DNA from: Streptomyces sp. WM4235
Lineage (GTDB): Bacteria; Actinomycetota; Actinomycetes; Streptomycetales; Streptomycetaceae
Length of the DNA stretch: 64,000 bases
Assembly (NCBI RefSeq): GCF_001279725.1
Contig: NZ_LGDE01000227.1
Location: forward strand, 6,588 to 70,587
Reading direction: 5' to 3'
Made by a program: the position numbers and the translations under genes. Positions 1-64,000 of the stretch are shown one piece after another (the first letter of the stretch is position 1; every line of letters starts with the position of its first letter). A model generated the notes under the pieces. The model ran no database searches and was not told where the DNA came from. It saw nothing but the letters and a program-made list of their open reading frames with translations.

Positions 1-2
1 CG

Positions 3-458
3 ATGCAGCTCCAGTTGACCGCCAAGGGCCGTACGGACGAGGCGGTGGTCATCACCGGGATCGACGTGCGCGTGGTCGAGCGCGGCGCGCCGCTCGCGTG
101 GCGGGCCTTCTCCATGGGCGACGGCTGCGGCAGCGGCATCACCCCTCAGACCTTCGACATCGACCTGGACGACGCCCGGCCCGTGACCAGGGCGAAGGAC
201 GGTCAGGACGGCGGATCCACCGTGCCCGCCAAGGGCTTCCCGTTCAAGGTCTCGTCGCACGACCCGCAGGTGTTCAACCTCGACGTCCACACCGAGGGAC
301 ATCTGGCGAGCTGGTATCTGGAGGTCGGTTGGAGCAGTGGTGACCGGCGCGGCACGGTGCGCGTGGACGACGGCGGTCGGCCCTTCCGCACGAGCGCGCT
401 GGAGGGCCGACCGAGGTACGGCTGGTGGCCGGACCGCAGCGAGTGGGTTGCCCTGTGA
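3..458 (+). CDS. Hypothetical protein, 5'-truncated by window edge
   Basis: The reading frame is open from the first bases to a TGA at 456-458, and codon usage is typical of the window. The ATG at 3 is probably internal, so only the C-terminal about 151 residues are seen. The product is beta-rich and Trp/Gly/Asp-rich, with no membrane segment. It resembles the C-terminal part of uncharacterised Streptomyces proteins, sometimes annotated as regulator-associated, but I recognise no catalytic motif. It converges with the membrane-protein gene at 541-870. Function unknown. Confidence 0.55.
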   Translation: MQLQLTAKGRTDEAVVITGIDVRVVERGAPLAWRAFSMGDGCGSGITPQTFDIDLDDARPVTRAKDGQDGGSTVPAKGFPFKVSSHDPQVFNLDVHTEGHLASWYLEVGWSSGDRRGTVRVDDGGRPFRTSALEGRPRYGWWPDRSEWVAL

Positions 459-540
459 TCCCCCGCGCGCCGCATTGAACTCCTCGCGCGTACGGCCGCG
501 AAGGTGCCGGGTCCGGATCGCGGAGGTGCCAGGTGCGGAT

Positions 541-870
541 TCAGGCGCGGCGCGGGCCGGGGCGGGTACGGCGGTGCAGGCCCGCCAGGAGCGCTCCCAG
601 GGCGAACGACTGGATCAGGACGGAGAGGAGGATGCCTCCGAAGAAGAACCAGTCGGGCATCGGCGTCCCGCCCCACACGGCTTCTCCGAGCGCGCCCACG
701 AGGAAGAACGTGGGCAGGGCGAGGAAGACGGGCCATACCCAGACGAATCCGGGGTCGTCGGCGAACAGGGTCACGGCCGTGGCCATCGCGGCGAGGCAGG
801 CGATCAGACCGAGGTAGATCGCCGACGCGCGGTTGGTGACGGTCAGGCGGATGAAGGTTCGGGCGTTCAC
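541..870 (-). CDS. SCO4225-type small membrane protein
   Basis: A 109-residue protein starting at GTG 870, with a GAGGGGG Shine-Dalgarno a few bases upstream. A longer upstream frame exists but has poor coding character. It begins NARTFIRLTVTNRAS and has about three hydrophobic helices (roughly residues 17-33, 41-60 and 73-95), followed by a basic C-terminal tail. The N-terminus and size match what I recall of the SCO4225 family of Streptomyces membrane proteins. The biochemical role is unknown. No operon partner is evident. Confidence 0.7.
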   Translation of the reverse strand: MNARTFIRLTVTNRASAIYLGLIACLAAMATAVTLFADDPGFVWVWPVFLALPTFFLVGALGEAVWGGTPMPDWFFFGGILLSVLIQSFALGALLAGLHRRTRPGPRRA

Positions 871-1016
871 GGTGTGCCCCCTCGGTAGTGGTTTCTCTTC
901 CCCTCCCCATGTTTCGGGAGGGACCGGGGGTCTGTCGTGAGTATCCGTACCCGGTTCGGTCGGCGCTTGATCACGGTCCCGGGTGAGCCCGCACACCCGG
1001 GACCGGGTACCGGTCA

Positions 1017-1064
1017 GGGCCCCCGCGGGCGGGAGCCCGCCGTCCTGCGCTCCGGCGGGGGCCC
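1017..1064. repeat. Long hairpin in the 871-1199 intergenic region
   Basis: Between the membrane-protein start (870) and the EF-hand gene (1200) there are 329 bases without a credible gene. They hold an inverted repeat with 10-bp perfect arms, GGGCCCCCGC at 1017-1026 and GCGGGGGCCC at 1055-1064, enclosing a second small GGGC/GCCC hairpin. It could be an attenuator or a terminator-like structure. A TAGAGT-like -10 for the EF-hand gene lies near 1121. No protein or RNA gene was recognised here. Confidence 0.45.
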
Positions 1065-1199
1065 GCCGGCGGGTGACCGTTCGCGCAGATGTGCTCGTGG
1101 GACCGGGGGCGCGCCCCGGCCTAGAGTTACGCGCTGTCTGCCGGCCCTCGTCGGGTCGGCCGCGTCCGTGGTTCGGTTCGGCGTCGAGGGAGACCGCTC

Positions 1200-1739
1200 A
1201 TGGCCAGCGCGTTTCAGGAGCGCAAGCTCAAGGGGATGTTCGCCGCGTTCGACGCGGACGGCGACGGCTTCCTGCGCGAGGAGGACTTCACCTCGCTCGT
1301 CGCCCGATGGAGCCGACTGCCGGGAGTGGGGCCCGGCACGGCGGTCCGCGAGCGGATGGAAACCCTGCTCATGGGGTGGTGGGCGGCGCTGCTGGAAGTC
1401 GGGGACACCAACGGGGACGGCGCGATCGACATGGGCGAGCTGCTCGCCCTCGTCGACCGGCTGCCCGCCATGGTCGCGGACGTCACCGCGACCGCCGACA
1501 CCGTCTTCGACGCCGTGGACGCCAACGGCGACGGCCGCATCTCCCCCGAGGAACACCGCACGCTCGTCGAGACGTGGAACGGTCGGCCCGTGGACGTGAC
1601 GGGCGTCTTCGAGCTGCTCGACCTGAACGGCGACGGCCACCTCAGCCGCGAGGAGTTCGCACTGCTGTGGCGCCAGTTCTGGATCAGCGACGATCCGGCG
1701 GAACCGGGCAACTGGCTGTGCGGTCGGATCTCCGGCTGA
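1200..1739 (+). CDS. Four-EF-hand calcium-binding protein
   Basis: A 179-residue acidic cytoplasmic protein. Four canonical EF-hand loops are visible: residues 18-29 (DADGDGFLREED), 69-80 (DTNGDGAIDMGE), 107-118 (DANGDGRISPEE) and 141-152 (DLNGDGHLSREE). Each has D/N at positions 1, 3 and 5, Gly at 6 and an acidic residue at 12, so all four should bind Ca2+. Architecture and length match calerythrin/CabB-type sarcoplasmic calcium-binding proteins of actinomycetes, thought to buffer or sense calcium. The ATG at 1200 follows a GAGGGAGA Shine-Dalgarno. The stop codon lies inside a heptamer repeat tract. Apparently monocistronic. Confidence 0.93.
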   Translation: MASAFQERKLKGMFAAFDADGDGFLREEDFTSLVARWSRLPGVGPGTAVRERMETLLMGWWAALLEVGDTNGDGAIDMGELLALVDRLPAMVADVTATADTVFDAVDANGDGRISPEEHRTLVETWNGRPVDVTGVFELLDLNGDGHLSREEFALLWRQFWISDDPAEPGNWLCGRISG

Positions 1740-1775
1740 CTGCTGACTGCTGACTGCTGACGGCTGACGGCTGAC
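1734..1775. repeat. Six tandem heptamers (GGCTGAC/TGCTGAC)
   Basis: Six head-to-tail 7-bp units at the end of the EF-hand gene: GGCTGAC, three of TGCTGAC, then two of GGCTGAC. The first unit contains the TGA stop codon. Similar CAG/CCAAC-type degenerate heptamer tracts follow genes at 3819-3864 and 61121-61170. Not a CRISPR, because the unit is too short and there are no spacers. Confidence 0.85.
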
Positions 1776-1874
1776 GCGGCAGTGACCCGGGGCTCGCCGA
1801 CGCGCGCGCGTCGGCGGGTCACGCGGCACCGGGAGCGGGAGCGGCACCGGGAGCGGGCGGTCGGCCCTCCGTGC

Positions 1875-2267
1875 TCAGCGTGCGCTGCCGAGGTTCCGGT
1901 CCTCCTCACTGCCGGACAGCATGAGCGTGGTCTCCTCTATGCGGCGGAATCGGCCGTCGGCGGCGAACTCGCCGAAGAGGTAGACCTCGGTGCGGACGCC
2001 GGAGCCGTCCTTCTTGACGACGTCGACGGTGTGACGATCGGCGTACATCCTTCCGTCGGTCAGTTCCTCGTGCACCTCGACACTGCCCGTCGCGACCACC
2101 GTGCGCAGGTGGGCGATGTGGGCGATGAACCCGTCGCGCTCGTCCCACGTGCCGTTCGTGCGCTGGCGGTAGTCGGGGGCGAAGTGCCGCTCGACGGCTT
2201 CCCCGAGGTCGAGCTCCGGGGTGAACAGGAGGTCGTTGAGGGCGGCGGCGATGTTGGTGTGGCTCAT
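1875..2267 (-). CDS. SnoaL-like / NTF2-superfamily protein
   Basis: A 130-residue protein starting at ATG 2267 behind an ACGGAGGACA Shine-Dalgarno. Sequence pattern (short N-terminal helices, FAPDYRQRTNG, RDGFIAHIAHLR, then alternating beta strands) is that of the cone-shaped SnoaL-like polyketide-cyclase/ester-dihydrolase fold, here a small stand-alone version. The substrate cannot be inferred. It is divergent from the MarR gene at 2371, and two identical-type palindromes lie between them, so it is probably the repressed target of that MarR protein. Confidence 0.8.
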   Translation of the reverse strand: MSHTNIAAALNDLLFTPELDLGEAVERHFAPDYRQRTNGTWDERDGFIAHIAHLRTVVATGSVEVHEELTDGRMYADRHTVDVVKKDGSGVRTEVYLFGEFAADGRFRRIEETTLMLSGSEEDRNLGSAR

Positions 2268-2305
2268 GGTTGTCCTCCGTGACGGGGTGGCTTCGACCCG
2301 ATAAT

Positions 2306-2358
2306 GCGTGCGCTGCGCACGCTTCCGAGCATACACAGACTGCGTGCGCGGCGCACGC
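2306..2358. promoter_or_regulatory. Twin MarR-type operators between divergent genes
   Basis: Two 17-bp near-identical palindromes: GCGTGCGCTGCGCACGC at 2306-2322 and GCGTGCGCGGCGCACGC at 2342-2358, 36 bp centre to centre. The first overlaps the probable promoter of the leftward SnoaL gene (CATTAT -10 on the minus strand at 2300-2305). The second abuts a TATTCT -10 at 2359-2364 for the MarR gene. The position suggests autoregulation plus repression of the neighbour. Confidence 0.8.
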
Positions 2359-2370
2359 TATTCTTGGACC

Positions 2371-2832
2371 GTGAACAACGAGACGGGACACGAGGTCGCC
2401 GACGCCCTGGGCGACCTGCTCAAGCGCACCCTCCGGGCCGACCTGCACCGGGCCCTCACCGAGGGCCTGGGAGAGGCCGTCGACGAGGTCACCTACCCGG
2501 TACTCAGCGGGCTGGCCAGAACGGGCCCCCGCAGCGCCGCCGACCTGGCCGCCGACGTGGGGTTGGACCGTTCCGGCGTGAGCCGACGAGCCTCACGACT
2601 GGAGGCCGCGGGCCTCGTGCGCCGCGAACAGGACCCGGCCGACCGGCGGGCCGTCCTGCTGACGCTCACCACCCGGGGCGCCCGCACGGTGGAGATCATG
2701 CGGCAGCGCCTGGCCTCGCGCATCGAGGCGTCCTTGAGCTCCTGGCCACCGGAGGAGGCCCGCTCGTTCGCCGTCAACCTGCGCCGATTCGTCGACGAGG
2801 GCCCCTTCACGGGCTCCACCGAACAACAGTGA
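2371..2832 (+). CDS. MarR-family transcriptional regulator
   Basis: A 153-residue winged-helix protein starting at GTG 2371. The core reads PVLSGLARTGPRSAADLAADVG, then the recognition helix DRSGVSRRASRLEAAGLV and the wing RREQDPADRRAVLLTLT, all classic MarR. The predicted TATTCT -10 at 2359-2364 places transcription start at or next to the GTG. With no Shine-Dalgarno, the mRNA is probably leaderless. Divergent from the SnoaL-like gene with shared operators at 2306-2358. The ligand is unknown. Confidence 0.9.
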   Translation: MNNETGHEVADALGDLLKRTLRADLHRALTEGLGEAVDEVTYPVLSGLARTGPRSAADLAADVGLDRSGVSRRASRLEAAGLVRREQDPADRRAVLLTLTTRGARTVEIMRQRLASRIEASLSSWPPEEARSFAVNLRRFVDEGPFTGSTEQQ

Positions 2833-2833
2833 C

Positions 2834-2878
2834 GTCAATGAATCCTTGACAAGGTACCCGCGTCAAGGTTTCCTTGAC
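2834..2878 (+). promoter_or_regulatory. Twin GTCAAGG/CCTTGAC inverted repeats
   Basis: Two 17-bp elements, GTCAATGAATCCTTGAC (2834-2850) and GTCAAGGTTTCCTTGAC (2862-2878), 28 bp apart; the second is a perfect palindrome around TTT. Both embed TTGACA -35 hexamers. If the first (2846-2851) is used, the -10 falls at 2869-2874 and transcription starts at the ATG at 2881, giving a leaderless mRNA. Likely operator/promoter of the 2881-3764 pair. Confidence 0.6.
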
Positions 2879-2880
2879 AC

Positions 2881-3162
2881 ATGCCGAACACGAAGACGAA
2901 CACCGTACCCGACGGCGCCACTTCGGCGCTGACCGTCCTCCTGCCACTCGTCACGGTCGTACCCGCGCTCACGGCGATGTTCGCCGATCGCCTCAGCACC
3001 CCCGCGACCGTGGTCCTGATCGCGTTCGACCTCGCCCTGGTCGCCGTCACGGCCGGATGCTTCGCCCGCTCGGCCGCGGCCCGACGAGCCGCGACCGAGC
3101 GCGCACGCCGCGACGAGGACGTGCTGGACGCGCTCGACCACCGTCCCGGGAAGCGACTTTGA
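2881..3162 (+). CDS. Small two-helix membrane protein, unknown function
   Basis: A 93-residue protein with two hydrophobic helices (about residues 15-36 and 42-60) joined by a short loop, followed by a very basic/acidic cytoplasmic tail ending in GKRL. No Shine-Dalgarno precedes ATG 2881, and the adjacent inverted repeats suggest a leaderless start. The stop TGA (3160-3162) overlaps the TTG start of the HTH gene at 3159, so the two are translationally coupled. I do not recognise the family; a membrane partner for the downstream DNA-binding protein is an inference from coupling. Confidence 0.65.
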   Translation: MPNTKTNTVPDGATSALTVLLPLVTVVPALTAMFADRLSTPATVVLIAFDLALVAVTAGCFARSAAARRAATERARRDEDVLDALDHRPGKRL

Positions 3163-3764
3163 GCGGCCAGCAGTTGCTCGGCCCACAGGAGGCCGCCAGA
3201 ATCCGCGAGGGCATCGCCGCGGCCGTGCTGGGTGTATCCGACGACCTGGCCGATTCCCTCGAACACGATGCCGCGGGCTACCTGCGGCTGGTCGACGCCT
3301 CGCGCGTCGGCGCCGAGGAGGCCGGCCGGTTGCTGCGCGAGGCCGTCCAGGGCGCCAGGGCGGCAGGCCACAGCTGGGACACCGTGGGCCGCGTCCTGGG
3401 GGTGAGCCGCCAAGCCGCGCAACAGCGGTTCGCGAACAAGGACAAGGACGCCGCCCCGTCCGGGGCGTCGGGCAACCCCGACGCTCCCGAGCGACGGATC
3501 CTCACCCCCCTGACCGCGTTCAACGAGATGGCCGCACTCGCCGACGCCGGGCGCGACGGGTGGCACCTGGTCGGCTACGGCGCTTTCTTCCACGAGGTCG
3601 AGGCCTCCGACCACGCCTGGGAGCACTGCCGGGTGCCGGTGGTGTCCGGCGGACGCCACCGGCGACTGGAGGCCGACGGATGGATCGCGGTCGGCGAGGG
3701 CTGGTTCCCGTGGCGCTACTACAAGCGCCCACTGCCTCCCGCCGGGACCGACGACAAACACTGA
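3159..3764 (+). CDS. HTH-containing protein with C-terminal aromatic domain
   Basis: A 201-residue protein whose TTG start overlaps the previous stop (TTGA). Residues about 60-95 hold a helix-turn-helix (AGHSWDTVGRVLGVSRQAAQQ) of the type found in many short actinobacterial regulators. The C-terminal part, after a Pro/Gly/Asp linker, is rich in Trp, Tyr and His (WHLVGYGAFFHEVE, WFPWRYYKRP). The ligand and family name are not recognised. It is encoded with a small membrane protein and may bind the twin GTCAAGG repeats upstream. Confidence 0.7.
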   Translation: MSGQQLLGPQEAARIREGIAAAVLGVSDDLADSLEHDAAGYLRLVDASRVGAEEAGRLLREAVQGARAAGHSWDTVGRVLGVSRQAAQQRFANKDKDAAPSGASGNPDAPERRILTPLTAFNEMAALADAGRDGWHLVGYGAFFHEVEASDHAWEHCRVPVVSGGRHRRLEADGWIAVGEGWFPWRYYKRPLPPAGTDDKH

Positions 3765-3818
3765 ACGCCCAACAGCCGACACCCGACGCCCGGGCGACCG
3801 GCGCCCGCCAACCCGCGT

Positions 3819-3864
3819 CAGCCCCTCAGCCCTCAGGCCTAGCCCTCAGCCCCGGTCCTCAGGC
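3819..3864. repeat. Degenerate CCCTCAG/CCTCAGG heptamer tract
   Basis: Several near-tandem CCTCAG units occur between the convergent HTH and epoxide-hydrolase-like genes and run into the latter's stop codon. The tract is similar in style to the one at 1734-1775. The rest of 3765-3858 has no gene and no convincing hairpin terminator. Confidence 0.5.
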
Positions 3865-5010
3865 CCAGGCGTCGAGTGTGCCGAAGAAGGCGCGGACATC
3901 CGTCACGAAGGCCTCCGGCTGCTCCAGTGCGAGGAAGTTGCCTCCCTGTTCCAGCTCGGTCCAGTGGGTGACGTTGTGGTCCCGGTCGGCGAAACGCCGG
4001 ATGGCGATGTCGGTGTCCAGGACGACGGCCACACCGGTCGGGACGGTGCCGCGCGGCTTCGGGGCCCAGGCGCTCGGGTCGTGGGCCGACTCGTAGTACA
4101 GGTTCGCGGAGGAGCCCGCCGTACCGGTGAACCAGTACACGCTGATGTTGGTCAGCAGTCGATCGCGGCCCACGGCATCCTCGGGAAGCTCGGCCTCCGG
4201 GTCCGTCCACTCCTTGAACTTCTCTGCGATCCAGGCGAGTTGGCCGACCGGCGAGTCGTGCAGTCCGTGGGCGAGGGTCTGTGGGCGGGTGGACTGGATG
4301 GCGTTGAAGCCCATCTTGTCCTGCTGGAAGTCCTCCAGTCGTGCCAGTCGCTCCCGCTCGGGCCCGGTCAACCCGTCACATTCGCCCGGGGCCCCCGAGG
4401 GGAAGGTGATCAGGCCGTTGACGTGGACGCCGATGACCCGGTCGGGCGCCCGACGTCCCATCTCCAGGGCGATCCAGGCCCCGCCGCCCGTCCCCTGAGT
4501 GCCGTAGGTGTCGTAGCCGAGCCGCGCCATCAGCTCGACGAACGCACCCGCGATACGGCCGGTGTTCCAGCCCGCCTCGCCGAGCGGGCCGGAGAAACCG
4601 GTGCCGGGCGTGGAGGTGACGACGACGTGGAAGTCCCGGGTCAGCGGCGCGATGACGTCGACGAACTGCACGAACGAGCAGGGCCAGTCGTGTACCAGGA
4701 GCAGCGGAACGGCCGTCGGATTCTGCGAACGGACGTGCAGGAAGTGGATGTTCTGGCCGTCGATCTCGGTGGTGAACTGCGGGAACCCGTTGAGTTCCGC
4801 CTCCGCCTTCCGCCAGTCGAAGCCGTCGGCCCAGTAGGCGGCCAGTTCCTTGAGGTACGCGGTCGGCACGCCCCGGCTCCAGCCGGTGCCGGGGATGTCG
4901 CCGGCCCAGCGCGTACGCGCCAACCGGGTGCGCAGGTCGTCGAGTTCCTCCTGCGCGACGTCGATACGGAAGGGACGGATCTGGGGGTCGGTGTTGCTGC
5001 TGGTCTCCAT
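3859..5010 (-). CDS. Epoxide hydrolase-family protein, probably catalytically dead
   Basis: A 383-residue protein beginning at ATG 5010, aligning throughout with the EHN-type epoxide hydrolases (N-terminal EHN domain about 10-115, then alpha/beta hydrolase). The hallmark residues are lost. The oxyanion motif HGWP is HDWP (107-110). The nucleophile elbow GGDWG is GTGGG, so Asp is replaced by Gly175. The terminal GGHF is GGNF, so the catalytic His is Asn358. The frame stays open with typical codon bias. Compare the intact paralogue at 37725-38909. It may be a binding or sensor pseudoenzyme rather than a hydrolase. Divergent from a WYL regulator (5075). Confidence 0.88.
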   Translation of the reverse strand: METSSNTDPQIRPFRIDVAQEELDDLRTRLARTRWAGDIPGTGWSRGVPTAYLKELAAYWADGFDWRKAEAELNGFPQFTTEIDGQNIHFLHVRSQNPTAVPLLLVHDWPCSFVQFVDVIAPLTRDFHVVVTSTPGTGFSGPLGEAGWNTGRIAGAFVELMARLGYDTYGTQGTGGGAWIALEMGRRAPDRVIGVHVNGLITFPSGAPGECDGLTGPERERLARLEDFQQDKMGFNAIQSTRPQTLAHGLHDSPVGQLAWIAEKFKEWTDPEAELPEDAVGRDRLLTNISVYWFTGTAGSSANLYYESAHDPSAWAPKPRGTVPTGVAVVLDTDIAIRRFADRDHNVTHWTELEQGGNFLALEQPEAFVTDVRAFFGTLDAWA

Positions 5011-5031
5011 GGGCAAGACAGTATTCTGGAT

Positions 5032-5052
5032 ATAGGCACGTCCCGTTCCTAT
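5032..5052. promoter_or_regulatory. Candidate operator ATAGG-N11-CCTAT
   Basis: In the 64-bp gap between the divergent epoxide-hydrolase-like and WYL genes there is an inverted repeat, ATAGG (5032-5036) and CCTAT (5048-5052), overlapping the AT-rich stretch expected to hold both -10 regions. Short arms keep confidence low. Confidence 0.4.
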
Positions 5053-5074
5053 TAAGACCTCAGGCTTGGGTTTC

Positions 5075-6043
5075 ATGCTCGACACTTCCGCACGTCTGCT
5101 GCGTCTGCTCTCCCTGCTGCAAACCCCCCGCGCCTGGCCGGGGTCCGAACTGGCCGAGCGCCTGGGGGTGAGCGGGCGCACCGTCCGCAATGACATCGAC
5201 CGCCTGCGGGAACTCGGCTACCCCGTGGACGCCGCGCGCGGGGCCGCCGGCGGGTACCGGCTGGGTGCCGGAGCGGCGATGCCCCCGTTGCTGCTCGACG
5301 ACGAGGAGGCGGTCGCGGTGACGATCGCGCTGCGCACCGCCGCGCGGGGCGCCGTCCCCGGCACTGAGGAGACCTCGCTCCGGGCACTGGCCAAGCTCGA
5401 ACAGGTGCTGCCGTCGCGGCTTCGCCGACGGGTGCGGACGCTCCAGGCCTACACCGTGGCCGTGCCTGCCGACCGACCGGCCCCGGCGGTCTCCGCGGAC
5501 GTGCTGACCGCCCTGGTGTCCGCCTGTCGCGACCGGGAACGACTGCGCTTCGACTATCTGGACCACGCCGGGTCGCCGACCCGGCGCGTCGTGGAGCCGC
5601 ACCGGGCGGTGAACTGGGGGCGGCGCTGGTATCTCGTGGCGTGGGACGTGGAGCGGGAGGACTGGCGGACGTTCAGGGTCGACCGGATCCGGCCCCGCAC
5701 CCCGACCGGGCCGCGATTCGCCCCGCGCGAGGTACCGGGTGGTGACTTCGCGGCGTACGTCTCCGGCCGCGTGTCGGGCGCGGCCTGGCGCCACCACGCG
5801 CGCGTGACCGTCCACGCGCCGGCGACGGCGGTGATCGAGCGGATCAACCCCGCGGTGGGCACGGTGGAGGCGATCGACGCCGACAGCTGCACCCTGGTCA
5901 CCGGCGCCGACACGGTACAGACCCTCGCCGTGCATCTGGGCATGCTCGACTTCGACTTCGACGTCACCGGGCCCGCGGAACTGGTCGCCCACCTGCGGCG
6001 GCTCGCGGGCCGCTACTCCCGCTCGACACCTGCGCCCCAGTGA
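5075..6043 (+). CDS. WYL-domain (YafY/PafC-type) transcriptional regulator
   Basis: A 322-residue regulator starting at ATG 5075 (MLDTSARLLRLLSLLQ). The N-terminal winged HTH covers about residues 1-65, with recognition helix GRTVRNDIDRLRELGYPV and wing GGYRL. A central WYL domain contains the YLVAWDVEREDWRTFRVDRI signature near residue 190. The C-terminal WCX extension follows. Such proteins sense nucleotides or small ligands. It is divergent from the degenerate epoxide hydrolase, which it probably controls. A second, N-terminally damaged WYL protein is at 52483. Confidence 0.92.
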   Translation: MLDTSARLLRLLSLLQTPRAWPGSELAERLGVSGRTVRNDIDRLRELGYPVDAARGAAGGYRLGAGAAMPPLLLDDEEAVAVTIALRTAARGAVPGTEETSLRALAKLEQVLPSRLRRRVRTLQAYTVAVPADRPAPAVSADVLTALVSACRDRERLRFDYLDHAGSPTRRVVEPHRAVNWGRRWYLVAWDVEREDWRTFRVDRIRPRTPTGPRFAPREVPGGDFAAYVSGRVSGAAWRHHARVTVHAPATAVIERINPAVGTVEAIDADSCTLVTGADTVQTLAVHLGMLDFDFDVTGPAELVAHLRRLAGRYSRSTPAPQ

Positions 6044-6080
6044 ACGGACAGTCCCGGGGAGTTCCCGCGGTGCGCGGGTG

Positions 6081-6115
6081 ACGGGCCCCGCGCGCGGAGG
6101 GGTGGCGGGGCCCGT
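6081..6115. terminator. Bidirectional hairpin terminator
   Basis: Perfect 11-bp stem, ACGGGCCCCGC (6081-6091) with GCGGGGCCCGT (6105-6115) and a 13-nt loop, lying between the convergent WYL and GH114-like genes. There is no U-tract, as is usual in Streptomyces. Confidence 0.7.
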
Positions 6116-6118
6116 CGG

Positions 6119-6964
6119 TCAGCAGGACCGGTAGCGGTAGTCGCCCGATCCGGGGGCGGAGACGTCCAGGTCACGCTGGACGATGGAGAGCTTCCCGCCC
6201 CAGGCGGAGCAGGCCCGGTTGTAGCCGGAGGACTCGTACTCGATGACGAACACGCGGTTCGCGTACGCCTTCGCGAAGTCACCGCATTCGTCGTACTGGC
6301 CGCACTCCTCGGCCACGGCGAAGTCGAAGCCGACCTTCGCGCGGTCGGGGAGCATCTCGGCGGTGTTCTTCTGGGCGACGGCGAGACCGTCGGCGTGCGC
6401 GCGGTCGGCCAGGAGCTTGGCGAAGGCCACATTGTGGGCCTTCGTCAGGCGGCCCTTGGAGCGGCTGAGGGAGTCGAGGTTGTCCGGTTCGACGGCCTGG
6501 TAGCCACTGCGGGCGCAGCCGCCGATCCAGTCTCCGACGATCTTCGCGAGGCGGGTGCGCTTGTCGGCCGTCGAGGTGTCCAGGAGCGCCTCGCCCCAGT
6601 TCTCGTCGATGACGGGCTTCTTGTTGCCGTCGCGCAGCACCAGGTCGGGGTGGTTCTTCTGCCACCAGTCGAAGGCGTCGGGCTGGGTCTGGAAGGCGTT
6701 GACGTAGCAGACGTTGTACAGGCCCGCGGCGGGCTTCGCGGAGCGGTCGCGGGAGAGCGCCTTCACGCCCTTGGGCGGCGTGTACGCCTGTCCGATCTGG
6801 TAGTCGAAGGCCATGTTCGCCGCGGGGAGCCGGGGGGCCGCGGCCTGCCCGGCGGACGCCTGGAAGAGCATCAGGCCCGCGCCGAGGGCGGCCGTGACGC
6901 CGACCGCGCCGGCGGCGAGGGTGCGCTTGCGGCGCAGGAAGGGGGTTGCGGAGTGTTTCGGCAC
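6119..6964 (-). CDS. Secreted GH114-like (endo-alpha-1,4-polygalactosaminidase type) protein
   Basis: A 281-residue protein starting at GTG 6964, five bases after GGAG. A Sec signal peptide (RRKR, then a hydrophobic run through AGLMLFQASAGQA-A) covers about the first 46 residues. The mature part has the TIM-barrel pattern of GH114 proteins: AFDYQIGQAYTPP, YNVCYVNAF, VIDENWGEALLDTS, GYQAVEPDNLDS and FVIEYE, with several Cys pairs. The family cleaves polygalactosamine exopolysaccharides. The two-component system at 7026-9178 is just upstream on the same strand, and an OmpR-type direct repeat (7015-7032) sits about 50 bp before the start, suggesting direct control. Confidence 0.85.
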   Translation of the reverse strand: MPKHSATPFLRRKRTLAAGAVGVTAALGAGLMLFQASAGQAAAPRLPAANMAFDYQIGQAYTPPKGVKALSRDRSAKPAAGLYNVCYVNAFQTQPDAFDWWQKNHPDLVLRDGNKKPVIDENWGEALLDTSTADKRTRLAKIVGDWIGGCARSGYQAVEPDNLDSLSRSKGRLTKAHNVAFAKLLADRAHADGLAVAQKNTAEMLPDRAKVGFDFAVAEECGQYDECGDFAKAYANRVFVIEYESSGYNRACSAWGGKLSIVQRDLDVSAPGSGDYRYRSC

Positions 6965-7014
6965 ACGTGCTCCAGTACGAGATGCGGTCTGGTGTTCGCA
7001 TCCTGTGCGAGGGG

Positions 7015-7032
7015 TCATGAGGATTTCATGAG
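7015..7032 (-). promoter_or_regulatory. OmpR-type direct repeat CTCATGA-N4-CTCATGA
   Basis: On the minus strand CTCATGAAATCCTCATGA: two perfect heptamers repeated at 11-bp spacing, one helical turn. This is the usual geometry for PhoB/OmpR-class response regulators. It overlaps the histidine-kinase stop codon and lies about 50 bp upstream of the GH114-like start. Confidence 0.65.
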
Positions 7033-8504
7033 ACGGGGCCGTTCCCGGGCACCGTGCTCCGTCCTCGGGCGCGCCGCGCCTCGCGCGGTCCGAGGAGGAG
7101 GCGGAACACCGCCCCGCCGCCCGGCCGGGTGTCCGCCGTGAGGCCGCCGCCGTGGGCGGTGGCCACCTCCGCCACCAGCGACAGCCCGATCCCCGAGCCA
7201 CCGCCCGGGGAACGGAACCGTGACGTCAGGGCCGGCAGGTCCGCCGCCGCGACGCCGGGACCCCGATGGGAGACGGCCACGACGGGGCCGCGGACGGTGA
7301 CGTGCACCTGCGCGCGCCCCGCGGGGTCACCCGGAGTGCGGCCGTGCCGCAGGGCGTTGTCGAGCAGGTTGCGTACGGCGATCCGCACGAGGGCCGGGTC
7401 GGCGGTGGCCACCGAGGGTTCCAGTGAGGCGGTCAGGGTGTGCGGGCCGGCCGTCAGCTCCTCGCAGACCTGCTCGACCAGCTGGTCCAGGCGCAGCGGG
7501 ACCGGTCGCAGGGTGTCGGCCGCGCCCTGGAGGCGTCCCCGGGTGAGGACGTTGTCGACGACGTCGGTGAGCCGTTCGGTGGCGCGCCGGATGCGCGGCA
7601 GGTGCGGGTCCAGACCGCGCGGGTCCATCCCGGCCACGTCCACGGAGCTGCGCATGACGGCCACCGGGGTGCGGAGTTCGTGCGCCGTGTCCGCGAGCAT
7701 CCGCTCCTGAGCCTCCAGCGCCCGCCAGGCCGGGCGCAGGCTCCTGCCGGAGAGCAGGTGGCCGGTGACGGCGGCCAGGCCGGTGAGCAGCCCGGCGCCG
7801 GTCAGCACGGAGACGATCAGCCGGCTGTGCTCGGCCACGCGGTGGGCCGGGTCGCCGACGACCACGACCGCGCCCTCCACGGCACCCGATTCGTCGTGGT
7901 GGAAGGGCCGGCCGAGCAGGTACGCGGGATCGCCGTGCGCGTCGGACACCTCCGCCCGCACCGTGTCGTCCCGCTCCATGGCCGATCGGGCGAGTGCGGT
8001 CAGCCGGGCCTCGGCGACGGGCTCGGCCTGCCCCTGAGAGGTGAAGATACGTTTCAGCACACCGCCCGGTGCTCGGCGCAACACCGTCACCTGGGGACGC
8101 CCCTCCGTGGCCTCGTCGTCGTAGAGGCCGTCCAACTGGATCCCGGCGTCCGTGTAGTAGATCAGCGAGGTGCTGACCGCGGCCCGCCGACCCATCTCGT
8201 CGTACTCCGCGGCGCGCCAGGAACGCTCGTCCGTACGGATCACCATCCAGGACAGCACGCTCACGCCGGCCAGGGTGACGAGGGTGTAGGCGAGGGTCAG
8301 CCGGAACTGGAGGCGCCGCAGCCGCAGTCGGGCGGGCGACCGGCGGGCGCTCCCGCCCGCGCTCCCGGCGGTGGCCCCGGCCTCGGTGGTGACCGTGCCA
8401 TGACTCGCGCCGGTCGCCTTGCCGGCTCCCTTGCGACCGCCCTCGCGAACTCGCTTGGGAGCGCGCCGGCTTCGTGTGGGCCGGTTCGGATCGGCGGCCG
8501 TCAC
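7026..8504 (-). CDS. Sensor histidine kinase
   Basis: A 492-residue kinase. After a basic, Gly/Arg-rich cytoplasmic N-terminus come TM1 (about 70-90), an extracytoplasmic sensor domain (about 91-225) and TM2 (about 228-250). The dimerisation/phosphoacceptor box is ADTAHELRTPVAV with His275, followed by HATPase motifs: N box RNLLDNALRHGR and G box GSGIGLSLV. The GTG start at 8504 overlaps the response-regulator stop (GTGA), so the pair is translationally coupled. The signal is unknown. A likely target is the GH114-like gene immediately downstream. Confidence 0.93.
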   Translation of the reverse strand: MTAADPNRPTRSRRAPKRVREGGRKGAGKATGASHGTVTTEAGATAGSAGGSARRSPARLRLRRLQFRLTLAYTLVTLAGVSVLSWMVIRTDERSWRAAEYDEMGRRAAVSTSLIYYTDAGIQLDGLYDDEATEGRPQVTVLRRAPGGVLKRIFTSQGQAEPVAEARLTALARSAMERDDTVRAEVSDAHGDPAYLLGRPFHHDESGAVEGAVVVVGDPAHRVAEHSRLIVSVLTGAGLLTGLAAVTGHLLSGRSLRPAWRALEAQERMLADTAHELRTPVAVMRSSVDVAGMDPRGLDPHLPRIRRATERLTDVVDNVLTRGRLQGAADTLRPVPLRLDQLVEQVCEELTAGPHTLTASLEPSVATADPALVRIAVRNLLDNALRHGRTPGDPAGRAQVHVTVRGPVVAVSHRGPGVAAADLPALTSRFRSPGGGSGIGLSLVAEVATAHGGGLTADTRPGGGAVFRLLLGPREARRARGRSTVPGNGPVS

Positions 8505-9178
8505 GGCAGGTCCGGGTCCGCGGATCCGAGGATGAACCCGTGGCCGCGTACGGTCCGGATCGGCGACGGCGGCCCGAGTTTGCGGCGCAGCCCCGCCATG
8601 ACGGCGTCGACGACGTTGGAGACCGGGTCGGCCATCTCGTCCCAGCAGTGCTCGACCAGTGCGGTGCGGGTGACCACGGTTTCACGGTGGACCAGCAGGT
8701 GGCGCAGGACGGCGTATTCCTTGTGGGTGAGGGTGAGCAGGACGCCGTCGCGGCGGACCTCGCGGCGGGCGGCGTCCATCTCTATGTCCGCGTGGGCCAG
8801 GTGGACGGGGAGCCGATGGGCCGCCCGGCGGGCGAGGCTGCCGACCCGCACCACGAGTTCCTCCATGGCGAACGGCTTCGGAAGGTAGTCGTCGGCGCCG
8901 GATCGGAAGCCGTCCACCCGGTCGGGAAGGGCGTTGAGCGCGGTGAGACACAGCACGGGCGCGGACCACCCCGTGCGGCGGCGCCGCTCCAGGCGGTGCA
9001 GGGAGTCCCCGGAGGGCAGCATCCGGTCGAGGACGACACAGTCGTAGTCGGCTAGGTCGAGCAGGACATCGGCGTCCGGCCAGTCGCCGGCGGCGTCCAC
9101 GGCGTACCCGGCGGCCTTGAGACCCGCCACCACGAGATCGCTGAGATCCGGTTCGTCCTCGACCAGAAGTACGCGCAT
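8501..9178 (-). CDS. OmpR/PhoB-family response regulator
   Basis: A 225-residue regulator from ATG 9178. The receiver domain begins MRVLLVEDEPDLSD, the phosphoacceptor is Asp51 in CVVLDRMLP, and the conserved Lys lies in YLPKPFAMEEL. The C-terminal winged helix includes LTHKEYAVLRHLL and IRTVRGHGFIL. First gene of a coupled regulator-kinase operon. Expected to bind the CTCATGA direct repeat at 7015-7032, by position only. The 200 bases upstream to 9379 contain no recognised gene. Confidence 0.95.
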   Translation of the reverse strand: MRVLLVEDEPDLSDLVVAGLKAAGYAVDAAGDWPDADVLLDLADYDCVVLDRMLPSGDSLHRLERRRRTGWSAPVLCLTALNALPDRVDGFRSGADDYLPKPFAMEELVVRVGSLARRAAHRLPVHLAHADIEMDAARREVRRDGVLLTLTHKEYAVLRHLLVHRETVVTRTALVEHCWDEMADPVSNVVDAVMAGLRRKLGPPSPIRTVRGHGFILGSADPDLP

Positions 9179-9379
9179 GTGCTGTTCGCCCTTGGCTCTC
9201 GCGTCGGCCGCGGGGCAGCCGGGAGTCGCGCCGCGCCGCCACGTGGTGGGGGGCGCGGCCGGAAACACATACTAAGCTTGTTCTTTTTCTTCCGGACCCG
9301 ACGCCGAAGGTTGGGCAGGCAGCCGCGTGACCGTTGATCTGTGATGCGCCACAGCACGCTGACCTGGCAAGATCCTCAT

Positions 9380-9625
9380 ATGGAAACTGGATTCCCCTGG
9401 GGGTCTACACCAACCGTCGATCTCCGCCTGTGGCGTGCTGACGCGATCGTGCTGTTCGACTGGCTGATGAGCACCGACCTGAACACCGTACCGATCACGC
9501 ACCCGGCTCAGAAGCAGGCTCTCGTAGACCTGCTGGCACGCTTGGAGGAGGTGGACGTCGTCGAGTCCACCGGTGAAGAGATCGCCGCAGCCCAGGCCGA
9601 GGTGGCCAAGAACATGGGTTGGTAG
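9380..9625 (+). CDS. Short hypothetical protein, unknown function
   Basis: An 81-residue acidic, soluble protein from ATG 9380, with lower GC than its leftward neighbours. Helix-rich: VDLRLWRADAIVLFDWL, then ALVDLLARLEE, and a terminal EEIAAAQAEVAKNMGW. I recall similar short Streptomyces proteins of unknown function. It lies just outside the left end of the IS-flanked island (left repeat at 9656), so it may be part of older mobile DNA or a chromosomal gene next to the insertion point. Confidence 0.6.
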   Translation: METGFPWGSTPTVDLRLWRADAIVLFDWLMSTDLNTVPITHPAQKQALVDLLARLEEVDVVESTGEEIAAAQAEVAKNMGW

Positions 9626-9660
9626 GGACTCGCTCGAGGGCCGTGATCGCGGGTCCCCTC

Positions 9661-9947
9661 GAACGGCGTCTCGTACTGGGTCGCTCACCTGGGGGTTCGC
9701 CAGACGTGGGGGCGGCCTTCGTCTAATCATGTGCTCCGACCAAGGTGACGCGTGACCACGACGAAGGCCGTGAGGTGAGTTTGCTGCCTGACCTGTCCGG
9801 AGGGAAGCGTCACGCTTACGGGGAGAGTTCTACGAGTGTCTGACCGCTCGGAGCGACGAGTTGTTCGAGCTTGTGGACGCGGTGCTGTGTGCGGACGGTG
9901 CGGTGCGGTCCCCGGTGGACCTGACCCTGTTGCCCGAGCACCGTCGT
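9661..9947 (+). pseudogene. Transposase remnant, 5' part of NF041680-type IS
   Basis: Nearly collinear with 13653-13953: the same CGAACGGCGTCTCGTACTGG start, the same GTGACC...ACGAAGGCCGTGAG translation start, and the same CGGTGGACCTGACCCTG stretch. It has small deletions, including one between repeated GAAGCG motifs that removes about 25 bp and breaks the frame. Similarity stops after GAGCACCGTCGT at 9947. A short CCGGAACAGA match near 10052-10061 may be the decayed right end of the same copy. The rest of 9948-10091 shows no gene. Confidence 0.8.
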
Positions 9948-10091
9948 TCCGAAGCATGTCGAACGCACTCGCGCCATGATGAAACCCGGTCACGCTGCGA
10001 ATTCTTGCTGTAGCCGAGCCCGGCACCGTCAGCCGGAAGTAGTAGCCAAGCCCGGAACAGACATCGCCTCACGAACCGCCCACTCAGGGCC

Positions 10092-10688
10092 TCACGGGCG
10101 ATCGTGGTTGGGAGCTGGGGCAGGTGGCGGGGGGCTCACTGCTGTGCACGCTTCATACAGGACGAGGTAGGCCCTGGCCTGTTGTTCGTAGGCGTAGCCC
10201 AGAGCGGCATCACCGGCCTGGAAAGCTATGACGGCCTGGCCATACAGGGTTGTCGCCTCGCGCAGATAGGGGACGCACGGATCGAGGCTTTCGTGCAGGG
10301 CAGGTGGAGGGGATGGCCGCGGCTGTTCGACAGCGAGTGCCCGGACCCTTTGCTCAAGGTCATGCAGGGGCCGCATAGTCGCTTCGGACTCGTTCCACGA
10401 GGTTGTAGCGTCCTGTTCTTTAGGACGAGGGACAGTGACGCACAGTAGCGCGAGCCGCCCGTAGCCGTCCCCTGTCGAGAGGTAGTAGTCGCCCAGTCCG
10501 TCGTCACCGCGCTGGTAGGCACTATCGGCAAATTCGTAGTGCGCGATCGCGGCTGACCAGTACGGTCGGCTATCCGTGGCAAGCCTGGGCAGGAACTGGA
10601 AGTGCGGCTGCCCGAGACGGTGGCACAGCGCGGCATCTCGCGTCACGAGTGCGGTCTTCTCACTGGATGTCTGGGTCCCCCATGCCAT
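10092..10688 (-). CDS. Hypothetical protein, last gene of PatG-like operon
   Basis: A 198-residue soluble protein from ATG 10688, preceded by AGGGGA. Two loosely similar helical segments are visible, one around YWSAAIAHYEFADSAYQRGDD and one around LYGQAVIAFQAGDAALGYAY. Both look like helical-hairpin (TPR-like) repeats with a DG/DA turn. The C-terminus is Pro-rich. No family recognised. GC is lower than the chromosomal norm. Its position 62 bp after the HExxH ORF, in the same direction, suggests it belongs to the protease/peptide operon, perhaps as a scaffold or immunity-type partner (speculative). Confidence 0.65.
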   Translation of the reverse strand: MAWGTQTSSEKTALVTRDAALCHRLGQPHFQFLPRLATDSRPYWSAAIAHYEFADSAYQRGDDGLGDYYLSTGDGYGRLALLCVTVPRPKEQDATTSWNESEATMRPLHDLEQRVRALAVEQPRPSPPPALHESLDPCVPYLREATTLYGQAVIAFQAGDAALGYAYEQQARAYLVLYEACTAVSPPPPAPAPNHDRP

Positions 10689-10750
10689 GGCTATCCCCTG
10701 TCGTTGCCTGTTCGGTCTGGTCGGTGTGGTGGAACCAGCGATCTGGCTTC

Positions 10751-10975
10751 TCAGCGAATGAAGTAGGGCGTGAGAGGAGCGGAGAGGAACTCCTCGGTCG
10801 CGTCAAGCAGGTGCGGCGAACTTTCTCCGCTGCGCTGGTAGCGCGGTCTGGCCTCCCCGCTCCCGCCCGCTCCGAAGACATGATCCACATAGCCATGCCC
10901 GACCTCATGGCCAGCGGCCTCACTGGCGAGGACACCATCTCCTGGCGCGACCCGACAACAGCTAGCTGATTCCAA
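10751..10975 (-). CDS. Mini HExxH metalloprotease-like ORF
   Basis: A 74-residue frame whose only possible early start is TTG 10975, with AAAGG 11 bases upstream. It carries SEAAGHEVGHGYVDHVFG, i.e. a zincin HExxH motif at residues 23-27 preceded by a small-residue helix. No obvious third ligand is present and the length is far below that of an active metalloprotease. It may be a decayed fragment or a metal-binding accessory protein. It lies in the same frame as the Cys-rich gene upstream, after that gene's TGA. Confidence 0.45.
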   Translation of the reverse strand: MESASCCRVAPGDGVLASEAAGHEVGHGYVDHVFGAGGSGEARPRYQRSGESSPHLLDATEEFLSAPLTPYFIR

Positions 10976-10990
10976 GAAGAAGACGACCTT

Positions 10991-11371
10991 TCAGGGCGTC
11001 TGCGGGCAGGCAAAGCAGCCGGCGTCATGCGTGGATGCCCAGCAACCACACTCACATGTCACGAATGCGTATCCGCCATCGACGGGTTGGTCCGCATGGC
11101 AGCTGTCGATGGCCATCGACACGCTGTCCGTCGCACGCAGAATCACGTTGTGTGCGCTCTCGCCCTCTGTCACGCTCGCACATGCGCCGTGCCCGTGGGA
11201 GCACAAGCACAGACCCGAGCAGTGGGTTCCGCAACAGGTGCCGGGGGCCTCCGTTCCGTTGTCCTGTTGCGGCATCACGCTGCTGTTGCTGATTGAGACA
11301 CGTAGCTGACTGCGGTACTGGTGGCGGCCTAGGTAAACCGATTTGCTGGCGGTAAATCCTGGGAAAGCCAT
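10991..11371 (-). CDS. Cys-rich peptide, candidate substrate/precursor of PatG-like protease
   Basis: A 126-residue protein starting at ATG 11371, 13 nt after the PatG-C-type gene, with AAAGGA as ribosome site. The N-terminus MAFPGFTASKSVY resembles a PGFTAEASLY-like N-terminal motif that I recall from short Cys-rich bacterial proteins of unknown function. The C-terminal two thirds has 12 Cys (46, 47, 51, 55, 57, 64, 91, 106, 108, 110, 119, 122) plus several His, in two clusters (TCCGTHCSGLCLC and TCECGCW...GCFAC). Size, position and leader/core-like bipartition suggest a modified or metal-binding peptide cleaved by the S8 protease. This is inference. Confidence 0.7.
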   Translation of the reverse strand: MAFPGFTASKSVYLGRHQYRSQLRVSISNSSVMPQQDNGTEAPGTCCGTHCSGLCLCSHGHGACASVTEGESAHNVILRATDSVSMAIDSCHADQPVDGGYAFVTCECGCWASTHDAGCFACPQTP

Positions 11372-11384
11372 CGCGCTCGTCCTT

Positions 11385-12425
11385 TCACTGGTCGCTGAAG
11401 CGGTCGTAGTAGCTCGACAGAGAGGTCACCAAGAAGGGGTGCTGGTCGGTCACGTCCACGGACACGGCGGCCTTTTCGGTGAAACCTGCGCGGCGGCTGG
11501 TGTAGGTAAAGATGCAGTCCACGACGGTGCGAGCGCTGCCGAGCGGGGAAGGCCGGACGCTCACGCCGCTGAGGGAGAAGTTCTCGGCGAATGCCTGCGC
11601 GGTCCGCGTGTATATCTCCGGATAGCGCATGGCAAGGTAGTTGAGGGCCCGGTGCTCGTCCGTGGCTCCGGCGTTGTCGGTGGCTTGGAGGATCGCGTCC
11701 AGAACCTGCGCCGAGGCTGACACGAACTGCCCGTCCGGCACGCTGTCAGGGTCAGACTTCGGGATCGAGCTGAGAAACGACTCCCGGTCGAAGGAGTAAA
11801 TCTGCTCGACCGCCACGAGTGGCACCATGAGGCCGTTGCATTGTTCCGGCGCGGCCACTGGACCTCGTCGGCCGATCACCACGTCGAGGTCCGTGGGGCC
11901 TGGATCTGGTCGAATCGTCTGCACCAGCAGCTCCAGGTCAGCGGGGTCGCGAGGGAGCAGGATGTAGGTCTCAATGTCACGGACCAGCAGCACCCAGCAC
12001 ATCATCCGGGCGAGATAGCGGTGTTCGGACAGCACCGACTGCAGGAGTTGGGCATCCGTCTGCCCCGCGCTGTAGGAGCGCCCCGCTACCTGGGCGAACT
12101 CCTTCTCAACTGAAAGACGCGGAAATCGGGCCTCGATCCTACCAATCGTGTACACAAACCGATTAGGGACCAGGCTCTCGTCCAGTCGTGTGTGCTCGTC
12201 GGCTCGCGCCGTGGCCGCGGAAGCAGTGCACGACGGGCAGACATCGCTCGCCATGGAGAGTCCTACGGATGACCCCGCCAGGTCCGGTTGGGAAGGTGAA
12301 GGGGGCTGAACTGCGCCAGGCCGAAAGTTTGCTTCTTGTGTGGCTTGCTGTGCGAGCGTCTGGGCTGGCATCGCCAGATCACCTGTCGATTCGGATTCCG
12401 GTTGCGCATTGAGGTCGTGTGCCAT
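11385..12425 (-). CDS. Stand-alone PatG C-terminal-type protein (cyanobactin maturation family)
   Basis: A 346-residue protein from ATG 12425, five bases after a consensus AGGAGG. The N-terminal about 80 residues are Gln/Pro/Ser-rich with a CPSC at 63-66. From residue 86 it follows what I recall of the PatG C-terminal domains: VYTIGRIEARFP, SVEKEFAQ, CWVLLVRDIETYILLPRDPADLE, DVVIGRRGPVA, CNGLMVPLV, DNAGATDEHRALNYLAMRYP and FLVTSLSSYYDR. In cyanobactin PatG this region is fused C-terminal to the S8 macrocyclase; its role is unknown. Here it is a separate gene two positions downstream of the protease, directly before the Cys-rich peptide. Confidence 0.85.
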   Translation of the reverse strand: MAHDLNAQPESESTGDLAMPAQTLAQQATQEANFRPGAVQPPSPSQPDLAGSSVGLSMASDVCPSCTASAATARADEHTRLDESLVPNRFVYTIGRIEARFPRLSVEKEFAQVAGRSYSAGQTDAQLLQSVLSEHRYLARMMCWVLLVRDIETYILLPRDPADLELLVQTIRPDPGPTDLDVVIGRRGPVAAPEQCNGLMVPLVAVEQIYSFDRESFLSSIPKSDPDSVPDGQFVSASAQVLDAILQATDNAGATDEHRALNYLAMRYPEIYTRTAQAFAENFSLSGVSVRPSPLGSARTVVDCIFTYTSRRAGFTEKAAVSVDVTDQHPFLVTSLSSYYDRFSDQ

Positions 12426-12467
12426 CCGGTCCTCCTTCTCAGTGCACATGGCTGAGCAGCTCTCGGT

Positions 12468-12668
12468 TCACTGGCGGTCGCGGGGTGAGAGCACAACCCA
12501 ACGGTCGAGAGCCGTTGCACGCCGTTCGCATCCGCCGCACGGCCGTATGCCAGTCCGAGCGGTCACATATTTGATCGCTTGGCCGAGTCCGATGTCATCA
12601 TCGTGGACGAACCCAGGCATCCGAACCCGGAAAGGCTTGCGAACCGGGTGCTCTTGCTTCTCAGACAT
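12468..12668 (-). CDS. CxxC microprotein of the PatG-like operon
   Basis: A 66-residue protein from ATG 12668 with GGAGG five bases upstream, overlapping the protease 3' end by 8 bp. It ends in a compact motif: GLGQAIKYVTARTGIRPCGGCERRATALDRW. It thus has an amphipathic helix, a CxxC at 44-47 and a basic/aromatic helix. Similar IKPCGGCxRR(x)nLN tails occur in short phage and bacterial proteins of unknown role. A zinc- or thiol-handling function, or a second peptide substrate, is possible. Coupling to the protease argues for a shared pathway. Confidence 0.75.
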   Translation of the reverse strand: MSEKQEHPVRKPFRVRMPGFVHDDDIGLGQAIKYVTARTGIRPCGGCERRATALDRWVVLSPRDRQ

Positions 12669-13527
12669 GGCACCTCCTGCGGCTCATTGCCTGGAATGCC
12701 GCTGCTGCGTTCAGCAGCGGCGGTACGACAGTCCTGTGTTGCCTCGAGGCGGTCACAGCCAGCCGGACTTCGGTTGGTGAAGCATCTGGGAAAAGCGACC
12801 AGAGCAGCGCGATCGCTCCGGTGACGAACGGAGCCGCAACGCTCGTCCCGCTCTGCATCACCAGCCCGCCCTCCGGCCCGAGGCTTCTGACCCTGTCACC
12901 GGGAGCGCCAAGCCCGCGGTGGCCGATCGAACGGCCCAGGTTAGACCGTCCCATCGGTTGGCCTGCCTGGTTGTATGAGGTCACTGGAATGACCCAGGGG
13001 TGGCCAGTCAGCGCCGTGCTCGTGATGGCTCGGTCGTTTCCGGCAGCGACAACGATGATCACCCCACGCTGGGCGGCAAAGTCCAGAGCGTCGATAAGTT
13101 GTCGTTCATGGTCAGGAAGGGGCTGGTAGAGAGCGGCGCTGATGTTGATGATCCGCGCCCCAACATCTGCGCAAGCCAAGATGCCCGCGGCGAGATGTTT
13201 CGGTGTGGTGGCGGGTGTACGGTCGTTGACCGCATGGTCGGTGAAGACAGTATGGACGTACAAAGTGCAATCGGGGCAGAGCGCCGGCGCTGTGCTGTCC
13301 CGCCGGGCCGCCAGTATTCCGGCGACGAATGTGCCGTGCGCGCATGCGAGACGTCCGGGTCGCGCGCAGGCCGCCGTATGAGCGCCTGACGTGTCTTTGA
13401 TCCGCGTGCTGCGCAGCCCAGGGTGCCCAGTCATGACTGGGCCGTCGATCATTGCAATGGAGAGGTCAGGATTACCTGCCGTCCGACGGGCCAATTCTGC
13501 GAGGCCGACCAAAACAAGCGGCTCCAT
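12661..13527 (-). CDS. PatA/PatG-like S8 (subtilisin-family) protease
   Basis: A 288-residue cytoplasmic-looking subtilase without signal or propeptide. The catalytic triad is intact: Asp28 (IAMIDGPV), His64 (CAHGTFVAGIL) and Ser229 (SGTSVAAP), with oxyanion Asn164 (AAGND). The opening GLAELARRTAGNPDLSIAMIDGPV and the late GAPGDRV...MQSGTS pattern follow cyanobactin PatA/PatG proteases, which cleave or macrocyclise peptide substrates. ATG 13527 follows AAAGGAG. First gene of a leftward, partly overlapping operon with the CxxC microprotein, PatG-C-type protein and Cys-rich peptide. Confidence 0.88.
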   Translation of the reverse strand: MEPLVLVGLAELARRTAGNPDLSIAMIDGPVMTGHPGLRSTRIKDTSGAHTAACARPGRLACAHGTFVAGILAARRDSTAPALCPDCTLYVHTVFTDHAVNDRTPATTPKHLAAGILACADVGARIINISAALYQPLPDHERQLIDALDFAAQRGVIIVVAAGNDRAITSTALTGHPWVIPVTSYNQAGQPMGRSNLGRSIGHRGLGAPGDRVRSLGPEGGLVMQSGTSVAAPFVTGAIALLWSLFPDASPTEVRLAVTASRQHRTVVPPLLNAAAAFQAMSRRRCHV

Positions 13528-13557
13528 GACACCGACATCTCCTTTGCAGGGCATGCG

Positions 13558-13566
13558 ATATATAAA
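13558..13566 (-). promoter_or_regulatory. Candidate -10 of the PatG-like operon
   Basis: The minus strand reads TTTATATAT about 30 bases before the protease start. It is the only TATA-rich hexamer in the 13528-13649 leader, and it leaves room for the AAAGGAG ribosome site downstream. No convincing -35 was found. Confidence 0.35.
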
Positions 13567-13652
13567 CAGGTTCGCATCTCGCCCACGTGATCACAATTTC
13601 GGGACGCTCCAGGGTCGGCGGAGTCTCAACTTGTGCTTTTTCTATCGGTCTC

Positions 13653-15249
13653 GAACGGCGTCTCGTACTGGGTCGCTCACCTGACGGTTCGCCGGACGTG
13701 GGGGCGGCCTTCGTCTGATCATGTGCTCCGACCAAGGTGCACGTGACCGAGACGAAGGCCGTGAGGGTGAGTCTGCTGCCTGATGCTGTCCGGAGGGAAG
13801 CGTTCGCGGAAGCGTCACGCTTCCGGGCTGAGTTCCATGAGTGTCTGACCGCCCGGCGTGACGAGTTGTTCGAGCTGACGGACGCGCTGCTGTGTGTCGA
13901 TGGGCCGGTCCTCTCGCCGGTGGACCTGACGCTGGTGCCCGAGCACCGTCGTGGGCACGGAGCGTTGTACGGAGCCCTCAACCACGGCCGGATCGACGTC
14001 GACAGGCTGCGATCCTTGCTGGCCGACATGGCCTTGCCGCGCTTCGATGGCGGCCGTCTGGTGCTGGCGGTCGATGTGTCGCCGTGGCTGCGGTCTGACG
14101 CACCCTGCTCGGCCGAGCGGCTGTTCTGCCACGTCTACGGGCGGGCGAAGTCCGCGTCGCAGTTCATCCCGGGCTGGCCCTACTCCTTCGTCGCCGTCCT
14201 GGAGCCCGGCGCCACGTCGTGGACAGCGATCCTGGACGTGGTCCACCTCGGGCCCGAGGACGACGCGACCGCGGTCACCGCCGCCCAGCTGCGGGCCGTG
14301 GCCGAACGCCTCATCGCGGCCGGCCAGTGGACGCCCGGAGACCCGGACATCACGATCGTCATGGACGCCGGCTACGACGTCACCCGTCTGGCCTGGGTAC
14401 TGCGGGATCTCCCCGTCGAGCTGATCGGGCGGATCCGCAGCGACCGGGTGATGCGCCTGCCGAAACCACCGAGGACGCACGGCATCAACGGCCGGCCACC
14501 CAAGCACGGCCCGGAATTCCGCTTCGCCAAGCCCGAGACCTGGCCCGAACCGGCGATCACCACGGCCACCGACACGGTGAACTACGGAAAGGCCGAAGCC
14601 CAGGCATGGGACCGGGTCCACCCGAGACTGACCCACCGCTCGGCCTGCCTGGAGCACGACGGCGAACTCCCCATCGTCAAAGGCACCCTGATCCGGCTGA
14701 AAGTCGAGCACCTCTCGAAGGAACGAGAGGCCCCGCCGGTATGGCTATGGTCCTCCACAACCGGCGTCGCCCCGGCGGACGTGAACCTGTGCTGGCAGGT
14801 GTTCCTCAGGAGATTCGACCTGGAGCACACCTTCAGGTTCAGCAAGCAGATGCTCGGCTGGAACACCCCGAAGGTCCGTACTCCCGAGGCAGCGGACCGT
14901 TGGACCTGGCTCCTGGTCGTCGCCCACACTCAACTCCGCCTCGCCCGGGACGCTGGCCACCGATCTCCGTCGGCCCTGGGAGAAGCCAGCCAAGCCCGAA
15001 CGCCTCACACCAGCCCGGGTCCGCCGCGGGTTCAGGAACATCCGCGCTCACCTGCTCTGCCCGGCCCGTGTTCCTCAACCGACCGGAACCGGGCCCGGGC
15101 GGCCCCTCGGCTCGAAGAACCGGCACCCGGCCACCCGCTACGACGTCGGCAAAACGGTCAAACGCCCCGAGAACCTCAAAGCCATCGGCAAGCCCGGAAG
15201 ATCTTGGTAGATGAAAAACAAGCTAAGCAGTCCGGAACAGAAACGGTTC
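13653..15249 (+). mobile_element. Insertion sequence with NF041680-type transposase
   Basis: Ends were chosen from imperfect inverted repeats. The left reads GAACGGCGTCTCGTACTG (13653-13670). The right, read on the minus strand from 15249, is GAACCGTTTCTGTTCCGG. They match at 11 of 18 positions. The internal gene (13743-15210) is a frameshifted transposase. CCCTC follows the right end. A truncated second copy starts at 9661. Confidence 0.6.
13743..15210 (+). pseudogene. NF041680-family putative transposase, frameshifted near 14945-14955
   Basis: Starts at GTG 13743 (VTETKAVRVSLL). Family landmarks in order: AFAEASRFRAEF, VDLTLVPEHRRGHGALY, LVLAVDVSPWLR, HVYGRAKSASQFIPGWPYSF, DITIVMDAGYD and RRFDLEHTFRFSKQMLGW, then WTWLLVVAHTQLRLAR. 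After this the open frame becomes nonsense. Shifting by one base around CGCCCGGGACGCTGG restores the expected ending (LATDLRRPWEKPAKPERLTPAR, ...GPGRPLGSKNRHPATRYD) to TAG 15208-15210. So about the last 85 family residues are out of frame. This is a genuine inactivating indel or a sequencing error. Confidence 0.85.
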
Positions 15250-15356
15250 CCCTCCCCGAGTGGGATGGAGGGTGACGTTCCGCTTCCCTCCATCCCGATG
15301 ACCGCGGCAGCGGCCCCCGGCGGAAACCCGCCGTCACTCGGGCCGGGACCGGCGCG

Positions 15357-16172
15357 TCACGCCGCGCCGAACACGAGGATGTGGGCCGAGGCATCGGTGA
15401 GCACACCGTGCTCGTCCGCCAGGCGGGCCGTGGCGACGGCGTCGGCCACCAGGGCCCCCGCCGCCTCCTGGCCGGCGCAACGGCCCGCCGCCACCACGTA
15501 CGCCCACCCCGGGCCCTCGACCCCGTGCCTGCGCACGTCGTCGAGCCCTGCCTGCCGCGCCTCCCCGGCGAGTTCCTCGGCGGTGTGGAAGTGCGCGACC
15601 GTGAAGCCCCGGCTTCCGTCGTAGGACCCGGTGCGCACCGCTCGGGAGACCTCGCCGGCCAGTAGTTCCGGGGTCAGTCCCGCACTGACGGTGTAGTCCT
15701 GGAGCAGGGAGTGGCGCGAGATCCCCGCCACCGCCACGAGGCCGCCCGGCACCGCGACCCTGCGCGCCTCCCGAAGCGCCGCGAGCCGCCCCCCTCGCTC
15801 GGACAGGTGGTACAGGGGTCCCAGGAGCAGCACCACGTCGTAGCCGTCCGAGGGGAGGGCCAACCGCCGCGCGTCACCGAGCTCCGCGGAACAACCGGGC
15901 GCGTACTCCCGCGCCTGTTCCACGTGTTTGGGTACGGGGTCCACCAGCAGCACCTCGTACCCGTCCTCGACGAGCCAACGCGCGTGGGTTCCCGGCCCGC
16001 CGCCCACGTCCAGCACACGCGCGGGAGGCGGGGGCCGGGACCGGCGCAGCAGCTCGCGGGTCCGCTCGAACTCCAGGCGCCCCACGGCCGTCGAGTGGAG
16101 CCGGGAGGCTTCGTCGTACTCCGTGTAGTACGACACGATGAGTGGATCGATGAGTGGATCGATGAGCGTCAT
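15357..16172 (-). CDS. Class I SAM-dependent methyltransferase
   Basis: A 271-residue enzyme from ATG 16172. Motif I is VLDVGGGPGTHARWL (about residues 53-67), motif II acidic VLLVDPVPKH, motif III LGDARRLALPSDGYDVVLLLGPLYHL, then the AVPGGLVAVAGISRH loop. This is a typical small-molecule methyltransferase of the Methyltransf_11 type; the substrate is unknown. Oddity: its first residues are encoded by a 12-bp tandem repeat giving IDPLIDPLI. The 146 bp between the IS end and its stop hold only a small GGCGG/CCGCC hairpin. No operon partner. Confidence 0.88.
   Translation of the reverse strand: MTLIDPLIDPLIVSYYTEYDEASRLHSTAVGRLEFERTRELLRRSRPPPPARVLDVGGGPGTHARWLVEDGYEVLLVDPVPKHVEQAREYAPGCSAELGDARRLALPSDGYDVVLLLGPLYHLSERGGRLAALREARRVAVPGGLVAVAGISRHSLLQDYTVSAGLTPELLAGEVSRAVRTGSYDGSRGFTVAHFHTAEELAGEARQAGLDDVRRHGVEGPGWAYVVAAGRCAGQEAAGALVADAVATARLADEHGVLTDASAHILVFGAA
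16140..16166. repeat. 12-bp tandem repeat in methyltransferase start region
   Basis: GATCGATGAGTG-type 12-bp unit repeated just over twice, in frame, encoding the IDPL repeat at the N-terminus of the methyltransferase. Slippage here would change the N-terminus by multiples of four residues. The remaining intergenic 16173-16409 shows nothing recognisable. Confidence 0.7.
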
Positions 16173-16409
16173 ACCCCATGACGGTATGGCCGTGCGCCAC
16201 CGATTGTCATCCGGATATCACGGACCGCAGTCGAGGTGGGCGCGCGACCTCGGGACGCTCTCGACAGGCCCCCGCGGCATCCGCGACCCGGCCCCGGACG
16301 CCCCGATCCAGGCACACTCACTGTTGCCGGATTCAACTATTCCGGGCACCATCAGCGCATACGGCCCCTCGCCCGACCGCCGCGCGGCCTCGAATCGAAA
16401 GTCACACGA

Positions 16410-16994
16410 GTGAACACCCAGCACGGAGATGACACGAGCCACCGCCTGGCGTGGGCCAAGCGCGCCGTCCACGACCTCAACGCGGGCCACGCAGCACACG
16501 GATCACTCGCCGAAGCACTCGACACCGCGGGCGACCTCCGCGCGGAGAACGCCCACCGTCGCGCGGAGGCGGTTCGCGCCGCGGCCATGGGCCTCCCGCC
16601 CGCCGCCTGTGCCTTCGCCGCCGGGATCTCCGAGCGCATGCTCACCGTCTGGCAGGACACCGACCCGCACTTCAACGCCGCCATGGCCGGCGCACACGCT
16701 CTCGCCCACGCTCACGGGCTGACCGACCCGACCGCTCCGACCAGCCCGTTCGCCCTTCGTCTCCTGCTGAGAGCCGTACAAGGCGGGGCGGGCATCCTCG
16801 CCGCCGCGGAACAGCTCGGGATCCCCCGCCATCGTCTGCAGAAGCTGCGCGCCCGCCCCCAGGTCGCCGCCCTCGTCACCGCCGCGCAGAGCATCGCCCG
16901 CAAACCCGCCCCACGCCGCTCGAAGCCCTACGCCTACCGCCTCGTGCGCACCTCACCGAACGACGGCCCTCCCACCGCGACCCGCAAGCCCTGA
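16410..16994 (+). CDS. Hypothetical helical protein with HTH-like segments
   Basis: A 194-residue protein from GTG 16410 (VNTQHGDDTSHRLAWAKRAV). Ala-rich and helical. Two segments look like helix-turn-helix units: AAAMGLPPAACAFAAGISERMLTVW at about 70-95, and AAEQLGIPRHRLQKLRARPQVAAL near the C-terminus. The C-terminal tail is Arg/Pro-rich. Not assigned to a named family; a DNA-binding role is plausible. The upstream ribosome site is weak. The ORF could extend further left, but coding character drops before 16410. Confidence 0.6.
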   Translation: MNTQHGDDTSHRLAWAKRAVHDLNAGHAAHGSLAEALDTAGDLRAENAHRRAEAVRAAAMGLPPAACAFAAGISERMLTVWQDTDPHFNAAMAGAHALAHAHGLTDPTAPTSPFALRLLLRAVQGGAGILAAAEQLGIPRHRLQKLRARPQVAALVTAAQSIARKPAPRRSKPYAYRLVRTSPNDGPPTATRKP

Positions 16995-17089
16995 CCGCTC
17001 ACGTCACCGGTGGCGGGGAGGTGCCGCGTGGCCGCCCCGTCGCCGCTCGCCGCGTCCTCCCGACCGCGGGGGTCAGCCGGTGGCGAGGG

Positions 17090-17551
17090 TCAGCCGGTGG
17101 GGCCCGGCCGGGCGAGGAAGTGGGAGCGGGCCTCGGGAAGGTACATGGGTACCACCGCCGCCGCGGCCAGCAGGTCGGGCAGGGCGTTGAGGGCGGACCA
17201 CCACACGGGGCCCTCCACCGTGCCGAGCCCGCCGACGCGGAACATCAGGAACCCCACTCCGACGACCGTCAGCACCGCCCGGGCCCAACCCCGGCCGGCG
17301 CGCATCCGTCCCGCCACGACCAGCCAGGCGACGAGAAGAACGGCGAGTACGCCCGCCCCCACGGCGATCCGGACGATCGCGGTGTCCCGGCCGGCGTACT
17401 CGGTCAACTCGTCCAGGCTGGTGGGCGGCGCCACGAACGCACCGAGGAACCAGACGAGTACTTCCGCGGCGACAGCCGCCAGAGTGAGTCTCCACGCGAC
17501 CTCGATCCGACTCGGGCGCCCGGAGCCGGAACCTGTCGTACCGGTCGTCAT
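17090..17551 (-). CDS. Four-helix membrane protein, unknown function
   Basis: A 153-residue protein from ATG 17551, five bases after GAAGGAGG; the alternative GTG 17554 is too close. Four hydrophobic segments at about residues 19-40, 61-85, 93-110 and 121-138, with a polar loop (DELTEYAGRD) between the first two. Lipoprotein or catalytic motifs are absent. The family was not recognised. The 17552-17779 stretch upstream is GC-rich DNA without gene signals. Confidence 0.7.
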   Translation of the reverse strand: MTTGTTGSGSGRPSRIEVAWRLTLAAVAAEVLVWFLGAFVAPPTSLDELTEYAGRDTAIVRIAVGAGVLAVLLVAWLVVAGRMRAGRGWARAVLTVVGVGFLMFRVGGLGTVEGPVWWSALNALPDLLAAAAVVPMYLPEARSHFLARPGPTG

Positions 17552-17779
17552 CACAGCCTCCTTCGGTATACGCCCTGTCAGAGGGCGAGCGGAGCCTGAC
17601 GGTTCCCCGGTGGAGCGTGTCGAGCTGATCCGCTCTCGACTCCCGCCGCCTCGGGCGGCCTCCGGGGCGCCGCCCGGTCGCCGAAGCCGTCCTCGCGAGC
17701 AACGGCGACCGGGGGCGGATCCGGGGCGCGTCCCGGGCCCGGAGCCCGGGCACCGCGGCGCCCGTCCTTCACGACGGCG

Positions 17780-18361
17780 TCAGCCGGTGAAGGCCTCGAT
17801 GAGGGTCCAGACGGCGAGTGCGCCCATGCACGCGGCGCCGATGCGCTGGACGGTCTTGAGGGGAACGCGCTGGGCGATGAAACGCCCCACCAGCAGGGCG
17901 AGGGCGGAGACCGACATCAGCGCGAGGGCGGAGCCGATGGCGGTGGACAGCCAACCGTTGGTGGCGGCCAGGTTGGCCGTGGTGATCTGGGTGAGGTCGC
18001 CCCATTCGCTGATGAAGACGGCCATGAACGCGGTGGTGTAGACGGGCCAGAACCCCGTGACGGTCTTGGCGGCTCCGTCCTCGTCGTCATCGTCGCCGCT
18101 GCGCAGCAGGACGAAGGCGCCGAACGCGAACAGGGCGGCGGAGACGAGCTTGACGGCGATGTTCGGCAGCAGACCGAGCAGGCTTCCGGCGCCGACGGCG
18201 ATGGCCACGTGCACGATGAAGGCGGTGGAGGTGCCGAACCACACGTACAGCGGCCGCATCCGAGTGCCCATGGCCAGTGAGGCGAACATGGTCTTGTCGG
18301 GGAGTTCCGCGAGGAAGATCAGCCCGAAGGCGGTGATGATCGCCAGGGGGTCGAAGGTCAT
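17780..18361 (-). CDS. TMEM165/GDT1-family (UPF0016) cation exporter
   Basis: A 193-residue, six-helix membrane protein from ATG 18361. The two inverted family signatures are visible: AELPDKTMFASLAMG at about residues 18-32 and SEWGDLTQITTANLAA at 118-133, each with the E-x-x-D pair that coordinates metal. A DDDDED loop separates the halves. GDT1/MneA-type proteins export Mn2+ or exchange Ca2+. The leader (18362-18595) contains a yybP-ykoY riboswitch, known to sense Mn2+, strongly supporting manganese export. Followed upstream by CorA on the opposite strand. Confidence 0.93.
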   Translation of the reverse strand: MTFDPLAIITAFGLIFLAELPDKTMFASLAMGTRMRPLYVWFGTSTAFIVHVAIAVGAGSLLGLLPNIAVKLVSAALFAFGAFVLLRSGDDDDEDGAAKTVTGFWPVYTTAFMAVFISEWGDLTQITTANLAATNGWLSTAIGSALALMSVSALALLVGRFIAQRVPLKTVQRIGAACMGALAVWTLIEAFTG

Positions 18362-18479
18362 TCCCTTGCTTTCTGCTGGGGCCGGGCCGTCAGCTCGTAC
18401 GGCACCCAGGGGGCGACGGGAAGAACCACTCGGCCCGGCACGACGGGGCGACCCACACACAGAGTGCGGGCCGCGTCAT

Positions 18480-18595
18480 GCCTTGGCCGAAGGTCTCGTC
18501 CACCCCGCACGATGTGCGGCGGTCCGATGGCCGGGGCGTCCGTAGACGTCCAGTATGTCGACCAGCGGTTTTCAGGACTACTCCCCTTCGCTGGC
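18480..18595 (-). promoter_or_regulatory. yybP-ykoY (manganese) riboswitch
   Basis: Reading the minus strand from 18595: GAAGGGGAGTAGTCC (conserved L1 box at 18586-18578), then a helix containing GTCGACATACTGG, a variable P4 hairpin (CGCACATCGTGCG), and the closing GAGACCTTCGGCC box at 18497-18485. These are the two conserved ends of the yybP-ykoY aptamer. Downstream, CGGCCCG...CGGGCCG can form an expression-platform hairpin about 60-110 nt before the GDT1 start. This explains most of the 363-bp gene-free stretch 18362-18724. Confidence 0.85.
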
Positions 18596-18724
18596 ACAGA
18601 GCCTAACAGGCGACTCCGGGGACCCCCCGCGCCGGGCCTCCGCCGGGGCCGTGCCCGTGCCCCGGGGCGGGGGAGGTGCGCCGCGGCGGGGAGGCGCGAC
18701 CGGTCCGAGCGCGTTCCGGGCGGC

Positions 18725-19126
18725 ATGTCACGTGACCGGGAGTTCTGGCGGGCGAGACTGGACGGCGCGCCCGAGCCCGTCTCCTTCACGGGAAGCGCCT
18801 CGGGGCCCGTGTCCGGTACGACGGTGCGGGTGAGCGGTGATCTCGACGCCGCCGACGCCCGGGTGCTGTGCGATGCCGCGCGCCGGCTGCTCGCCCACCT
18901 CGCGCAGGGGGACACGTACCGGATGATCGCCCGGCGGATGGGACCGAGCCCGCACACGGTCGACACCTACCTGCGACGCCTGCGCAGCAAGACCGGCGCG
19001 GTGAACCGGACGCGGCTCACCCACCTCGCCTTCCAGCTGGGTTACCGAGTGGGCGGCCGTACTCCTCCCCCGAAGTGGCCCAGCGGGCGGAGGCGACGGG
19101 GTCGACTGTTCGGCGGCGACGCATGA
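18725..19126 (+). CDS. Small LuxR-type HTH protein
   Basis: A 133-residue protein from ATG 18725 (MSRDREFWRARLDG). The C-terminal half is a LuxR/NarL-like HTH: RRLLAHLAQGDTYRMIARRMGPSPHTVDTYLRRLRSKTGAVNR, with the recognition helix SPHTVDTYLRRLRSKTG. The N-terminal part is short and lacks a receiver fold, so it is an orphan single-domain regulator or a truncated form. It is divergent from the GDT1 leader and 28 bp upstream of corA on the same strand. The target is unknown. Confidence 0.65.
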   Translation: MSRDREFWRARLDGAPEPVSFTGSASGPVSGTTVRVSGDLDAADARVLCDAARRLLAHLAQGDTYRMIARRMGPSPHTVDTYLRRLRSKTGAVNRTRLTHLAFQLGYRVGGRTPPPKWPSGRRRRGRLFGGDA

Positions 19127-19154
19127 AATCGGCTGTCCGAAGCATGCGCGGGGG

Positions 19155-20150
19155 ATGGAATGCGTGGTGTACGAGGAACGGTCGGGCAGGTCGGAGACGG
19201 TCGAGTGCGGTCTTGAGGACGAGGCGTGCCGCATCGCCCTGAAGCGGCTGCACGACTTGGACGACGGCGAGTTCGGGTGGATCCGGCTCGTCGATCCCGA
19301 CGAGTCCGAGCTGGTGCAGTTGGCAGAGGAGCTGGGCCTGCACCCGCTCGCCGTCGAGGACGCGGTGCAGGCGCACCAGCGTCCGAAGCGCGAGCGGTTC
19401 GACGACGTGCTGGCGGTGGCGATCAAGACCCTGTGGTACGTCGAGGACGAGACCGCGGTGGAGACCGGCGAGATGATGATGTTCGTGGGCCCCCGCTACG
19501 TACTCACCGTCCGCCACGGCGCGGTCGACCCGACGGCCGAGGCGGCCCGCCGGCTCGACGCCGACGCGACCATGCTCCGCTTCGGTCCGCTGTCGGTCCT
19601 GCACGCGGTGTTGGACGTCGTCGTCGACGCGTACAGCGACGCCGCCGTCAAGGTTCGCGGCGCGCTCAACCGGTTGGAGGACCAGGTGTTCTCCTCCGCT
19701 CGCGTCGATCACACCGAGGGCATCTACTCGCTCAAGCGGGAAGTGCGCGAGTTCCGGGACGCCGTACAGCCGCTGGTGCCGGTCCTGAACGGTCTCCTGA
19801 GCGGGCCGGGCGAGGAGCGGCGGGCACCAAAGGCCGAACCCTACTTCCGTGACGTGGCCGACCACCTGCACCGCACGGACACCGAGGTACGCACCCTCGA
19901 CGAGCTGCTGAACTCGGTGCTCGACGCCCAACAGGCCCGGGTGGGCACCTGGCAGAACGACGACATGCGGCGCATCTCGGCGTGGGCGGCGATCTTCGCC
20001 ATCCCCACCATGGTCGCGGGCGTCTACGGGATGAACTTCGAGCACATGCCGGAACTCGGTTGGACCTACGGCTATCCCCTCGCCGTGGGGCTGATGGCAC
20101 TGGCGTCGGGGGCGCTGTACCGGGCCTTCCGCCGCAACGGCTGGCTGTAG
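19155..20150 (+). CDS. corA: CorA-family magnesium/divalent-cation transporter
   Basis: A 331-residue inner-membrane channel. A large N-terminal cytoplasmic funnel (residues 1-270, including HPLAVEDAVQAHQRPKRE and the long stalk helix around GALNRLEDQVFSS) is followed by two C-terminal helices (about 272-292 and 305-323). Between them is the family signature YGMNF in place of the stricter YGMNFxxMPE, and the MPE-like PEL is also present (FEHMPELGW). It mediates Mg2+, Co2+ or Mn2+ flux. Location next to the riboswitch-controlled GDT1 exporter makes a small metal-homeostasis locus. Confidence 0.93.
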   Translation: MECVVYEERSGRSETVECGLEDEACRIALKRLHDLDDGEFGWIRLVDPDESELVQLAEELGLHPLAVEDAVQAHQRPKRERFDDVLAVAIKTLWYVEDETAVETGEMMMFVGPRYVLTVRHGAVDPTAEAARRLDADATMLRFGPLSVLHAVLDVVVDAYSDAAVKVRGALNRLEDQVFSSARVDHTEGIYSLKREVREFRDAVQPLVPVLNGLLSGPGEERRAPKAEPYFRDVADHLHRTDTEVRTLDELLNSVLDAQQARVGTWQNDDMRRISAWAAIFAIPTMVAGVYGMNFEHMPELGWTYGYPLAVGLMALASGALYRAFRRNGWL

Positions 20151-20267
20151 GCCACCTCACCGGCCCCGCGTCGGGCGCACCCCACCCGGCGCGGGATGAC
20201 GGGCCGGTTCCGGTCGAGCGGCCAAACCCGCTGGTGGGGTGGCCGGCGGCCGACCTACCATCCGACG

Positions 20268-23200
20268 ATGACGACCTCGACGGACCACCTCATCGACGAG
20301 GCGCTGCACCGGTGCGACGCGGGCTGGTTGTCCGACCACCTCGACGCCCGGTCCTGCCGACCGGCCGTCCTGGGACGCCTCGTTCGGCACGCGAACCCGC
20401 GCCTGCGTCATCTGGGCCTGCTGCTGCTCAGCGGACGGGTCAGTGCGACCCCACCGGCGGCGGACGAGCGGGAGACGGCCGAACTGGCTTCGCTGCTGCC
20501 CGACTTCGTGGTGGAACCGCCCGAAGCGGCTTTGCTCCAGGCGAACCTCCACGCGCACCTGGGACCGTATCTCCGGGATCGGCGCCGGCCTTCGTGGCGT
20601 ACGGCCGACCTGCCGGTGCGGGTACGGATCGCCTGGCTGCGCGCCGAACTTCTCGACGACCCGGCGGTGCTCCGACACGAGGCACGGGGTGAACTCCTTT
20701 ACCAGGCGGTCCGGGAGACGAGTGTGACCGCCGCGCACCGGCCGGGGCGGCTGGTGGCCGAGCTTGCGGACAGCGGGGATCAGGTGTTGCGCGCCGAAGC
20801 CTTGCGGCTCGCCCGCGAGGGCCTGCACGCGGGGCTGTTGGCCCCCGCGCGCGTACGCGAGCACGTCCTCGCCCTGCTGGGCACCGGGGTGCTGGGCGTC
20901 GACGTGCAGAACATCGGCACGCACGGCTCCAGCTCGGCGGATCCCGGTTCGGCGGTCGGCTCGGCGGTCGGCTCGGCGGATCCCGGTTCGGCAGTCGACT
21001 CGGCAGTCGGCTCGCGCACCGCCACCGCCGTCGTGGTCGCCGCGCTGCTCGAGCTCGCCGAGCCGTGGGCGGCCCTGGAGCCGCTGCCGGAAGGGCGACT
21101 GTCCGTCTTCCTCACCTCCGGTCCGGAAGCCACCCCGGTCGAGGTCGCCGATGCCGCGCTCTCGGCTGCCGCCCGCCACGGCCACCGGGACCTGGTGCGG
21201 CGCGTCGCCGCCGATCCCGGTCGGCCGGCCGCGCTTCGCCGCCGCGCGCTCGAACTCCTCGGTGACCTGGCCGGGCGCGGTGACATCCGGGAACTGACCG
21301 CCATCGCCGCCCGGGATCCGCTGCTGCTCGGCGCACCCGCGGTGACCTGCCTGCGCGGGCTCCACCGGCGTGGTCACTTCCCGGCCGACGAGGACGTGCC
21401 GGCCATCGTCGGCCTGGCGCTGGCCGACCATTCGATCGCACCGCACGAGGTCGCCACGATCCTCTTCACCTGCCGACACGCGGCGCTGCGGGTGCTGATC
21501 GACGCCGATGACGACGCCGACGCCGAGCAGAGCGGGCCGAGGCGGCTCGCCCTGCTCGTCGCGATGGCCGGGCAGGGGGCGCGGGAGCTTCCCGTCGGAG
21601 AGGAGATCACGCGGGTGTTCGCGTCGGCCGGCGCACCCGAACCGTTCCTCGCCGCGATCCGTGAACTGCGGTACACGGAGGCCGAGGACGTGGTCATCGC
21701 GCTCCTCCCCAAGGCCCCCGGGGCGGCCCTGGACGCGTTGGAGGCCATCGGCGGACACCGCACGGTGCGGGCGCTGCGGGAAGCGCTCGGGCTGCCCGCC
21801 GCCGAGGACGCCGCACAGGGCGGTGAGGGGAGCGGTGTCATCGCGCCCCACCTGCGCGCGGTGCGCGACCGGGCACTGGAACTGCTGTGGCATCTGACCG
21901 ACGACCGGGGCCGGCGGCGTGACCTCCTCGTCCGCCTCGACCCCACCGATCTGCCGGCGCGCATCGCGGCCGATCTCGGCGGCCCCGACGAGGAGGAGCT
22001 GGCCCTCCTCGGAGCCCATCTGGACCCGGACGAACCGTTGACGGCGCTGTGCCGGCTCGCCGCCCACGGCGGGGCGGGCACCCTGCCCGTCCTCGCGGAC
22101 CTGCTGCTGCGCGTGGTGGGCGAGTTGGCGGCGTTCCGGGAGCCGGGGGGCGACGTCACACGGTTCGAGGGCGAGACGCCGAACGCCGAACCGACCGTTC
22201 CCCGGGAAGCCGAGCACGCGCTGACCGCCTTGGGTTCCCGCCTGTACGAGCGGCGTCGGATCCGACCTTCGTGCCTGCTCGACGCGGCGGACGCGCCGGC
22301 GGCGGGCAGGGCGCTGCTCGCGACCCTGGTGTTGGATCTGTTGGACCGGCCCGGGCTGTCGGACAGGGAGAAGACGATCCTCCTGGAACTGTTGTCCCGA
22401 GCCCCCGGCCCGCGCGTTCGCGCACGGGTGCACCACCTGCTGCGTCACCGTGACCGGCACGTGCGCAAGCACACGATCGCGTTGCTCGCCCGCGATGTCA
22501 CGGGGGACGACGCGCGGGCCCTGTCGGCCACGTTGATCGCGCTGACCCGCGCCGGGGACGTGCAGACCGTCCGGAGGGCGCTGCTGGCCCTCGGCCACGC
22601 GCGGGCCCGCTGGGCGTGCGCGGCAATCGCCGCGTGTCTCGCCCATCCGAACATGAACGTCAAGAAGACGGCCGCCCAGGCCCTGGTGCACGCGGGCGCG
22701 GCCCCGGCGGTTGCGGAACTGCTCCGCATGCTGGGCCGGCACGACAACCCGGGGCTCCGCGGCACGCTCGTCGAGGCGCTTCGCGCGATACTCGGCGACG
22801 CGTACGCGGCCACCGTCCTCGCCGCGGCGGAGCACGCCGAGACGAATCGCGCCCGGGCCCTGCTCGCGGAGGCTCTGGACGGTGTCCTGCCGGCGCGCTC
22901 GGTCCTCGCGTTGGCCGACCAGGCCTCACCGGTCGCGCCCGCGCTGCTCGCGCTGGTGGCGGACGGCCGGGTCCGCCTGGCGTCCGGCACACGGGAGGAG
23001 TTGACACCGGCGCTGGACCGGCACGGCATCGTCCTTCCCGCCGGGCCGGCATCGCCGCCAATCGACGAAACTGACTTCGACGTGGCCTCGCTGGCGGCGG
23101 GCCGCTGGAATCCCGCCGTCGCGCTCCGCGTCGCCGAGCGTCCCGAACCTCCGCGCGCAGACCGGCTGCGCGAGCTGCGGCCCCTGCTGGCGGACTGGCT

Positions 23201-25139
23201 CCGCCTGGCCGGCTCCGCGCCCCGAGCGGCCCGTGGGGCGGTCCTGCGGTTCACCCTGCGGCTCTGCCCCGCGCCCTGGACGGACGGGGAGCTCGCCTCC
23301 TGGGCCCGGTCCGCCCGGGTGCTCCTCGACGCCCTGGCCGACGGGTCGGGCGGGGACCGCCCGGACCTCGTCGCGGTCCTCGAAGCGGTGGCACCGTTGC
23401 TCACCCCGGCGTCGGCGGCGGCGGTCGTCGACGCCGTACGCGCCCTGCCTGCCCCCTCCGCGCACACGCCCGACCGGCCCACGCTGACGCTGCTGCGCCG
23501 GTGCGGGGCGGTGTTGGTCCGCGCGGACCTCGACCGCGCGCTCGCGGTGGCCGGGTTCGGCGCCGACCCCTGGCGGGCCCGAACCGAGGTGCTGCGCGAG
23601 GCGTTCGACGTACCGCCCCTGCCCGGAGGAGTACCGTCCCTGCCCGCAGGAGACTGGCGGACCGCCTTGGAGGCCTCGGTGCGCACACCGGCCGCGCTTG
23701 CCGACTTCCGCCTCCGCGATGTCCGCGACCTCCCCGGCACGCGCGACCTCCCCGGCACGCGCGACCTCCTCAGCACGCGTGACCTCGGCCGCACGCGTGA
23801 CGAGGAAGCGCCCGACTCCCGGGAGCGGTTGTCCGCGCTGATCGACGTCTACGCCACCGCCGATCCCGAGGTCCGTGACCCGCTGCTCGACTGGATGACG
23901 GCCCTCCAGCCCCTGGACGCACCGACCTGGACGATCGGCGAGAGCGCCTCCGGACCACGACCGACGCCGGGGCGTGCGGGCGTACCGCGCCGCGCGCACG
24001 CCGACGACCTCGATCAGCCGCGCTCGGCGGCTCTGCGCGACCGCCTGCTGACGATGTCGGACTCCCCTGACCCCGAGCGCCGGAACGCCGCCGCCCGCGC
24101 CCTCCTGACCTGGCCCGAGCCCGGGATCCGGCTCGCCGTGCTCCGGGCGGCCCTGCGCGGGCGGACGACGGTCGACGTCGGCGCCGACCTGGCCCGCACC
24201 ATGATCACGCTCGACCCGGCGGAACTCCGGGCCGACGAGGTTCCACCCGAGCACGTGATCCGCGTGGCCTCGCTGCTCGCGCCGCCCGACCTCGTACCGC
24301 TGCTCCCGCTGCTGTCGCACTGGTGGGAGCACGGGACGCCCGCCGTCCATCACGCCGCCGCGGTCGAGTTGCGCAGGGCGCCCGTCGACGCGCTCGCCCA
24401 CGCTCTCGGCGCACGTCTCGACGCCGGCGCCCGGGGGCTGGTGGACCTGATCGCGGGTCGGGCGCTGCTGCGCACTCCGGCCCTGACGCGGGCGTGCCGG
24501 CGGCTCCGCGCCGAGGGACACGACGAGCTCGCGGACCGGATCCTGCTGGTCGACGGCCCGCTGCGGGGCCCCGCGGCCGTGAGTCGGGACGCGGCAGCGC
24601 TCGCCTCACTACGCGCCCGCGCCGAGCCGTCCACCCCGCGGGCCCCACGCCGTCCGGCCCTGCGGGAGCTGTCGGACGCGGCCCGTACCGGGACTCCCGA
24701 CGAGATCCGCCGGGCCCTGACCCGCCTCGCCGAGGAGCACCGGGGCCCGGGTCCGGACCTCGGGGTGCGGGAGCTGATCGGTGAGTTGCTGCACCACCCC
24801 ACAGCGGGGGTCCGCCTGCACGCCCACCGGACCTCCCGGGCGGTGCTGGACCGGCCGAGCCACCTTCGGCACACGCTGGTCCTGCTGCACGACCCGCAGC
24901 CGGACGTGGTCCGCATGGCGATCCGGAGCCTGTCCCGAGCGGCCTGGAAACCGGCGATCCCCGCCCTGGTCGGCTTGCTCGAACACGCGCGTCCCGTGGT
25001 TCGCCGGACCGCGGCCGACGGTCTCGCGCGTCTGGGCGCTCCGGCGGTCCCCGCGCTCAGGCGCGCCGCCGACCACGCCCGCCCCGACCGGCGGGCGCGC
25101 TACGCGGAGGTGCTGGGCCGCATCGCGGCCGGCACCTGA
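20268..25139 (+). CDS. Very large HEAT-repeat protein
   Basis: A 1623-residue cytoplasmic protein from ATG 20268 (MTTSTDHLIDEAL). Nearly the whole length is built of paired amphipathic helices of HEAT/Armadillo type, for example RHANPRLRHLGLLLLSGR, RHRDRHVRKHTIALLARD, NMNVKKTAAQALVHAG and the C-terminal QPDVVRMAIRSLSRAAWKPAIPALVGLLEH, where the consensus is clearest. No catalytic domain is seen. It probably acts as a scaffold. Two low-complexity insertions break the solenoid: an SADPGSAVGSAVGS-type repeat near residue 225 and a DLPGTRDLPGTRD-type repeat near residue 1160. Monocistronic; long antisense frames within it are GC artefacts. Confidence 0.85.
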   Translation: MTTSTDHLIDEALHRCDAGWLSDHLDARSCRPAVLGRLVRHANPRLRHLGLLLLSGRVSATPPAADERETAELASLLPDFVVEPPEAALLQANLHAHLGPYLRDRRRPSWRTADLPVRVRIAWLRAELLDDPAVLRHEARGELLYQAVRETSVTAAHRPGRLVAELADSGDQVLRAEALRLAREGLHAGLLAPARVREHVLALLGTGVLGVDVQNIGTHGSSSADPGSAVGSAVGSADPGSAVDSAVGSRTATAVVVAALLELAEPWAALEPLPEGRLSVFLTSGPEATPVEVADAALSAAARHGHRDLVRRVAADPGRPAALRRRALELLGDLAGRGDIRELTAIAARDPLLLGAPAVTCLRGLHRRGHFPADEDVPAIVGLALADHSIAPHEVATILFTCRHAALRVLIDADDDADAEQSGPRRLALLVAMAGQGARELPVGEEITRVFASAGAPEPFLAAIRELRYTEAEDVVIALLPKAPGAALDALEAIGGHRTVRALREALGLPAAEDAAQGGEGSGVIAPHLRAVRDRALELLWHLTDDRGRRRDLLVRLDPTDLPARIAADLGGPDEEELALLGAHLDPDEPLTALCRLAAHGGAGTLPVLADLLLRVVGELAAFREPGGDVTRFEGETPNAEPTVPREAEHALTALGSRLYERRRIRPSCLLDAADAPAAGRALLATLVLDLLDRPGLSDREKTILLELLSRAPGPRVRARVHHLLRHRDRHVRKHTIALLARDVTGDDARALSATLIALTRAGDVQTVRRALLALGHARARWACAAIAACLAHPNMNVKKTAAQALVHAGAAPAVAELLRMLGRHDNPGLRGTLVEALRAILGDAYAATVLAAAEHAETNRARALLAEALDGVLPARSVLALADQASPVAPALLALVADGRVRLASGTREELTPALDRHGIVLPAGPASPPIDETDFDVASLAAGRWNPAVALRVAERPEPPRADRLRELRPLLADWLRLAGSAPRAARGAVLRFTLRLCPAPWTDGELASWARSARVLLDALADGSGGDRPDLVAVLEAVAPLLTPASAAAVVDAVRALPAPSAHTPDRPTLTLLRRCGAVLVRADLDRALAVAGFGADPWRARTEVLREAFDVPPLPGGVPSLPAGDWRTALEASVRTPAALADFRLRDVRDLPGTRDLPGTRDLLSTRDLGRTRDEEAPDSRERLSALIDVYATADPEVRDPLLDWMTALQPLDAPTWTIGESASGPRPTPGRAGVPRRAHADDLDQPRSAALRDRLLTMSDSPDPERRNAAARALLTWPEPGIRLAVLRAALRGRTTVDVGADLARTMITLDPAELRADEVPPEHVIRVASLLAPPDLVPLLPLLSHWWEHGTPAVHHAAAVELRRAPVDALAHALGARLDAGARGLVDLIAGRALLRTPALTRACRRLRAEGHDELADRILLVDGPLRGPAAVSRDAAALASLRARAEPSTPRAPRRPALRELSDAARTGTPDEIRRALTRLAEEHRGPGPDLGVRELIGELLHHPTAGVRLHAHRTSRAVLDRPSHLRHTLVLLHDPQPDVVRMAIRSLSRAAWKPAIPALVGLLEHARPVVRRTAADGLARLGAPAVPALRRAADHARPDRRARYAEVLGRIAAGT

Positions 25140-25268
25140 ACCACCGTCGGGTGGAACCGTCGATCGGAGGCCGACGACCACCGCCCACCCCTGGCCAATG
25201 GTTTGCGCGGAGTGCTCGTGGGCAGTCGCCTACAGCCGGAAGGACGAGGCCCCGGTCTGGAGGCCGCC

Positions 25269-25805
25269 ATGTCGACAACCACGCTCATCGTCATCATCGC
25301 CGCGCTGGTACTGATCGCCCTGATCGCCGCGTTGTGGACCTTCTCGCGCCGCCGTCACCTGCGGCAACAGTTCGGCCCCGAATACGATCGCACGGTCGAG
25401 GCCGAAGGCGGCCGGAGAGCGGCCGATCGCGAGCTGCGGGCTCGCGAGCAACGCCACGACACGCTCGACATCAAGGAACTGCCCGCCGAGCGGCGTGTCC
25501 AGTACACCGATGAGTGGCGCGACGTCCAGGAACGCTTCGTGGACCGCCCCGAGGCCTCGGTCGCCCAGGCGGACGAACTGGTGACGCGCCTGATGCGCGA
25601 ACGCGGCTACCCGGCCGACGGCTACCAGGGGCAGGTCCGGGACCTGTCGGTGGAGCACGGCCGCACCCTGGAGCACTATCGCGCGGCCCACGAGATCAAC
25701 CTGCGCGGCAGCGGAGCCGAGGCGACCACGGAGGAACTCCGTGGCGCCATGGTCCACTACCGCGCCCTGTTCGAGGAACTGCTGAGCAGCGAAGGAGGCC
25801 GATGA
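25269..25805 (+). CDS. Single-pass membrane-anchored protein, paralogue of next gene
   Basis: A 178-residue protein from ATG 25269. One N-terminal transmembrane helix (TTLIVIIAALVLIALIAALWTF, residues about 3-24) is followed by RRRHLRQQFGPEYDR. It then has a soluble helical domain containing WRDVQERFVDRPEASVAQADELVTRLM and a terminal HYRALFEELL. That domain is repeated in the downstream protein (WAEIQGRFVDDPKEAVTSADTLVAEVM ... RYRSFFNRLL). Function unknown; the context with a PRC-barrel protein and SpoIIE phosphatase suggests stress. A GTTT-N15-GGGCAG stretch near 25200-25226 is a weak SigB-like promoter candidate. Confidence 0.75.
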   Translation: MSTTTLIVIIAALVLIALIAALWTFSRRRHLRQQFGPEYDRTVEAEGGRRAADRELRAREQRHDTLDIKELPAERRVQYTDEWRDVQERFVDRPEASVAQADELVTRLMRERGYPADGYQGQVRDLSVEHGRTLEHYRAAHEINLRGSGAEATTEELRGAMVHYRALFEELLSSEGGR

Positions 25806-25806
25806 C

Positions 25807-26304
25807 ATGCGGGAACACGGTGACACGGCGGGCCGGGGCGACGAGGACCGGCTGACCACGGAGAGCCTCGCCAATCCGGGTGCGACCGGCGCCCAGGCCG
25901 TGTACCCCGGCGAGGCGACGGCCCTGGAGAGCGAGACCGCCGAGGCGCGGGACGGCGCACGGGACGAGGAGGCGCCTGCCGACGTCCGGGACGGGCCGGA
26001 GCACGCCGAGGGACGCGGGCAACGGGACGAGCGTGACGAACCCTTGTTGGCCGGCGCGGAGACGGAGGGCTTCCGGGAGCGGTGGGCCGAGATCCAGGGG
26101 CGCTTCGTCGACGACCCGAAGGAGGCCGTGACGTCCGCGGACACGCTGGTGGCCGAGGTGATGCAGGAACTCGCCCGGACCTTCTCCGCTCACAAGCAGG
26201 AACTCGAGGGCCAGTGGGGACGCGGCGAGCAGGTCGCCACGGAGGATCTGCGGCTCGCGCTGCAGCGCTACCGTTCATTCTTCAACCGCCTCCTCAAGAC
26301 CTGA
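25807..26304 (+). CDS. Soluble acidic paralogue of the membrane-anchored upstream protein
   Basis: A 165-residue protein whose ATG lies one base after the previous stop region. The first 85 residues are disordered and strongly acidic (many Glu/Asp/Ala). The C-terminal half (FRERWAEIQGRFVDDPKEAV ... LALQRYRSFFNRLLKT) is homologous to the C-terminal domain of the preceding protein. So the operon encodes a membrane-anchored and a soluble version of one unknown domain. Ends just before a strong hairpin terminator. Confidence 0.75.
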   Translation: MREHGDTAGRGDEDRLTTESLANPGATGAQAVYPGEATALESETAEARDGARDEEAPADVRDGPEHAEGRGQRDERDEPLLAGAETEGFRERWAEIQGRFVDDPKEAVTSADTLVAEVMQELARTFSAHKQELEGQWGRGEQVATEDLRLALQRYRSFFNRLLKT

Positions 26305-26344
26305 GCGCGCACCCCGACCCGATCGACGCGCGATCGACGCGCAG

Positions 26345-26390
26345 ACGGGGCCGGGGCGAACACCACGTGGTGGTGTCGCCCCGGCCCCGT
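26345..26390. terminator. Strong bidirectional terminator
   Basis: Perfect 15-bp stem (26345-26359 with 26376-26390, ACGGGGCCGGGGCGA type) capped by a second palindrome CACCACGTGGTG at 26361-26372. It sits between convergent genes ending at 26304 and 26422. Confidence 0.88.
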
Positions 26391-26421
26391 CGCATGCGCC
26401 GTCCCGCCGGGAGGCGTCCCG

Positions 26422-26775
26422 TCAGAAGGTGTGCGGCTCGTCGTAGTAGCGGCCGATCTGGCGGTGGTAGTCCGCGTCCTGGAGGTGCTTGTCCTGGATG
26501 AACTCGGGAGCGTGCTTGATCTGCTCCTTCGTCCGGTTGACGTGGATCCGCCGCTCGTCCACCTCGATCCGGCTGACCGTGCCGGCGGGCAGGAGCACTT
26601 CCTTGCCGAAGATCCACGGGCCGGTGTCGACCACGATGTACGAGGAGTCGACCTCGTCGGAATGCTTGTCGACCTTGCCGATGGAGCCGTCCGTGGCCTC
26701 GACCTTGAAACCCGTCAGATCGACATCGGCCAGTCGGCCGGACGTCTCGCGGTAACCCCACACATTCCCGGTCAT
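26422..26775 (-). CDS. PRC-barrel domain protein
   Basis: A 117-residue protein from ATG 26775 (MTGNVWGYRETSG), with GAAGGGG upstream. Residues about 15-75 form the PRC-barrel (GFKVEATDGSIGKVDKHSDEVDSSYIVVDTGPWIFGKEVLLPAGTV pattern, with DGSIGKV as the hallmark). The tail contains Tyr/His-rich YHRQIGRYYDEPHTF. PRC-barrels occur in RNA-processing and photosynthetic proteins and, in actinomycetes, in small stress-linked proteins of unknown role. The leader carries an exact 15-bp tandem duplication (26831-26860). Confidence 0.88.
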   Translation of the reverse strand: MTGNVWGYRETSGRLADVDLTGFKVEATDGSIGKVDKHSDEVDSSYIVVDTGPWIFGKEVLLPAGTVSRIEVDERRIHVNRTKEQIKHAPEFIQDKHLQDADYHRQIGRYYDEPHTF

Positions 26776-26830
26776 GTGAACAACCCCTTCACCCAATCGA
26801 TGTGACGGTCCTCTTCTCCACGGCGTCCTC

Positions 26831-26860
26831 GATGATCCGGAGAGGGATGATCCGGAGAGG
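26831..26860. repeat. Exact 15-bp tandem duplication upstream of PRC-barrel gene
   Basis: GATGATCCGGAGAGG occurs twice head to tail (26831-26845, 26846-26860), 56 bp upstream of the PRC-barrel start. It could be a doubled activator site or a recent slippage product. Confidence 0.75.
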
Positions 26861-26914
26861 CGCGGAACCGCCACAGGGTCGCCTGCCCTGAAAGCTCCGA
26901 CCCACACGGGGCAC

Positions 26915-28180
26915 TCAGGGTCGGACCACGCCCGTGCGCGCCGCCGCCGTTTGTGTGGGTTCGGCGTCGGGGCCGAACCATTCGCACAACAGCACGGTCG
27001 CATCGTCCTGGAGCCGTCCGTCGTGGTGACCCATGACCGCCTGGACGAGGCGCCGCAACGTCTCCGGGAGGGGCAGACCGTCGGCGTGGTGGCGGATCAG
27101 GAAGTCGGTGAAGTTCGCGAGACCGAACTCGGTGGAGCCGGGCCGTCGCGCCTCCGTGATGCCGTCGGTGTACAGGACCAGGCAGTCCCCCGGCTCCAGT
27201 TGCTCCCTGCACGTCCGGACGGGCAGCCCGAGGTCGGTGCCCATGGGGTGGGCGGGCGGGCAGGCCAGTTGGCCGGCCCAGCGGCCGCCCCTGATGACGA
27301 GCGGCGGAAGATGACCCCGGTTGACCCAGGTCAGGACCCCGGTACGCGTGTCCAGCTCGGCGAGGACGCCCGTCACGTAGATGCCGCGTCGGAACTGCTC
27401 GATCAGCACCTCCTCCACCCGCTCGCTCATGCCGACGAGGTCCGCCCCCTGCCGGCGGGCGTTGCGGCAGGCTCCGACGGCGAGGTTCGCGGCCAGTCCG
27501 GCCGCCGTGTCGTGACCCATGGCGTCGAACACCGACAGGTGGACGACCGGGCCCGTCATCGCGTAGTCGAAGGCGTCCCCGCTGATCTCGTACGCGGGTT
27601 CCATCGTGGCGGCGACGACGACCCGACCGTCCGCGTACGTCCGCGGCGGGATCAGGTGCCACTGCATCTCGGCCGCCACGTTCATCGGGGCCGTCCGCAC
27701 GAGCCGCGCGTACGCGTCGCTCTGGTCGCTCTTGGTGACGATCAGCAGGGCGACGAGGGAGGCCAGGGCTTCGGCGTCCCGGCGGGCCCGCGCATCGTTC
27801 TCGTCCGGGGTGAGGCGCAGCAGGCCGAGCCGCTCGCTGCCGTTCAGCATCGGCACCCACCACTGCGCGTGGAGCGGGTCCGCCGCCGTGTGCACGATCT
27901 CGCCGTGCTGGTAGGCGCGCCCGGCGAGGGTGCCCTCGATCCTGATCTCGCGATCGTCCGCGCGAGCCGTCGCTGTTTCCGGCGGGGCCGAGGGTGGGTG
28001 GGGCAGTACGCGGAGCACGCGCTCCTGCATGTCGGCCACGTAGATCCGTACGTGGCGGAAGCCGGCCCGGGCCGCGTGTTCGGCGACCTTGGCCGGCAGG
28101 AGGTCCATGGGCATGAGGTGGCCGGCCGCCAGGAGGCCGGTCAGCATGGTCGGGCTGTCGTCCCGCCGATCGATCGCCAC
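26915..28180 (-). CDS. SpoIIE-type PP2C phosphatase with GAF-like sensor
   Basis: A 421-residue protein from GTG 28180 behind GGGAG. The N-terminal about 160 residues form a GAF-like sensor (FRHVRIYVADMQERVLRVLPH ... GLLRLTPDE). The C-terminal PP2C/SpoIIE domain shows the metal motifs SGDAFDY, VFDAMGHDTAAGLAANLA, CLVLYTDGITEAR and DDATVLLCEW. These phosphatases dephosphorylate anti-sigma-factor antagonists in partner-switching cascades (SigB/SigF type). No anti-sigma or antagonist gene is adjacent. It lies amid genes that look stress-related. Confidence 0.9.
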   Translation of the reverse strand: MAIDRRDDSPTMLTGLLAAGHLMPMDLLPAKVAEHAARAGFRHVRIYVADMQERVLRVLPHPPSAPPETATARADDREIRIEGTLAGRAYQHGEIVHTAADPLHAQWWVPMLNGSERLGLLRLTPDENDARARRDAEALASLVALLIVTKSDQSDAYARLVRTAPMNVAAEMQWHLIPPRTYADGRVVVAATMEPAYEISGDAFDYAMTGPVVHLSVFDAMGHDTAAGLAANLAVGACRNARRQGADLVGMSERVEEVLIEQFRRGIYVTGVLAELDTRTGVLTWVNRGHLPPLVIRGGRWAGQLACPPAHPMGTDLGLPVRTCREQLEPGDCLVLYTDGITEARRPGSTEFGLANFTDFLIRHHADGLPLPETLRRLVQAVMGHHDGRLQDDATVLLCEWFGPDAEPTQTAAARTGVVRP

Positions 28181-28316
28181 AGACTCATCTCCCGCGCCGG
28201 TGGATCCAGTGCACCACACGCGCGCGGGTTTCGCCGTCGACGCGCGCCGCACCCGCCGGCGTCCGGCTCCGCGTGCGCGTGGCTCCTCGGCTCCCCCGTC
28301 CGCGGGCTCGGGGGGC

Positions 28317-29315
28317 TCACGCGCCCGCCGGGTGTTCCGCTTCCTCGCGCCCGGCCGCGCGGCGGGCCGCCGCGGCGTCGGTGACGTCGAGGAACACCTG
28401 GTCCAACTCGGGCCACCGTGCCTTCAGCTCGTCCCGGATGCGGACCATCGCGTCCTCGACGGTCTCACTGTCGTATCCGGCCGTCAGGTCGATCCCGGCG
28501 GCCAGCAGCACCGAATCCGGCCCGAGCTGCATGGTGAGCAGCGCCGTGACGGAGTCGATCTCGGGCTGCCGCCGCAGCAGGGCCCGTACCTCGCTCTGCA
28601 TGGCGGGATCGGCCGCCTCGCCGATCAGTTGGGCCCTGGCCCCCTTGCCCAGGGCGTAGGCAACGTAGACGAGGAGCACACCGATCAGGATGGAGGCCCA
28701 CGCCTCGTACGCCACCTCACCGGTCACCATGTGGAGTGCCATGCCGATCATGGCGAGGACGACACCGGCGCAGGCCGTGCTGTCCTCGGCCAGGACGGTG
28801 CGCAGGGCCGGATCCCGTACCTGGCGGATCTCCTCGGTCGTGCTGCGCCCGGCCTCGCGGGCTTCGCCGCGCACCTGGCGTACGGCGCGGACGAGCGAGG
28901 CCCCTTCGGCGATCAGCGCCGCGAAGAGCACGATCAGGCCGATGACGTAGCCCTTGTGCGATTCGGAGCCGCCGGACCGGAAGGCCTCGATGCCCTGGAA
29001 GACCGAGAAGCAGCCGCCGGTGACGAAGATGCCCACGGCCGCGAGCAGGGACCAGAAGAAGCGTTCCTTGCCGTAGCCGAACGGGTGGCGCTTGTCGGCC
29101 GGGCGCCTGCTGCGTTTGACCGACGCGAGCAGGAAGACCTCGTTGAGGCTGTCGGCCACGGAGTGCGCCGCCTCGGACAGCAGGGCCGGGGATCCGGCGA
29201 TGACGCCGCCGACGCCCTTGGCCACGCAGATGACCAGGTTCGCGCCGAGGGCCACCCACACCGTGATGCGGGTTTCGCCGTCGCGTTCGGCCGCCGTCCC
29301 GGCGGACCGTGTCAT
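28317..29315 (-). CDS. Cation diffusion facilitator (CDF) transporter
   Basis: A 332-residue membrane protein with a six-helix N-terminal core. The metal-site helices include LLSEAAHSVADSLNEVFL (His and Asp ligands; the usual HxxxD is present as H51/D55) and an AEDSTACAGVVLAMIGM second half with D. The KRHPFGYGKERFFWSL loop typical of CDF proteins is present. The C-terminal cytoplasmic domain runs from about residue 235. It exports divalent metals (Zn, Fe, Mn) by proton antiport. The start at 29315 overlaps the stop of the upstream unknown gene (ATGA), so the two are coupled. Confidence 0.92.
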   Translation of the reverse strand: MTRSAGTAAERDGETRITVWVALGANLVICVAKGVGGVIAGSPALLSEAAHSVADSLNEVFLLASVKRSRRPADKRHPFGYGKERFFWSLLAAVGIFVTGGCFSVFQGIEAFRSGGSESHKGYVIGLIVLFAALIAEGASLVRAVRQVRGEAREAGRSTTEEIRQVRDPALRTVLAEDSTACAGVVLAMIGMALHMVTGEVAYEAWASILIGVLLVYVAYALGKGARAQLIGEAADPAMQSEVRALLRRQPEIDSVTALLTMQLGPDSVLLAAGIDLTAGYDSETVEDAMVRIRDELKARWPELDQVFLDVTDAAAARRAAGREEAEHPAGA

Positions 29316-29758
29316 CGCGTGTCCGCGGGCGCCGAGGTCCCCGGGACACCGGCGGTACCAGGGGTTCCCGCGGTGCGCGGAAGCTCGGTGATCCGGGTGG
29401 CGTTCAGGGTGAGCCGCCGAATGCGACCCTCGTGGTCCGCCGCCCTCGTCTCGGCGCCCTGGAGCTGCGCCGGGGCCGCGTCGGTCAGCTGCCAGGTGGT
29501 GAGTACCTCGCGTCCGCCGGCATCCGTCTCGTCGATGGTGACGAGGACGGGTCGCGGTCCGTCGGCCTCCTCCGCGAGGGCCCAGGAGAGGGCGTCGGGG
29601 GCGTCGGCGAGGACACAGCCGGTCAGGGTCACCGTGAGGTCCGGGCCGAAGGCCTCGCCGTCCCCCCGCGAACCCAGTCCCTGGGCTTCCTCACAGGTGA
29701 AGCGCTCTCCCTCGACGGTGACGCGGAACCGCGGGGGATGCGTGGTGGAGTAGTCCAT
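29312..29758 (-). CDS. Hypothetical protein coupled to CDF transporter
   Basis: A 148-residue soluble protein from ATG 29758 (MDYSTTHPPRFRVTVEGERF). Predicted mostly beta: RFRVTVEGERFTCEEAQG, LTVTLTGCVLADAPD, RPVLVTIDETDAGGREVLTTWQLTDAA and RIRRLTLNATRITELPR. The C-terminus is a short Gly/Pro/Thr repeat. I do not recognise the family. Its stop overlaps the CDF start by four bases, so it may be a metal- or stress-related partner; this rests on coupling only. Confidence 0.6.
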   Translation of the reverse strand: MDYSTTHPPRFRVTVEGERFTCEEAQGLGSRGDGEAFGPDLTVTLTGCVLADAPDALSWALAEEADGPRPVLVTIDETDAGGREVLTTWQLTDAAPAQLQGAETRAADHEGRIRRLTLNATRITELPRTAGTPGTAGVPGTSAPADTR

Positions 29759-29880
29759 GCCCCTTCGCCTGCCCGGGGCCCGGACCCGTATGCGGCCCAC
29801 GCGTGCACGGGGCCCGTACGGCGCCCGTTCGGCCGAGGAGGGGGTTCGGGCGGCCCGCGCACGGAGGGGGCGTGGGCGGA

Positions 29881-30414
29881 TCAGGCGGCGAACTCCTTGA
29901 CGAAGGCGGCGCAGAAGGCGTCCAGGTCGTCGGGCTTGCGGCTGGTCACCAGCGTGCCGGGGGCCGCGTGGCAGACGTGGACCTCTTCGTCCACCCAGGT
30001 GCCGCCCGCGTTGCGGATGTCGGTGGCGAGACTGGGCCACGAGGTGAGGGTGCGACCGCGTACGACCTCGGCCTCCACCAGCGTCCAGGGGGCGTGGCAG
30101 ATCGCGGCGACGGGCTTGCCCGCGTCGAAGAAGCTCCTGATGAACCCGACGGCGCGCTCGTTCATCCGCAGCGCGTCCGGGTTGGCGACGCCGCCGGGCA
30201 GTACGAGTGCGTCGAAGGCGTCCGAGGTGTCACCCGCGAGCACGTGGTCCACGGTGAACCTGCCGGCCTTGTCGAGGTGGTCGAAGGCCTGCACCTGTCC
30301 CGGCTCCGTCGAGACGAGTTGGGGGTTCCAGCCTGCTTCCAGGGCGGCCTTCCACGGCTCGGTCAGTTCGACTTCCTCGACGCCTTCGGGCGCGGTCAGG
30401 AATGCGATGCGCAC
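29881..30414 (-). CDS. DJ-1/PfpI-family protein (type 1 glutamine amidotransferase-like)
   Basis: A 177-residue protein. GTG 30414 was chosen because AAGGAA lies about 10 bases upstream and the family begins with xRIAFLTAPEGVE. The nucleophile elbow is PVAAICHAPW with Cys106 followed by His107. Glu10 (TAPEGVE) is the third site residue. ALVLPGGVANPDALR is the conserved PGG loop. Members (PfpI, YhbO, DJ-1) act as stress chaperone, protease or glyoxalase-type enzymes. Located with PRC-barrel, phosphatase and DUF3618 genes, which supports a stress role. Confidence 0.9.
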   Translation of the reverse strand: MRIAFLTAPEGVEEVELTEPWKAALEAGWNPQLVSTEPGQVQAFDHLDKAGRFTVDHVLAGDTSDAFDALVLPGGVANPDALRMNERAVGFIRSFFDAGKPVAAICHAPWTLVEAEVVRGRTLTSWPSLATDIRNAGGTWVDEEVHVCHAAPGTLVTSRKPDDLDAFCAAFVKEFAA

Positions 30415-30740
30415 CGCGTTCACTTCCTTCGGTTCGGGGCTCCGGCGTCCCCCGCCCGTTGTGCGGGGGCCTGGGTCCGGGCCGGTGGGTTCACCGTGCA
30501 CCCCGCGCCTGCCCGGCTCGTGGTGTCGCAATCATCCGATTGCTCCCCCCGACCCGTGCGGCGGGGCGACGGCCCCGGGCACGGTTGTGGGGACGACGGC
30601 GACGGCCACGAGCCCGACCAGGCCCTTCGGTCGCATCATGGCCGCGTACCCGCCCGAGGAGAGCGACGACGACGCCTGGCTGGTGGCGATCCGCGTCGGC
30701 TGAGGGCAGCGGGTCCGGAACCGGACCCGAGCCCGGCCGG
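30415..30740. other. Gene-poor stretch between PfpI and DUF3618 genes
   Basis: 326 bases, no convincing gene. A 21-codon plus-strand frame at 30638-30703 (MAAYPPEESDDDAWLVAIRVG) has normal codon bias but no homologue that I recognise; it could be the tail of a lost gene. No clear promoter or hairpin was identified. Confidence 0.4.
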
Positions 30741-31256
30741 TCACTTCCCCTGGCGTCCCCGGTAGCGGCGCACCAGGCCGTACGCGAGGACGGCGCACCC
30801 GGCCGCCACGAGCGCGGGGTGGCGGCGGGCGACCTCGGCCGCCCGGCTCGCCTCCGCGCGCCCCCGCTCGGGGGTGACGTCACGGATCCCGGCTTCCACG
30901 GCTCCGGTCAGGGACGCCGCCTTCTGTGCCACGGGCTCCGGGATCCGGTCCTGCGCCGCGTGGACCACGGCGGAGACCTTCTCCTGGGCGCCCGCCTTCA
31001 CCTCGACGGCCTTGTCGTGGGCGCGGGCCTTGACCTCGGCGGCCTTGTCGTGGGCGCCCGCCTTCACCTCGGCCGCCTTCTCCCGGGCCTCGGCCTTGAC
31101 CTCGGCGGTCTTGTCCTGGGCGCGGGCCTTGACGTCCGCCTTGGCGGCCAGCGCCTCCACGGTCCGGCCCAGTTCGTCGCGGGTCGCCTCGATCTGCTCG
31201 CGCAACTCGTCCGGGGTGGCCGGGTCCTTGTCCGCGTGGGTGTGGTCGTCGCTCAT
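30741..31256 (-). CDS. DUF3618 protein with LEA-like 11-residue repeats
   Basis: A 171-residue protein. Residues about 14-45 match DUF3618 (PDELREQIEATRDELGRTVEALAAKADV). Then five 11-residue repeats of the type (E/D)KAAEVKAxA(R/H) (residues about 45-100) resemble group-3 LEA/desiccation repeats. A single hydrophobic helix near the C-terminus (HPALVAAGCAVLAYGLV) anchors it in the membrane. ATG 31256 overlaps the holin-like stop (ATGA). Last gene of a BrkB/holin-like/DUF3618 cluster common in actinomycetes. Confidence 0.88.
   Translation of the reverse strand: MSDDHTHADKDPATPDELREQIEATRDELGRTVEALAAKADVKARAQDKTAEVKAEAREKAAEVKAGAHDKAAEVKARAHDKAVEVKAGAQEKVSAVVHAAQDRIPEPVAQKAASLTGAVEAGIRDVTPERGRAEASRAAEVARRHPALVAAGCAVLAYGLVRRYRGRQGK
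31020..31140. repeat. 33-bp tandem repeats encoding LEA-like 11-mers
   Basis: Four to five degenerate 33-bp units (GCCTTGTCGTGGGCGCGGGC-like) lie inside the DUF3618 gene and keep frame, so copy-number change would add or remove whole 11-residue repeats. Confidence 0.75.
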
Positions 31257-31684
31257 CGATGTGCCCTTTCCTTGATTTCGGCCACGTCGGCCTTCACGCT
31301 GTCGATGGTCCGCTCGGGGGTGGGCGGGGTCGCCCGGACCGCCTGCTTCTTGCCGGCCGCCGCCAGGACGGCCGCGATCACGGCGAGGATTCCGGTGACG
31401 ACGAGGGCCGCGGCCCACAGCGGCAGGACGAGGGCCAGGGCGACGATGCCGGTCGCGGCGAGGCCCTGGAGGGCCAGGACGGCGAAGAGCCCGGCTCCGC
31501 TGAGGAGACCGGCGCCGAGGCCCAGGCCCCTGCCCTTCTCCCGCATCTCGGCGGTGGCCAGGTGCAGTTCCTGGCGGACCAGCAGGGTCAGTTGTTCCGA
31601 AGCCTGTTTCACGAGGGCGCTCGTCGAGGCGGAAGCGGTGTCGTCCGCCTGGTCGTGGGGTGAGGGGTCGACTGAGGAGTACAT
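31253..31684 (-). CDS. Phage-holin-family (actinobacterial holin III-like) membrane protein
   Basis: A 143-residue protein from ATG 31684 (MYSSVDPSPHDQ). A soluble amphipathic N-terminal helix (LVKQASEQLTLLVRQELHLATAEMREKGR) is followed by two transmembrane hairpins (about 55-78 and 84-105). This is the pattern of the putative actinobacteriophage holin III/Phage_holin_3_6 family, usually chromosomal and not lytic. Coupled by ATGA to the DUF3618 gene and 144 bp downstream of the BrkB gene. Confidence 0.85.
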   Translation of the reverse strand: MYSSVDPSPHDQADDTASASTSALVKQASEQLTLLVRQELHLATAEMREKGRGLGLGAGLLSGAGLFAVLALQGLAATGIVALALVLPLWAAALVVTGILAVIAAVLAAAGKKQAVRATPPTPERTIDSVKADVAEIKERAHR

Positions 31685-31828
31685 CGTCGGAGATCTGCCT
31701 TCCCATGCGCGGGCGGGCCGATGGCCTCGCCCGGTACGTCGTGTGGCCTCGATTGCGGTTGCGGCGGCGGCTCGTCTGCCACCGGTGGCGTCTTCCCCGT
31801 GTCGGGGCACGCACTCGCCGATGAGCGC

Positions 31829-33028
31829 TCAGACCCGGGTGGCTTCCGCATGCCCGTCGGACTCGTCGCCCGGCCCCGGGTGGTGCTCCGCGCGTTCCCG
31901 TTCCTCCCGGCTCCACGCGCGGGTGTCGCGGGGGCGGACGTACGGCTCCTCGTCGGCCGGATGCCCGCCCATGATGGCGCGCCGGCGGGACATCTCCGCG
32001 TCGAACTCCAGGCCGAGGAGGATGGCCAGGTTGGTGATCCACAGCCAGACCAGGAAGACGACGACACCCGCCAGGGTGCCGTACGTCTTGTTGTACGAGG
32101 CGAAGTTCGCCACGTAGACGGCGAATCCGACCGAGGCCGCGAGCCAGATCAGCAGGGCGAGCAGGCTGCCCGGGGTGATCCATTTGAAGCCGCGGCCCTT
32201 GGCGTTCGGCGTCGCCCAGTACAACAGGGCGATCATGCTCGTGACCAGCAGGACCAGCACGGGCCACTTGGCGATGGACCAGACCGTGAGCGCGGTGTCG
32301 CCGAGGCCCAGCACGTCGCCGGCCCGGCGGGCGACTCCGCCGGTGAAGACGACGATCAGGGCGCTCGCGACGGCCATCACCATCAGTACGATCGTGACGC
32401 CGAGCCGCACCGGCAGCACGACCCAGACGGGCCGTCCCTCGGGCACGTCGTAGACGGCGTTGGCGGCGCGGATGAACGCGCCGACGTACCCGGAGGCGGA
32501 CCAGACGGCCACCACCAGACCGACGACGGCGACCGCGGACCCGATGCCGCTGCGGCCCTGCAACTGCTGCACCGCGTCGGCGACCACATCGCGGGCGGAG
32601 GCGGGCGCGAGCTGTTCCAGCTGGTCCAGTGCCCGCTGCGCCGTGGAGGGGCCGGCCAGCCCGAGCAGGGAGGTGAGGACGAGCAGGGCCGGGAAGAGCG
32701 CGAGGATGCCGTAGTAGGTCAGCGCGGCGGCCCGGTCGCCGAGTTCGTCGTCGCCGAACTCCTTCAGGGTGCCCTTCAGCACCTTGCCCCAGGCGCGCTT
32801 GGGCATCTCCGAGGGCCGGTCGGGCTCGTCGCGCTCCACGCCGGGATCCGGTCCGACCCGATCGCGCTCCGCCTCGTCCACACGGACCCCGCCCACAGTT
32901 CCGTCGCGGTCGCCGGGCGGGGCCGCGCGGGGCGGTTCCCGGTCGGTGTCCACGACCGCGGGCCGGTGTGGCGGCCGCCCGTCCGCCCGGTCCTGCTCGT
33001 GGTGCTTGCGTTCCCATAGCGCTGCCAT
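31829..33028 (-). CDS. YihY/BrkB-family membrane protein
   Basis: A 399-residue protein from ATG 33028 (MAALWERKHHEQ). A charged N-terminal about 80 residues precede six transmembrane helices. Signatures: EFGDDELGDRAAALTYYGILALFPALLVL (helix 1), SGYVGAFIRAANAVYDVPEGRPVW, PNAKGRGFKWITPGSLLALLIWL and NKTYGTLAGVVVFLVWLWITNLAILLGLEFDAEMSRRRA. The family was historically called ribonuclease BN by mistake; it is an envelope protein of uncertain transport role. Heads the BrkB/holin-like/DUF3618 cluster. Confidence 0.93.
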   Translation of the reverse strand: MAALWERKHHEQDRADGRPPHRPAVVDTDREPPRAAPPGDRDGTVGGVRVDEAERDRVGPDPGVERDEPDRPSEMPKRAWGKVLKGTLKEFGDDELGDRAAALTYYGILALFPALLVLTSLLGLAGPSTAQRALDQLEQLAPASARDVVADAVQQLQGRSGIGSAVAVVGLVVAVWSASGYVGAFIRAANAVYDVPEGRPVWVVLPVRLGVTIVLMVMAVASALIVVFTGGVARRAGDVLGLGDTALTVWSIAKWPVLVLLVTSMIALLYWATPNAKGRGFKWITPGSLLALLIWLAASVGFAVYVANFASYNKTYGTLAGVVVFLVWLWITNLAILLGLEFDAEMSRRRAIMGGHPADEEPYVRPRDTRAWSREERERAEHHPGPGDESDGHAEATRV

Positions 33029-33185
33029 ACCGAGCGGATGTCCGCGATACGCGACCTCAATCAGCGGCGCCGTCGCCGGGAGGAGCGGAGGTCGCGGCCC
33101 GTCGGACGGGAGCGGAGACCGGTTGTCGGGGCGGGACCCGGTGGGGCGGCGGCGCCGGTCCGCCGCGCCGGGCGAGAATGGGTCC

Positions 33186-33608
33186 GTGACAGACACCTTC
33201 ACCACCCGGACGATCGACGTGACCACGGGCTCCGCGGAAACCGTGCTCGACCTGACCTCGGCCTGCGCGGACTTCCTGCGGGAGACCGCCCGTGGTCGGG
33301 ACGGACTGCTCAACGTGTTCACCCCGCACGCGACGGCCGGGCTGGCCGTCATCGAGACGGGCGCCGGGAGCGACGACGACCTGTTGGAGGCCCTGCGCTC
33401 GCTGCTGCCCGCCGACGACCGCTGGCTCCACCGGCACGGCTCCCCGGGGCACGGCCGTGATCACGTGCTGCCCGCCCTCGTCCCGCCGCACGCCACGCTG
33501 CCCGTGGTGGGGGGCGAACTGGCCCTGGGAACCTGGCAGTCGGTGGTCCTGGTGGACACCAACCGGGACAACCCCCGCCGCACGGTACGGCTCTCGCTCC
33601 TGGCCTGA
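33186..33608 (+). CDS. YjbQ/UPF0047-family protein
   Basis: A 140-residue protein from GTG 33186. It contains the family signature LLNVFTPHATAGLAVIETGAGSDDDLLEAL (His and Asp near the putative metal site), WLHRHGSPGHGRDHVLPAL, GTWQSVVLVDTNRD and RTVRLSLL. Members show weak thiamine-phosphate-synthase activity and are annotated secondary thiamine-phosphate synthase enzyme, though the true role is uncertain. Divergent from the BrkB gene. No neighbour points to thiamine metabolism. Confidence 0.92.
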   Translation: MTDTFTTRTIDVTTGSAETVLDLTSACADFLRETARGRDGLLNVFTPHATAGLAVIETGAGSDDDLLEALRSLLPADDRWLHRHGSPGHGRDHVLPALVPPHATLPVVGGELALGTWQSVVLVDTNRDNPRRTVRLSLLA

Positions 33609-33635
33609 GGCGACGCGGTCACGGAAGCGGACGCC

Positions 33636-35594
33636 TCAGGCCTGCCTCGTCCAACGTTGCGAGGCGTCCCCACCACAGGTGTTCGTGACCAGACCGCTGC
33701 TCATGCCGAGGTCGAGGCAGCCTCCGCTGAAGTCGCTGCGGAGGGTGCCGCCCGCACCCGTACGCCACAGCCGGCCGATGTCCTGGGCGCAGTCGCCCAC
33801 GAAGACGGCCTGGCCGAGGCCGTTGGCGTACAGGCACTGGCCGCTCTCCCGGTTGACGAGCTTGAAGCTTCCGTTCGACCCGCTCCGCACGGTCCACCGC
33901 GCCGAGGAGGCGGAGCAGTCGCCGAAGTCCGACGCCCCGAAGACCTGGGTGATGCACTTGCCCTTGTTGCCGTTCCGGTAGCGGTAGGTACCGGAGTCGG
34001 GGGCCTTGGGGGGTACGGGTGCGGTGGACGATCCGCCGCCGGGAGGACGTGGGCTGCCGGCGCCGCCGGGGTTGCCGCCGTTCGCGGAGCCGCCCGCGCC
34101 GTTCGCGGAGCCTCCGGCGCCGTTCTGTGCGCCGCCCCCGGGGACCGGGCCCGTCGCCGGGCCGGGTCCCGTGCCCGTCCCCGCGCCCGGGCCGACCCCC
34201 GCGCCGCCCGCGGCCACGGGTACGAGCCCGCCCGCTCCGGCCTGCCCACCGTCCTTGCCGTCCGCACCGGAACTCGCCGGGGCCGGGGACTGTACGGGGG
34301 ACGCCTGACCGGACGGGGCCCCGCTCGACGCCGGCGGCTTCCCGCCCGGGGGCACCGCGGCGGGGGCGGACCGCTCGCCCCGCGCGCCGGCCTGTGGCGC
34401 GGACGTGTACGGCAGGTTCTGGATGACCAACGTCGTGCCGCCCGCGACCACGACGACGGGGATAACGGCGAGGAGGACCCTGGTACGGCGCCGCGGCCGC
34501 TCGGGCCGCCGCCCCTTCGCGGGCAGGGCGACGGACACGCCCTCGGGCGCGGGTTTCGGGTCCGCCTCCGGCGCGGGGCCGTTCTTCGGGGCCGGTCCGT
34601 TCTTCGGGGCCTGGTCCGTCGACGGCTCCGGCTCCGGCTCCTGGCCGGTGAGCGGCAGCGTCGGCACGTCGGTCTCCGGCACGCCCGCGGCGAAGGCGGC
34701 CCGCTCCCGCAGGGTCGCCGTGACGGCCGCGGGCCACAGCGGCTCGGCGAACGGGCCCCGACGCGCGGCGCGCTCGTGGAGTTCACCGGCGGTGGGGCGG
34801 CCCTCGGGGTCCTTGTCGAGGCAGGCGGCGACGAGGTCGGCGAGGACGGGGTCCAGTTCCCGCAGGCAGTCCAGTTCCGGTTCCTCGTGGACGACGCGGT
34901 ACAGCACGCCGTGCCCCGACTCCTCGCCGAACGGCGGCGTGCCGGATGCCGCGAACGCGAGGACCGACCCCAGGGCGAACACGTCGGTGGCGCCGCTGAC
35001 CTCGCGCCTTCCCGAAGTCTGTTCCGGCGCCATGTAGGCGGGCGTGCCCACCACCATGCCCGTTCTGGTCAGTTGGCTCTGTTCGGCGGCCCGGGCGATA
35101 CCGAAGTCGATGAGGGTGAGACCGTCCAAGGTCAGCATCACGTTGGACGGTTTCAGGTCCCGGTGCACCATCCCGAGGCCGTGTACCGACTTCAGCCCGG
35201 CCGCCGCTTCGCGCAGCAACAGCCACAGCGCGTCGGCGGGGAGACCACCGCCGTACGACTCGACGGCCTTGCTCAGCGTGATCCCGGGGATGTACGCGGT
35301 CGCGAACCACGGCGGCCGGGCGGTCCGGTCACTGGCCAGCAACGGTGCGGTGGCCTCGGCCGGCAGCCGGGAGAGGTTGTCCAACTCGTGTCCGAAGCGG
35401 CGCAGGAAGTCCTCGTCCTCGCCCACGACGGAAGCCAGCAACTGCTTGACGGCGACGTACCGGCCGTCATGGACCCCGAGGTACACCCGCCCCATACCGC
35501 CGGCGCCGAGTCGCCCCGTCAACGGAATGGGCCCGATCCGCCGCGGATCCCCCGCCTCCAGCGGCCCGGCCCCACTCCCCCTCAGCTCTGACAC
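33636..35594 (-). CDS. Ser/Thr protein kinase with C-terminal ricin-type lectin domain
   Basis: A 652-residue protein from GTG 35594 (VSELRGSGAGPLEAGD). The kinase domain covers about 20-280: glycine loop GRLGAGGMGRVYLG, VAVK lysine, catalytic loop VHRDLKPSNV, DFGIAR and MAPEQTSGRR. A transmembrane helix (LLAVIPVVVVAGGTTLVI) lies around 390. An extracytoplasmic Pro/Ser/Gly-rich linker follows. The C-terminal about 115 residues form a ricin B-type beta-trefoil with paired Cys (GKCITQVFGASDFGDCS, GQCLYANGLGQAVFVGDC, GGCLDLG, QRW). The lectin presumably senses glycans outside the cell. Divergent from the lipase at 35732. Confidence 0.92.
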   Translation of the reverse strand: MSELRGSGAGPLEAGDPRRIGPIPLTGRLGAGGMGRVYLGVHDGRYVAVKQLLASVVGEDEDFLRRFGHELDNLSRLPAEATAPLLASDRTARPPWFATAYIPGITLSKAVESYGGGLPADALWLLLREAAAGLKSVHGLGMVHRDLKPSNVMLTLDGLTLIDFGIARAAEQSQLTRTGMVVGTPAYMAPEQTSGRREVSGATDVFALGSVLAFAASGTPPFGEESGHGVLYRVVHEEPELDCLRELDPVLADLVAACLDKDPEGRPTAGELHERAARRGPFAEPLWPAAVTATLRERAAFAAGVPETDVPTLPLTGQEPEPEPSTDQAPKNGPAPKNGPAPEADPKPAPEGVSVALPAKGRRPERPRRRTRVLLAVIPVVVVAGGTTLVIQNLPYTSAPQAGARGERSAPAAVPPGGKPPASSGAPSGQASPVQSPAPASSGADGKDGGQAGAGGLVPVAAGGAGVGPGAGTGTGPGPATGPVPGGGAQNGAGGSANGAGGSANGGNPGGAGSPRPPGGGSSTAPVPPKAPDSGTYRYRNGNKGKCITQVFGASDFGDCSASSARWTVRSGSNGSFKLVNRESGQCLYANGLGQAVFVGDCAQDIGRLWRTGAGGTLRSDFSGGCLDLGMSSGLVTNTCGGDASQRWTRQA

Positions 35595-35695
35595 GTCAGC
35601 CCCATCGAATTGGAAATGTTTCCAGAAACCTACCCGAGCGACCCGGTCCGGCAACAGGGAGGCCGAACTCGACCGCACCTGAAGGCACTTCGCAC

Positions 35696-35714
35696 TTAGG
35701 TAAGCCTTGCCTTA
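35696..35714. promoter_or_regulatory. Iron box (DmdR/IdeR-type operator)
   Basis: TTAGGTAAGCCTTGCCTTA closely matches the 19-bp DmdR1/IdeR consensus TTAGGTTAGGCTNACCTAA (both half-sites recognisable). It lies 17 bp upstream of the lipase start and 102 bp from the divergent kinase start. Predicted iron-dependent repression of the lipase gene. Confidence 0.75.
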
Positions 35715-35731
35715 GCGTCTAGGATGCGCGC

Positions 35732-36902
35732 ATGAAGAAGATCATTCGCGCGCTGACGGCCGCGGCGGCCGGGCTGGCCCTGGCCGCACCCCTCGCTTTC
35801 GCGAGCCCCGCCGCGGCCACGGTCGCCCCGGCCGGCGGGACGTCCGGCATCGAACTCCCGAGCCCCACCGGCGCGTTCGCCGTGGGCCGCGACACCCTGC
35901 ACCTGGTGGACCGCGAGCGCAAGGACCCCTGGGTCCCCACGGCCGACCGGGAACTGCTCCTGTCGCTGTACTACCCGGCGCTCGCCCAGCGGAACTCCCG
36001 CCCCCTACATGGCCGTTCCGGAAGCCAAGGCGCTACTGACCGACCGCGGCCGACTCGGCGAGTACGTCACACCCGAGCGACTCGCCGCCACTCGTACGCA
36101 CTCCCGCGCCGGCGCGCTGCCCCGACCCTCCGCGCACCGCTACCCGCTCATCGTGCTCTCCCCCGGCTTCACGATGCCGCGCGCCTCGCTCACCACCCTG
36201 GCGGAGGACCTCGCCAGTCGTGGGTACGTCGTGGCCGCGGTGGACCACGCGTACGAGTCGGACGGCACCGTCTTCCCCGGCGGGCGCCTGCTCACCTGCA
36301 AGGCCTGCGAGCAGGTCTTCCCCGACGGGTCACTGCACCGGGTCTCCGACGGTCGGGCCCGCGACGTTCCGTTCGTCCTGGACCGCCTCACCGGGCCGCG
36401 CTCCGCGTGGCGGTACTCGTGGCTGATCGACTCCCGCCACATCGGCATGGCCGGGCACTCCATCGGCGGCGCGGCGGCTTCGGCCACCATGGCCGTGGAC
36501 CCGCGCGTGGACGCCGGTGTGAACATGGACGGCACGTTCTTCACCCCGATACCGCAAGGCGGCCTCGGCGCCCGCCCGTTCCTGATGCTCGCCGGTGACC
36601 CGGCCCTGCTGCCACCCGACTTCCCCGACACCTCGTGGGAGGACAACTGGCCGCACCTGGACGGCTGGAAGAGGTGGTTGACCGTCACGGGCGCGGGTCA
36701 CCCGGGCTTCACCGACTGGCCCGTTCTCGGCGATCAGGTGGGCTACTCCCATCCGGAGACCCCACTCTCGGGCACCCGCTCCCAGCAGATCACGCGGGCG
36801 TACGTCGGCGACTTCTTCGACCTGCACCTGCGCGGGATCCCGGCGCCGCGCCTGGACGGACCGACCCCCGCCGACCCGGAGGTCGTGTTCCACCGCCGCT
36901 GA
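35732..36902 (+). pseudogene. PAF-acetylhydrolase-type lipase, frameshifted at poly-C (36001-36005)
   Basis: Frame 1 from ATG 35732 gives a signal peptide (KKIIRALTAAAAGLALAAPLAFASPAAA) and the N-terminal strand (DRELLLSLYYPA). It goes out of frame at CGCCCCCTACATG. The rest is in the next frame from about 36009: YPLIVLSPGFTMPRASLTTLAEDLASRGY, Ser nucleophile GHSIGGAA, VNMDGTF and the late His region GAGHPGF. Joined, the product is a normal-length secreted alpha/beta hydrolase of the PAF-AH isoform II type. A one-base difference in the C5 run explains the break, so it is a true mutation or a sequencing error. Preceded by an iron box. Confidence 0.85.
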
Positions 36903-36942
36903 CAGCCGGTGCGCGGCCCGTCGGCCGCCCTTGACGCCCCGC

Positions 36943-36972
36943 GAGGGCCGCTCGCCCGGGTGGGCGGCCCTC
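36943..36972. terminator. Hairpin terminator
   Basis: Perfect 9-bp stem GAGGGCCGC (36943-36951) / GCGGCCCTC (36964-36972) between the convergent lipase and DUF1772 genes. Confidence 0.65.
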
Positions 36973-37053
36973 GCCACCGCGTGCGGGGCGCCACTGCCCC
37001 GTCGGGCGCGTTCTCCACGAGCCCCACCCGCGCGGTGTCGGTGGGCCGTCGGG

Positions 37054-37566
37054 TCAGCCCCGGGGGAGAGGTCGACGCTCCCGTGACGTCGATCGGGCGC
37101 CGGCGTCCGAGTGCGACCGGCGTGACGCGAGGGCCGTCAACAGGGCGAAGGCGAGGACCGCGGTGAGCGTGCGCGTGATGTTGAACGCCTCCCAGCGCCC
37201 AAGGATCTCCGCATGGTCGGCCGGAGCCGAACCCGCGGCCCACTGCTTGATGCGGCCGTTGATCGGCACGTTGCCGAACCGGGTGACCAGGAAGGACACC
37301 AGGGTCAGCAGGCCCGCGGCGCCGGCGGTCAACCGGGCACGACCTCGCGTGAGCACGGCGAGCGTCGCGGCGCTCACGATCGACAGCCCCATCGCCGCCT
37401 GCATGGTGATGCCGTTCATCTTCATCAGCTCGGCGTGGAAGTCCAGCCGCATATCGAGCGGTACGGCGTTGAAGGTGGGAACGAGGTTGACCGCCCCGTA
37501 GCCGAACGCTCCGGCCAACAGACCCGTGGACAGCAGGGCGACGCCCTGGACTATGTGTACGCGCAT
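37054..37566 (-). CDS. DUF1772 (anthrone oxygenase-like) membrane protein
   Basis: A 170-residue protein from ATG 37566 with four helices (about 7-28, 53-71, 80-96 and 134-150). The DUF1772 pattern is visible: FGYGAVNLVPTFNAVPLDMRLDFHAELMKMNG and the conserved NVPINGRIKQW segment before the last helix. DUF1772 includes fungal anthrone oxygenases. In bacteria the function is unproven, possibly a quinone- or radical-forming oxygenase. No polyketide genes are nearby. The basic tail is Ser/Arg-rich. Confidence 0.85.
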   Translation of the reverse strand: MRVHIVQGVALLSTGLLAGAFGYGAVNLVPTFNAVPLDMRLDFHAELMKMNGITMQAAMGLSIVSAATLAVLTRGRARLTAGAAGLLTLVSFLVTRFGNVPINGRIKQWAAGSAPADHAEILGRWEAFNITRTLTAVLAFALLTALASRRSHSDAGARSTSRERRPLPRG

Positions 37567-37724
37567 GATCCCCAGCCTCCCGGTTCCGCCGTCCGAAGTC
37601 CAAGAGCCGGACGTTCTCGCGTCCGGAAGCGCCGCTTGTACGACGTCGCCCGCATCGGATCATCGGCGCGCCTCCGGGCGGGGAGCCCGGCCCGGGGCAG
37701 GGTGCGGCTCGTACGATGTGTTGC

Positions 37725-38909
37725 ATGTCGGACGCCTCTCCCCACCCCGAGCCGTTCACCCTCCGGACCGCCCCGGCGGCACTCCGAGACCTCGACGCGC
37801 GGCTGCGGGCGACACGCTGGCCGGACGAACCCGAGGACGCCGGGTGGTCGCTCGGCACCGACCTCGACTACCTGCGCGAGCTCGTCGCCCACTGGACGGA
37901 CGGCTTCGACTGGCCCGCACAGGAGGCGGCCCTCGCCCGACTCCCCCACTTCCGTCTCGCGCTCGGCGGCCCGAGAATCCACTTCGTGCACGTCAGGGCC
38001 GTGACGCCGGAGGGTTCCGACCGGCCCGCCCTGCCCCTGATCCTCTGCCACGGCTGGCCGGACTCGTTCTGGCGCTACACGAAGGTCATCCCGCTCCTCA
38101 CCGACCCCGGCGCGCACGGCGCCGACCCCGCGGACGCCTTCGACGTGGTCGTGCCCGACATGCCGGGGTTCGGCTACTCGGACCGCCCCGTCGGGCCGCC
38201 CCTCGACACCATCGCCGTCGCCGGGCTGTGGGCCGAGCTGATGGGCGTACTCGGTTACGACCGGTTCGGCGCGGCGGGCGGGGACATGGGCAGCCACGTG
38301 AGCCGCTACCTCGGGCTCGACCACCCCGACCGGGTCGTCGCCGTCCACCGCACCGACGCGGGGCTGCCGCTGTACACCGGCGACCCGGCGGACCTCGCGC
38401 CCGAGGAACGCGCCTGGCTGGACGACGCCGCGGCCTGGGGCGCCGCCGAGGGCGCCTACGCCGCCCTGCACCGGACGAAGCCGCAAACCGCCGCGTTCGG
38501 GCTGACCGACTCGCCGGCCGGGCTCGCCGCGTGGATCGTGGAGAAGCTCCGGGGGTGGAGCGATTGCGGCGGCGACGTCGAACGGAGCTTCACGAAGGAC
38601 GAGATCCTCACGAACGTCATGCTGTACTGGCTCACCGGGACCATCGGCTCGTCGATGCGCATGTACCGCGCGAACGCCGCGATCCCGCCCGCGCAGCTCG
38701 CCCGCCGGGTCGAGGTGCCCTCCGGTTTCTCGCTCTTCCGGGGTGACGTCGTCCGCCCGCCCCGGGCATGGCTGGAACGCACGACGAACGTCGTCCGCGT
38801 GACCGAGCCCGCCCGGGGCGGGCACTTCGCGCCGTTCGAGGAACCCGAGCTGTACGCCGAGGAACTGCGCACCTTCTTCCGTCCGTACCGGGCGGCGGCG
38901 CAGGGCTGA
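37725..38909 (+). CDS. Epoxide hydrolase (EHN/alpha-beta hydrolase)
   Basis: A 394-residue enzyme from ATG 37725. The EHN domain (about 10-105) begins PFTLRTAPAALRDLDARLRATRWPDE. Catalytic features are intact: HGWP at 109-112, nucleophile Asp187 in AGGDMGSH, and base His367 in RGGHFAPFEEPE. It hydrolyses epoxides to diols through a covalent ester. The paralogue at 3859-5010 lacks the Asp and His. No operon partner. The 158-bp upstream region holds no recognised operator. Confidence 0.93.
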   Translation: MSDASPHPEPFTLRTAPAALRDLDARLRATRWPDEPEDAGWSLGTDLDYLRELVAHWTDGFDWPAQEAALARLPHFRLALGGPRIHFVHVRAVTPEGSDRPALPLILCHGWPDSFWRYTKVIPLLTDPGAHGADPADAFDVVVPDMPGFGYSDRPVGPPLDTIAVAGLWAELMGVLGYDRFGAAGGDMGSHVSRYLGLDHPDRVVAVHRTDAGLPLYTGDPADLAPEERAWLDDAAAWGAAEGAYAALHRTKPQTAAFGLTDSPAGLAAWIVEKLRGWSDCGGDVERSFTKDEILTNVMLYWLTGTIGSSMRMYRANAAIPPAQLARRVEVPSGFSLFRGDVVRPPRAWLERTTNVVRVTEPARGGHFAPFEEPELYAEELRTFFRPYRAAAQG

Positions 38910-39011
38910 CGGCGGGGCCGGAATCCCACGCCGGCGATTTGGTCGCAGACCTGCCAACTCCCCCTGCCCCGAAGCAGAATGGAGGCCGGGGCAACAGGGG
39001 GAGGCGCGCCG

Positions 39012-40529
39012 ATGGGGCGGGTATGGCGGGTGGTAGTGGCCGTTGCGGTCGCTGGGTTCGTGCTGTGGTACGCCTCGTACTACACCACGATCATGGTGTG
39101 GGAGGGGCGCAAGATCCTCTCGTGGCTGGCGCCTCCCGTCCTGGTCGCGGGGCTCGGCGCGCTGCCGTGGCTGGTGCGCCGGCTGCGTTCCGGCGGGCGG
39201 GAGGAGGCCGGAACCGCCGCGCGGGCCGTCGGCTGTGTCGGTCTCGTGCTCGCGCTGGGCGTCGCGATCGGTTGGCTGGTCTACGGCTCCTACCAGCAGG
39301 ACCGCGCCTACATGGAGAGCACGCGGATCGTCGCCGAGCCCGTCCCCGAACTCACCGCCCGCGCCCCGTACGTGGTCGGCAAGGCGCAGGCCGCCCCGAA
39401 CCTGGGCGACGTGACGGGTGAGATCGCGGACGTCACCTACCTGCCCGACTCGGACCGGTTCTCCACCCTCGTGGAACGACGCGGCTGGCTCGCGGGCTAC
39501 GAGGTCGGCCTGGTCCAGGACGTACCCCTCGGCGGCACCGGTCGCACCCAACAACGCTGCGCCTTCGACACGGACGCGGCCGACGCGCGGATCAGCGGCT
39601 GGTTCACGCACAACCTGGGACGGAAGATCTCCGCACAGAGGCGGTGGGTCCGCTTCGAGGCCTCGGACGCCTACGTGACCTGCTCGGGCGACACGCCCAC
39701 GGTGGTGGTCCCGCTGAAGCGACAGACCGGTTTCTTCGTGGTCACGGAGCGGCCCGCCGGGGTGGCCCTGTACAACGGGCGCACCGGCGAGCTGACCCTC
39801 CTCGACGACTCCACGGCCGTCCCCGGCCCCTCGTACCCGCTGAGTCTGGCGGGCCGGCAGCGCGAGGCCACGGCGGCGGTCGGCGGCTTCTCGGACTGGC
39901 TCTTCGAGCGGAGCGGTTGGGACGAGTCCGAGGACGGCGCCAACGAGGGCAACGAATCGGAGTTCACCCTCCGCTACCGCGATCAGGGCGGCCTCAGCGC
40001 CTACGTCACCCCCCTCACCCCGCAGGGCGAGGCGAGTTCGGTCGTGGCGGTCTCGACCGTCCCGACCCGCCACCAGGGCGGCGGGCTCGCCCCTCTGACG
40101 GTGCACCGGCTCGAACCGACCTGGTCCTCCCCGCAGACGATCGTCGCCCTCGTCAAGGCCGAGTACCGGGACGTCTGCTGCTACAACGACGACAGGGTCT
40201 TCGAGATCGTCCCGACCGGGGGCAGCACCTGGACGGCCACGGTCGGCAGCGAGCAGAACATCCGCTACCGGGTGGAGGGCAGGGGCCAGATCGGGGGCCG
40301 CGAGGCGACCTGCCTCAAGAGCGCCGACGGCACCCTCATCCGCTGCGCGTACGCGGCGCCCGGCTCGCCGGAGGAGAAGGAACTCAAACGGCGGGAGGAG
40401 GAGAAGCGCAAACGCGAGACCTCGTCCCCACCCGCCGGCGAGGACCTTTCGAAACTCACCCCGCAGCAGTTGGCGGAGCTCCACCGCCGTGTGACCGAGG
40501 AGGTCAACCGACGCCTCACGGCCGGGTAG
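39012..40529 (+). CDS. Membrane-anchored hypothetical protein with large extracytoplasmic domain
   Basis: A 505-residue protein from ATG 39012 behind GGGGGAGG. Three N-terminal hydrophobic helices (about 5-25, 33-52 and 69-88) precede a roughly 370-residue soluble, beta-rich domain with a few Cys (QQRCAFDT, VTCSGD, DVCCYNDD, ATCLK, IRCAY). A charged coiled-coil tail follows (EEKELKRREEEKRKRE ... LAELHRRVTEEVNRRL). I recognise no family; likely an envelope protein. Transcription is convergent with the FAD oxidase, with a hairpin in between. Confidence 0.78.
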   Translation: MGRVWRVVVAVAVAGFVLWYASYYTTIMVWEGRKILSWLAPPVLVAGLGALPWLVRRLRSGGREEAGTAARAVGCVGLVLALGVAIGWLVYGSYQQDRAYMESTRIVAEPVPELTARAPYVVGKAQAAPNLGDVTGEIADVTYLPDSDRFSTLVERRGWLAGYEVGLVQDVPLGGTGRTQQRCAFDTDAADARISGWFTHNLGRKISAQRRWVRFEASDAYVTCSGDTPTVVVPLKRQTGFFVVTERPAGVALYNGRTGELTLLDDSTAVPGPSYPLSLAGRQREATAAVGGFSDWLFERSGWDESEDGANEGNESEFTLRYRDQGGLSAYVTPLTPQGEASSVVAVSTVPTRHQGGGLAPLTVHRLEPTWSSPQTIVALVKAEYRDVCCYNDDRVFEIVPTGGSTWTATVGSEQNIRYRVEGRGQIGGREATCLKSADGTLIRCAYAAPGSPEEKELKRREEEKRKRETSSPPAGEDLSKLTPQQLAELHRRVTEEVNRRLTAG

Positions 40530-40607
40530 TTCACGGCGCATCCCGGCTCGGGCGCGCCGGTTCGGAGCGCGCCGACCGTCGACGCGGGCACGCATGCGGA
40601 CACCCAC

Positions 40608-40628
40608 GGCGGGGCCCCGGACCCCGCC
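40608..40628. terminator. Hairpin terminator
   Basis: GGCGGGG (40608-40614) / CCCCGCC (40622-40628) with a 7-nt loop between convergent genes. Confidence 0.55.
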
Positions 40629-40656
40629 GGGCCCCGCCCGTGCATGTCCCGTCGGA

Positions 40657-42273
40657 TCAGTCCACGAGGTCCACGAGGTCCACGAGGACGCCCGGATTGA
40701 GGATGCCGTGGGGGTCCAGGGCGCCCTTGGCCGCGCGCAGGGCGAGGGCGAAGGGTTCGGGGCGCTGGAGGTCGTAGCCGGGGCGGTGGTCACGGCCGAC
40801 GGCGTGGTGGTGGGTGATGGTCGCGCGGTGGCGGTGCAGCACCTCTCCCGCGACCTCCTTCAGGTGGTCCCACACCGCGACCTGATCGTCCGGGCGACCC
40901 GCCGCGAGGACGGTGAAGTACGGGGCCGCGCCGTCCGGGTAGACGTGTGTGAGACGGCAGTTGACGAGGGCGGGATGGCCCGTGGCCTTGAGGGCGGCCG
41001 CGCCGACCTCGGTGCGTACGGCGTCGATCAGGCCCGGGACACGGTCCCAGGTGGCCGCCGTCTCGAAGGTTTCCGCGATGGCGCCCATCCTGGCCAGGCC
41101 GTCGCGCAGGTACGGCATGCGCAGGAACGCCGAACGCCAGGCGCCGACCGCGTCCCGGCCGCCGTCGCGGGACTCGCCGATCCGGCCGCCGTGGGCGCGG
41201 GCGAGACCGACGGCCTGTTCCAGGCGGGTGTCCACGGGGAAGTCGGCCGACTCGAACCCGAGGACCAGGACCGACGAACCGTCCTGGGAGGCGCCTGAGA
41301 GCGCGGCCTCCCCGGAGTCCAAGAGGCGGCAGTTCGCGGGGGCGAGGTCGGACCCCGCGATGGCGCGCACCGCCTCCAGCGCAGCGGCGAAGGACTCGAA
41401 GGCGAGTGCGGCGGACGCCTTGTGGACGGGCCGTTCCCGCAGGCGCATCCAGGCCTCGGTGATGACGCCGAGAGCCCCCTCGGAACCGAGGAAGAGCCGG
41501 TCGGGGGAGGGTCCGGCGCCGGAGGCGGGCAGCCGCCAGGAGGTGCCGGCGCCGGCCGGGGTGACCACCCGCAGGGACTGGGTGAAGTCGTCGATGTGGG
41601 TGTGGACCGTGGCGTAGTGACCGCCGGCCCTGGTCGCCAGCCAGCCGCCCAGCGTGGAGAACTCGAAGCTCTGCGGGAAGTGTCGCAACGTCAGTCCGTG
41701 CGGGCGCAGTTGGTCCTCCAGGGACGGCCCGAGGACCCCGGCCTGGATCCGGGCGGCCCGCCCGGCCACGTTGACCTCCAGGACCCGGTTCATGGCGGTC
41801 AGGTCCATGGACAACACGGCCCGGTGCCTGTCGCCCCGGTACTCCACACCGCCCGACACGGAAGAGCCGCCGCCGAACGGGATGACCGCGACGCCGTGTT
41901 CGCCGGCCCACTCCAGCAGGTCGGCCACCTCACGGTCGCTCTCGGGGTGGGCGACGAGGTCGGGGATGCGGCCGGGGCGGCCGTGCAGGGCGCGGACCAC
42001 GTCGCGGTAGGCCTTCCCCATCGCGTGCGCGGCCCGCGCCGCGGGGTCGGCGGTGACCGCGCCCGACAGGCTCCGGGGGGCCTCCACCGCGGGGCGGTCG
42101 ATGCGCAGGTCGGATATCCGGGGCACGGGGAGCGGTCGGGCGAGGGTGCCGGGCAACAGGGCGCCCATGGCGGTGCACTCGGCGTCGTCGGGGTGGGCGT
42201 CCGCCCACCCCCAGCCCCACCAGGATCGGGTGCGGGCGGTGTGGTGCGTCGTCGTCCGGGTGGCGCCGGCCAT
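40657..42273 (-). CDS. FAD-binding oxidase, alkyldihydroxyacetonephosphate-synthase-like
   Basis: A 538-residue flavoprotein from ATG 42273 (TTGGAG upstream). The FAD-binding PCMH domain (about 85-270) shows VIPFGGGSSVSGGVE, AGRAARIQAGVLGPSLEDQL and FSTLGGWLATRAGGHYATVHTHIDD. The C-terminal cap has LFLGSEGALGVITEAWMRL and the motif ATITHHHAVGRDH with the His triplet used by AGPS. The terminus DPHGILNPGVLVDL is the FAD-oxidase-C ending. In bacteria it is an AGPS-like oxidase of unknown substrate. Divergent from a TetR gene with an operator between. It ends in a 9-bp tandem repeat. Confidence 0.92.
   Translation of the reverse strand: MAGATRTTTHHTARTRSWWGWGWADAHPDDAECTAMGALLPGTLARPLPVPRISDLRIDRPAVEAPRSLSGAVTADPAARAAHAMGKAYRDVVRALHGRPGRIPDLVAHPESDREVADLLEWAGEHGVAVIPFGGGSSVSGGVEYRGDRHRAVLSMDLTAMNRVLEVNVAGRAARIQAGVLGPSLEDQLRPHGLTLRHFPQSFEFSTLGGWLATRAGGHYATVHTHIDDFTQSLRVVTPAGAGTSWRLPASGAGPSPDRLFLGSEGALGVITEAWMRLRERPVHKASAALAFESFAAALEAVRAIAGSDLAPANCRLLDSGEAALSGASQDGSSVLVLGFESADFPVDTRLEQAVGLARAHGGRIGESRDGGRDAVGAWRSAFLRMPYLRDGLARMGAIAETFETAATWDRVPGLIDAVRTEVGAAALKATGHPALVNCRLTHVYPDGAAPYFTVLAAGRPDDQVAVWDHLKEVAGEVLHRHRATITHHHAVGRDHRPGYDLQRPEPFALALRAAKGALDPHGILNPGVLVDLVDLVD
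40661..40687. repeat. Three tandem TCCACGAGG units at 3' end of FAD oxidase
   Basis: Exact 9-bp unit repeated three times, in frame, encoding the VDLVDLVD C-terminus. Copy-number change would only alter tail length. Confidence 0.85.
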
Positions 42274-42298
42274 GGGGGCTCCAAAGGATCGAGGGAAC

Positions 42299-42327
42299 TT
42301 ACCGTGAGGTAAATTACCTACTGATAA
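42299..42327. promoter_or_regulatory. TetR operator and promoter
   Basis: AGGTAAATTACCT (42307-42319) is a 13-bp palindrome, preceded by an overlapping TTACC-gtga-GGTAA (42299-42312). A GATAAT-like -10 at 42322-42327 follows, just before the TetR start. It covers the divergent start region of the FAD oxidase too. Confidence 0.75.
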
Positions 42328-42336
42328 TATCGGCTC

Positions 42337-43023
42337 ATGGCAACCCCACGTTCGAAAGCGGGCACCAAGGGCGTCCCGCGAGCGCTCCGGGAGGAGCAGA
42401 TCCTCGCGGCGGCCACCGAGGAGTTCGGCGCCCACGGCTACGCCGGCGCTTCCCTGGCCGCCGTCGCCGCGCGCGTCGGCGTGACGAAGACGTTGTTGCA
42501 CCAGTACTTCGGCACCAAGCAGGACCTCCACCTCGCCTGCCTGGACCCCGTCGGCGACCGGCTCGTCGCCGCCATGCGCGAGGCCGTCGCCGAGGACGGG
42601 GCCACCGCCCCGGGAACGCCGCTGAGGGTGCTGCGCTCGATCTTCAACGCCCTCGAAGGGCGGCGCGAGTCCTGGTTCGTCCTCTACGACACCTCGCTCC
42701 CCCCGGACGGCGAGAGTGCCCGGCGGGCCGCGGCGTACCGTGCCTCGGTCGACCGGCTCGCCGCGGGCGGCACCGCCGACCTGTTGCGCGCCGCCGGATC
42801 CACCGACCCGCTCGACGCCGACGCCCTCAACCACGTCTGGCAGGGCCTGGTCGCGACCCTCGTCCGCTGGTGGATCAAGCACCCCGACCAGTCGCCCGAT
42901 GCCATGGCCCGGCGCTGCGCCCGCCTCTTCGCCGTCGGCGCGGCCCTCGCCTCCGACGGCCCGGACCTCGGGGTCCCGGCGGCGCAGGCCGCGGATCGAA
43001 CGGCGACGCCGGGCGTTTCGTGA
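42337..43023 (+). CDS. TetR-family transcriptional regulator
   Basis: A 228-residue regulator from ATG 42337. The N-terminal HTH reads REEQILAAATEEFGAHGYAGASLAAVAARVGVTKTLLHQYFGTKQDLHLACL. The C-terminal ligand domain contains a conserved WWIKHPDQSPD segment. Probably a repressor of itself and the AGPS-like oxidase through the 42299-42319 palindromes. The ligand is unknown. Followed 12 bp later by a GNAT gene, which may be co-transcribed. Confidence 0.93.
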   Translation: MATPRSKAGTKGVPRALREEQILAAATEEFGAHGYAGASLAAVAARVGVTKTLLHQYFGTKQDLHLACLDPVGDRLVAAMREAVAEDGATAPGTPLRVLRSIFNALEGRRESWFVLYDTSLPPDGESARRAAAYRASVDRLAAGGTADLLRAAGSTDPLDADALNHVWQGLVATLVRWWIKHPDQSPDAMARRCARLFAVGAALASDGPDLGVPAAQAADRTATPGVS

Positions 43024-43035
43024 CATCGTTGCGCC

Positions 43036-43608
43036 ATGCCCATCGACGTTCGCCCGGCCTCGGTCTTCGAGGACGTCCGCGCCCTGCTCGGACCCAAGTC
43101 ACCCGGGGCCAATGTCTGCTGGTGCCTGAGTCACCGGATCCCGTCCAAGCTCAACAACGAGCTGCGCGGACCCGCCCGCGGTGATTACGTCGCCGAGTCG
43201 TGCCGCGCCGATCCGCCGCCGGGGGTGCTCGCCTACGACGACGGCGAGCCCGTCGGCTGGGCCGCAGTGGCGCCGCGCTCGGAGACCTCGTTCGCACGCA
43301 GCCGCACGATCCCGTACGTCGACGACCTGCCGGTCTGGTCCCTGTGGTGCATCCGCGTACGACCCGGCCATCGCGGCAAGGGGCTCTCGCACACGCTGAT
43401 CACCGGCGCGGTCGGGTTCGCCCGCGCCCGGGGCGCGCCGGCGATCGAGGCCTACCCCCTCGACAACGGCGCCACCAAGGTGGATCTGACCATGGCGTAC
43501 GCCGGGATCCGCGAGAACTTCGAGCGCGCCGGATTCACCCACGCCGCCGACACCACTTCCGTGTTGGCCGGCCACCCGCGGATCCTGATGCGTCTCGACC
43601 TGCGCTGA
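43036..43608 (+). CDS. GNAT-family N-acetyltransferase
   Basis: A 190-residue enzyme from ATG 43036. An N-terminal Cys/Trp-rich part (NVCWCLSHRIPSKLN) precedes the GNAT core: GEPVGWAAVAPR, WSLWCIRVRPGHRGKGLSHTLITGAVGFAR with the acetyl-CoA loop RPGHRGKG, and IEAYPLDN. This subfamily has an unknown acceptor. Only 12 bp after the TetR stop. Confidence 0.88.
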   Translation: MPIDVRPASVFEDVRALLGPKSPGANVCWCLSHRIPSKLNNELRGPARGDYVAESCRADPPPGVLAYDDGEPVGWAAVAPRSETSFARSRTIPYVDDLPVWSLWCIRVRPGHRGKGLSHTLITGAVGFARARGAPAIEAYPLDNGATKVDLTMAYAGIRENFERAGFTHAADTTSVLAGHPRILMRLDLR

Positions 43609-43645
43609 CCAGCCGCCGTCCCGGCGCGGCGCCCACCCGTCGGCG

Positions 43646-44278
43646 TCAGTCGAACCGGATGTGCCTGACCCCGATCAAAGCCCGGCGCACCCTCCCCCGC
43701 AGCGCGTTGTCGGTGTCGGGGGTGAGGGTCAGGCCGGCCGAGGCGGCGATGTGTTCGGCGACCTGGGGGACGGTGAGTCGGTCGGTCCACACCTGCTCCG
43801 CGAACTCCTCCCCGCGCAGGCGTTCCAGGCAGTGGTCGAGTTTCGACACCGCGAAGCTCTCGCGTCGCAAAGGGGCGTCCTTCCCGGCGAAGAGCCTGGT
43901 GGCGTGCCCGAAGCCCCGCTCCCGCAGGCGTCGCAACACGGTCTCGCGGTCGGACAGCAGCGCGAAGTGCCGGACGTCGTGGCCGCGTTCACGCAGCCGA
44001 CCGACGATCTCCCGGAAGTAGACGGGCTCGACCACGGTCATCGGCACGATCACCGTGCCCTCGTACTCGGTCAGGGCGAGGTCCAGCAGCTCGTGGACGC
44101 TCCGCCGCCAGGCGGGAAGGTCCTGGAAGTCCGCGCGCAGTGCCGGGGGCAGCATTCGGTGCAGGCCGAACCCCACGTGTTCCGGGTCGCAGACGACGCT
44201 GCCCGGCAGACGCCGTCGGATCTCGTACGCACTCTGTGTCTTGCCGCCGCCGAAGGGGCCGTTGATCCACACAAGCAT
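43646..44278 (-). CDS. TmrB-like P-loop ATPase (tunicamycin resistance family)
   Basis: A 210-residue protein from ATG 44278. MLVWINGPFGGGKTQSAYEIRRRLP has a Walker A at 7-14. Further segments collinear with Bacillus TmrB as I remember it: VCDPEHVGFGLHRMLPPALRADFQDLPAWR, TVIVPMTVVEPVYFREIVGRLRERG, HFALLSDRETVLRRLRERG and LDHCLERL near the C-terminus. TmrB is a membrane-associated ATP-binding protein that binds tunicamycin and protects MraY/TagO targets. Here it may give nucleoside-antibiotic self-protection, or serve as a general zeta-toxin-like kinase; the first is favoured. Confidence 0.82.
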   Translation of the reverse strand: MLVWINGPFGGGKTQSAYEIRRRLPGSVVCDPEHVGFGLHRMLPPALRADFQDLPAWRRSVHELLDLALTEYEGTVIVPMTVVEPVYFREIVGRLRERGHDVRHFALLSDRETVLRRLRERGFGHATRLFAGKDAPLRRESFAVSKLDHCLERLRGEEFAEQVWTDRLTVPQVAEHIAASAGLTLTPDTDNALRGRVRRALIGVRHIRFD

Positions 44279-44387
44279 GCGCCGACCCTACGGGAGAGGG
44301 TCCGGCGGCAGGGTGCGAGGGCGCCGCCGCTGCCGCCCTCGGGCCTCGGATCCCGGTCGCGGCAGACGGCGGTTCACGGACGGGGCG

Positions 44388-45218
44388 TCAGAGGCGGGCC
44401 TGTGAGCCGTTGAGTTCCACGAAGCCCAACAACTGCCTCAGTGCGGCGAAGCTCGTGATGACCCGGCCGAGGATGTTGATCGAAGCCGGGCGGCCGTGCC
44501 GCAGGTTGTAGGCGAACTGGGAGATGGCCCCCCACTGGTTCTCCAGCCCCGCGTAGCCGTCGCCCAGCGCGCTCGCCTGGTGGCTGATGATGTTGCCGTA
44601 GACGCGGTTGAGGATCGGCGCGAAGCGCGCGGACTCCGAGAAGATCTGGGTGGCGACGAGCAGGGCGCGGCCGACGTTGTCGTTGTACGAGGTGACGTTG
44701 TTCAGCTGCCGCATGGCGTTGTACATGCTGTTGGGGGTGAACACGAGGTTCTGCCTGTCGTTGCCGCCGGGGAGGCTGTTGTAGTTGCCTGTGTTCGGCA
44801 TGAACCGGGCCGACACCCCCAGGGCCTGCTGGAACTGCTGCTCGCGGTCGTGGAAGGCCCAGTGCGTGTTGCTCCGGGGCGAGTAGAAGCCGGCGACGTA
44901 GAGGTTGTCGGCCCAGATGTAGACCGAGGCGACGTGCTCGTTGTTCGTGTCGAGCACCCTGACCTGGATGAGACGGCCGGCCTCGGTGGTCGTCTGCGTG
45001 ACGTTCTCCTCCTCCGTGGGTTCACCGTAGGAATGCCGATGGATCTCGTCCATCAATCGGTAATAGCGGGTGGCGTGTTCCGCTCCGCCATCGGTGATCC
45101 TGGAGACATTCCAGTCGATGACCGAATAGTTCGTCGCGGATGCCGTACCGCTCAGTGCGGTGACCAGCCCCATGGCCATGGCAAGCGACAGGAACGCGGA
45201 GCACAATCTCTTGAGCAT
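44388..45218 (-). CDS. Secreted ribosome-inactivating protein (rRNA N-glycosidase)
   Basis: A 276-residue protein from ATG 45218 with a Sec signal peptide (MLKRLCSAFLSLAMAMGLVT, cleavage near TASA-T). The mature domain follows the ricin-A/Shiga fold: LYVAGFYSP with the active-site Tyr region, then NLVFTPNSMYNAMRQL. The catalytic helix IFSESARFAPI has Glu195 and Arg198, the E-x-x-R pair of RIPs. LENQWGAIS follows with Trp229. RIPs depurinate the sarcin-ricin loop. Streptomyces RIPs (for example RIPsc of S. coelicolor) are known. No dedicated immunity gene is adjacent, consistent with action on other organisms. Confidence 0.9.
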   Translation of the reverse strand: MLKRLCSAFLSLAMAMGLVTALSGTASATNYSVIDWNVSRITDGGAEHATRYYRLMDEIHRHSYGEPTEEENVTQTTTEAGRLIQVRVLDTNNEHVASVYIWADNLYVAGFYSPRSNTHWAFHDREQQFQQALGVSARFMPNTGNYNSLPGGNDRQNLVFTPNSMYNAMRQLNNVTSYNDNVGRALLVATQIFSESARFAPILNRVYGNIISHQASALGDGYAGLENQWGAISQFAYNLRHGRPASINILGRVITSFAALRQLLGFVELNGSQARL

Positions 45219-45538
45219 GTTTCCCTTCTCTCCCGGCACGGAAATGCGGGATCGAGGATGGATGACGGTTTCCCGAGCACGTGAGTGACGATCGCCCCGG
45301 GAACGAAGAACGTACGAGTTCCCCCGGCTTCCGCGTTTCCACCGCGTGCACGCCTCCTTGACCCTCGGCGCACGGCGTCGGGCCGGTCTCGATCGGCGGC
45401 GGCCGCGCGTACACCGATTCGGAGGGTCGCATTCCGAATCAAGGGCGAATTCAGGCAACGCCGGCTGATTCCCATCGGGTCGAACTCATCGCCGCCGCCG
45501 AGGCATGCCGTGCGATCACCCGCCCCCACCTCCCGGAT

Positions 45539-45555
45539 ATCACGGCATCCGTGAT
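45539..45555. promoter_or_regulatory. Candidate operator ATCACGG-N3-CCGTGAT upstream of dipeptide-like operon
   Basis: In the 445-bp gap 45219-45663 between the divergent RIP and BacA-like genes, a perfect 7-bp inverted repeat ATCACGG CAT CCGTGAT occurs, followed by GCGGTGATAGAAAAGG, which repeats GTGAT and may include a -10. The rest of the gap has no gene that I can support. Confidence 0.6.
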
Positions 45556-45663
45556 GCGGTGATAGAAAAGGATCTTGGCTCTCGCTTCCGAGTACGCCGT
45601 CCTCATCCAGCGCTGTCCGGAAGCAGTAATTCCGCACCACCACAGGAAGGTCCAGGGCAGACG

Positions 45664-46233
45664 ATGTATGCGCGCCCCGACGAGGTCCGTCACCTGCACA
45701 CGCTCGGTCCCCACGGCACCAATCTGGAAGCCGCCTCCCACGAATGGTTCCGCAGACGAGGTGTCGAGGGAACGGTCGAACTCCACGCCTCGATCGAGTC
45801 CGCGTTGGAGGCCGTGCCCGACGACGGACGGCACGCGTTGACCGCCTGCGCCGTCTATCCGGCGCTGCACACCCTGGTCTTCTCCAACCTGCACCGACTC
45901 CACATGATCGACAGCTTCGTGATGCCGACCCACAACATGGTGCTCGCCAGCAGCGGCACCCGGGACCCGGCGACCGTCGCCTCCCACCCCGCACCCAAGG
46001 GACTCGTCCCCGAACCCGCCCGGATCCGCGAGGTGCTGAGCAACTCGCAGGCGGCCATCGACTGCGCCGAGGGGCTCGTCGACGGCTGCATCACCACCAT
46101 CGTGGCCGCCGAGCGGCACGGGCTGCGGGTCCTGCGGGACTTCGGCCCGGTGCCGATGGTCTTCACCGTCCACCAGGTACTGACCGTCCGCGCCGAGGGC
46201 GAGCGGCCGCTCGCCGTGGGGGCCGCCCGATGA
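45664..46233 (+). CDS. BacA-like prephenate decarboxylase/dehydratase-family protein
   Basis: A 189-residue protein from ATG 45664. It has the periplasmic-binding-type fold of prephenate dehydratase catalytic domains: opening HTLGPHGTNLEAASHEWF, VASHPAPKGLV mid-protein, and the ending GLRVLRDFGPVPMVFTVHQV. Pattern and length (189 against about 204) fit bacilysin BacA, a prephenate decarboxylase making the anticapsin precursor. The canonical TRF/ESRP signatures of true dehydratases are not evident. First gene of a five-gene coupled operon (46230, 47516, 48592 and 49875 starts all overlap stops). Confidence 0.78.
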   Translation: MYARPDEVRHLHTLGPHGTNLEAASHEWFRRRGVEGTVELHASIESALEAVPDDGRHALTACAVYPALHTLVFSNLHRLHMIDSFVMPTHNMVLASSGTRDPATVASHPAPKGLVPEPARIREVLSNSQAAIDCAEGLVDGCITTIVAAERHGLRVLRDFGPVPMVFTVHQVLTVRAEGERPLAVGAAR

Positions 46234-47519
46234 GCACCGGAGACTTCACCTCCGCGACCGCACCCGTACCGGCGGACCTCCTGGCCGAGGCCGACCTGTT
46301 GACGGATGTGCTCATCCCGATGGTGAATCGTTTCCGCGACCGTCAGCGGGACGACGGCACCGTCGCCGATCCCACCCCCGACGACGCCGAACTGCTGGGC
46401 CGGATACGCGACGAGGCGACATCCTGGTACCACCGTCACGGACTCGACGGACAGGCCGACGCACTGGTGGCGGACGTCGACGGCTGGCTGGCGGCCGGTC
46501 TCGACTCCCGCCCCCACTTCGCCCGTTCCCGGGACGCCCTGCGAGTCCCCGCCGACGGCGAGCCGGTCTTCTTCCTCGCCCCCTTGCAGAGCACCAACAG
46601 CGCCCCGCCCGTCGGCAAGCGCCTCGACTGCTTCCTCGCCCTACGCAAGGAGCCCGACGCCCTGGCGGGCATGGCGGCGGACTTCCCGCACCCGAAGAAC
46701 AACTGCCAGTCCCTCGTGCTCGTCACCGGAAGCGCCGGCTTCGCCCGGGGTTCCTGCCTCGTCTTCTTCCCGGAGAACGTCGCGGCGCACGACAAGGTGA
46801 CCGACCAGCCGTACGCCATGTTCTTCTACAACAAGATGCGGAAGATCCACGAGACGTACGCGCTGCCCGCCGCCGCGGCCGTGCTCACGCCGGACTCGCT
46901 GCCGGGCGCCTCCGGCGGCCTCGCCGCCGACGTGTGCTTCGAGGCCCGCGCCATCTGGGGCTACCTCCACGACTCGATGCACTACCAGGGCCTGTGGCCG
47001 TTCGACGAGAACATCTCCCTGAAGATGAACTGGTTCGTCGGCCTCCTGGAGGAGATCAAGGTCGACGCGAAGACCGTGCTCGCCTGCGCCGACAGCGGCC
47101 TCGTCCCCTTCGCCGAGCAGCAGATCGACATGATCCTGCTGGAACGGGTGTTCCGTTACCCGCAGGCGGACGACGCCACCCGCAATTTCGATTCCGGCAC
47201 GGGTGTGTTCCTCTACTCCTGGTTCCGCGAGCACGAGGCGCTCGTCGGATCGCCCGCCGACGGCGGGCTGCTGCGGTTCGACCGCGCCAGGGCCCTGGAG
47301 GCCCTGCGCGCGTTCGTGACGCGTGTGGAGAAGCTGGAGGCAGAAGTGACCGATGACGACGAGTACCGCGCCGCCGCCAAGGAGTTCGTGCGCCGGTACC
47401 TTCCCGAGGGCGAGCCCCGGCAGCGGTTCTCCTTCACCGCGGACCAGCTCGTACTGCGCCGGGCCAAGAGCGACCTGGACCGCCTGCCACCGCTCGAATT
47501 CGCGCGGGCGGGGTGGTGA
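46230..47519 (+). CDS. DUF6421-family protein
   Basis: A 429-residue protein from ATG 46230, overlapping the BacA-like stop (ATGA). It matches what I recall of DUF6421: FFLAPLQSTNSAPPVGKRLDCFLALR, HPKNNCQSLVLVTGSAGFARGSCLVFFPENV, FFYNKMRKIHETYALP, and a His-rich YLHDSMHYQGLWPFDENISLKMNWFVGLLEEIKVD. The His/Asp/Glu content of that segment (HDSMHYQG, EEIKVD, FDSGTGVFLYSW) is compatible with a metal centre. Function unknown. Its position between a prephenate-acting enzyme and the exporter/ligase makes it a candidate new tailoring enzyme. Confidence 0.85.
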   Translation: MSTGDFTSATAPVPADLLAEADLLTDVLIPMVNRFRDRQRDDGTVADPTPDDAELLGRIRDEATSWYHRHGLDGQADALVADVDGWLAAGLDSRPHFARSRDALRVPADGEPVFFLAPLQSTNSAPPVGKRLDCFLALRKEPDALAGMAADFPHPKNNCQSLVLVTGSAGFARGSCLVFFPENVAAHDKVTDQPYAMFFYNKMRKIHETYALPAAAAVLTPDSLPGASGGLAADVCFEARAIWGYLHDSMHYQGLWPFDENISLKMNWFVGLLEEIKVDAKTVLACADSGLVPFAEQQIDMILLERVFRYPQADDATRNFDSGTGVFLYSWFREHEALVGSPADGGLLRFDRARALEALRAFVTRVEKLEAEVTDDDEYRAAAKEFVRRYLPEGEPRQRFSFTADQLVLRRAKSDLDRLPPLEFARAGW

Positions 47520-48595
47520 CTTCCGCCCGGCCCGCTCCCGGGGGCGGGGACGGACGGCTGGTCGTGCCCGCCCTCGCGGCGTGCATGGTCCTCCTGCTCG
47601 CCGCGGGCTGGCTGCTCTCCGGCCACCTGGTGTCCGGCGTGCCCCCGCTCGCGGTGGCCGCGGGGCGGACCGCCACGGCCTTCGTCGTGATCATGGTGAT
47701 CGCCTCGCTGACCCCGCGCGGTCGCGGCGGGGCCCGGACGGCCGCCGGCCGGCCCCGCGCCGTGGCGGTCCTCGCGTTCCTCGGCTTCTTCGCCTACTAC
47801 TCGGGAACCCTGCTCGGCACCCGGTACGTGGGAGCCTCCCGCGTGGGACTGATCGTCTCGCTCCTGCCCTGCGTCACCTTCGTCATCGGCATCCTCGCGT
47901 TCCGCGAGCCGTCCTCGCGCCGCAAGGTCCTCGGGACGGTCCTCGCCGGCGCGGGCGCGATCGGCTTCCTGCTGGCCGACGGCGCGGCGAGCGCCGGGCC
48001 CGGCTCGGACGGCGGCGACGCCACCCTCCTCGCGGGGGGCGCGCTCGCCTTCGGCGGCACCCTCACCTACGCCCTGTACGGATACGTCTACCGGCAGCAC
48101 ATGTCCGACGTACCGGCTCTCGCGGCCCTCCCCGCCGTCACCGGGGCCGGCACGCTCATGCTCGGCCTCACCGCGCTGCTGTTCGTACCGCTCGGCGGGG
48201 TCTCCGCCGCCGACTGGGGCGGCGTCGCCGTGCTCGGCGCGGTCCTCACCGCCCCCGTCTTCCTCATCTCGCACGAACTGATCCTGCGCAAGGGGCCGTT
48301 GTTCACCTCCGCACTGGGGCTGGTCGTTCCCTTCCTGGTGCGGCTCGGCGAATGGGGCCTGGGCACGGCCGCCGCGCCGGGCGCGCTCCCCGTCCTGCTC
48401 ATCGTCGCGTCCGCGGCCGGTGTGTGGCTCACCGTCGGCGGTCGCCGGCGCGCGGGGGCCGCCGTACCCGCCCGCCCCCGCGCCGAGGGCGACTCCGGGA
48501 CCGACACCGCGTCGCAGACCGAGTCCGAGAACGACAGACCCGATCACCGTGCCTCCGCCACGGCCGAGGCCCTCCCGCCAAGGAGCCCATCGTGA
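47516..48595 (+). CDS. EamA/DMT-family exporter
   Basis: A 359-residue ten-helix permease. GTG 47516 overlaps the DUF6421 stop (GTGA); GTG 47513 is an alternative. Two EamA repeats: helices around LVVPALAACMVLLLAAGWLL to GTVLAGAGAIGFLLAD, and LAGGALAFGGTLTYALYGYVY to VLLIVASAAGVWLTVGG. The C-terminal about 50 residues are a polar cytoplasmic tail. Members export amino acids and metabolites. Bacilysin clusters use BacE (a different family) for self-protection, so this is the probable product or dipeptide exporter here. Confidence 0.9.
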   Translation: MTSARPAPGGGDGRLVVPALAACMVLLLAAGWLLSGHLVSGVPPLAVAAGRTATAFVVIMVIASLTPRGRGGARTAAGRPRAVAVLAFLGFFAYYSGTLLGTRYVGASRVGLIVSLLPCVTFVIGILAFREPSSRRKVLGTVLAGAGAIGFLLADGAASAGPGSDGGDATLLAGGALAFGGTLTYALYGYVYRQHMSDVPALAALPAVTGAGTLMLGLTALLFVPLGGVSAADWGGVAVLGAVLTAPVFLISHELILRKGPLFTSALGLVVPFLVRLGEWGLGTAAAPGALPVLLIVASAAGVWLTVGGRRRAGAAVPARPRAEGDSGTDTASQTESENDRPDHRASATAEALPPRSPS

Positions 48596-49878
48596 CCGCC
48601 TCCCGCCCGACTCTCGTCCTGCTCCACCAACGCGTCGGCCTGCCCTGGCTCTTCGACGCCGCGGTGCGCGCCGGCATCGACCTGATCCTCGTCCCGCGAT
48701 CCGACGAGCGGGTGGACCCGGACCGACTGCCCCCGGCGGTCGTGGAGTTGCTGCCGCTCGACGTGGCCGGCGATCCGGCAGGCGCACTGAAGACCCTGCG
48801 CGAACGGCACCGGGCCACGCCCTTCGACGGCATCGTCACCCTCTACGACCCGTTCGTGCCGTTCGTCGCGGACGCCGCCGAACTCCTCGGTCTGCCCGGC
48901 ATCGGCCCGACGGTCGCGCGCAACGCCCAGGACAAGCGGATCATGCGCGAGCGGCTCGCGGCGGCCGGTCTGAACGTGCCGCGCTTCGTGCGGCTCGACC
49001 CCGCCGACGATCCCGCCGCGACCGTCTCGGAGGCGGGCCTGACGTTCCCCGTCGTGGTCAAGCCCGCCCTCGGCATGTCCAGCCTCGGCGTGACCCGGGT
49101 CGACTCCGTCGACGCGCTCGGCGAGGTCGTGACGGACGTACGCCGGGTGTCCGCGGGCACCGCCGACGGAGGCGCCGGGTTGATCGTCGAGGAGTACCTC
49201 GACGGACCCGAGTTCGCCGTCGAGTCGCTGGTCCACGAGGGCCGGGTGCAGGTCCTGTCCATCGGCTACAAGGGCGATCCCCGGGGCCCGTACTTCGAGG
49301 AGAGCGTCTACCGGGCGCCCGCCGCGCTGCCCGAGGCCGTCCGGGCCGATGTCGTGCGCGAGGTGATCGCCGCCCACACGGCCCTCGGCATCACCCTCGG
49401 CCCCACCCACACCGAACTGCGCCTGCGCGGCGGCTCCGCCCCGTACCTCCTGGAGATGGGGGCACGGATCGGTGGTTCCGGGGTGTCCCACTACATCGCG
49501 GAGAACGTCACCGGCGTCGACCTCGCCGCCGAGACGTTGCGCATCGCGGCCGGCCTGCCGCCGCTGCGCACCGTCGAACAGGGCTTCACCGAGCCCGTCG
49601 CCGCGTCCGCGAACTACATCGTGCCGTGCGGCGGACACGGCACGATCACCGCCGTCCACGGCCTCGACGAAACCGAAGCGGATCCCAGGGTCGACCACGT
49701 CGTGCGGATGCTCGCTCCGGGCGACGTCGTCCGCCCTTACCCGGACTTCACCGGCTACCCGGCGTTCATCCTGTCCCGGCACGCCGACCTCACGGGGGCG
49801 GAGGAGTTCCACGGCCACCTGGAGCAGGCCATCCGCATCGACTACGCCCCCGCGACCCGCGAGGAGAACCCTTCGTGA
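48592..49878 (+). CDS. ATP-grasp ligase (BacD-like L-amino acid ligase)
   Basis: A 428-residue enzyme from GTG 48592 (GTGA overlap). It has an N-terminal pre-ATP-grasp domain, GIGPTVARNAQDKRIMRERLAAAGLNVPRF, then the ATP-grasp core: FPVVVKPALGMSSLGVTRV (phosphate loop), GLIVEEYLDGPEFAVESLVHEG, and the metal-site strand PTHTELRL ... PYLLEMGARIGGSG. Architecture matches BacD/RizA/ATP-dependent L-amino acid ligases that form alpha-dipeptides. Its substrate is presumably the modified amino acid produced by the BacA-like and aminotransferase partners. Confidence 0.88.
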   Translation: MTASRPTLVLLHQRVGLPWLFDAAVRAGIDLILVPRSDERVDPDRLPPAVVELLPLDVAGDPAGALKTLRERHRATPFDGIVTLYDPFVPFVADAAELLGLPGIGPTVARNAQDKRIMRERLAAAGLNVPRFVRLDPADDPAATVSEAGLTFPVVVKPALGMSSLGVTRVDSVDALGEVVTDVRRVSAGTADGGAGLIVEEYLDGPEFAVESLVHEGRVQVLSIGYKGDPRGPYFEESVYRAPAALPEAVRADVVREVIAAHTALGITLGPTHTELRLRGGSAPYLLEMGARIGGSGVSHYIAENVTGVDLAAETLRIAAGLPPLRTVEQGFTEPVAASANYIVPCGGHGTITAVHGLDETEADPRVDHVVRMLAPGDVVRPYPDFTGYPAFILSRHADLTGAEEFHGHLEQAIRIDYAPATREENPS

Positions 49879-50750
49879 CCGCCCTCCCCTTCGACGACCG
49901 CGACGGCACCATCTGGCTGGACGGCCGGTTCGTGCCCTGGCGCGAGGCCCGGCTGCACGTCCTCAGCCACGGCCTGCACTACGGCGGAGCCGTCTTCGAG
50001 GGCGTGCGCGTCTACGGCGGCCGAATGTTCAAGTCACTGGAGCACGCCGAGCGGCTGCGTTCCTCCGCCCGGGAGTTGAACTACTCGCTTCCCTACTCGG
50101 CGGACGAACTCGACGCCGCGGCAAGGGAGGTCGTCCGCCGCGAGGGCATCGTCGACGGGTACGTCCGGCCCGTGGCCTGGCGGGGCAGCGAGCAGATCAG
50201 CGTCTCCGGGTCCGGCAGCACCCCGCACGTGGCCATCGCCGCCTGGGACTGGCCGCACGTCTTCTCCGCCGACGCGGCGCGTGCCGGTATCCGGCTGCGC
50301 ACCTCGAAGTGGCGCCGGCCCGACCCCGCGACCGCTCCGGTCCGGGCCAAGGCAGCCTCCCTGTACAACATCTGCACGCTGGCCCGCGACGAGGCCGAGG
50401 CGGCGGGCTACGACGACGCCCTGCTCCTCGACCTGCGCGGCGCCCTCGCGGAGGCCACCGGGGCCAACCTCTTCCTGGTGATCGACGGCGCCCTGCACAC
50501 GCCGACTCCGGACTCCTTCCTCGACGGCATCACCCGGCAGACGGTCATCGCCCTCGCCGCCGACCTGGGCATCGAGGTGGTCGAGCGCCGCGTCGAGCCC
50601 GGTGAACTCGACCGCGCCGAGGAGGTCTTCCTCACCGGCACGGCGTACGAGGTCCAGCCGGTCAGCGGCGTCGACGAGCGGACGTACCGGGTGGGCAAGG
50701 TAACCGCGGAACTGGCCGCGGCGTACGCGCGACTCGTCCGTTCCGACTAG
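49875..50750 (+). CDS. Class IV (branched-chain type) aminotransferase
   Basis: A 291-residue PLP enzyme from GTG 49875 (GTGA overlap with the ligase stop). Fold-type IV signatures: WREARLHVLSHGLHYGGAVFEGVRVY, catalytic Lys in APVRAKAASLYNICTLARDEAEAAGYDDALLLD, EATGANLFLVIDG, TPDSFLDGITRQTVIALA and EEVFLTGTAYEVQPV. The family is IlvE/D-amino-acid-transaminase-like. In this operon it probably aminates the keto acid derived from prephenate (the bacilysin route uses the unrelated class I BacF). Ends convergently against a GNAT gene, with stops overlapping. Confidence 0.92.
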   Translation: MTALPFDDRDGTIWLDGRFVPWREARLHVLSHGLHYGGAVFEGVRVYGGRMFKSLEHAERLRSSARELNYSLPYSADELDAAAREVVRREGIVDGYVRPVAWRGSEQISVSGSGSTPHVAIAAWDWPHVFSADAARAGIRLRTSKWRRPDPATAPVRAKAASLYNICTLARDEAEAAGYDDALLLDLRGALAEATGANLFLVIDGALHTPTPDSFLDGITRQTVIALAADLGIEVVERRVEPGELDRAEEVFLTGTAYEVQPVSGVDERTYRVGKVTAELAAAYARLVRSD

Positions 50751-51250
50751 GGCAACGAGCGGGTGAGCCAAGCCACTTCACCGGCGTCCTCGGTGGTGAC
50801 GCGATCCCGCTCGAACCCGAGCTTCTCCAGGACACGGAGCGACGGTGCGTTCCATGTGCCGACCGTCGACCAGAGCCGCCTCCGCCCCGTCGCGATGGCG
50901 GCGTCGAGGACCGCGGCGGCCGCCTCGGTGGCGTAGCCCCGCCCGTGTACGCGCCGGCACAACTCGTAGGCGATCTCGGGCTCCTCGATGGTGGAGCGGC
51001 CGATGATCAACCCGCAGTAGCCGATGAAGTCGCCCTCGTCACGACGTTGGACGGGCAGCAGGGCGATCCCCGTGCTCGCCGTCGCGGCGAGCAGGTTCGC
51101 GATGGAGGTCCGTATGTCCTCCACCGCGGGCGTCCCCTTGCCGCGTTCGGCGAGAAGGGCGGTGAACTCGGCGGCGTCGGACTCGGCCCACGGCCGCAGG
51201 ATCAGCCGCTCGGTCTCAAGGTGGAAGGGCATCGTCTCGTATGGTGGCAT
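50747..51250 (-). CDS. GNAT N-acetyltransferase (RimJ/RimL-like)
   Basis: A 167-residue enzyme. ATG 51250 was chosen (GTGGGGG upstream); an internal ATG at 51232 starts MPFHLETERLILRPW, the usual family beginning. GNAT_3 features: LRPWAESDAAEFTALL, FIGYCGLIIGR, EIAYELCRRVHGRGYATEAAAAVLDAAI with the acetyl-CoA loop HGRGYATEA, and NAPSLRVLEKLGFERDR. The acceptor is unknown. Confidence 0.92.
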   Translation of the reverse strand: MPPYETMPFHLETERLILRPWAESDAAEFTALLAERGKGTPAVEDIRTSIANLLAATASTGIALLPVQRRDEGDFIGYCGLIIGRSTIEEPEIAYELCRRVHGRGYATEAAAAVLDAAIATGRRRLWSTVGTWNAPSLRVLEKLGFERDRVTTEDAGEVAWLTRSLP

Positions 51251-51337
51251 GCCCCCACTCTGCCTCACGGATCATCACGCACCACAGCCGGAGTGCGAGG
51301 TCGTCTCCCGGATCTCCCTTGGCCCTGGTGGAGTCGT

Positions 51338-52432
51338 TCAGTGCGGGAACGCTGCGATCCGGGCGCGGTGGTGTTCACCGTCGGAGAGGAACGCCGCCAA
51401 CGCCTCTCCCTGCTCGGCCACTTCGATGTGGTCCGCGCGGGAGAAACGGCGCAGCGGGGTGACCGTCACGGCGCCGTCCCGGACGGTCCACGTGGCGGAG
51501 ACCCGGCCGTCCAGCAGTACGACGCGTTCTCCGGCGACCGACAGACCCCGGTGGGCGTCGTCGATGATCCGGCCGCGGTCGTGATGGCCGAGGATCGCAT
51601 TGTCGAACGCCGGCAGGAACCGCACCGGAGCGGGCGTGTCGGGATGGGGCCGGGGCGCGTCGGGGAGGTCCAGGAGTTCCCGCCCCCGCTCGTCCCGGAA
51701 GGTGACCAGTTCCTCGCGCATCGCGGAGATCGCCGCCGGCAGGCCGGCGAGACCGCACCAGGCGCGCACGTCGGCCGAGGCCGCGGGACCGTACGCGGCG
51801 AGGGAGCGCCGTACGAGCGCCTGCCCCACCGGATCGGAGGCGCCCCGGGAAGGAGGGTCGACCTCGCGCCCCAGCCAGGAGGAGAGCAGGACGTCGCGTA
51901 CGCCCGCCTTCGTCCGCCAGAGTCCGCGCGGCGGCATCTGCGCCATGGGAAGCAGGGCGGCGACGAGCATCTCCCCCAGGGGCCGCGGCCCCGGCGTCGG
52001 CCGGCCGAGGGCCCGGGCGAGTTCGGTCATCGAGCGGGGTTCGCCGTCGGCCATCACCGCGCGGCCCGCCGCGGCGAGTTCGTCGAGGTCCGTCCCGGCG
52101 AAGTCGCCGCGGTAGGTACCCAGCACCCTCTGGCGCAGCATGGCGTCGTGGCGGGCGCGCCAGGCGAGGGCGTCGTCGGCCGTGACGAGGTGAACGGTGC
52201 GGCGCATGAGGTCGGTACGCACCACGGCCCGTCCGGTCAGCAGGTCGGAGAGCTCCGCGGGGGCGAACGCGTGCAGCCGCGACCAGAGCCCGACGAAGGG
52301 TTCCTGCGGTTCCTGGGCCTGGAGCCCGCAGAGGTGCGCGACGGCGTCGAGGGCCGGCACCCGGGCCCGGTCGAGCAGGAACTGACGGGCGAGTGTGGCA
52401 CGGCCCAGGGCGCGGGTGTCGAGGACGGTCAT
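51338..52432 (-). CDS. Winged-helix DNA-binding domain protein (HTH_42 type)
   Basis: A 364-residue protein. It begins ARQFLLDRARVPALDAVAHLCGLQAQEPQEPFVGLWSRL, then RTDLMRRTVHLVTADDALAWR and RGLWRTKAG, with PAFDNAILGHHDRGRI near the C-terminus. This is the signature series of the HTH_42/YcaQ-AlkX-like superfamily, which includes DNA interstrand-crosslink glycosylases and proteins of unknown role. The catalytic QxQ of AlkX-type glycosylases may correspond to LQAQ here. Overlaps the upstream-strand WYL gene region only outside coding sequence. Confidence 0.88.
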   Translation of the reverse strand: MTVLDTRALGRATLARQFLLDRARVPALDAVAHLCGLQAQEPQEPFVGLWSRLHAFAPAELSDLLTGRAVVRTDLMRRTVHLVTADDALAWRARHDAMLRQRVLGTYRGDFAGTDLDELAAAGRAVMADGEPRSMTELARALGRPTPGPRPLGEMLVAALLPMAQMPPRGLWRTKAGVRDVLLSSWLGREVDPPSRGASDPVGQALVRRSLAAYGPAASADVRAWCGLAGLPAAISAMREELVTFRDERGRELLDLPDAPRPHPDTPAPVRFLPAFDNAILGHHDRGRIIDDAHRGLSVAGERVVLLDGRVSATWTVRDGAVTVTPLRRFSRADHIEVAEQGEALAAFLSDGEHHRARIAAFPH

Positions 52433-52482
52433 CGGGATCCCCCCGTCGGCGGGACGCCGGTCCGGTTCTCCTCGCGCGGGGC

Positions 52483-53583
52483 ATGAAGCACTCTCGTCTC
52501 CTTGGCTTCTCGGCGGGCGGCACCACGGGGTGGTCCGCGGATCGGGGTGGTCGCCGGGTCGGGGCGGGGGCCGGGGCGGGCTCGCGGGAGAGGGGCGTGG
52601 TCCTGGTGGTCATGGTGCGCCGCGACGTCGACCGTCTGCGCGAGCTCGGCTATCCCATCGCGGCTTTCAAGGGCCCCGACGGCGGGTACCGGCTCGACGC
52701 CGGCGCGGAGCTTCCGCCCCTGCTGTTCGACGACGAGCAGGCCGTCGCCCTCGCCGTGGCGCTGCGGATCGCCACCACCAGCGGCGCCAGCATCGAGGAG
52801 GCGGCGGCCCGGGCACTGAACACCGTCCGACAGGTCATGCCCGCTCGGCTGCGCCATCGGATCGACGTCCTCCAGGTCACCGCCGTGGAACGGCCCGCCG
52901 GCCGTCCGGCGACACGGGTCGACAGTGACGTGCTCATGGCTCTCGGCGCCGCCGTCCACGCCCGCGAGGTACTCCGCTTCGACTACCCGGCCGCGACCGC
53001 GCCGGGAGCCGACGAGGGCCGGGGGGACGCCGACCGCACGGCGCCCCCTCCCCGGCGGGCGCAGCCCCATCACCTCGTCACCTGGGGCGGCCGCTGGTAC
53101 CTCGTCGCCTGGGACCTCGACCGCGAGGACTGGCGCACCTTCCGCGCGGACCGGATCGGCCCGCGCGTCCCCACGGGGCCCCGCTTCGTTCCGCGCGAGG
53201 TGCCCGGGGGTGATGTGGCCGCCTACGTGGCCGGCAGGTTCCACGGCTCCGACGCCGCCGGGGACTGGCCCTGCCGCGGCGAGGTGATCATCGACCTGCC
53301 GGCCGCCGACGTCTCCCGGTACGCCCGTGACGGCTTCGTCGAGGAACTCGACGCGCGGCGCTGCCGGCTCGTGCTGGGCTCGTGGTCCTGGCCCGGACTG
53401 GCCGCCACCCTCGGCAGGTTCGACGCGGACATCGAGGTGGTGGGGCCGACCGAGTTGAGGGAGGCCTTCGCGCACCTGGCGCACCGCTACGCACGCGCCG
53501 CGACGAACACTCCCGTCGCACCCGGTACGACCGCCACACCTGCCTCGCCCGGCACTCCTGGCCCTCCTGGCGCGGGCGCTTGA
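52483..53583 (+). CDS. WYL-domain regulator with damaged N-terminal HTH
   Basis: The WYL core is intact: YPIAAFKGPDGGYRLDAGAELPPLL, WGGRWYLVAWDLDREDWRTFRADRI and REVPGGDVAAYVAGR. It aligns with the regulator at 5075 from RRDVDRLRELGY onward. The first about 40 residues of the winged HTH are replaced by a Gly/Arg-rich stretch (GGRRVGAGAGAGSRERG), so helices 1-2 are missing. Likely a deletion/rearrangement; an alternative start is ATG 52612, giving an HTH-less WYL protein. Possible ligand-binding but not DNA-binding protein, or a pseudogene. Confidence 0.75.
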   Translation: MKHSRLLGFSAGGTTGWSADRGGRRVGAGAGAGSRERGVVLVVMVRRDVDRLRELGYPIAAFKGPDGGYRLDAGAELPPLLFDDEQAVALAVALRIATTSGASIEEAAARALNTVRQVMPARLRHRIDVLQVTAVERPAGRPATRVDSDVLMALGAAVHAREVLRFDYPAATAPGADEGRGDADRTAPPPRRAQPHHLVTWGGRWYLVAWDLDREDWRTFRADRIGPRVPTGPRFVPREVPGGDVAAYVAGRFHGSDAAGDWPCRGEVIIDLPAADVSRYARDGFVEELDARRCRLVLGSWSWPGLAATLGRFDADIEVVGPTELREAFAHLAHRYARAATNTPVAPGTTATPASPGTPGPPGAGA

Positions 53584-53640
53584 GCCGCACCGCGCCTCAA
53601 GCGCCACGGCGCACACGCCCCGGCCCTCGTTGCCGATGAT

Positions 53641-55068
53641 TCAGCCCCGTCCGCTCCCGCGCGGGTCGATCGGGGTGAGGATCCCCAGCCGGTCCTCGAT
53701 CGCCTGGGCCGCCGCCAGGCACAGGTCTTCCCGGAACGCCCGTCCGACGACCTGCACGCCGGTCGGCAGGCCATCGGCCACCCCGGTCGGCACGGCCACG
53801 GCGGGGACGCCGGCGAAGCTGGTCACGGTACACAGCCGCATGGCCGAGGCGACCCGGTCCCGTCCCGCCATGTCGCGCGACTCCAGACCCGGCTCGACGG
53901 GCGGTTCGGTGAACACCGGCCCGAGCAACAGCGGGTACGCGTCGAGGAATTCGGCCCAGGAGCGGCGGATGTTCAGCCAGGTGCCCATCAGCTTCATGAA
54001 CGCGTCGGCGCTCGCCGGCGGGGTCCGTTCCATGGTCATGCCGATGTAGCGGTCCCCGCCCTCCCCGAGCAGCCCGCGCACCGCGGGCCAGGTGGGGGCG
54101 AACTCGGTCACGACGATCCGGCCGTACGCGTCGAGCGCCTCGTCGAGTCTCGGTACGTCAGGCACCTCCCGGACGTCGTACCCGGCGTCCCGCAGCGCCT
54201 CGGCCGCGTCCTCGACGGCTCGGCGCACCGTGGGGTGGACCCCGTGGCCTCCGGGGTCCGTCACGACCGCGACCTTCAGTGGGCCAGGGATCGGTGCGCC
54301 GTAGGCGGGCACCGGGACGGCTCGCGGGTCTCGCGGATCGGTTCCGGCGAGTACCTCGTAGGCGAGTCTCAGGTCACCCACGGAGCGCGCCAGTGGGCCG
54401 TCGGTGACCAGGAACTGTGAGGCCGGGCCCGGGTCGTCGGGGCCCAGCACCCGGTGGTCCGCGGGGAAGCGCCCGCTGGTCGGCTTCAACCCGGCCACAC
54501 CGTTGAACTGGGCGGGGATCCGGATCGATCCGCCCGAGTCGTTGCCGAGGCCGAGGGCGGCCATGCCTGTGGCGACCGCCACCCCGTCACCACCGCTGGA
54601 GCCGCCCGGGGTCCGGTCGGGGTCCCAGGGGTTGACGGTGTCCCCGAACAGTTCGCTCCGCGTGTGCATTCCGGCGAGGATCAGCGTCGGGATGTTGGCG
54701 TGCCCGACGGGGATGGCGCCCGCCGCGCGCAGTCGTGCCACCGGTGGCGCGTCCGCGGGCGCCACCAGGTCGCGGAAGCGTTTCACACCGAACGTGGTCG
54801 GCACCCCTTCCACGGCGGTGCTCTCCTTGACGGTGAACGGCACGCCCGCGAGCGGGCCCGACACCTCACCCGCGGCCCGCCCGCGGTCCGTTCGGGCGGC
54901 TGCGGCGCGGGCTCGCTCGGCCAGGATCAGCGTCACGGCGTTGACCCGGGGGTTGACCTCGGCGATCCGCTCCAGATGGCTGTCGACCAGTTCGAGGGCG
55001 GAGACGTCCCCACCGCGTACCGCGGCCGCCTGCTCGGCGGCCGTCATCCTCCACAGGGCGTCCCTCAC
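53641..55068 (-). CDS. Amidase-signature enzyme
   Basis: A 475-residue enzyme from GTG 55068, eight bases after GGGAAGAGG. An ATG at 55110 would lie inside the operator palindrome and is less likely. The Ser-cisSer-Lys triad region is clear: Lys in PFTVKES, GGSSGGDGVAVATGMAALGLGNDSGGSIRIPAQFNGVAGLKPT. It hydrolyses a carboxamide or aryl amide of unknown identity. Divergent from a TetR repressor with twin operators between, so its substrate or product may be the inducer. Confidence 0.93.
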   Translation of the reverse strand: MRDALWRMTAAEQAAAVRGGDVSALELVDSHLERIAEVNPRVNAVTLILAERARAAAARTDRGRAAGEVSGPLAGVPFTVKESTAVEGVPTTFGVKRFRDLVAPADAPPVARLRAAGAIPVGHANIPTLILAGMHTRSELFGDTVNPWDPDRTPGGSSGGDGVAVATGMAALGLGNDSGGSIRIPAQFNGVAGLKPTSGRFPADHRVLGPDDPGPASQFLVTDGPLARSVGDLRLAYEVLAGTDPRDPRAVPVPAYGAPIPGPLKVAVVTDPGGHGVHPTVRRAVEDAAEALRDAGYDVREVPDVPRLDEALDAYGRIVVTEFAPTWPAVRGLLGEGGDRYIGMTMERTPPASADAFMKLMGTWLNIRRSWAEFLDAYPLLLGPVFTEPPVEPGLESRDMAGRDRVASAMRLCTVTSFAGVPAVAVPTGVADGLPTGVQVVGRAFREDLCLAAAQAIEDRLGILTPIDPRGSGRG

Positions 55069-55096
55069 GTCTGGTACCTCTTCCCGAAACACGTTC

Positions 55097-55146
55097 CGAT
55101 GCAAGTGCATCGAAACAGTACCCCGGGAATCGATACGAGCGCATCG
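55097..55146. promoter_or_regulatory. Twin TetR operators between amidase and TetR genes
   Basis: CGATGCAAGTGCATCG (55097-55112) and CGATACGAGCGCATCG (55131-55146) are two 16-bp palindromes with 7-bp arms around AG, 34 bp centre to centre. The first lies 29-44 bp before the amidase start, the second 60 bp before the TetR ATG. Confidence 0.8.
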
Positions 55147-55205
55147 CATAAAGTGTGCGGGGACCCGGAGCACCGGAGACACCGGGAGTCAGGGAGGAGA
55201 CGGGC

Positions 55206-55877
55206 ATGCCCAAGCAGGTGGACTACGCGGACCGCCGCCACCTTATCGCCGAGGCCGTCTGTCGACTCGCCGACGAACACGGGCTGGAAGGCGTCACCCT
55301 GCGCGACGTCGCCGCCCGCGCGCAGGTGTCGATGGGCGCCGTCCAGCGCTGTTTCCGCACCAAGGAGGAGATGCTCTCGTTCACTCTCGGGCGGGTGGGC
55401 GACCGGATCGGCGAGCGCATCCGGGCCCGGCTGGTGGCGAGCCCCGCACAGTCGGCAAGCACCGCCCTGGGCCACGCGGCCACCGAGGTCGCGCTGCTCC
55501 GGGAGGAACACCGGGCCGAGGCCCGGGTATGGCTCGCGTTCGTCGCCCAGGCGGCCGTCAACGAGACCCTCGCGGCCACCCTGAAGGCCAACTACGCGGC
55601 CCTGCAAGAGGCGTTCACGCACCTCGTCGCGGAAGCCGCCGAGAGCGTCGACGGCCTCGCACCCCTCGAAGCGCCCCTCGACGCACTCCTCGACGCGTCA
55701 CACGAGGCTCGCACCCTCCTCGCCCTCACGGACGGTCTCACCACGCACGTGCTGATCGGCCACCTCACCCCACAAGCGGCGCGGGACGTCCTGCACGCCC
55801 ACCTGGCCAACCTCTGGGCGCGGACCGCGCGGCCCACGACCGACCCCGCGCTCCGTCCCGACCAACCCGACCGCTGA
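55206..55877 (+). CDS. TetR-family regulator
   Basis: A 223-residue protein from ATG 55206 behind GGGAGGAG. The HTH reads RRHLIAEAVCRLADEHGLEGVTLRDVAARAQVSMGAVQRCFRTKEEML. The C-terminal half is an all-helical ligand domain with a proline-rich tail. Predicted to repress the divergent amidase and itself through the two CGATGCA-type palindromes. Confidence 0.93.
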   Translation: MPKQVDYADRRHLIAEAVCRLADEHGLEGVTLRDVAARAQVSMGAVQRCFRTKEEMLSFTLGRVGDRIGERIRARLVASPAQSASTALGHAATEVALLREEHRAEARVWLAFVAQAAVNETLAATLKANYAALQEAFTHLVAEAAESVDGLAPLEAPLDALLDASHEARTLLALTDGLTTHVLIGHLTPQAARDVLHAHLANLWARTARPTTDPALRPDQPDR

Positions 55878-55929
55878 CGGGCCGGAAACCGGTCGACGAT
55901 GGTCAAAGGTCGATGAGAGCCTGTCCCGC

Positions 55930-56322
55930 ATGGACGCCGACCCCATCGACCTCGCGCGACGTCTCGCGCGCGACCTGTTCCCCGAAGCGCTCGCCGTGGT
56001 TCTGGCCGGATCCACGGCCTCGGGGCGGGCGACGCCGAGCAGCGACCTCGACGTCGCGGTGCTCGTCGGGGACGACGGCGAGACCCTCCGCGCGTGGGCG
56101 GGCGGCGGGAAGTGGCTGCCGCGACGCCTCCTGGCCGCGGACGCGGAACGCGGATCCGCCCTGCTCGAAGGACACCTGCGGCTGTGTCGATCGGAGGATC
56201 CGACGCCGCTCGTCGATGCCGCCTCTCGGATCCTCGACCTCGTCGGCGGGCCGCTTCGCGAGGGCTACCGCAGAACCTGGCGGGGTGTCGTCGCGTCGGC
56301 GGCCGCCCCGATCGGGCGTTGA
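55930..56322 (+). CDS. Nucleotidyltransferase-domain protein, probable internal deletion
   Basis: A 130-residue protein from ATG 55930. The N-terminal half has the polymerase-beta-like motif GSTASGRATPSSDLDVAVLV (Gly-Ser at 27-28, Asp39 and Asp41). Residues 51-130 (RAWAGGGKWLPRRLLAAD ... GPLREGYRRTW) match what I recall of the C-terminal end of about 240-residue actinobacterial nucleotidyltransferases. The roughly 100-residue helical middle is absent, so the two ends appear joined in frame. Probably inactive. Confidence in the family is moderate. Confidence 0.65.
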   Translation: MDADPIDLARRLARDLFPEALAVVLAGSTASGRATPSSDLDVAVLVGDDGETLRAWAGGGKWLPRRLLAADAERGSALLEGHLRLCRSEDPTPLVDAASRILDLVGGPLREGYRRTWRGVVASAAAPIGR

Positions 56323-56345
56323 CGGCGGACCGACGCGGCACCGCC

Positions 56346-57965
56346 CTACCGGGGCGGGGTGTCCGTACCCGACCCGCCGGCCAGGCCTCCCCGGCGCCCG
56401 GTCGCCGGCGCCGGCGCCGGCGCCACTGACGGTGGTGACGGGAGGCGGACGACGAGGCGGGCGCCGCCAGGACTCGGCTCCGCGTCCACGGAACCGCCGT
56501 GATGGGCCGCCAGGTCCCGGGCGATGGCCAGCCCCAACCCGGCCCCGCCCTGGTCGCGGCTGCGGGCGTCGTCGAGGCGGGTGAACCGTTCGAAGACCCG
56601 CTCCCGTTCCGCGGGCGGAATGCCCGGCCCGTCGTCCACGATCTCCAGCACGGCGACCGGTGCGCCATCCACGCCCGGCGCGGTGCGGAGCACCACGTCC
56701 ACCCGCTCCTCCGCGAAGCGCTGGGCGTTGTCGAGCAGGTTGGTGACGATCCGGATCAGCCACAGCTCGTTGCCGGTGACCCGGATCCCGGCGGTGAGGG
56801 CCGTGCCGACCGGGACCCGGTCGCCGGCGCGGGCCTCGACCACGTCCCGGACGAGCTCGGTGAGATCCAGGGGCACGGTCGGCACGGGCTGCGCGGCGTC
56901 GATCCGGGCGAGGAGCAGCAGATCGGCCGCGAGTTGCTGGAGTCGCTCGACGTCCTCCAGCGCGCCTCCGATCAGTTCGGGCCACAGGTCCGGGTCACGG
57001 ATCGCCATGGCCACCTCCAACTGGGTCCGCAGCACGGTGATGGGGCTGCGCAGCTCGTGCGACGCGTCGGCGATGAACCGCCGCTGTCGGATCCCGGACG
57101 CCTCCAGCCGGTCCAAGGTGGTGTTCATCGTCTGCGCCAGGCGGGCGACCTCGTCACGCGTGGGAGGCACGGGGACCCGGCGGTGCAGGTCCCGGTCGGA
57201 GATCTCCGCGACCTCGGCGCGGATCTCCTCGACGGGGCGCAGTGCCCGGCCGGTGACGCGCCAGGTGACGAGGGCGACGGTCGCGAGGAGGAGGGGCATG
57301 CCGATCGCGAGCGCGGCGGTGGTGGTGTCGTCGGCGGCGTCGGCGGCGCGCAGTGAGGCTCCCGCGTAGACGGTGACGATCCCGTCGGGGGTGTCGACGA
57401 CGACCTGCGCCACCCGCACGCGCTGTTCACCGCCGAACGGTCGGTCCTTCCAGGTGTGCAGGCGCAGCCCCGGGCGCTGGGGCGACGGGGTGACGGGGTC
57501 GGGTCCGGGAGCGACGGGGACGGGCCCGGCGCGGAAGGGGCCGGGTGCGGCGAGGGGTCGGGGGCTGGAGAACAGTACGGTGCCGTCCGCGGCGACCACT
57601 TGGAGGAACTCGACGCCGGGGGCGAGCGGTCGGACGCGTCCCAGGTTGCCGGTGGCGGCGAGTGCGGCCACCGACTCGGCCTGTTGCCGGGCGTCGTTCT
57701 CCGCGTTGCGCAGCAGGTTGTTCTCCAGCAGGCCGATCAGGGCGAACGAGGCCGCGGTCAGGGCGGCGGCGACCACCAGGCTCGCGGCGACGGTGGCCCG
57801 GGCCCGTACCGTGGTCGGCCACCAGCGCCGCGACACGACCCACCGCACCACCCACCGCACGGGGCGGCGCACCACCGGGAACCGTCGCGGCCTCGGGGGC
57901 CGGGGCGACCTCGGGAGGCGGCGCGGTCTCGGAAGTGCGCCGGGGCCGGGCTCCGGTTCAGCCAC
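56346..57965 (-). CDS. Sensor histidine kinase
   Basis: A 539-residue kinase. The Arg/Pro-rich N-terminus is followed by TM1 (about 58-80), an extracytoplasmic loop (about 81-215), TM2 (about 217-236) and a HAMP region. The phosphoacceptor is FIADASHELRSPITVLRTQLEVA with His303. HATPase boxes: NLLDNAQRF, DDGPGIP, RDQGGAGLGLAIARDLAAHHGG. The GTG start at 57965 overlaps the response-regulator stop by eight bases. Architecture matches kinases paired with PepSY-type membrane targets. Confidence 0.95.
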   Translation of the reverse strand: MAEPEPGPGALPRPRRLPRSPRPPRPRRFPVVRRPVRWVVRWVVSRRWWPTTVRARATVAASLVVAAALTAASFALIGLLENNLLRNAENDARQQAESVAALAATGNLGRVRPLAPGVEFLQVVAADGTVLFSSPRPLAAPGPFRAGPVPVAPGPDPVTPSPQRPGLRLHTWKDRPFGGEQRVRVAQVVVDTPDGIVTVYAGASLRAADAADDTTTAALAIGMPLLLATVALVTWRVTGRALRPVEEIRAEVAEISDRDLHRRVPVPPTRDEVARLAQTMNTTLDRLEASGIRQRRFIADASHELRSPITVLRTQLEVAMAIRDPDLWPELIGGALEDVERLQQLAADLLLLARIDAAQPVPTVPLDLTELVRDVVEARAGDRVPVGTALTAGIRVTGNELWLIRIVTNLLDNAQRFAEERVDVVLRTAPGVDGAPVAVLEIVDDGPGIPPAERERVFERFTRLDDARSRDQGGAGLGLAIARDLAAHHGGSVDAEPSPGGARLVVRLPSPPSVAPAPAPATGRRGGLAGGSGTDTPPR

Positions 57966-58635
57966 CGTCCACCGCCAGGCGGTAGCCCGCGCCCCGCACG
58001 GTCTCCAGGGCGGCCCGGCCGAACGGCGCGTCGATCTTGCGCCGGACCGCGCTGACGTGGACCTCCACGACGTTGGGGTCGCCCTCGAAGGCGCTGTCCC
58101 AGACCTGTTCCAGGATCTCCCGTTTGGGCACCACCTCGCCCGGGCGCCGGGCGAGGCACTCCAGGACCGCGAACTCCCGCGCCGTCAACCGGATCTCCGT
58201 ACCGGCTCGGGAGCACACGTGTCGCGCCGGATCGACGAGGAGGTCGCCGAATTCGAGGGCCTGGGGGGTGCGTCGGCCGCTACGTCGGCCCAGCGCGCGG
58301 AGTCGGGCGACGAGCACGAGGTAGGAGAACGGCTTGGAGAGGAAGTCGTCCGCGCCCGTGTCCAGCGCCTCCGCCTCGTCGTACTCGCCGTCCTTCGCGG
58401 TGAGCATCAGGATCCCGGCCTCGCTGCCGGCCGCCCGCAGGCGGGAGCAGACCCGGTAGCCGTTCAGGCCGGGCAGCATGATGTCGAGCACGATCAGGTC
58501 GTAGTCGTGCTCGGTGGCCATCCACAGGCCCTGCGGTCCGTCGAAGGCCACGTCGACGGAGAAGCCCTCGGACTGGAGCCCCCGTTGCAGGGCCACGGCC
58601 AGCCGTCGTTCGTCCTCCACCACCAGTACACGCAT
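57958..58635 (-). CDS. OmpR-family response regulator
   Basis: A 225-residue protein from ATG 58635. Receiver MRVLVVEDERRLAVALQRGL, phosphoacceptor Asp51 (LIVLDIMLPG), Lys in DDFLSKPFSYLVLVAR. The winged helix reads LTAREFAVLECLARRPGEVV ... VRGAGYRLAVDGG. Divergent from the PepSY-like gene at 58771. Three CTTCAGG heptamers between them are the likely binding site. Confidence 0.96.
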   Translation of the reverse strand: MRVLVVEDERRLAVALQRGLQSEGFSVDVAFDGPQGLWMATEHDYDLIVLDIMLPGLNGYRVCSRLRAAGSEAGILMLTAKDGEYDEAEALDTGADDFLSKPFSYLVLVARLRALGRRSGRRTPQALEFGDLLVDPARHVCSRAGTEIRLTAREFAVLECLARRPGEVVPKREILEQVWDSAFEGDPNVVEVHVSAVRRKIDAPFGRAALETVRGAGYRLAVDGG

Positions 58636-58679
58636 GCCGAACAGGGTCTCAGGCCCGGCCGTCGGCTTGCTGAAGGGGT

Positions 58680-58707
58680 CTTCAGGCGGCTTCAGGTGGG
58701 CTTCAGG
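58680..58707. promoter_or_regulatory. Three CTTCAGG direct repeats (response-regulator site)
   Basis: CTTCAGG at 58680, 58690 and 58701, spaced 10-11 bp, i.e. one per helical turn, in the gap between the response-regulator and PepSY-like genes. This is typical OmpR-family direct-repeat geometry. Confidence 0.75.
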
Positions 58708-58770
58708 TGAGGTCGCGCAAGCTCGGGACGCACCGGCCGCGGTGGCCGTTCGTCTTGAGGAGTCGCAGGC

Positions 58771-59448
58771 ATGTCCCAGTCCGTCCCACCCTCGCCCCAG
58801 CCCGACCCGACCGTCCGGCCCGACACCGCCGCCCAGGCGGCACCCACCGTATCGACCGACCGATCGCAGATCCCCGGGAACGCCGCGGAGACCGCTCCCC
58901 GGGACCGCAAGGTGCTCGCCCGGGTCGTACCGCGGAGCAGGGGAGCCCGCTGGGCCGTGCTCGGCACGGCCGTGGTGCTGGTCGGCGGCGCGGCGGCCGT
59001 CACGGGCGTCGCCGTGTCCGAACACCACCGGGACCACCGCCCCGTGGGCATCCTCGGGCCGTGGGCCCACGACGGGGACGGCGACGAGCACGCCTTCGCG
59101 GGTCCCGGAGAGCGGCGGGCCGGCGACCGGCAGACGGGCAGGGAACGCGGTGTCCCGCCCCTGCCCGGCGGGAACGAGGACTCCGGCGGGCGGGTGACCG
59201 CCCCGAGGGCGGCGCCGGCGCCGCTGCCCTCGTTGGCCGCGAAGGACGCGGTCGAGAAGGCGGCCGGCGCGGTGAGCGGCGGCTCGGTGGAGAGCCTGCG
59301 CGTCGTCGGCCAGCAGGGCGGCGGCAGCGCGTGGCTGGCCGTCGTCGTCGGCCCCGACGGCGTCCGGCACGCCGTCACCCTGTCCGGCGCGGACGGCACG
59401 ATCACCGGCAACACCGTCACGGGCGACACGGTCACCCCCGGCCGCTGA
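58771..59448 (+). CDS. Single-pass membrane protein with C-terminal PepSY-like domain
   Basis: A 225-residue protein from ATG 58771. A disordered Pro/Thr/Ala-rich cytoplasmic N-terminus (1-60) precedes one transmembrane helix (ARWAVLGTAVVLVGGAAAVTGVAV, about 58-81) and a His/Asp/Gly-rich extracytoplasmic linker (HHRDHRPVG). The C-terminal about 60 residues have a PepSY-like pattern (AKDAVEKAAGAVSGGSVESLRVVGQQGGGSAWLAVVVGPDGVRHAVTL). The pairing of a PepSY protein with an adjacent two-component system is widespread; it is probably the main target and perhaps a modulator. Confidence 0.85.
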   Translation: MSQSVPPSPQPDPTVRPDTAAQAAPTVSTDRSQIPGNAAETAPRDRKVLARVVPRSRGARWAVLGTAVVLVGGAAAVTGVAVSEHHRDHRPVGILGPWAHDGDGDEHAFAGPGERRAGDRQTGRERGVPPLPGGNEDSGGRVTAPRAAPAPLPSLAAKDAVEKAAGAVSGGSVESLRVVGQQGGGSAWLAVVVGPDGVRHAVTLSGADGTITGNTVTGDTVTPGR

Positions 59449-59648
59449 CCTCCCCTCGCCGGCGGACAGCGAGCCCTCGGACCCCTTCCGTCGACACCGG
59501 GGCCCGACCCGTACGACCCGGGGCACGCCCCGTACGTACCCGGGCCCGACCCCTACGTGCGCCGACGAGGTCCGCATGTTGCCGGATTCCGGCATGGACG
59601 CTTCATCGGTTCCCCTTCTATCGTGAGTTCCGTTCCGGAAGGGGACCG

Positions 59649-59975
59649 ATGAACGGAAATCCCGCCTACCACGTGATCGCTCTCGGCATCGCGACCCTGG
59701 TGTGCCTGCCGGTGGCACTGGCCGTCCTGCGCGGACGCCGGATGCCGTGGTTGCGCCGCCGCACCGTGGCCCCGCGGCCGTACGCGTGGGGTGTCCTGTG
59801 CTTCTACGCGGTGGCGCCCGTGAACGCGGTGCCACGGATCCTCGACGCCCCACAGGACCTCGTCCTGGCCTGCACGGCGGCGGGTGTCGTCTGTGTCATG
59901 GCGGGGGCCGCGTTCATGTTGCGCGCCGAGCGCATCGGCCTTCGCTCGCCGGGCTGCCCCGCCGCGCACGAGTGA
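59649..59975 (+). CDS. Small membrane protein, unknown function
   Basis: A 108-residue protein from ATG 59649 (GGAAGGGG upstream). Three hydrophobic segments at about residues 8-28, 47-60 and 72-92, joined by a basic loop (RGRRMPWLRRRTVAPRP). No known motif. A GCCGG-ATT-CCGGC inverted repeat at about 59581-59593 lies upstream. Possibly a small actinomycete-specific envelope protein. Confidence 0.65.
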   Translation: MNGNPAYHVIALGIATLVCLPVALAVLRGRRMPWLRRRTVAPRPYAWGVLCFYAVAPVNAVPRILDAPQDLVLACTAAGVVCVMAGAAFMLRAERIGLRSPGCPAAHE

Positions 59976-60054
59976 GCGGCCGGCGTGCACACCGTGCACA
60001 CCGTGACCCGGCGGCGCCGCGGCGGGTTCCGGTGAACTCGCCGCGCGTGTCGGG

Positions 60055-60993
60055 TCAGTGACCGAGCGCTTCGAGGTGACGGTGGAGCGCGGCATGGCCC
60101 TCAGGCGTGGGGTGGAGCCCGTCGGCGAGGAGTTCGGGGCTGTCCCGCAGCGGCTCCCACATGTCGAGGAAGTCGACGTGGTTGTCCTCGGCCCAGGCCC
60201 GCAGGGAATCGCGCAGGCCCAGGGCTCGTTCTCGGGTGAAGCACAGACCCTCGTGGTCGCGGGTGCGTTCCTCGTCGATCCACGCCGGTCCCGCGACGAC
60301 GAGACGCGCGTTGCGATCGAGGGCGGCGGCGGCCAGTGCGCCGAGGCCGTCCGTGAGGTGTGGTGCGGCGTCGTGTCCGGTCCGTGAGGGGGCGAGCGGC
60401 CGGGCCGAGTCGTTGATCCCGGCGGCGACGAGGAGGGTGTCGGGCAGGCGTGCGTCCAGGAGCCCGGGGGTCTGCTCGGCAACGTCGGTCAGGGTGCTGC
60501 CGGGAACGGCCAGGTTGAAGACCCGGTGGTCGGTCTCGTTCCGTGCGATGTGGGTGGCCGCCAGGCGGGCCGCCCACCCTCCCCGAGGGTCACAGCGACC
60601 GTAGGCGATGCTGTCGCCCACGATCACGATGCGGGCCGCGGCACGCAACGGCTTCGCGTCCAGGTAGGCCCAGACGGTCTCCCCGGAGGAGAGCCGGACG
60701 CGTCGGCGGGTGTAGTCGTCGACCTCGTAGGCGTCGGCCGCGGCCAGTTCCCGATCGGTGAGGCGCAGCACGGCGCCCTCGACCGAGGCGCCGAACCTGC
60801 GCTCCAGGGTGAGGTGTACGTCCAGGCCGCTCGCGGCGATCACGGCCTGGTCGGTGATCGGCAGGGGTCGGGTCGTGTGCCCGGCCAGGGACGCCGGGGC
60901 GGTGGGCACGGCTCGGCCGAAGAGAGCGGTCTGGACCCGCTCGTCCATCAGCGTGCCGAAGGAGAACAGGGTGTGGGCGCGTGTGCCGGTCAC
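60055..60993 (-). CDS. Gamma-glutamylcyclotransferase-like / SGNH hydrolase fusion
   Basis: A 312-residue two-domain protein. Residues 1-115 are GGCT/AIG2-like (LFSFGTLMDERVQTALFG, GAVLRLTDRELAAADAYEVDDYTRRRVRL, VWAYL), a fold that cyclises gamma-glutamyl peptides. Residues 118-312 are an SGNH/GDSL hydrolase: block I IVIVGDSIAYG, block III AAGINDSARP, block V DGLHPTPEGH with the Asp-His dyad. A fused GGCT-SGNH suggests a two-step action on a glutamyl-linked ester substrate. The GTG start at 60993 is probable. Confidence 0.85.
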   Translation of the reverse strand: MTGTRAHTLFSFGTLMDERVQTALFGRAVPTAPASLAGHTTRPLPITDQAVIAASGLDVHLTLERRFGASVEGAVLRLTDRELAAADAYEVDDYTRRRVRLSSGETVWAYLDAKPLRAAARIVIVGDSIAYGRCDPRGGWAARLAATHIARNETDHRVFNLAVPGSTLTDVAEQTPGLLDARLPDTLLVAAGINDSARPLAPSRTGHDAAPHLTDGLGALAAAALDRNARLVVAGPAWIDEERTRDHEGLCFTRERALGLRDSLRAWAEDNHVDFLDMWEPLRDSPELLADGLHPTPEGHAALHRHLEALGH

Positions 60994-61120
60994 TGTGAGA
61001 TGGGTGCCTTCTCGTCAGGGATGGGGGCAACTCACCCTAATGGCCGCCCCGGAACGCGACGGACGGGCGGGCGCCACTCATCGCCCGGAGGCCGATGAGG
61101 CGTACGACGGACCACGACCT

Positions 61121-61170
61121 TCGGCCAACGGCGAACCGGCAATCGCCAACCGCCAACGGCCAACCGCGCG
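61121..61170. repeat. Degenerate GGCCAAC/CGCCAAC repeat tract
   Basis: Six to seven near-tandem units of GGCCAACGGCGAAC-like DNA between the SGNH-fusion and M20 genes, close to the M20 stop. The same style as tracts at 1734-1775 and 3819-3864. Confidence 0.5.
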
Positions 61171-61189
61171 ATACGGCCATCGGCGCGGA

Positions 61190-62326
61190 TCACGTGGCGC
61201 CGGCCGCCGAATCCCGGCCGTTGTCCAGTGGGTCGCGAATCGCGTGCACCAGTCCGGCCACGAGGTTCGCGCGTTCGGCCATGGCGCCGATCACCAGGTA
61301 CTCGTGGTCCGCGTGGGCGCCACCGCCGACCGCTCCGAGGCCGTCGAGCGTGGGCACCCCCAGCGCGGCGGTGAAGTTGCCGTCGCTTCCTCCGCCCACC
61401 GACCTGCCTTCGATACCGGGAAGCAACCGCTGGGCCACCGCGAAGAGTTCGGCTGACGCCGACACGGGCATCGGGGGTCGGCCGACCGCTCCCTCGACCC
61501 TGATCTCCGCCTCGTCCAGGTGCGGGGCGAGCGCCGCGAACGCGGACTCGACGCGCTCCTTCTCGGCGGTCGACTCGACCCGGACGTCGACGATGACGGT
61601 CGCCTCGGCGGGGACCACGTTGTCCAGGGTGCCCGCCGCCGCGACCGTCGGGGTGACCGTGGTTCCGATGTCGGGCCGGCCCAACTCCGCGATGCGCAAC
61701 ACCTGGTGTGAGGCTTCGATGAGGGCGTTCACCCCGGCCGCGGGTTCGAGGCCCGCGTGGGAGGCCCGGCCCGTGATGGAGACCCGGAAGGTTCCGCAGC
61801 CCTTGCGGCCGGTCTTCAGCCCTCCGCCGTCGGCCGCGCCCTCGAAGACGAGGACGGCGCCGCACGCGAGGGCCCGTTCCTCGATGAGCGTTCGCGAGGA
61901 GCCGGAGCCGACCTCCTCGTCGGCGGTCACGAGGATCTCGACGCCCGACCGGTCGTCGAGCGTCGCGAGGCCGTGAACGGCCTGCACCAGTCCACCCAGC
62001 ATGTCGAAGACCCCGGGGCCGGTCGCGTGCCCGTCCTCGACCGTGAACGGGCGGCGGTCGAGCGTGCCGAGGGGAAACACGGTGTCGTGGTGGCCGAGGA
62101 TCAGCACGCGGGGTTCGCCGCCGCCCGACCAGTGGACGTGCGGTCCGGCCTCGCTCTCCACGAGGACGGCCCGCCCGCCGAGACGACTCTCGACGAGTGC
62201 GGCGACGGCGCGGGCCGATGCCGTCAGGGCGTCGACGTCGCGTGACGGGGACTCGACCTCGACGAGCTTCCTGAGGTCCTCGATCATCGCGTCGACACTC
62301 ACGCCCGCGCTCTGGTGCATCGTCAT
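61190..62326 (-). CDS. M20-family metallopeptidase (carboxypeptidase G2-like)
   Basis: A 378-residue cytoplasmic enzyme from ATG 62326 (a second ATG follows two codons later). Dizinc ligands are visible: GHHDTVFPLGT (His, Asp), GPGVFDMLGG (Asp), TADEEVGS (Glu-Glu) and GAHADHEYL (C-terminal His). The central dimerisation domain carries GRASHAGLEPAAGVNALIEAS. Family members remove C-terminal Glu or deacylate amino acids. Possibly co-transcribed with nothing; RidA follows upstream on the same strand with 105 bp between. Confidence 0.93.
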   Translation of the reverse strand: MTMHQSAGVSVDAMIEDLRKLVEVESPSRDVDALTASARAVAALVESRLGGRAVLVESEAGPHVHWSGGGEPRVLILGHHDTVFPLGTLDRRPFTVEDGHATGPGVFDMLGGLVQAVHGLATLDDRSGVEILVTADEEVGSGSSRTLIEERALACGAVLVFEGAADGGGLKTGRKGCGTFRVSITGRASHAGLEPAAGVNALIEASHQVLRIAELGRPDIGTTVTPTVAAAGTLDNVVPAEATVIVDVRVESTAEKERVESAFAALAPHLDEAEIRVEGAVGRPPMPVSASAELFAVAQRLLPGIEGRSVGGGSDGNFTAALGVPTLDGLGAVGGGAHADHEYLVIGAMAERANLVAGLVHAIRDPLDNGRDSAAGAT

Positions 62327-62431
62327 GTGGGCAAGATTAGCCGGCCCGCCGAGGCGGGCACCCACGCCCCAGCGACCGACCCGGATGCCCGCGTCGCCCG
62401 ACCGGTCGACGTCCGCTCGGCCGACGCCACC

Positions 62432-62839
62432 TCAGTCGAGGACGGCGATGGCCTCCACCTCGACGAGGTGGTCGGGTACGTCCAGCGCCGCGACCCCCAC
62501 GAGCGTGCCCGGTGCCGCCGGGGTGACGCCCAGTTTCGCCGCCGCCCGGGCCACGCCCTCCAGGAACGCGGGCATCTTGTCGGGCGTCCAGTCGACGACG
62601 TGGACGTTCAGCTTCGCCACGTCGTCGAAGGTGCCGCCGACCTCGGCCAAGGCGATGGCGACGTTGAGGTAGCACTGCTCGACCTGGGCGGCGAGGTCCC
62701 CTTCTCCGATCGTGACGCCGTCGGCGTCCCAGGAGACCTGCCCGGCGATGAAGACCAGCCTCGAACCGGTCGCGATCGAGACCTGCCGGTAGGCGTCGAT
62801 CCTCGGAAGTCCTTCGGGGTTCACCAGGGTGATGGCCAT
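62432..62839 (-). CDS. RidA-family protein (enamine/imine deaminase type)
   Basis: A 135-residue protein from ATG 62839. Signature features: YRQVSIATGSRLVFIAGQVSWDADG, QVEQCYLNVAIALAEVGGTFDDVAKLNVHVVDW and TLVGVAALDVPDHLVEVEAIAVL. The Arg105 equivalent that binds the enamine carboxylate in canonical RidA appears absent (VAALD in the VALPxxxxVE region), placing it in a divergent Rid subgroup. Divergent from the HxlR regulator, which probably controls it. Confidence 0.9.
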   Translation of the reverse strand: MAITLVNPEGLPRIDAYRQVSIATGSRLVFIAGQVSWDADGVTIGEGDLAAQVEQCYLNVAIALAEVGGTFDDVAKLNVHVVDWTPDKMPAFLEGVARAAAKLGVTPAAPGTLVGVAALDVPDHLVEVEAIAVLD

Positions 62840-62945
62840 GTCGCCCGCCTCCTCTGTCGCACGGGTCACGGACCCCGCACAAGCGCTCTCTTGTGGTTAC
62901 TCGGGAACCGTAGGAGAGTGTGCGCTGACATGGAAGAACGCACTT

Positions 62946-62958
62946 CTCAGTGACTGAG
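62946..62958. promoter_or_regulatory. HxlR operator CTCAGT-G-ACTGAG
   Basis: A perfect 13-bp palindrome, eight bases before the HxlR ATG, in the gap with the divergent RidA gene. It overlaps the HxlR ribosome-site region, suggesting tight autorepression. Confidence 0.65.
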
Positions 62959-62965
62959 GAACCTC

Positions 62966-63346
62966 ATGGTGACCCAGCAGTTCAGCGGCTCGCCCGACGA
63001 GGCGGACCTGACGCGCGCCGACTCTCTCGCGCGCGAGATCTTCTCGGACATCGCCAACAAGTGGGCCTTGTTGATCATCGACGTGTTGGCGGAACGGACC
63101 CTGCGCTTCAGTGAGCTGCGGGGCGAGATCCAGGGAATCAGCCACAAGATGCTCACCCAGAACCTGCGCATGATGGAGCGCTACGGCCTCGTCGACCGGT
63201 GCGTGCACCCCACCGTGCCGCCCCGGGTCGAGTACACCCTCACCGAGCCGGGCCGCGCCCTGCGGCAGACGGTCCACGGCATGTGCGACTGGACCCACCA
63301 GTACCTCGGTCACATCGAGGCGTCCAGAGACCGCTTCGACGCCTGA
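62966..63346 (+). CDS. HxlR-family winged-helix regulator
   Basis: A 126-residue protein from ATG 62966. HxlR core: LAREIFSDIANKWALLIIDVLAERTLRFSELRGEIQGISHKMLTQNLRMMERYGLVDRCVHPTVPPRVEYTLTEPGRAL, with the wing VPPRVEY. There is no Cys in the usual redox position. Divergent from RidA. Likely represses RidA and itself at the 62946-62958 palindrome. Confidence 0.95.
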   Translation: MVTQQFSGSPDEADLTRADSLAREIFSDIANKWALLIIDVLAERTLRFSELRGEIQGISHKMLTQNLRMMERYGLVDRCVHPTVPPRVEYTLTEPGRALRQTVHGMCDWTHQYLGHIEASRDRFDA

Positions 63347-63367
63347 CGGTCGTGGCCGCCCCGTCGT

Positions 63368-63391
63368 GCCCCCCTCTCCCACGAGGGGGGC
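63368..63391. terminator. Bidirectional hairpin terminator
   Basis: Perfect 9-bp stem GCCCCCCTC (63368-63376) / GAGGGGGGC (63383-63391) with a 6-nt loop between convergent genes. Confidence 0.8.
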
Positions 63392-63395
63392 GGCC

Positions 63396-63992
63396 TCATG
63401 AGAGGGCGGCGAAGGCCGCGACGGAGCAGACCAGGCTGCTTCCGATCAAGACGATCAGCGCGATCGTGGCCAGGACGCCGCCCGGCGCGTCCGGGCGCGG
63501 GCCGAGGCGGATCGGTACCCGGTCGCCCGGATCGCGGGTCACCTCCACGGACTCGCCCACGTCCGGGGCCCCGGCCCCCATCAGTTGCAGGCGCCGCACC
63601 CCGCCGTCGTCCGGGAGCCGTACATCGATGGACGTGACCGCGTCGTCGACGCCGCCGAACGGGTCGGAGGTACGTATCCACCCGGTCACCACGGCCCGCG
63701 TGGTCACGCCCCGGTCGTGCATCGTCTGTTCCTCGCGCATGTCGGTCCGGATCCAGGTCAGGGCTAGCCACGCCACGTTCATGACCAGCAGGGCCGCCAC
63801 CGCGATCATGGCGCCGCGCCTGGCCAACCAGGCCACACCCGCCCACTGGGCGACCATCGCGCAGACGAGGATCAGGACCGCGGACCAGCCGCCGCTTCCC
63901 GCCCACACGGCCCACGCGGACCCGTAGGCCGCCGCGGCCGCGACCGCCGCCGAAAGGACCCGACCGCCCACCCACAGCGCTTTCCCCACCAT
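63396..63992 (-). CDS. DUF3592-like membrane protein, start near window edge
   Basis: A 198-residue protein from ATG 63992, eight bases from the window end, so the true start may lie outside. Four helices at about residues 10-30, 38-55, 61-80 and 168-192, with an extracytoplasmic beta domain between the third and fourth (DRGVTTRAVVTGWIRTSDPF ... SVEVTRDPGDRVPIRLG). That ordering is typical of DUF3592-type proteins. Function unknown. Confidence 0.75.
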   Translation of the reverse strand: MVGKALWVGGRVLSAAVAAAAAYGSAWAVWAGSGGWSAVLILVCAMVAQWAGVAWLARRGAMIAVAALLVMNVAWLALTWIRTDMREEQTMHDRGVTTRAVVTGWIRTSDPFGGVDDAVTSIDVRLPDDGGVRRLQLMGAGAPDVGESVEVTRDPGDRVPIRLGPRPDAPGGVLATIALIVLIGSSLVCSVAAFAALS

Positions 63993-64000
63993 CCGTGCCC

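Follow-up and report, generated by a model that had tools for sequence, protein, structure and literature searches.

What does an operon make that pairs a subtilisin-like S8 protease with a stand-alone protein carrying the C-terminal domains of the cyanobactin protease PatG and an ORF with 12 cysteines? Such an operon lies in the window, i.e., the whole 64,000-nt stretch of Streptomyces sp. WM4235 DNA analyzed here. Our results place it in an apparently undescribed cassette of bacteria and archaea. We consider it probable that the operon is a copy of a mobile cassette in which the S8 protease frees a disulfide-paired core peptide, with the PatG_D/C and CxxC proteins as its partners.

Architecture of the operon

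An ORF check of the window recovered all the ORFs previously noted for this operon, each in its place on the minus strand (Table 1). Their description as a tightly packed leftward operon holds: the S8 and CxxC genes overlap by 8 bp, a 13-nt gap separates the PatG_D/C gene from the 12-Cys ORF, and an AAGGAGG sequence precedes the start of the 346-aa ORF at 12425. The operon lies between an IS transposase and a remnant of the same IS end, the direct repeats matching at 96% over a 90-nt stretch and at 84% over a 145-nt one.

Table 1. Features of the operon and its flanks (positions in the window)
Feature	Position	Strand	Basis or remark
IS transposase (DDE_5 / NF041680), operon-flanking	13737..15275	+	profile match
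S8 (subtilisin-like) protease, 288 aa, ATG at 13527	12661..13527	-	Peptidase_S8 1.8e-27
CxxC microprotein, 66 aa, RVRMPGF...IGLGQAI...GIRPCGGC	12468..12668	-	8-bp overlap with S8 gene
Stand-alone PatG_D/PatG_C protein, 346 aa	11385..12425	-	PF18047 + PF18065
PatG_D domain	11913..12158	-	PF18047, residues 98-179 of 354-aa ORF
PatG_C domain	11409..11738	-	PF18065, residues 238-347 of 354-aa ORF
Precursor gene, 126 aa, 12 Cys, all in core	10991..11371	-	one of 112 non-redundant leader-sharing precursors
Predicted leader, residues 1-35, MAFPGFTASKSVYLGRHQY...SVMPQ, Cys-free	11267..11371	-	leader motif
Predicted core (mature peptide), 91 aa, 12 Cys	10994..11266	-	even Cys number
HExxH mini-ORF, judged non-gene	10751..10975	-	TTG start, homologue-free in sampled loci
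Accessory 198-aa helical protein	10092..10688	-	weak DUF1771 match, under cut-off
Remnant of IS end, far side of operon from transposase	9658..9947		direct repeats

As the sequence-only reading had it, no PatD-type heterocyclase is present: the window's contig lacks YcaO, and the three YcaO genes of the genome lie on other contigs. No prenyltransferase was found in general Pfam scans, run without a dedicated prenyltransferase model, of the operon ORFs, the flanking transposase and nine further neighbors. The HExxH mini-ORF was rejected as a gene: it has a TTG start, and tblastn of the collected loci returned no match beyond the window's own locus.

A cassette spread across bacteria and archaea

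The split form is no peculiarity of Streptomyces but is spread over 11 phyla including archaea. In the vicinity of PatG_D/C in 73 non-duplicate loci, an S8 protease is found in 69 and the CxxC protein in 55, in keeping with the earlier notion of a co-operonic pair, and the gene order S8-CxxC-PatG_D/C recurs in 46. A CxxC gene was not detectable in 18 loci and an S8 gene in four, a Methanothrix locus (L086) being among them despite ample flanking sequence. The proposed recurrence of all six genes is borne out for S8, CxxC, PatG_D/C and the leader-bearing precursor. The helical protein is rarely met with again: phmmer detects relatives at 2 of the 16 Streptomyces loci, directly behind PatG_D/C in both. 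For the HExxH ORF, the collected loci show no recurrence.

Beyond the precursors and shadow ORFs of cassette genes (judged by position), no other family of ORFs of at least 60 aa within 6.5 kb is found at more than 6 of the 77 loci; among these neighbor families, no tailoring enzyme recurs beside the cassette, and no transporter or secretion family does so widely. Seven duplicate loci were dropped before the precursor set and the 73-locus gene counts, three near-identical ones before the 77-locus neighbor count, and ten (the seven duplicates and three close strains) before the analyses of residue conservation, leader and core identity, and the cores of loci L101 and L104.

The association also holds at the genome level. 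Among 295 Streptomyces genomes, 17 have PatG_D/C, and the 14 strong CxxC hits are all located in these 17 (Fisher p 2e-21); a partial CxxC hit of 31 bits in genome G146 was scored as a miss, whereas a weak one for PatG_D/C in G045 was accepted. In a phylum-wide draw of 396 actinobacterial genomes, PatG_D/C was found in two, one being the window's genome, and CxxC in four, two of which are weak partial hits (30 and 24 bits) in genomes without PatG_D/C. The claim that no described pathway matches this gene set has likewise stood, there being no description of the cassette in Pfam, NCBIfam or the literature searched, nor mention of S8-CxxC-PatG_D/C in the portion of PMC7794033 consulted.

A split PatA rather than a split PatG

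The HMM comparison identified the 346-aa protein, as anticipated, as the PatG C-terminal domains encoded by a gene of their own: PatG_C (8.7e-36) and PatG_D (4.2e-26) both score above the Pfam cut-offs (122.9 bits against a gathering threshold of 25.9, and 92.1 against 27). Relatives are numerous, with 5561 at E<=1e-3 among 7998 candidates scored, of which the best 120 were itemized. The predicted model (pLDDT 91) resembles the PatG-DUF structure 4uvq (PF18047/PF18065) with a TM score of 0.74 and a sequence E of 1e-8. Unlike PatG-DUF, the cassette version is a stand-alone gene and has features of its own, such as the cysteine of a 'CNGL' motif, present in 70 of 71 members, where PatG aligns with 'FSGE'.

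The S8 protease has an intact Asp/His/Ser triad, invariant in all 64 aligned S8 proteins (short pieces were left out). Among solved structures it best matches the N-terminal proteases of cyanobactin pathways, 4h6v/3zxx (94 bits), with 45 bits for PatG (4h6x/4aks), and it is thus closer to PatA than to PatG; of its earlier description as an intact PatA/PatG-like protease, the intactness stands, and the PatA likeness is the stronger of the two. PatG carries an insertion between the catalytic Asp and His. Across the 64 members the Asp-His spacing is mostly 36 residues and at most 61, with no consistent insertion, and nothing points to a PatG-type macrocyclase, the sole S8 protein of the operon being PatA-like. 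Accordingly, the split PatG reading gives way to that of a split PatA, i.e., a leader protease plus DUF. A PatA/PatG-type S8 protease and the DUF domain, a cyanobactin criterion, are found here as separate genes, with TIGR03895 scores of 95 and 33 bits against a cut-off of 421.

The CxxC microprotein is kept across phyla, with both cysteines present in 53 of 53 members. In its AlphaFold model (pLDDT 84) a helix starts at the CxxC; a fold search with this model gave no usable match. The protein may have a thiol role.

A precursor family with a common leader and hypervariable cores

The suspected role of the Cys-rich ORF as substrate is supported by a family of leader-sharing precursors, 112 in number after removal of 9 of 121 as redundant. 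They have a common leader of about 35 aa, [IL]PGFTAExSLY...Y...[VIL]xPQ, followed by hypervariable cores, and the Cys content is 0.5% in the former and 11% in the latter. Such a ribosomal precursor, with its conserved leader and variable core, is one hallmark of RiPPs in the broad sense. ORFs starting with the motif, omitting those overlapping cassette genes, number 110 on the + strand and 9 on the - strand within -3/+5 kb of PatG_D/C, as against 5 and 3 far away. The junction [VILAM]xP[QAM] occurs in 80 of 110 precursors (shuffled mean 11.9, maximum 22), beginning 27-31 residues past the motif Pro in 71 of the 80; the strict form [VIL]xPQ is confined to 54 of the 110. Between precursors of the same locus (39 pairs), leader identity is 0.39 (shuffled 0.18), while core identity equals its shuffled value of 0.23. 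Relatives of the window's precursor in Actinoallomurus (66% identity) and Spirillospora (51%) likewise have 12 core cysteines. The same leader also heads a phospholipase A2-like core (L104) and a pentapeptide-repeat protein (L101).

Against Pfam and NCBIfam, 94 precursors gave no common model and isolated weak matches only; of 2216 candidates, a profile search with these 94 recovered just 18 proteins at E<=1e-3, the low yield probably reflecting the shortness of the common part. Under a strict filter with redundancy removed, 27 of 90 loci lack a precursor. The cassette is sometimes plasmid-borne, and a plasmid scan yielded six leader-pattern matches, four being leader-plus-Cys ORFs and two set aside for their Cys-free cores; of these two, one lies within the S8 gene and the other is on the minus strand. 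Plasmid record L122 has no precursor, merely a 19-residue chance match. The gene tables of the plasmid records examined, themselves incomplete, do not list the precursors. The DNA pattern ATG-2aa-PGFTA was discarded as a genome-level marker: it occurs in 28 of 295 Streptomyces genomes, by coordinates at a PatG_D/C locus in only four, and its reversed control matched 13 genomes. Both the leader and the even number of core cysteines had escaped the earlier reading.

Core cysteines come in even numbers

The number of cysteines is even in 106 of the 107 cores with at least two, and in 108 of all 112, the exceptions being one 9-Cys and three single-Cys cores. Six cysteines are commonest (37 cores), followed by four (22), eight (22) and ten (9). 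Minus-strand ORFs serve as a control, with 1118 of 1869 (at least two Cys) and 515 of 806 (at least four Cys) even; a first control using ORFs in any frame with at least four Cys (730 of 1151 even) was discarded, being contaminated by cassette ORFs. Other core residues also show an even bias in small numbers (His 29/36, Met 19/22). The pattern recurs in 18 of 18 database relatives, seven of which overlap the first set, and in all four plasmid leader-plus-Cys ORFs.

When precursors are cut at fixed positions, evenness is 98-99% at 20-32 residues, 95-99% at 16-34 and 63% at 45, falling past residue 34, which corresponds to the end of VxPQ. Moreover, 11 precursors have an odd total number of cysteines, and in 10 of these the odd one lies within the leader. 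Together, even core cysteines and a parity boundary at the VxPQ end would imply paired cysteines and removal of the leader; disulfides are the likely cause of the parity. The presence of an S8 protease would likewise fit leader removal.

A proposed function and its competitors

We favor a scheme in which the precursor would present a Cys-free N-terminal leader with the recognition motif PGFTASKSVY...Y and the junction motif VMPQ, while the 12 cysteines of the hypervariable core would pair into disulfides. The S8 protein, a putative PatA-type leader peptidase in the form of a separate protein, would cut after VxPQ (VMPQ here) and free the core. PatG_D/C and CxxC, as regular partners, would most likely keep hold of the leader and assist in presenting the core or in folding it oxidatively. 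According to PMC4259220, the cyanobactin PatG DUF showed no binding to its linear precursor, which argues against a simple leader-binding role, and the function of that DUF was still unsolved in 2014. The diversity of the cores fits antagonism or signaling.

Tentatively, one might go further and see here a new bacterial and archaeal class of ribosomal products, namely cassette-encoded libraries of disulfide-rich miniproteins that would parallel conotoxins or defensins in prokaryotes, and in which the PatG DUF and a dedicated CxxC protein would hold the leader and fold the core oxidatively before cleavage. The CxxC segment LPGF[VIL]x[DE] would then mimic the leader's [IL]PGFTA[ED], and the S8 protease would cut after VxPQ.

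Among the alternatives, the leader could serve chiefly to target or secrete diverse effectors, with S8 and PatG_D/C acting in their export or release instead of in RiPP chemistry. The attachment of one leader to the phospholipase A2-like and pentapeptide-repeat proteins agrees with this, as does the best NCBIfam match of the S8 protein, the type VII secretion mycosin TIGR03921 (127.5 bits, below the cut-off of 278.75). However, small Cys peptides make up most of the cores and the cassette has no widely recurring transporter or secretion family as a neighbor, making this explanation unlikely.

We regard it as rather improbable that the cores are cytosolic metal-binding peptides (of metallothionein or Zn/Fe-S type) and the cassette a metal buffer. 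Cys-rich cores and a CxxC protein that could donate metal would suit such a role, yet four-Cys sites would favor multiples of four, whereas six is the commonest number, and hypervariability and a phospholipase A2-like core are ill-suited to a buffer. The cytosol is normally unfavorable to disulfides. No export signal was seen by eye on the S8 protease and no Sec-like leader on the precursors; the lack of a visible export signal or linked transporter speaks against disulfides and for a metal buffer.

A defense or toxin module with S8 and PatG_D/C activated by infection would accord with the IS-flanked, sometimes plasmid-borne setting and with PADLOC matches of the S8 protein to subtilase and IetS models, but is very improbable: these matches look generic, the CxxC, PatG_D/C, precursor and helical proteins match nothing in PADLOC, and no phage record matches PatG_D/C. 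Least credible is a cyanobactin-like azol(in)e or macrocycle pathway with cysteines turned into heterocycles and macrocyclization by S8, which has the PatG_D/PatG_C domains and the PatA/PatG-type S8 to its credit but is rejected for want of a PatE-type precursor, a macrocyclase (the Asp-His spacing being that noted above) and YcaO on the contig, and gives no reason for 106 of 107 even cores. Some cyanobactin pathways do lack the YcaO heterocyclase.

Relationship to known systems and significance

The disulfide-core scheme has parallels in several systems. Animal and plant peptides of the conotoxin or defensin type combine a conserved prepro region with a hypervariable core and paired cysteines; unlike the bacterial and archaeal cassette, whose leader is not Sec-like by eye, they are eukaryotic, with a Sec signal peptide and unrelated proteases. 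The ElxP pathway is a lanthipeptide pathway with LanB/LanC enzymes, and we know of no PatG_D/C or CxxC partner of ElxP. PatA belongs to the same S8 subfamily, has the same C-terminal domain and cuts the leader off a ribosomal precursor, whereas in the cassette these parts are separate genes on either side of a CxxC gene, and no PatD or PatG lies nearby. The PatE-type precursor, cleaved at G(L/V)E(A/P)S as given in an excerpt of PMC10885120, is missing; the cassette's leader is of the [IL]PGFTAE...VxPQ form, and its core is Cys-rich with an even count. In the same excerpt, ElxP of epilancin 15x is a cytoplasmic S8 leader peptidase with the site (D/E-5)(L/V-4)XX(Q-1). This site has its -4 and -1 residues in common with [VIL]xPQ, the D/E at -5 belonging to the ElxP site. 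An S8/S53 domain acts as a follower peptidase in another pathway, according to the part of PMC13174530 consulted.

If the proposal is true, a large class of disulfide-rich peptides would be added, offering stable scaffolds and candidate antimicrobials, and the cyanobactin DUF would gain a tractable stand-alone setting in which the domain comes with a small partner specific to it and with a defined leader.

A PatA-type module in two pieces

Pfam searches confirmed a Peptidase_S8 domain in the protease and, as the sequence-only reading had held, both PatG_D and PatG_C in the 346-aa protein (PatG_D/C; a 354-aa ORF in the Pfam scan). The likening of the protease to both PatA and PatG stands mainly for PatA: its nearest solved structures are PatA-type cyanobactin proteases (4h6v, 3zxx; 94 bits), whereas the PatG macrocyclase structures (4h6x, 4aks) score only 45 bits. 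The predicted PatG_D/C structure (pLDDT 91) has a single fold match at E<=0.001, to 4uvq (the PatG domain of unknown function; TM 0.74). Therefore, the S8 protease and PatG_D/C are a PatA split in two, with the gene for a 66-aa CxxC microprotein between them. The S8 triad is intact in 64/64 proteins, and PatG_D/C is strongly conserved (e.g., HRAxNY and DNxG), with a C-x(0-2)-C stretch N-terminal of the domain in 57 of 71 proteins. In the open-access papers searched, including those on PF18065/PF18047 and the PatG domains and the one describing the PatG-DUF structure, we found neither this gene set nor the leader sequence discussed below; a prior description elsewhere, in subscription papers or preprints, is possible.

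The ORFs lie on the minus strand as first placed. S8, CxxC, PatG_D/C and the 12-Cys ORF are closely packed with plausible ribosome sites, and downstream of them a gap of about 300 nt precedes the 198-aa ORF. The HExxH ORF, earlier counted as a gene, is not retained: it has a TTG start and no homologue beyond its own locus among those collected. An IS and a remnant of its end bracket the operon in direct orientation, which suggests IS-driven capture.

Features of the window and of collected loci (L-numbers)
Locus	Feature	Position	Strand
Window	Remnant of IS end	9658-9947	
Window	HExxH ORF, TTG start	10751-10975	-
Window	12-Cys precursor	10991-11371	-
Window	IS, DDE_5/NF041680 transposase	13650-15275	
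L019	Caspase-like gene	4149-5756	
L020	Caspase-like gene	12046-13659	
L021	Very long precursor	9193-10086	
L028	Very long precursor	768-1679	
L031 (G224, Streptomyces)	PatG_D/C in two frames	8127-8906	
L032	Divergent subtype	6333-8164	
L033	Divergent subtype	6346-8213	
L043	Very long precursor	10236-10928	
L100	Very long precursor	5666-6352	
L101	Leader-pentapeptide-repeat fusion	10323-11606	
L104	Leader-phospholipase A2-like fusion	8775-9371	

Precursors with a shared leader and an even number of core cysteines

Small ORFs starting with [IL]PGF[T/S]A[E/D]xS[L][Y].....Y occur in 56/80 loci, one to five in each, mostly downstream of PatG_D/C and in some loci upstream. Near PatG_D/C such starts number 110 on the cassette strand versus 9 on the opposite strand, leaving out ORFs that overlap cassette genes. 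A junction, [VILAM]xP[QAM], follows the motif in 80/110 precursors (shuffled mean 11.9), 27–31 residues past the motif Pro in 71 of the 80, and the strict [VIL]xPQ form is seen in 54/110. Across the 80 junction-bearing precursors Cys accounts for 0.5% of residues before the junction versus 11% after it, and among 39 pairs of same-locus paralogues the leader is conserved while core similarity is no higher than for shuffled sequence. The 126-aa ORF of the window shows every one of these elements (PGFTASKSVY, Y19, VMPQ at 32-35), with a predicted 91-aa core holding all 12 Cys. No Pfam or NCBIfam family is common to 94 precursors, which yield isolated weak matches only. The precursor ORFs of three plasmid records (L119, L120, L121) are absent from the PLSDB gene table, itself incomplete, and annotation may overlook them.

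Cys parity was counted in 112 precursors chosen on the leader alone, ignoring Cys. Among cores with two or more Cys, 106/107 have an even number, most commonly six, eight or four; three further cores have one and two have none. Minus-strand control ORFs are even in 1118/1869 cases (60%), as expected because count distributions fall, and most other residues of the same cores in 45–67%, with His (81%) and Met (86%) higher on small numbers. Whole-precursor counts are even in 98/109, the odd Cys lying in the leader for 10 of the 11 odd totals. Evenness is 90% uncut, 98–99% with fixed cuts at 20–32 residues, 95% at 34, 82% at 36 and 63% at 45; thus, going by the Cys count alone, leader gives way to core at the junction or slightly ahead of it. 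Core Cys numbers are likewise even in 18/18 database relatives (7 overlapping the first set) and in 4/4 leader-bearing Cys ORFs of plasmid records from Sinorhizobium, Mesorhizobium and Streptomyces; a fourth plasmid record scanned has no such ORF. Given this evenness and the position of the border, the simplest reading of the sequences is that the leader would be removed and every core Cys paired as a disulfide.

Proposed mechanism

We posit that S8 would act as the leader peptidase, cutting after VxPQ, a role supported by its intact triad, its kinship to PatA and the precedent of ElxP, the S8 leader peptidase of epilancin 15x, whose recognition site likewise carries L/V at position -4 and ends in Gln at position -1 (PMC10885120). 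By eye, LPGF[VIL]x[DE] in the CxxC microprotein is similar to [IL]PGFTA[ED] in the leader. The microprotein's CxxC motif is at the start of a helix in the predicted structure, the position that it has in thioredoxin-like proteins. Together with the conservation of PatG_D/C, these features lead us to propose that the two proteins would form a leader-holding, thiol-active pair. The cyanobactin equivalent of PatG_D/C did not bind the linear precursor (PMC4259220); PatG_D/C may therefore depend on the CxxC microprotein to bind the leader.

Recurrence and spread

PatG_D/C is found in 17/295 Streptomyces genomes, counting that of the window, and in only 2/396 of a broader actinobacterial sample. The six genes initially read as one operon recur together only in part: near the 16 other Streptomyces PatG_D/C loci S8 (14/16) and CxxC (12/16) are frequent, the helical 198-aa protein is found in 2/16, and the HExxH ORF in no other collected locus. 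The CxxC profile matches 15/295 Streptomyces genomes, one partially (31 bits); the remaining 14 are all among the 17 with PatG_D/C (Fisher p 2e-21). Two weak matches fall in genomes without PatG_D/C in the wider actinobacterial draw. Scanning of the representative genomes in GTDB confirmed 103 relatives; the best 80 loci were kept, and 7 duplicates of previously collected loci were then dropped. PatG_D/C is present by construction in the resulting 73; within 5 kb of it S8 occurs in 69 and CxxC in 55, most commonly in the order S8-CxxC-PatG_D/C (46/73).

Phyla are intermingled in the tree of 71 PatG_D/C proteins, which has 26 label changes (minimum possible 10; shuffles 44.7), though its bootstrap had not settled and a pattern of this kind does not prove transfer. 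One 19-row set (support 98/91) places the window and S. panaciradicis (L035) with Pseudomonadota, Acidobacteriota and other groups, and the remaining actinobacterial rows are outside it. Five plasmid records match, four covering at least 80% of the query. Taken together, the mixed tree, the plasmid records and the IS bracketing fit horizontal spread of the cassette.

Two related Streptomyces loci have a gene near the cassette that is caspase-like by eye. A divergent subtype (L032, L033) has three precursors and one additional protein, some 290 aa long or longer, with no detectable CxxC gene. In L031 PatG_D/C is matched in two overlapping frames, hence this copy may be broken or contain a sequencing error.

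Unusual cargo behind the leader

Very long precursors (229–304 aa, 32–50 Cys) are encoded in four loci; they have no Pfam match, and their CCxxGxxCC repeats are granulin-like by eye. A Zixiibacteriota locus carries the leader ahead of a phospholipase A2-like domain (PF00068, 2e-9), with 18 Cys beyond the leader, and in Segetibacter the leader's fusion partner is a pentapeptide-repeat protein containing only one Cys. As these two cargoes are not small peptides, the leader may serve as a sorting tag as well.
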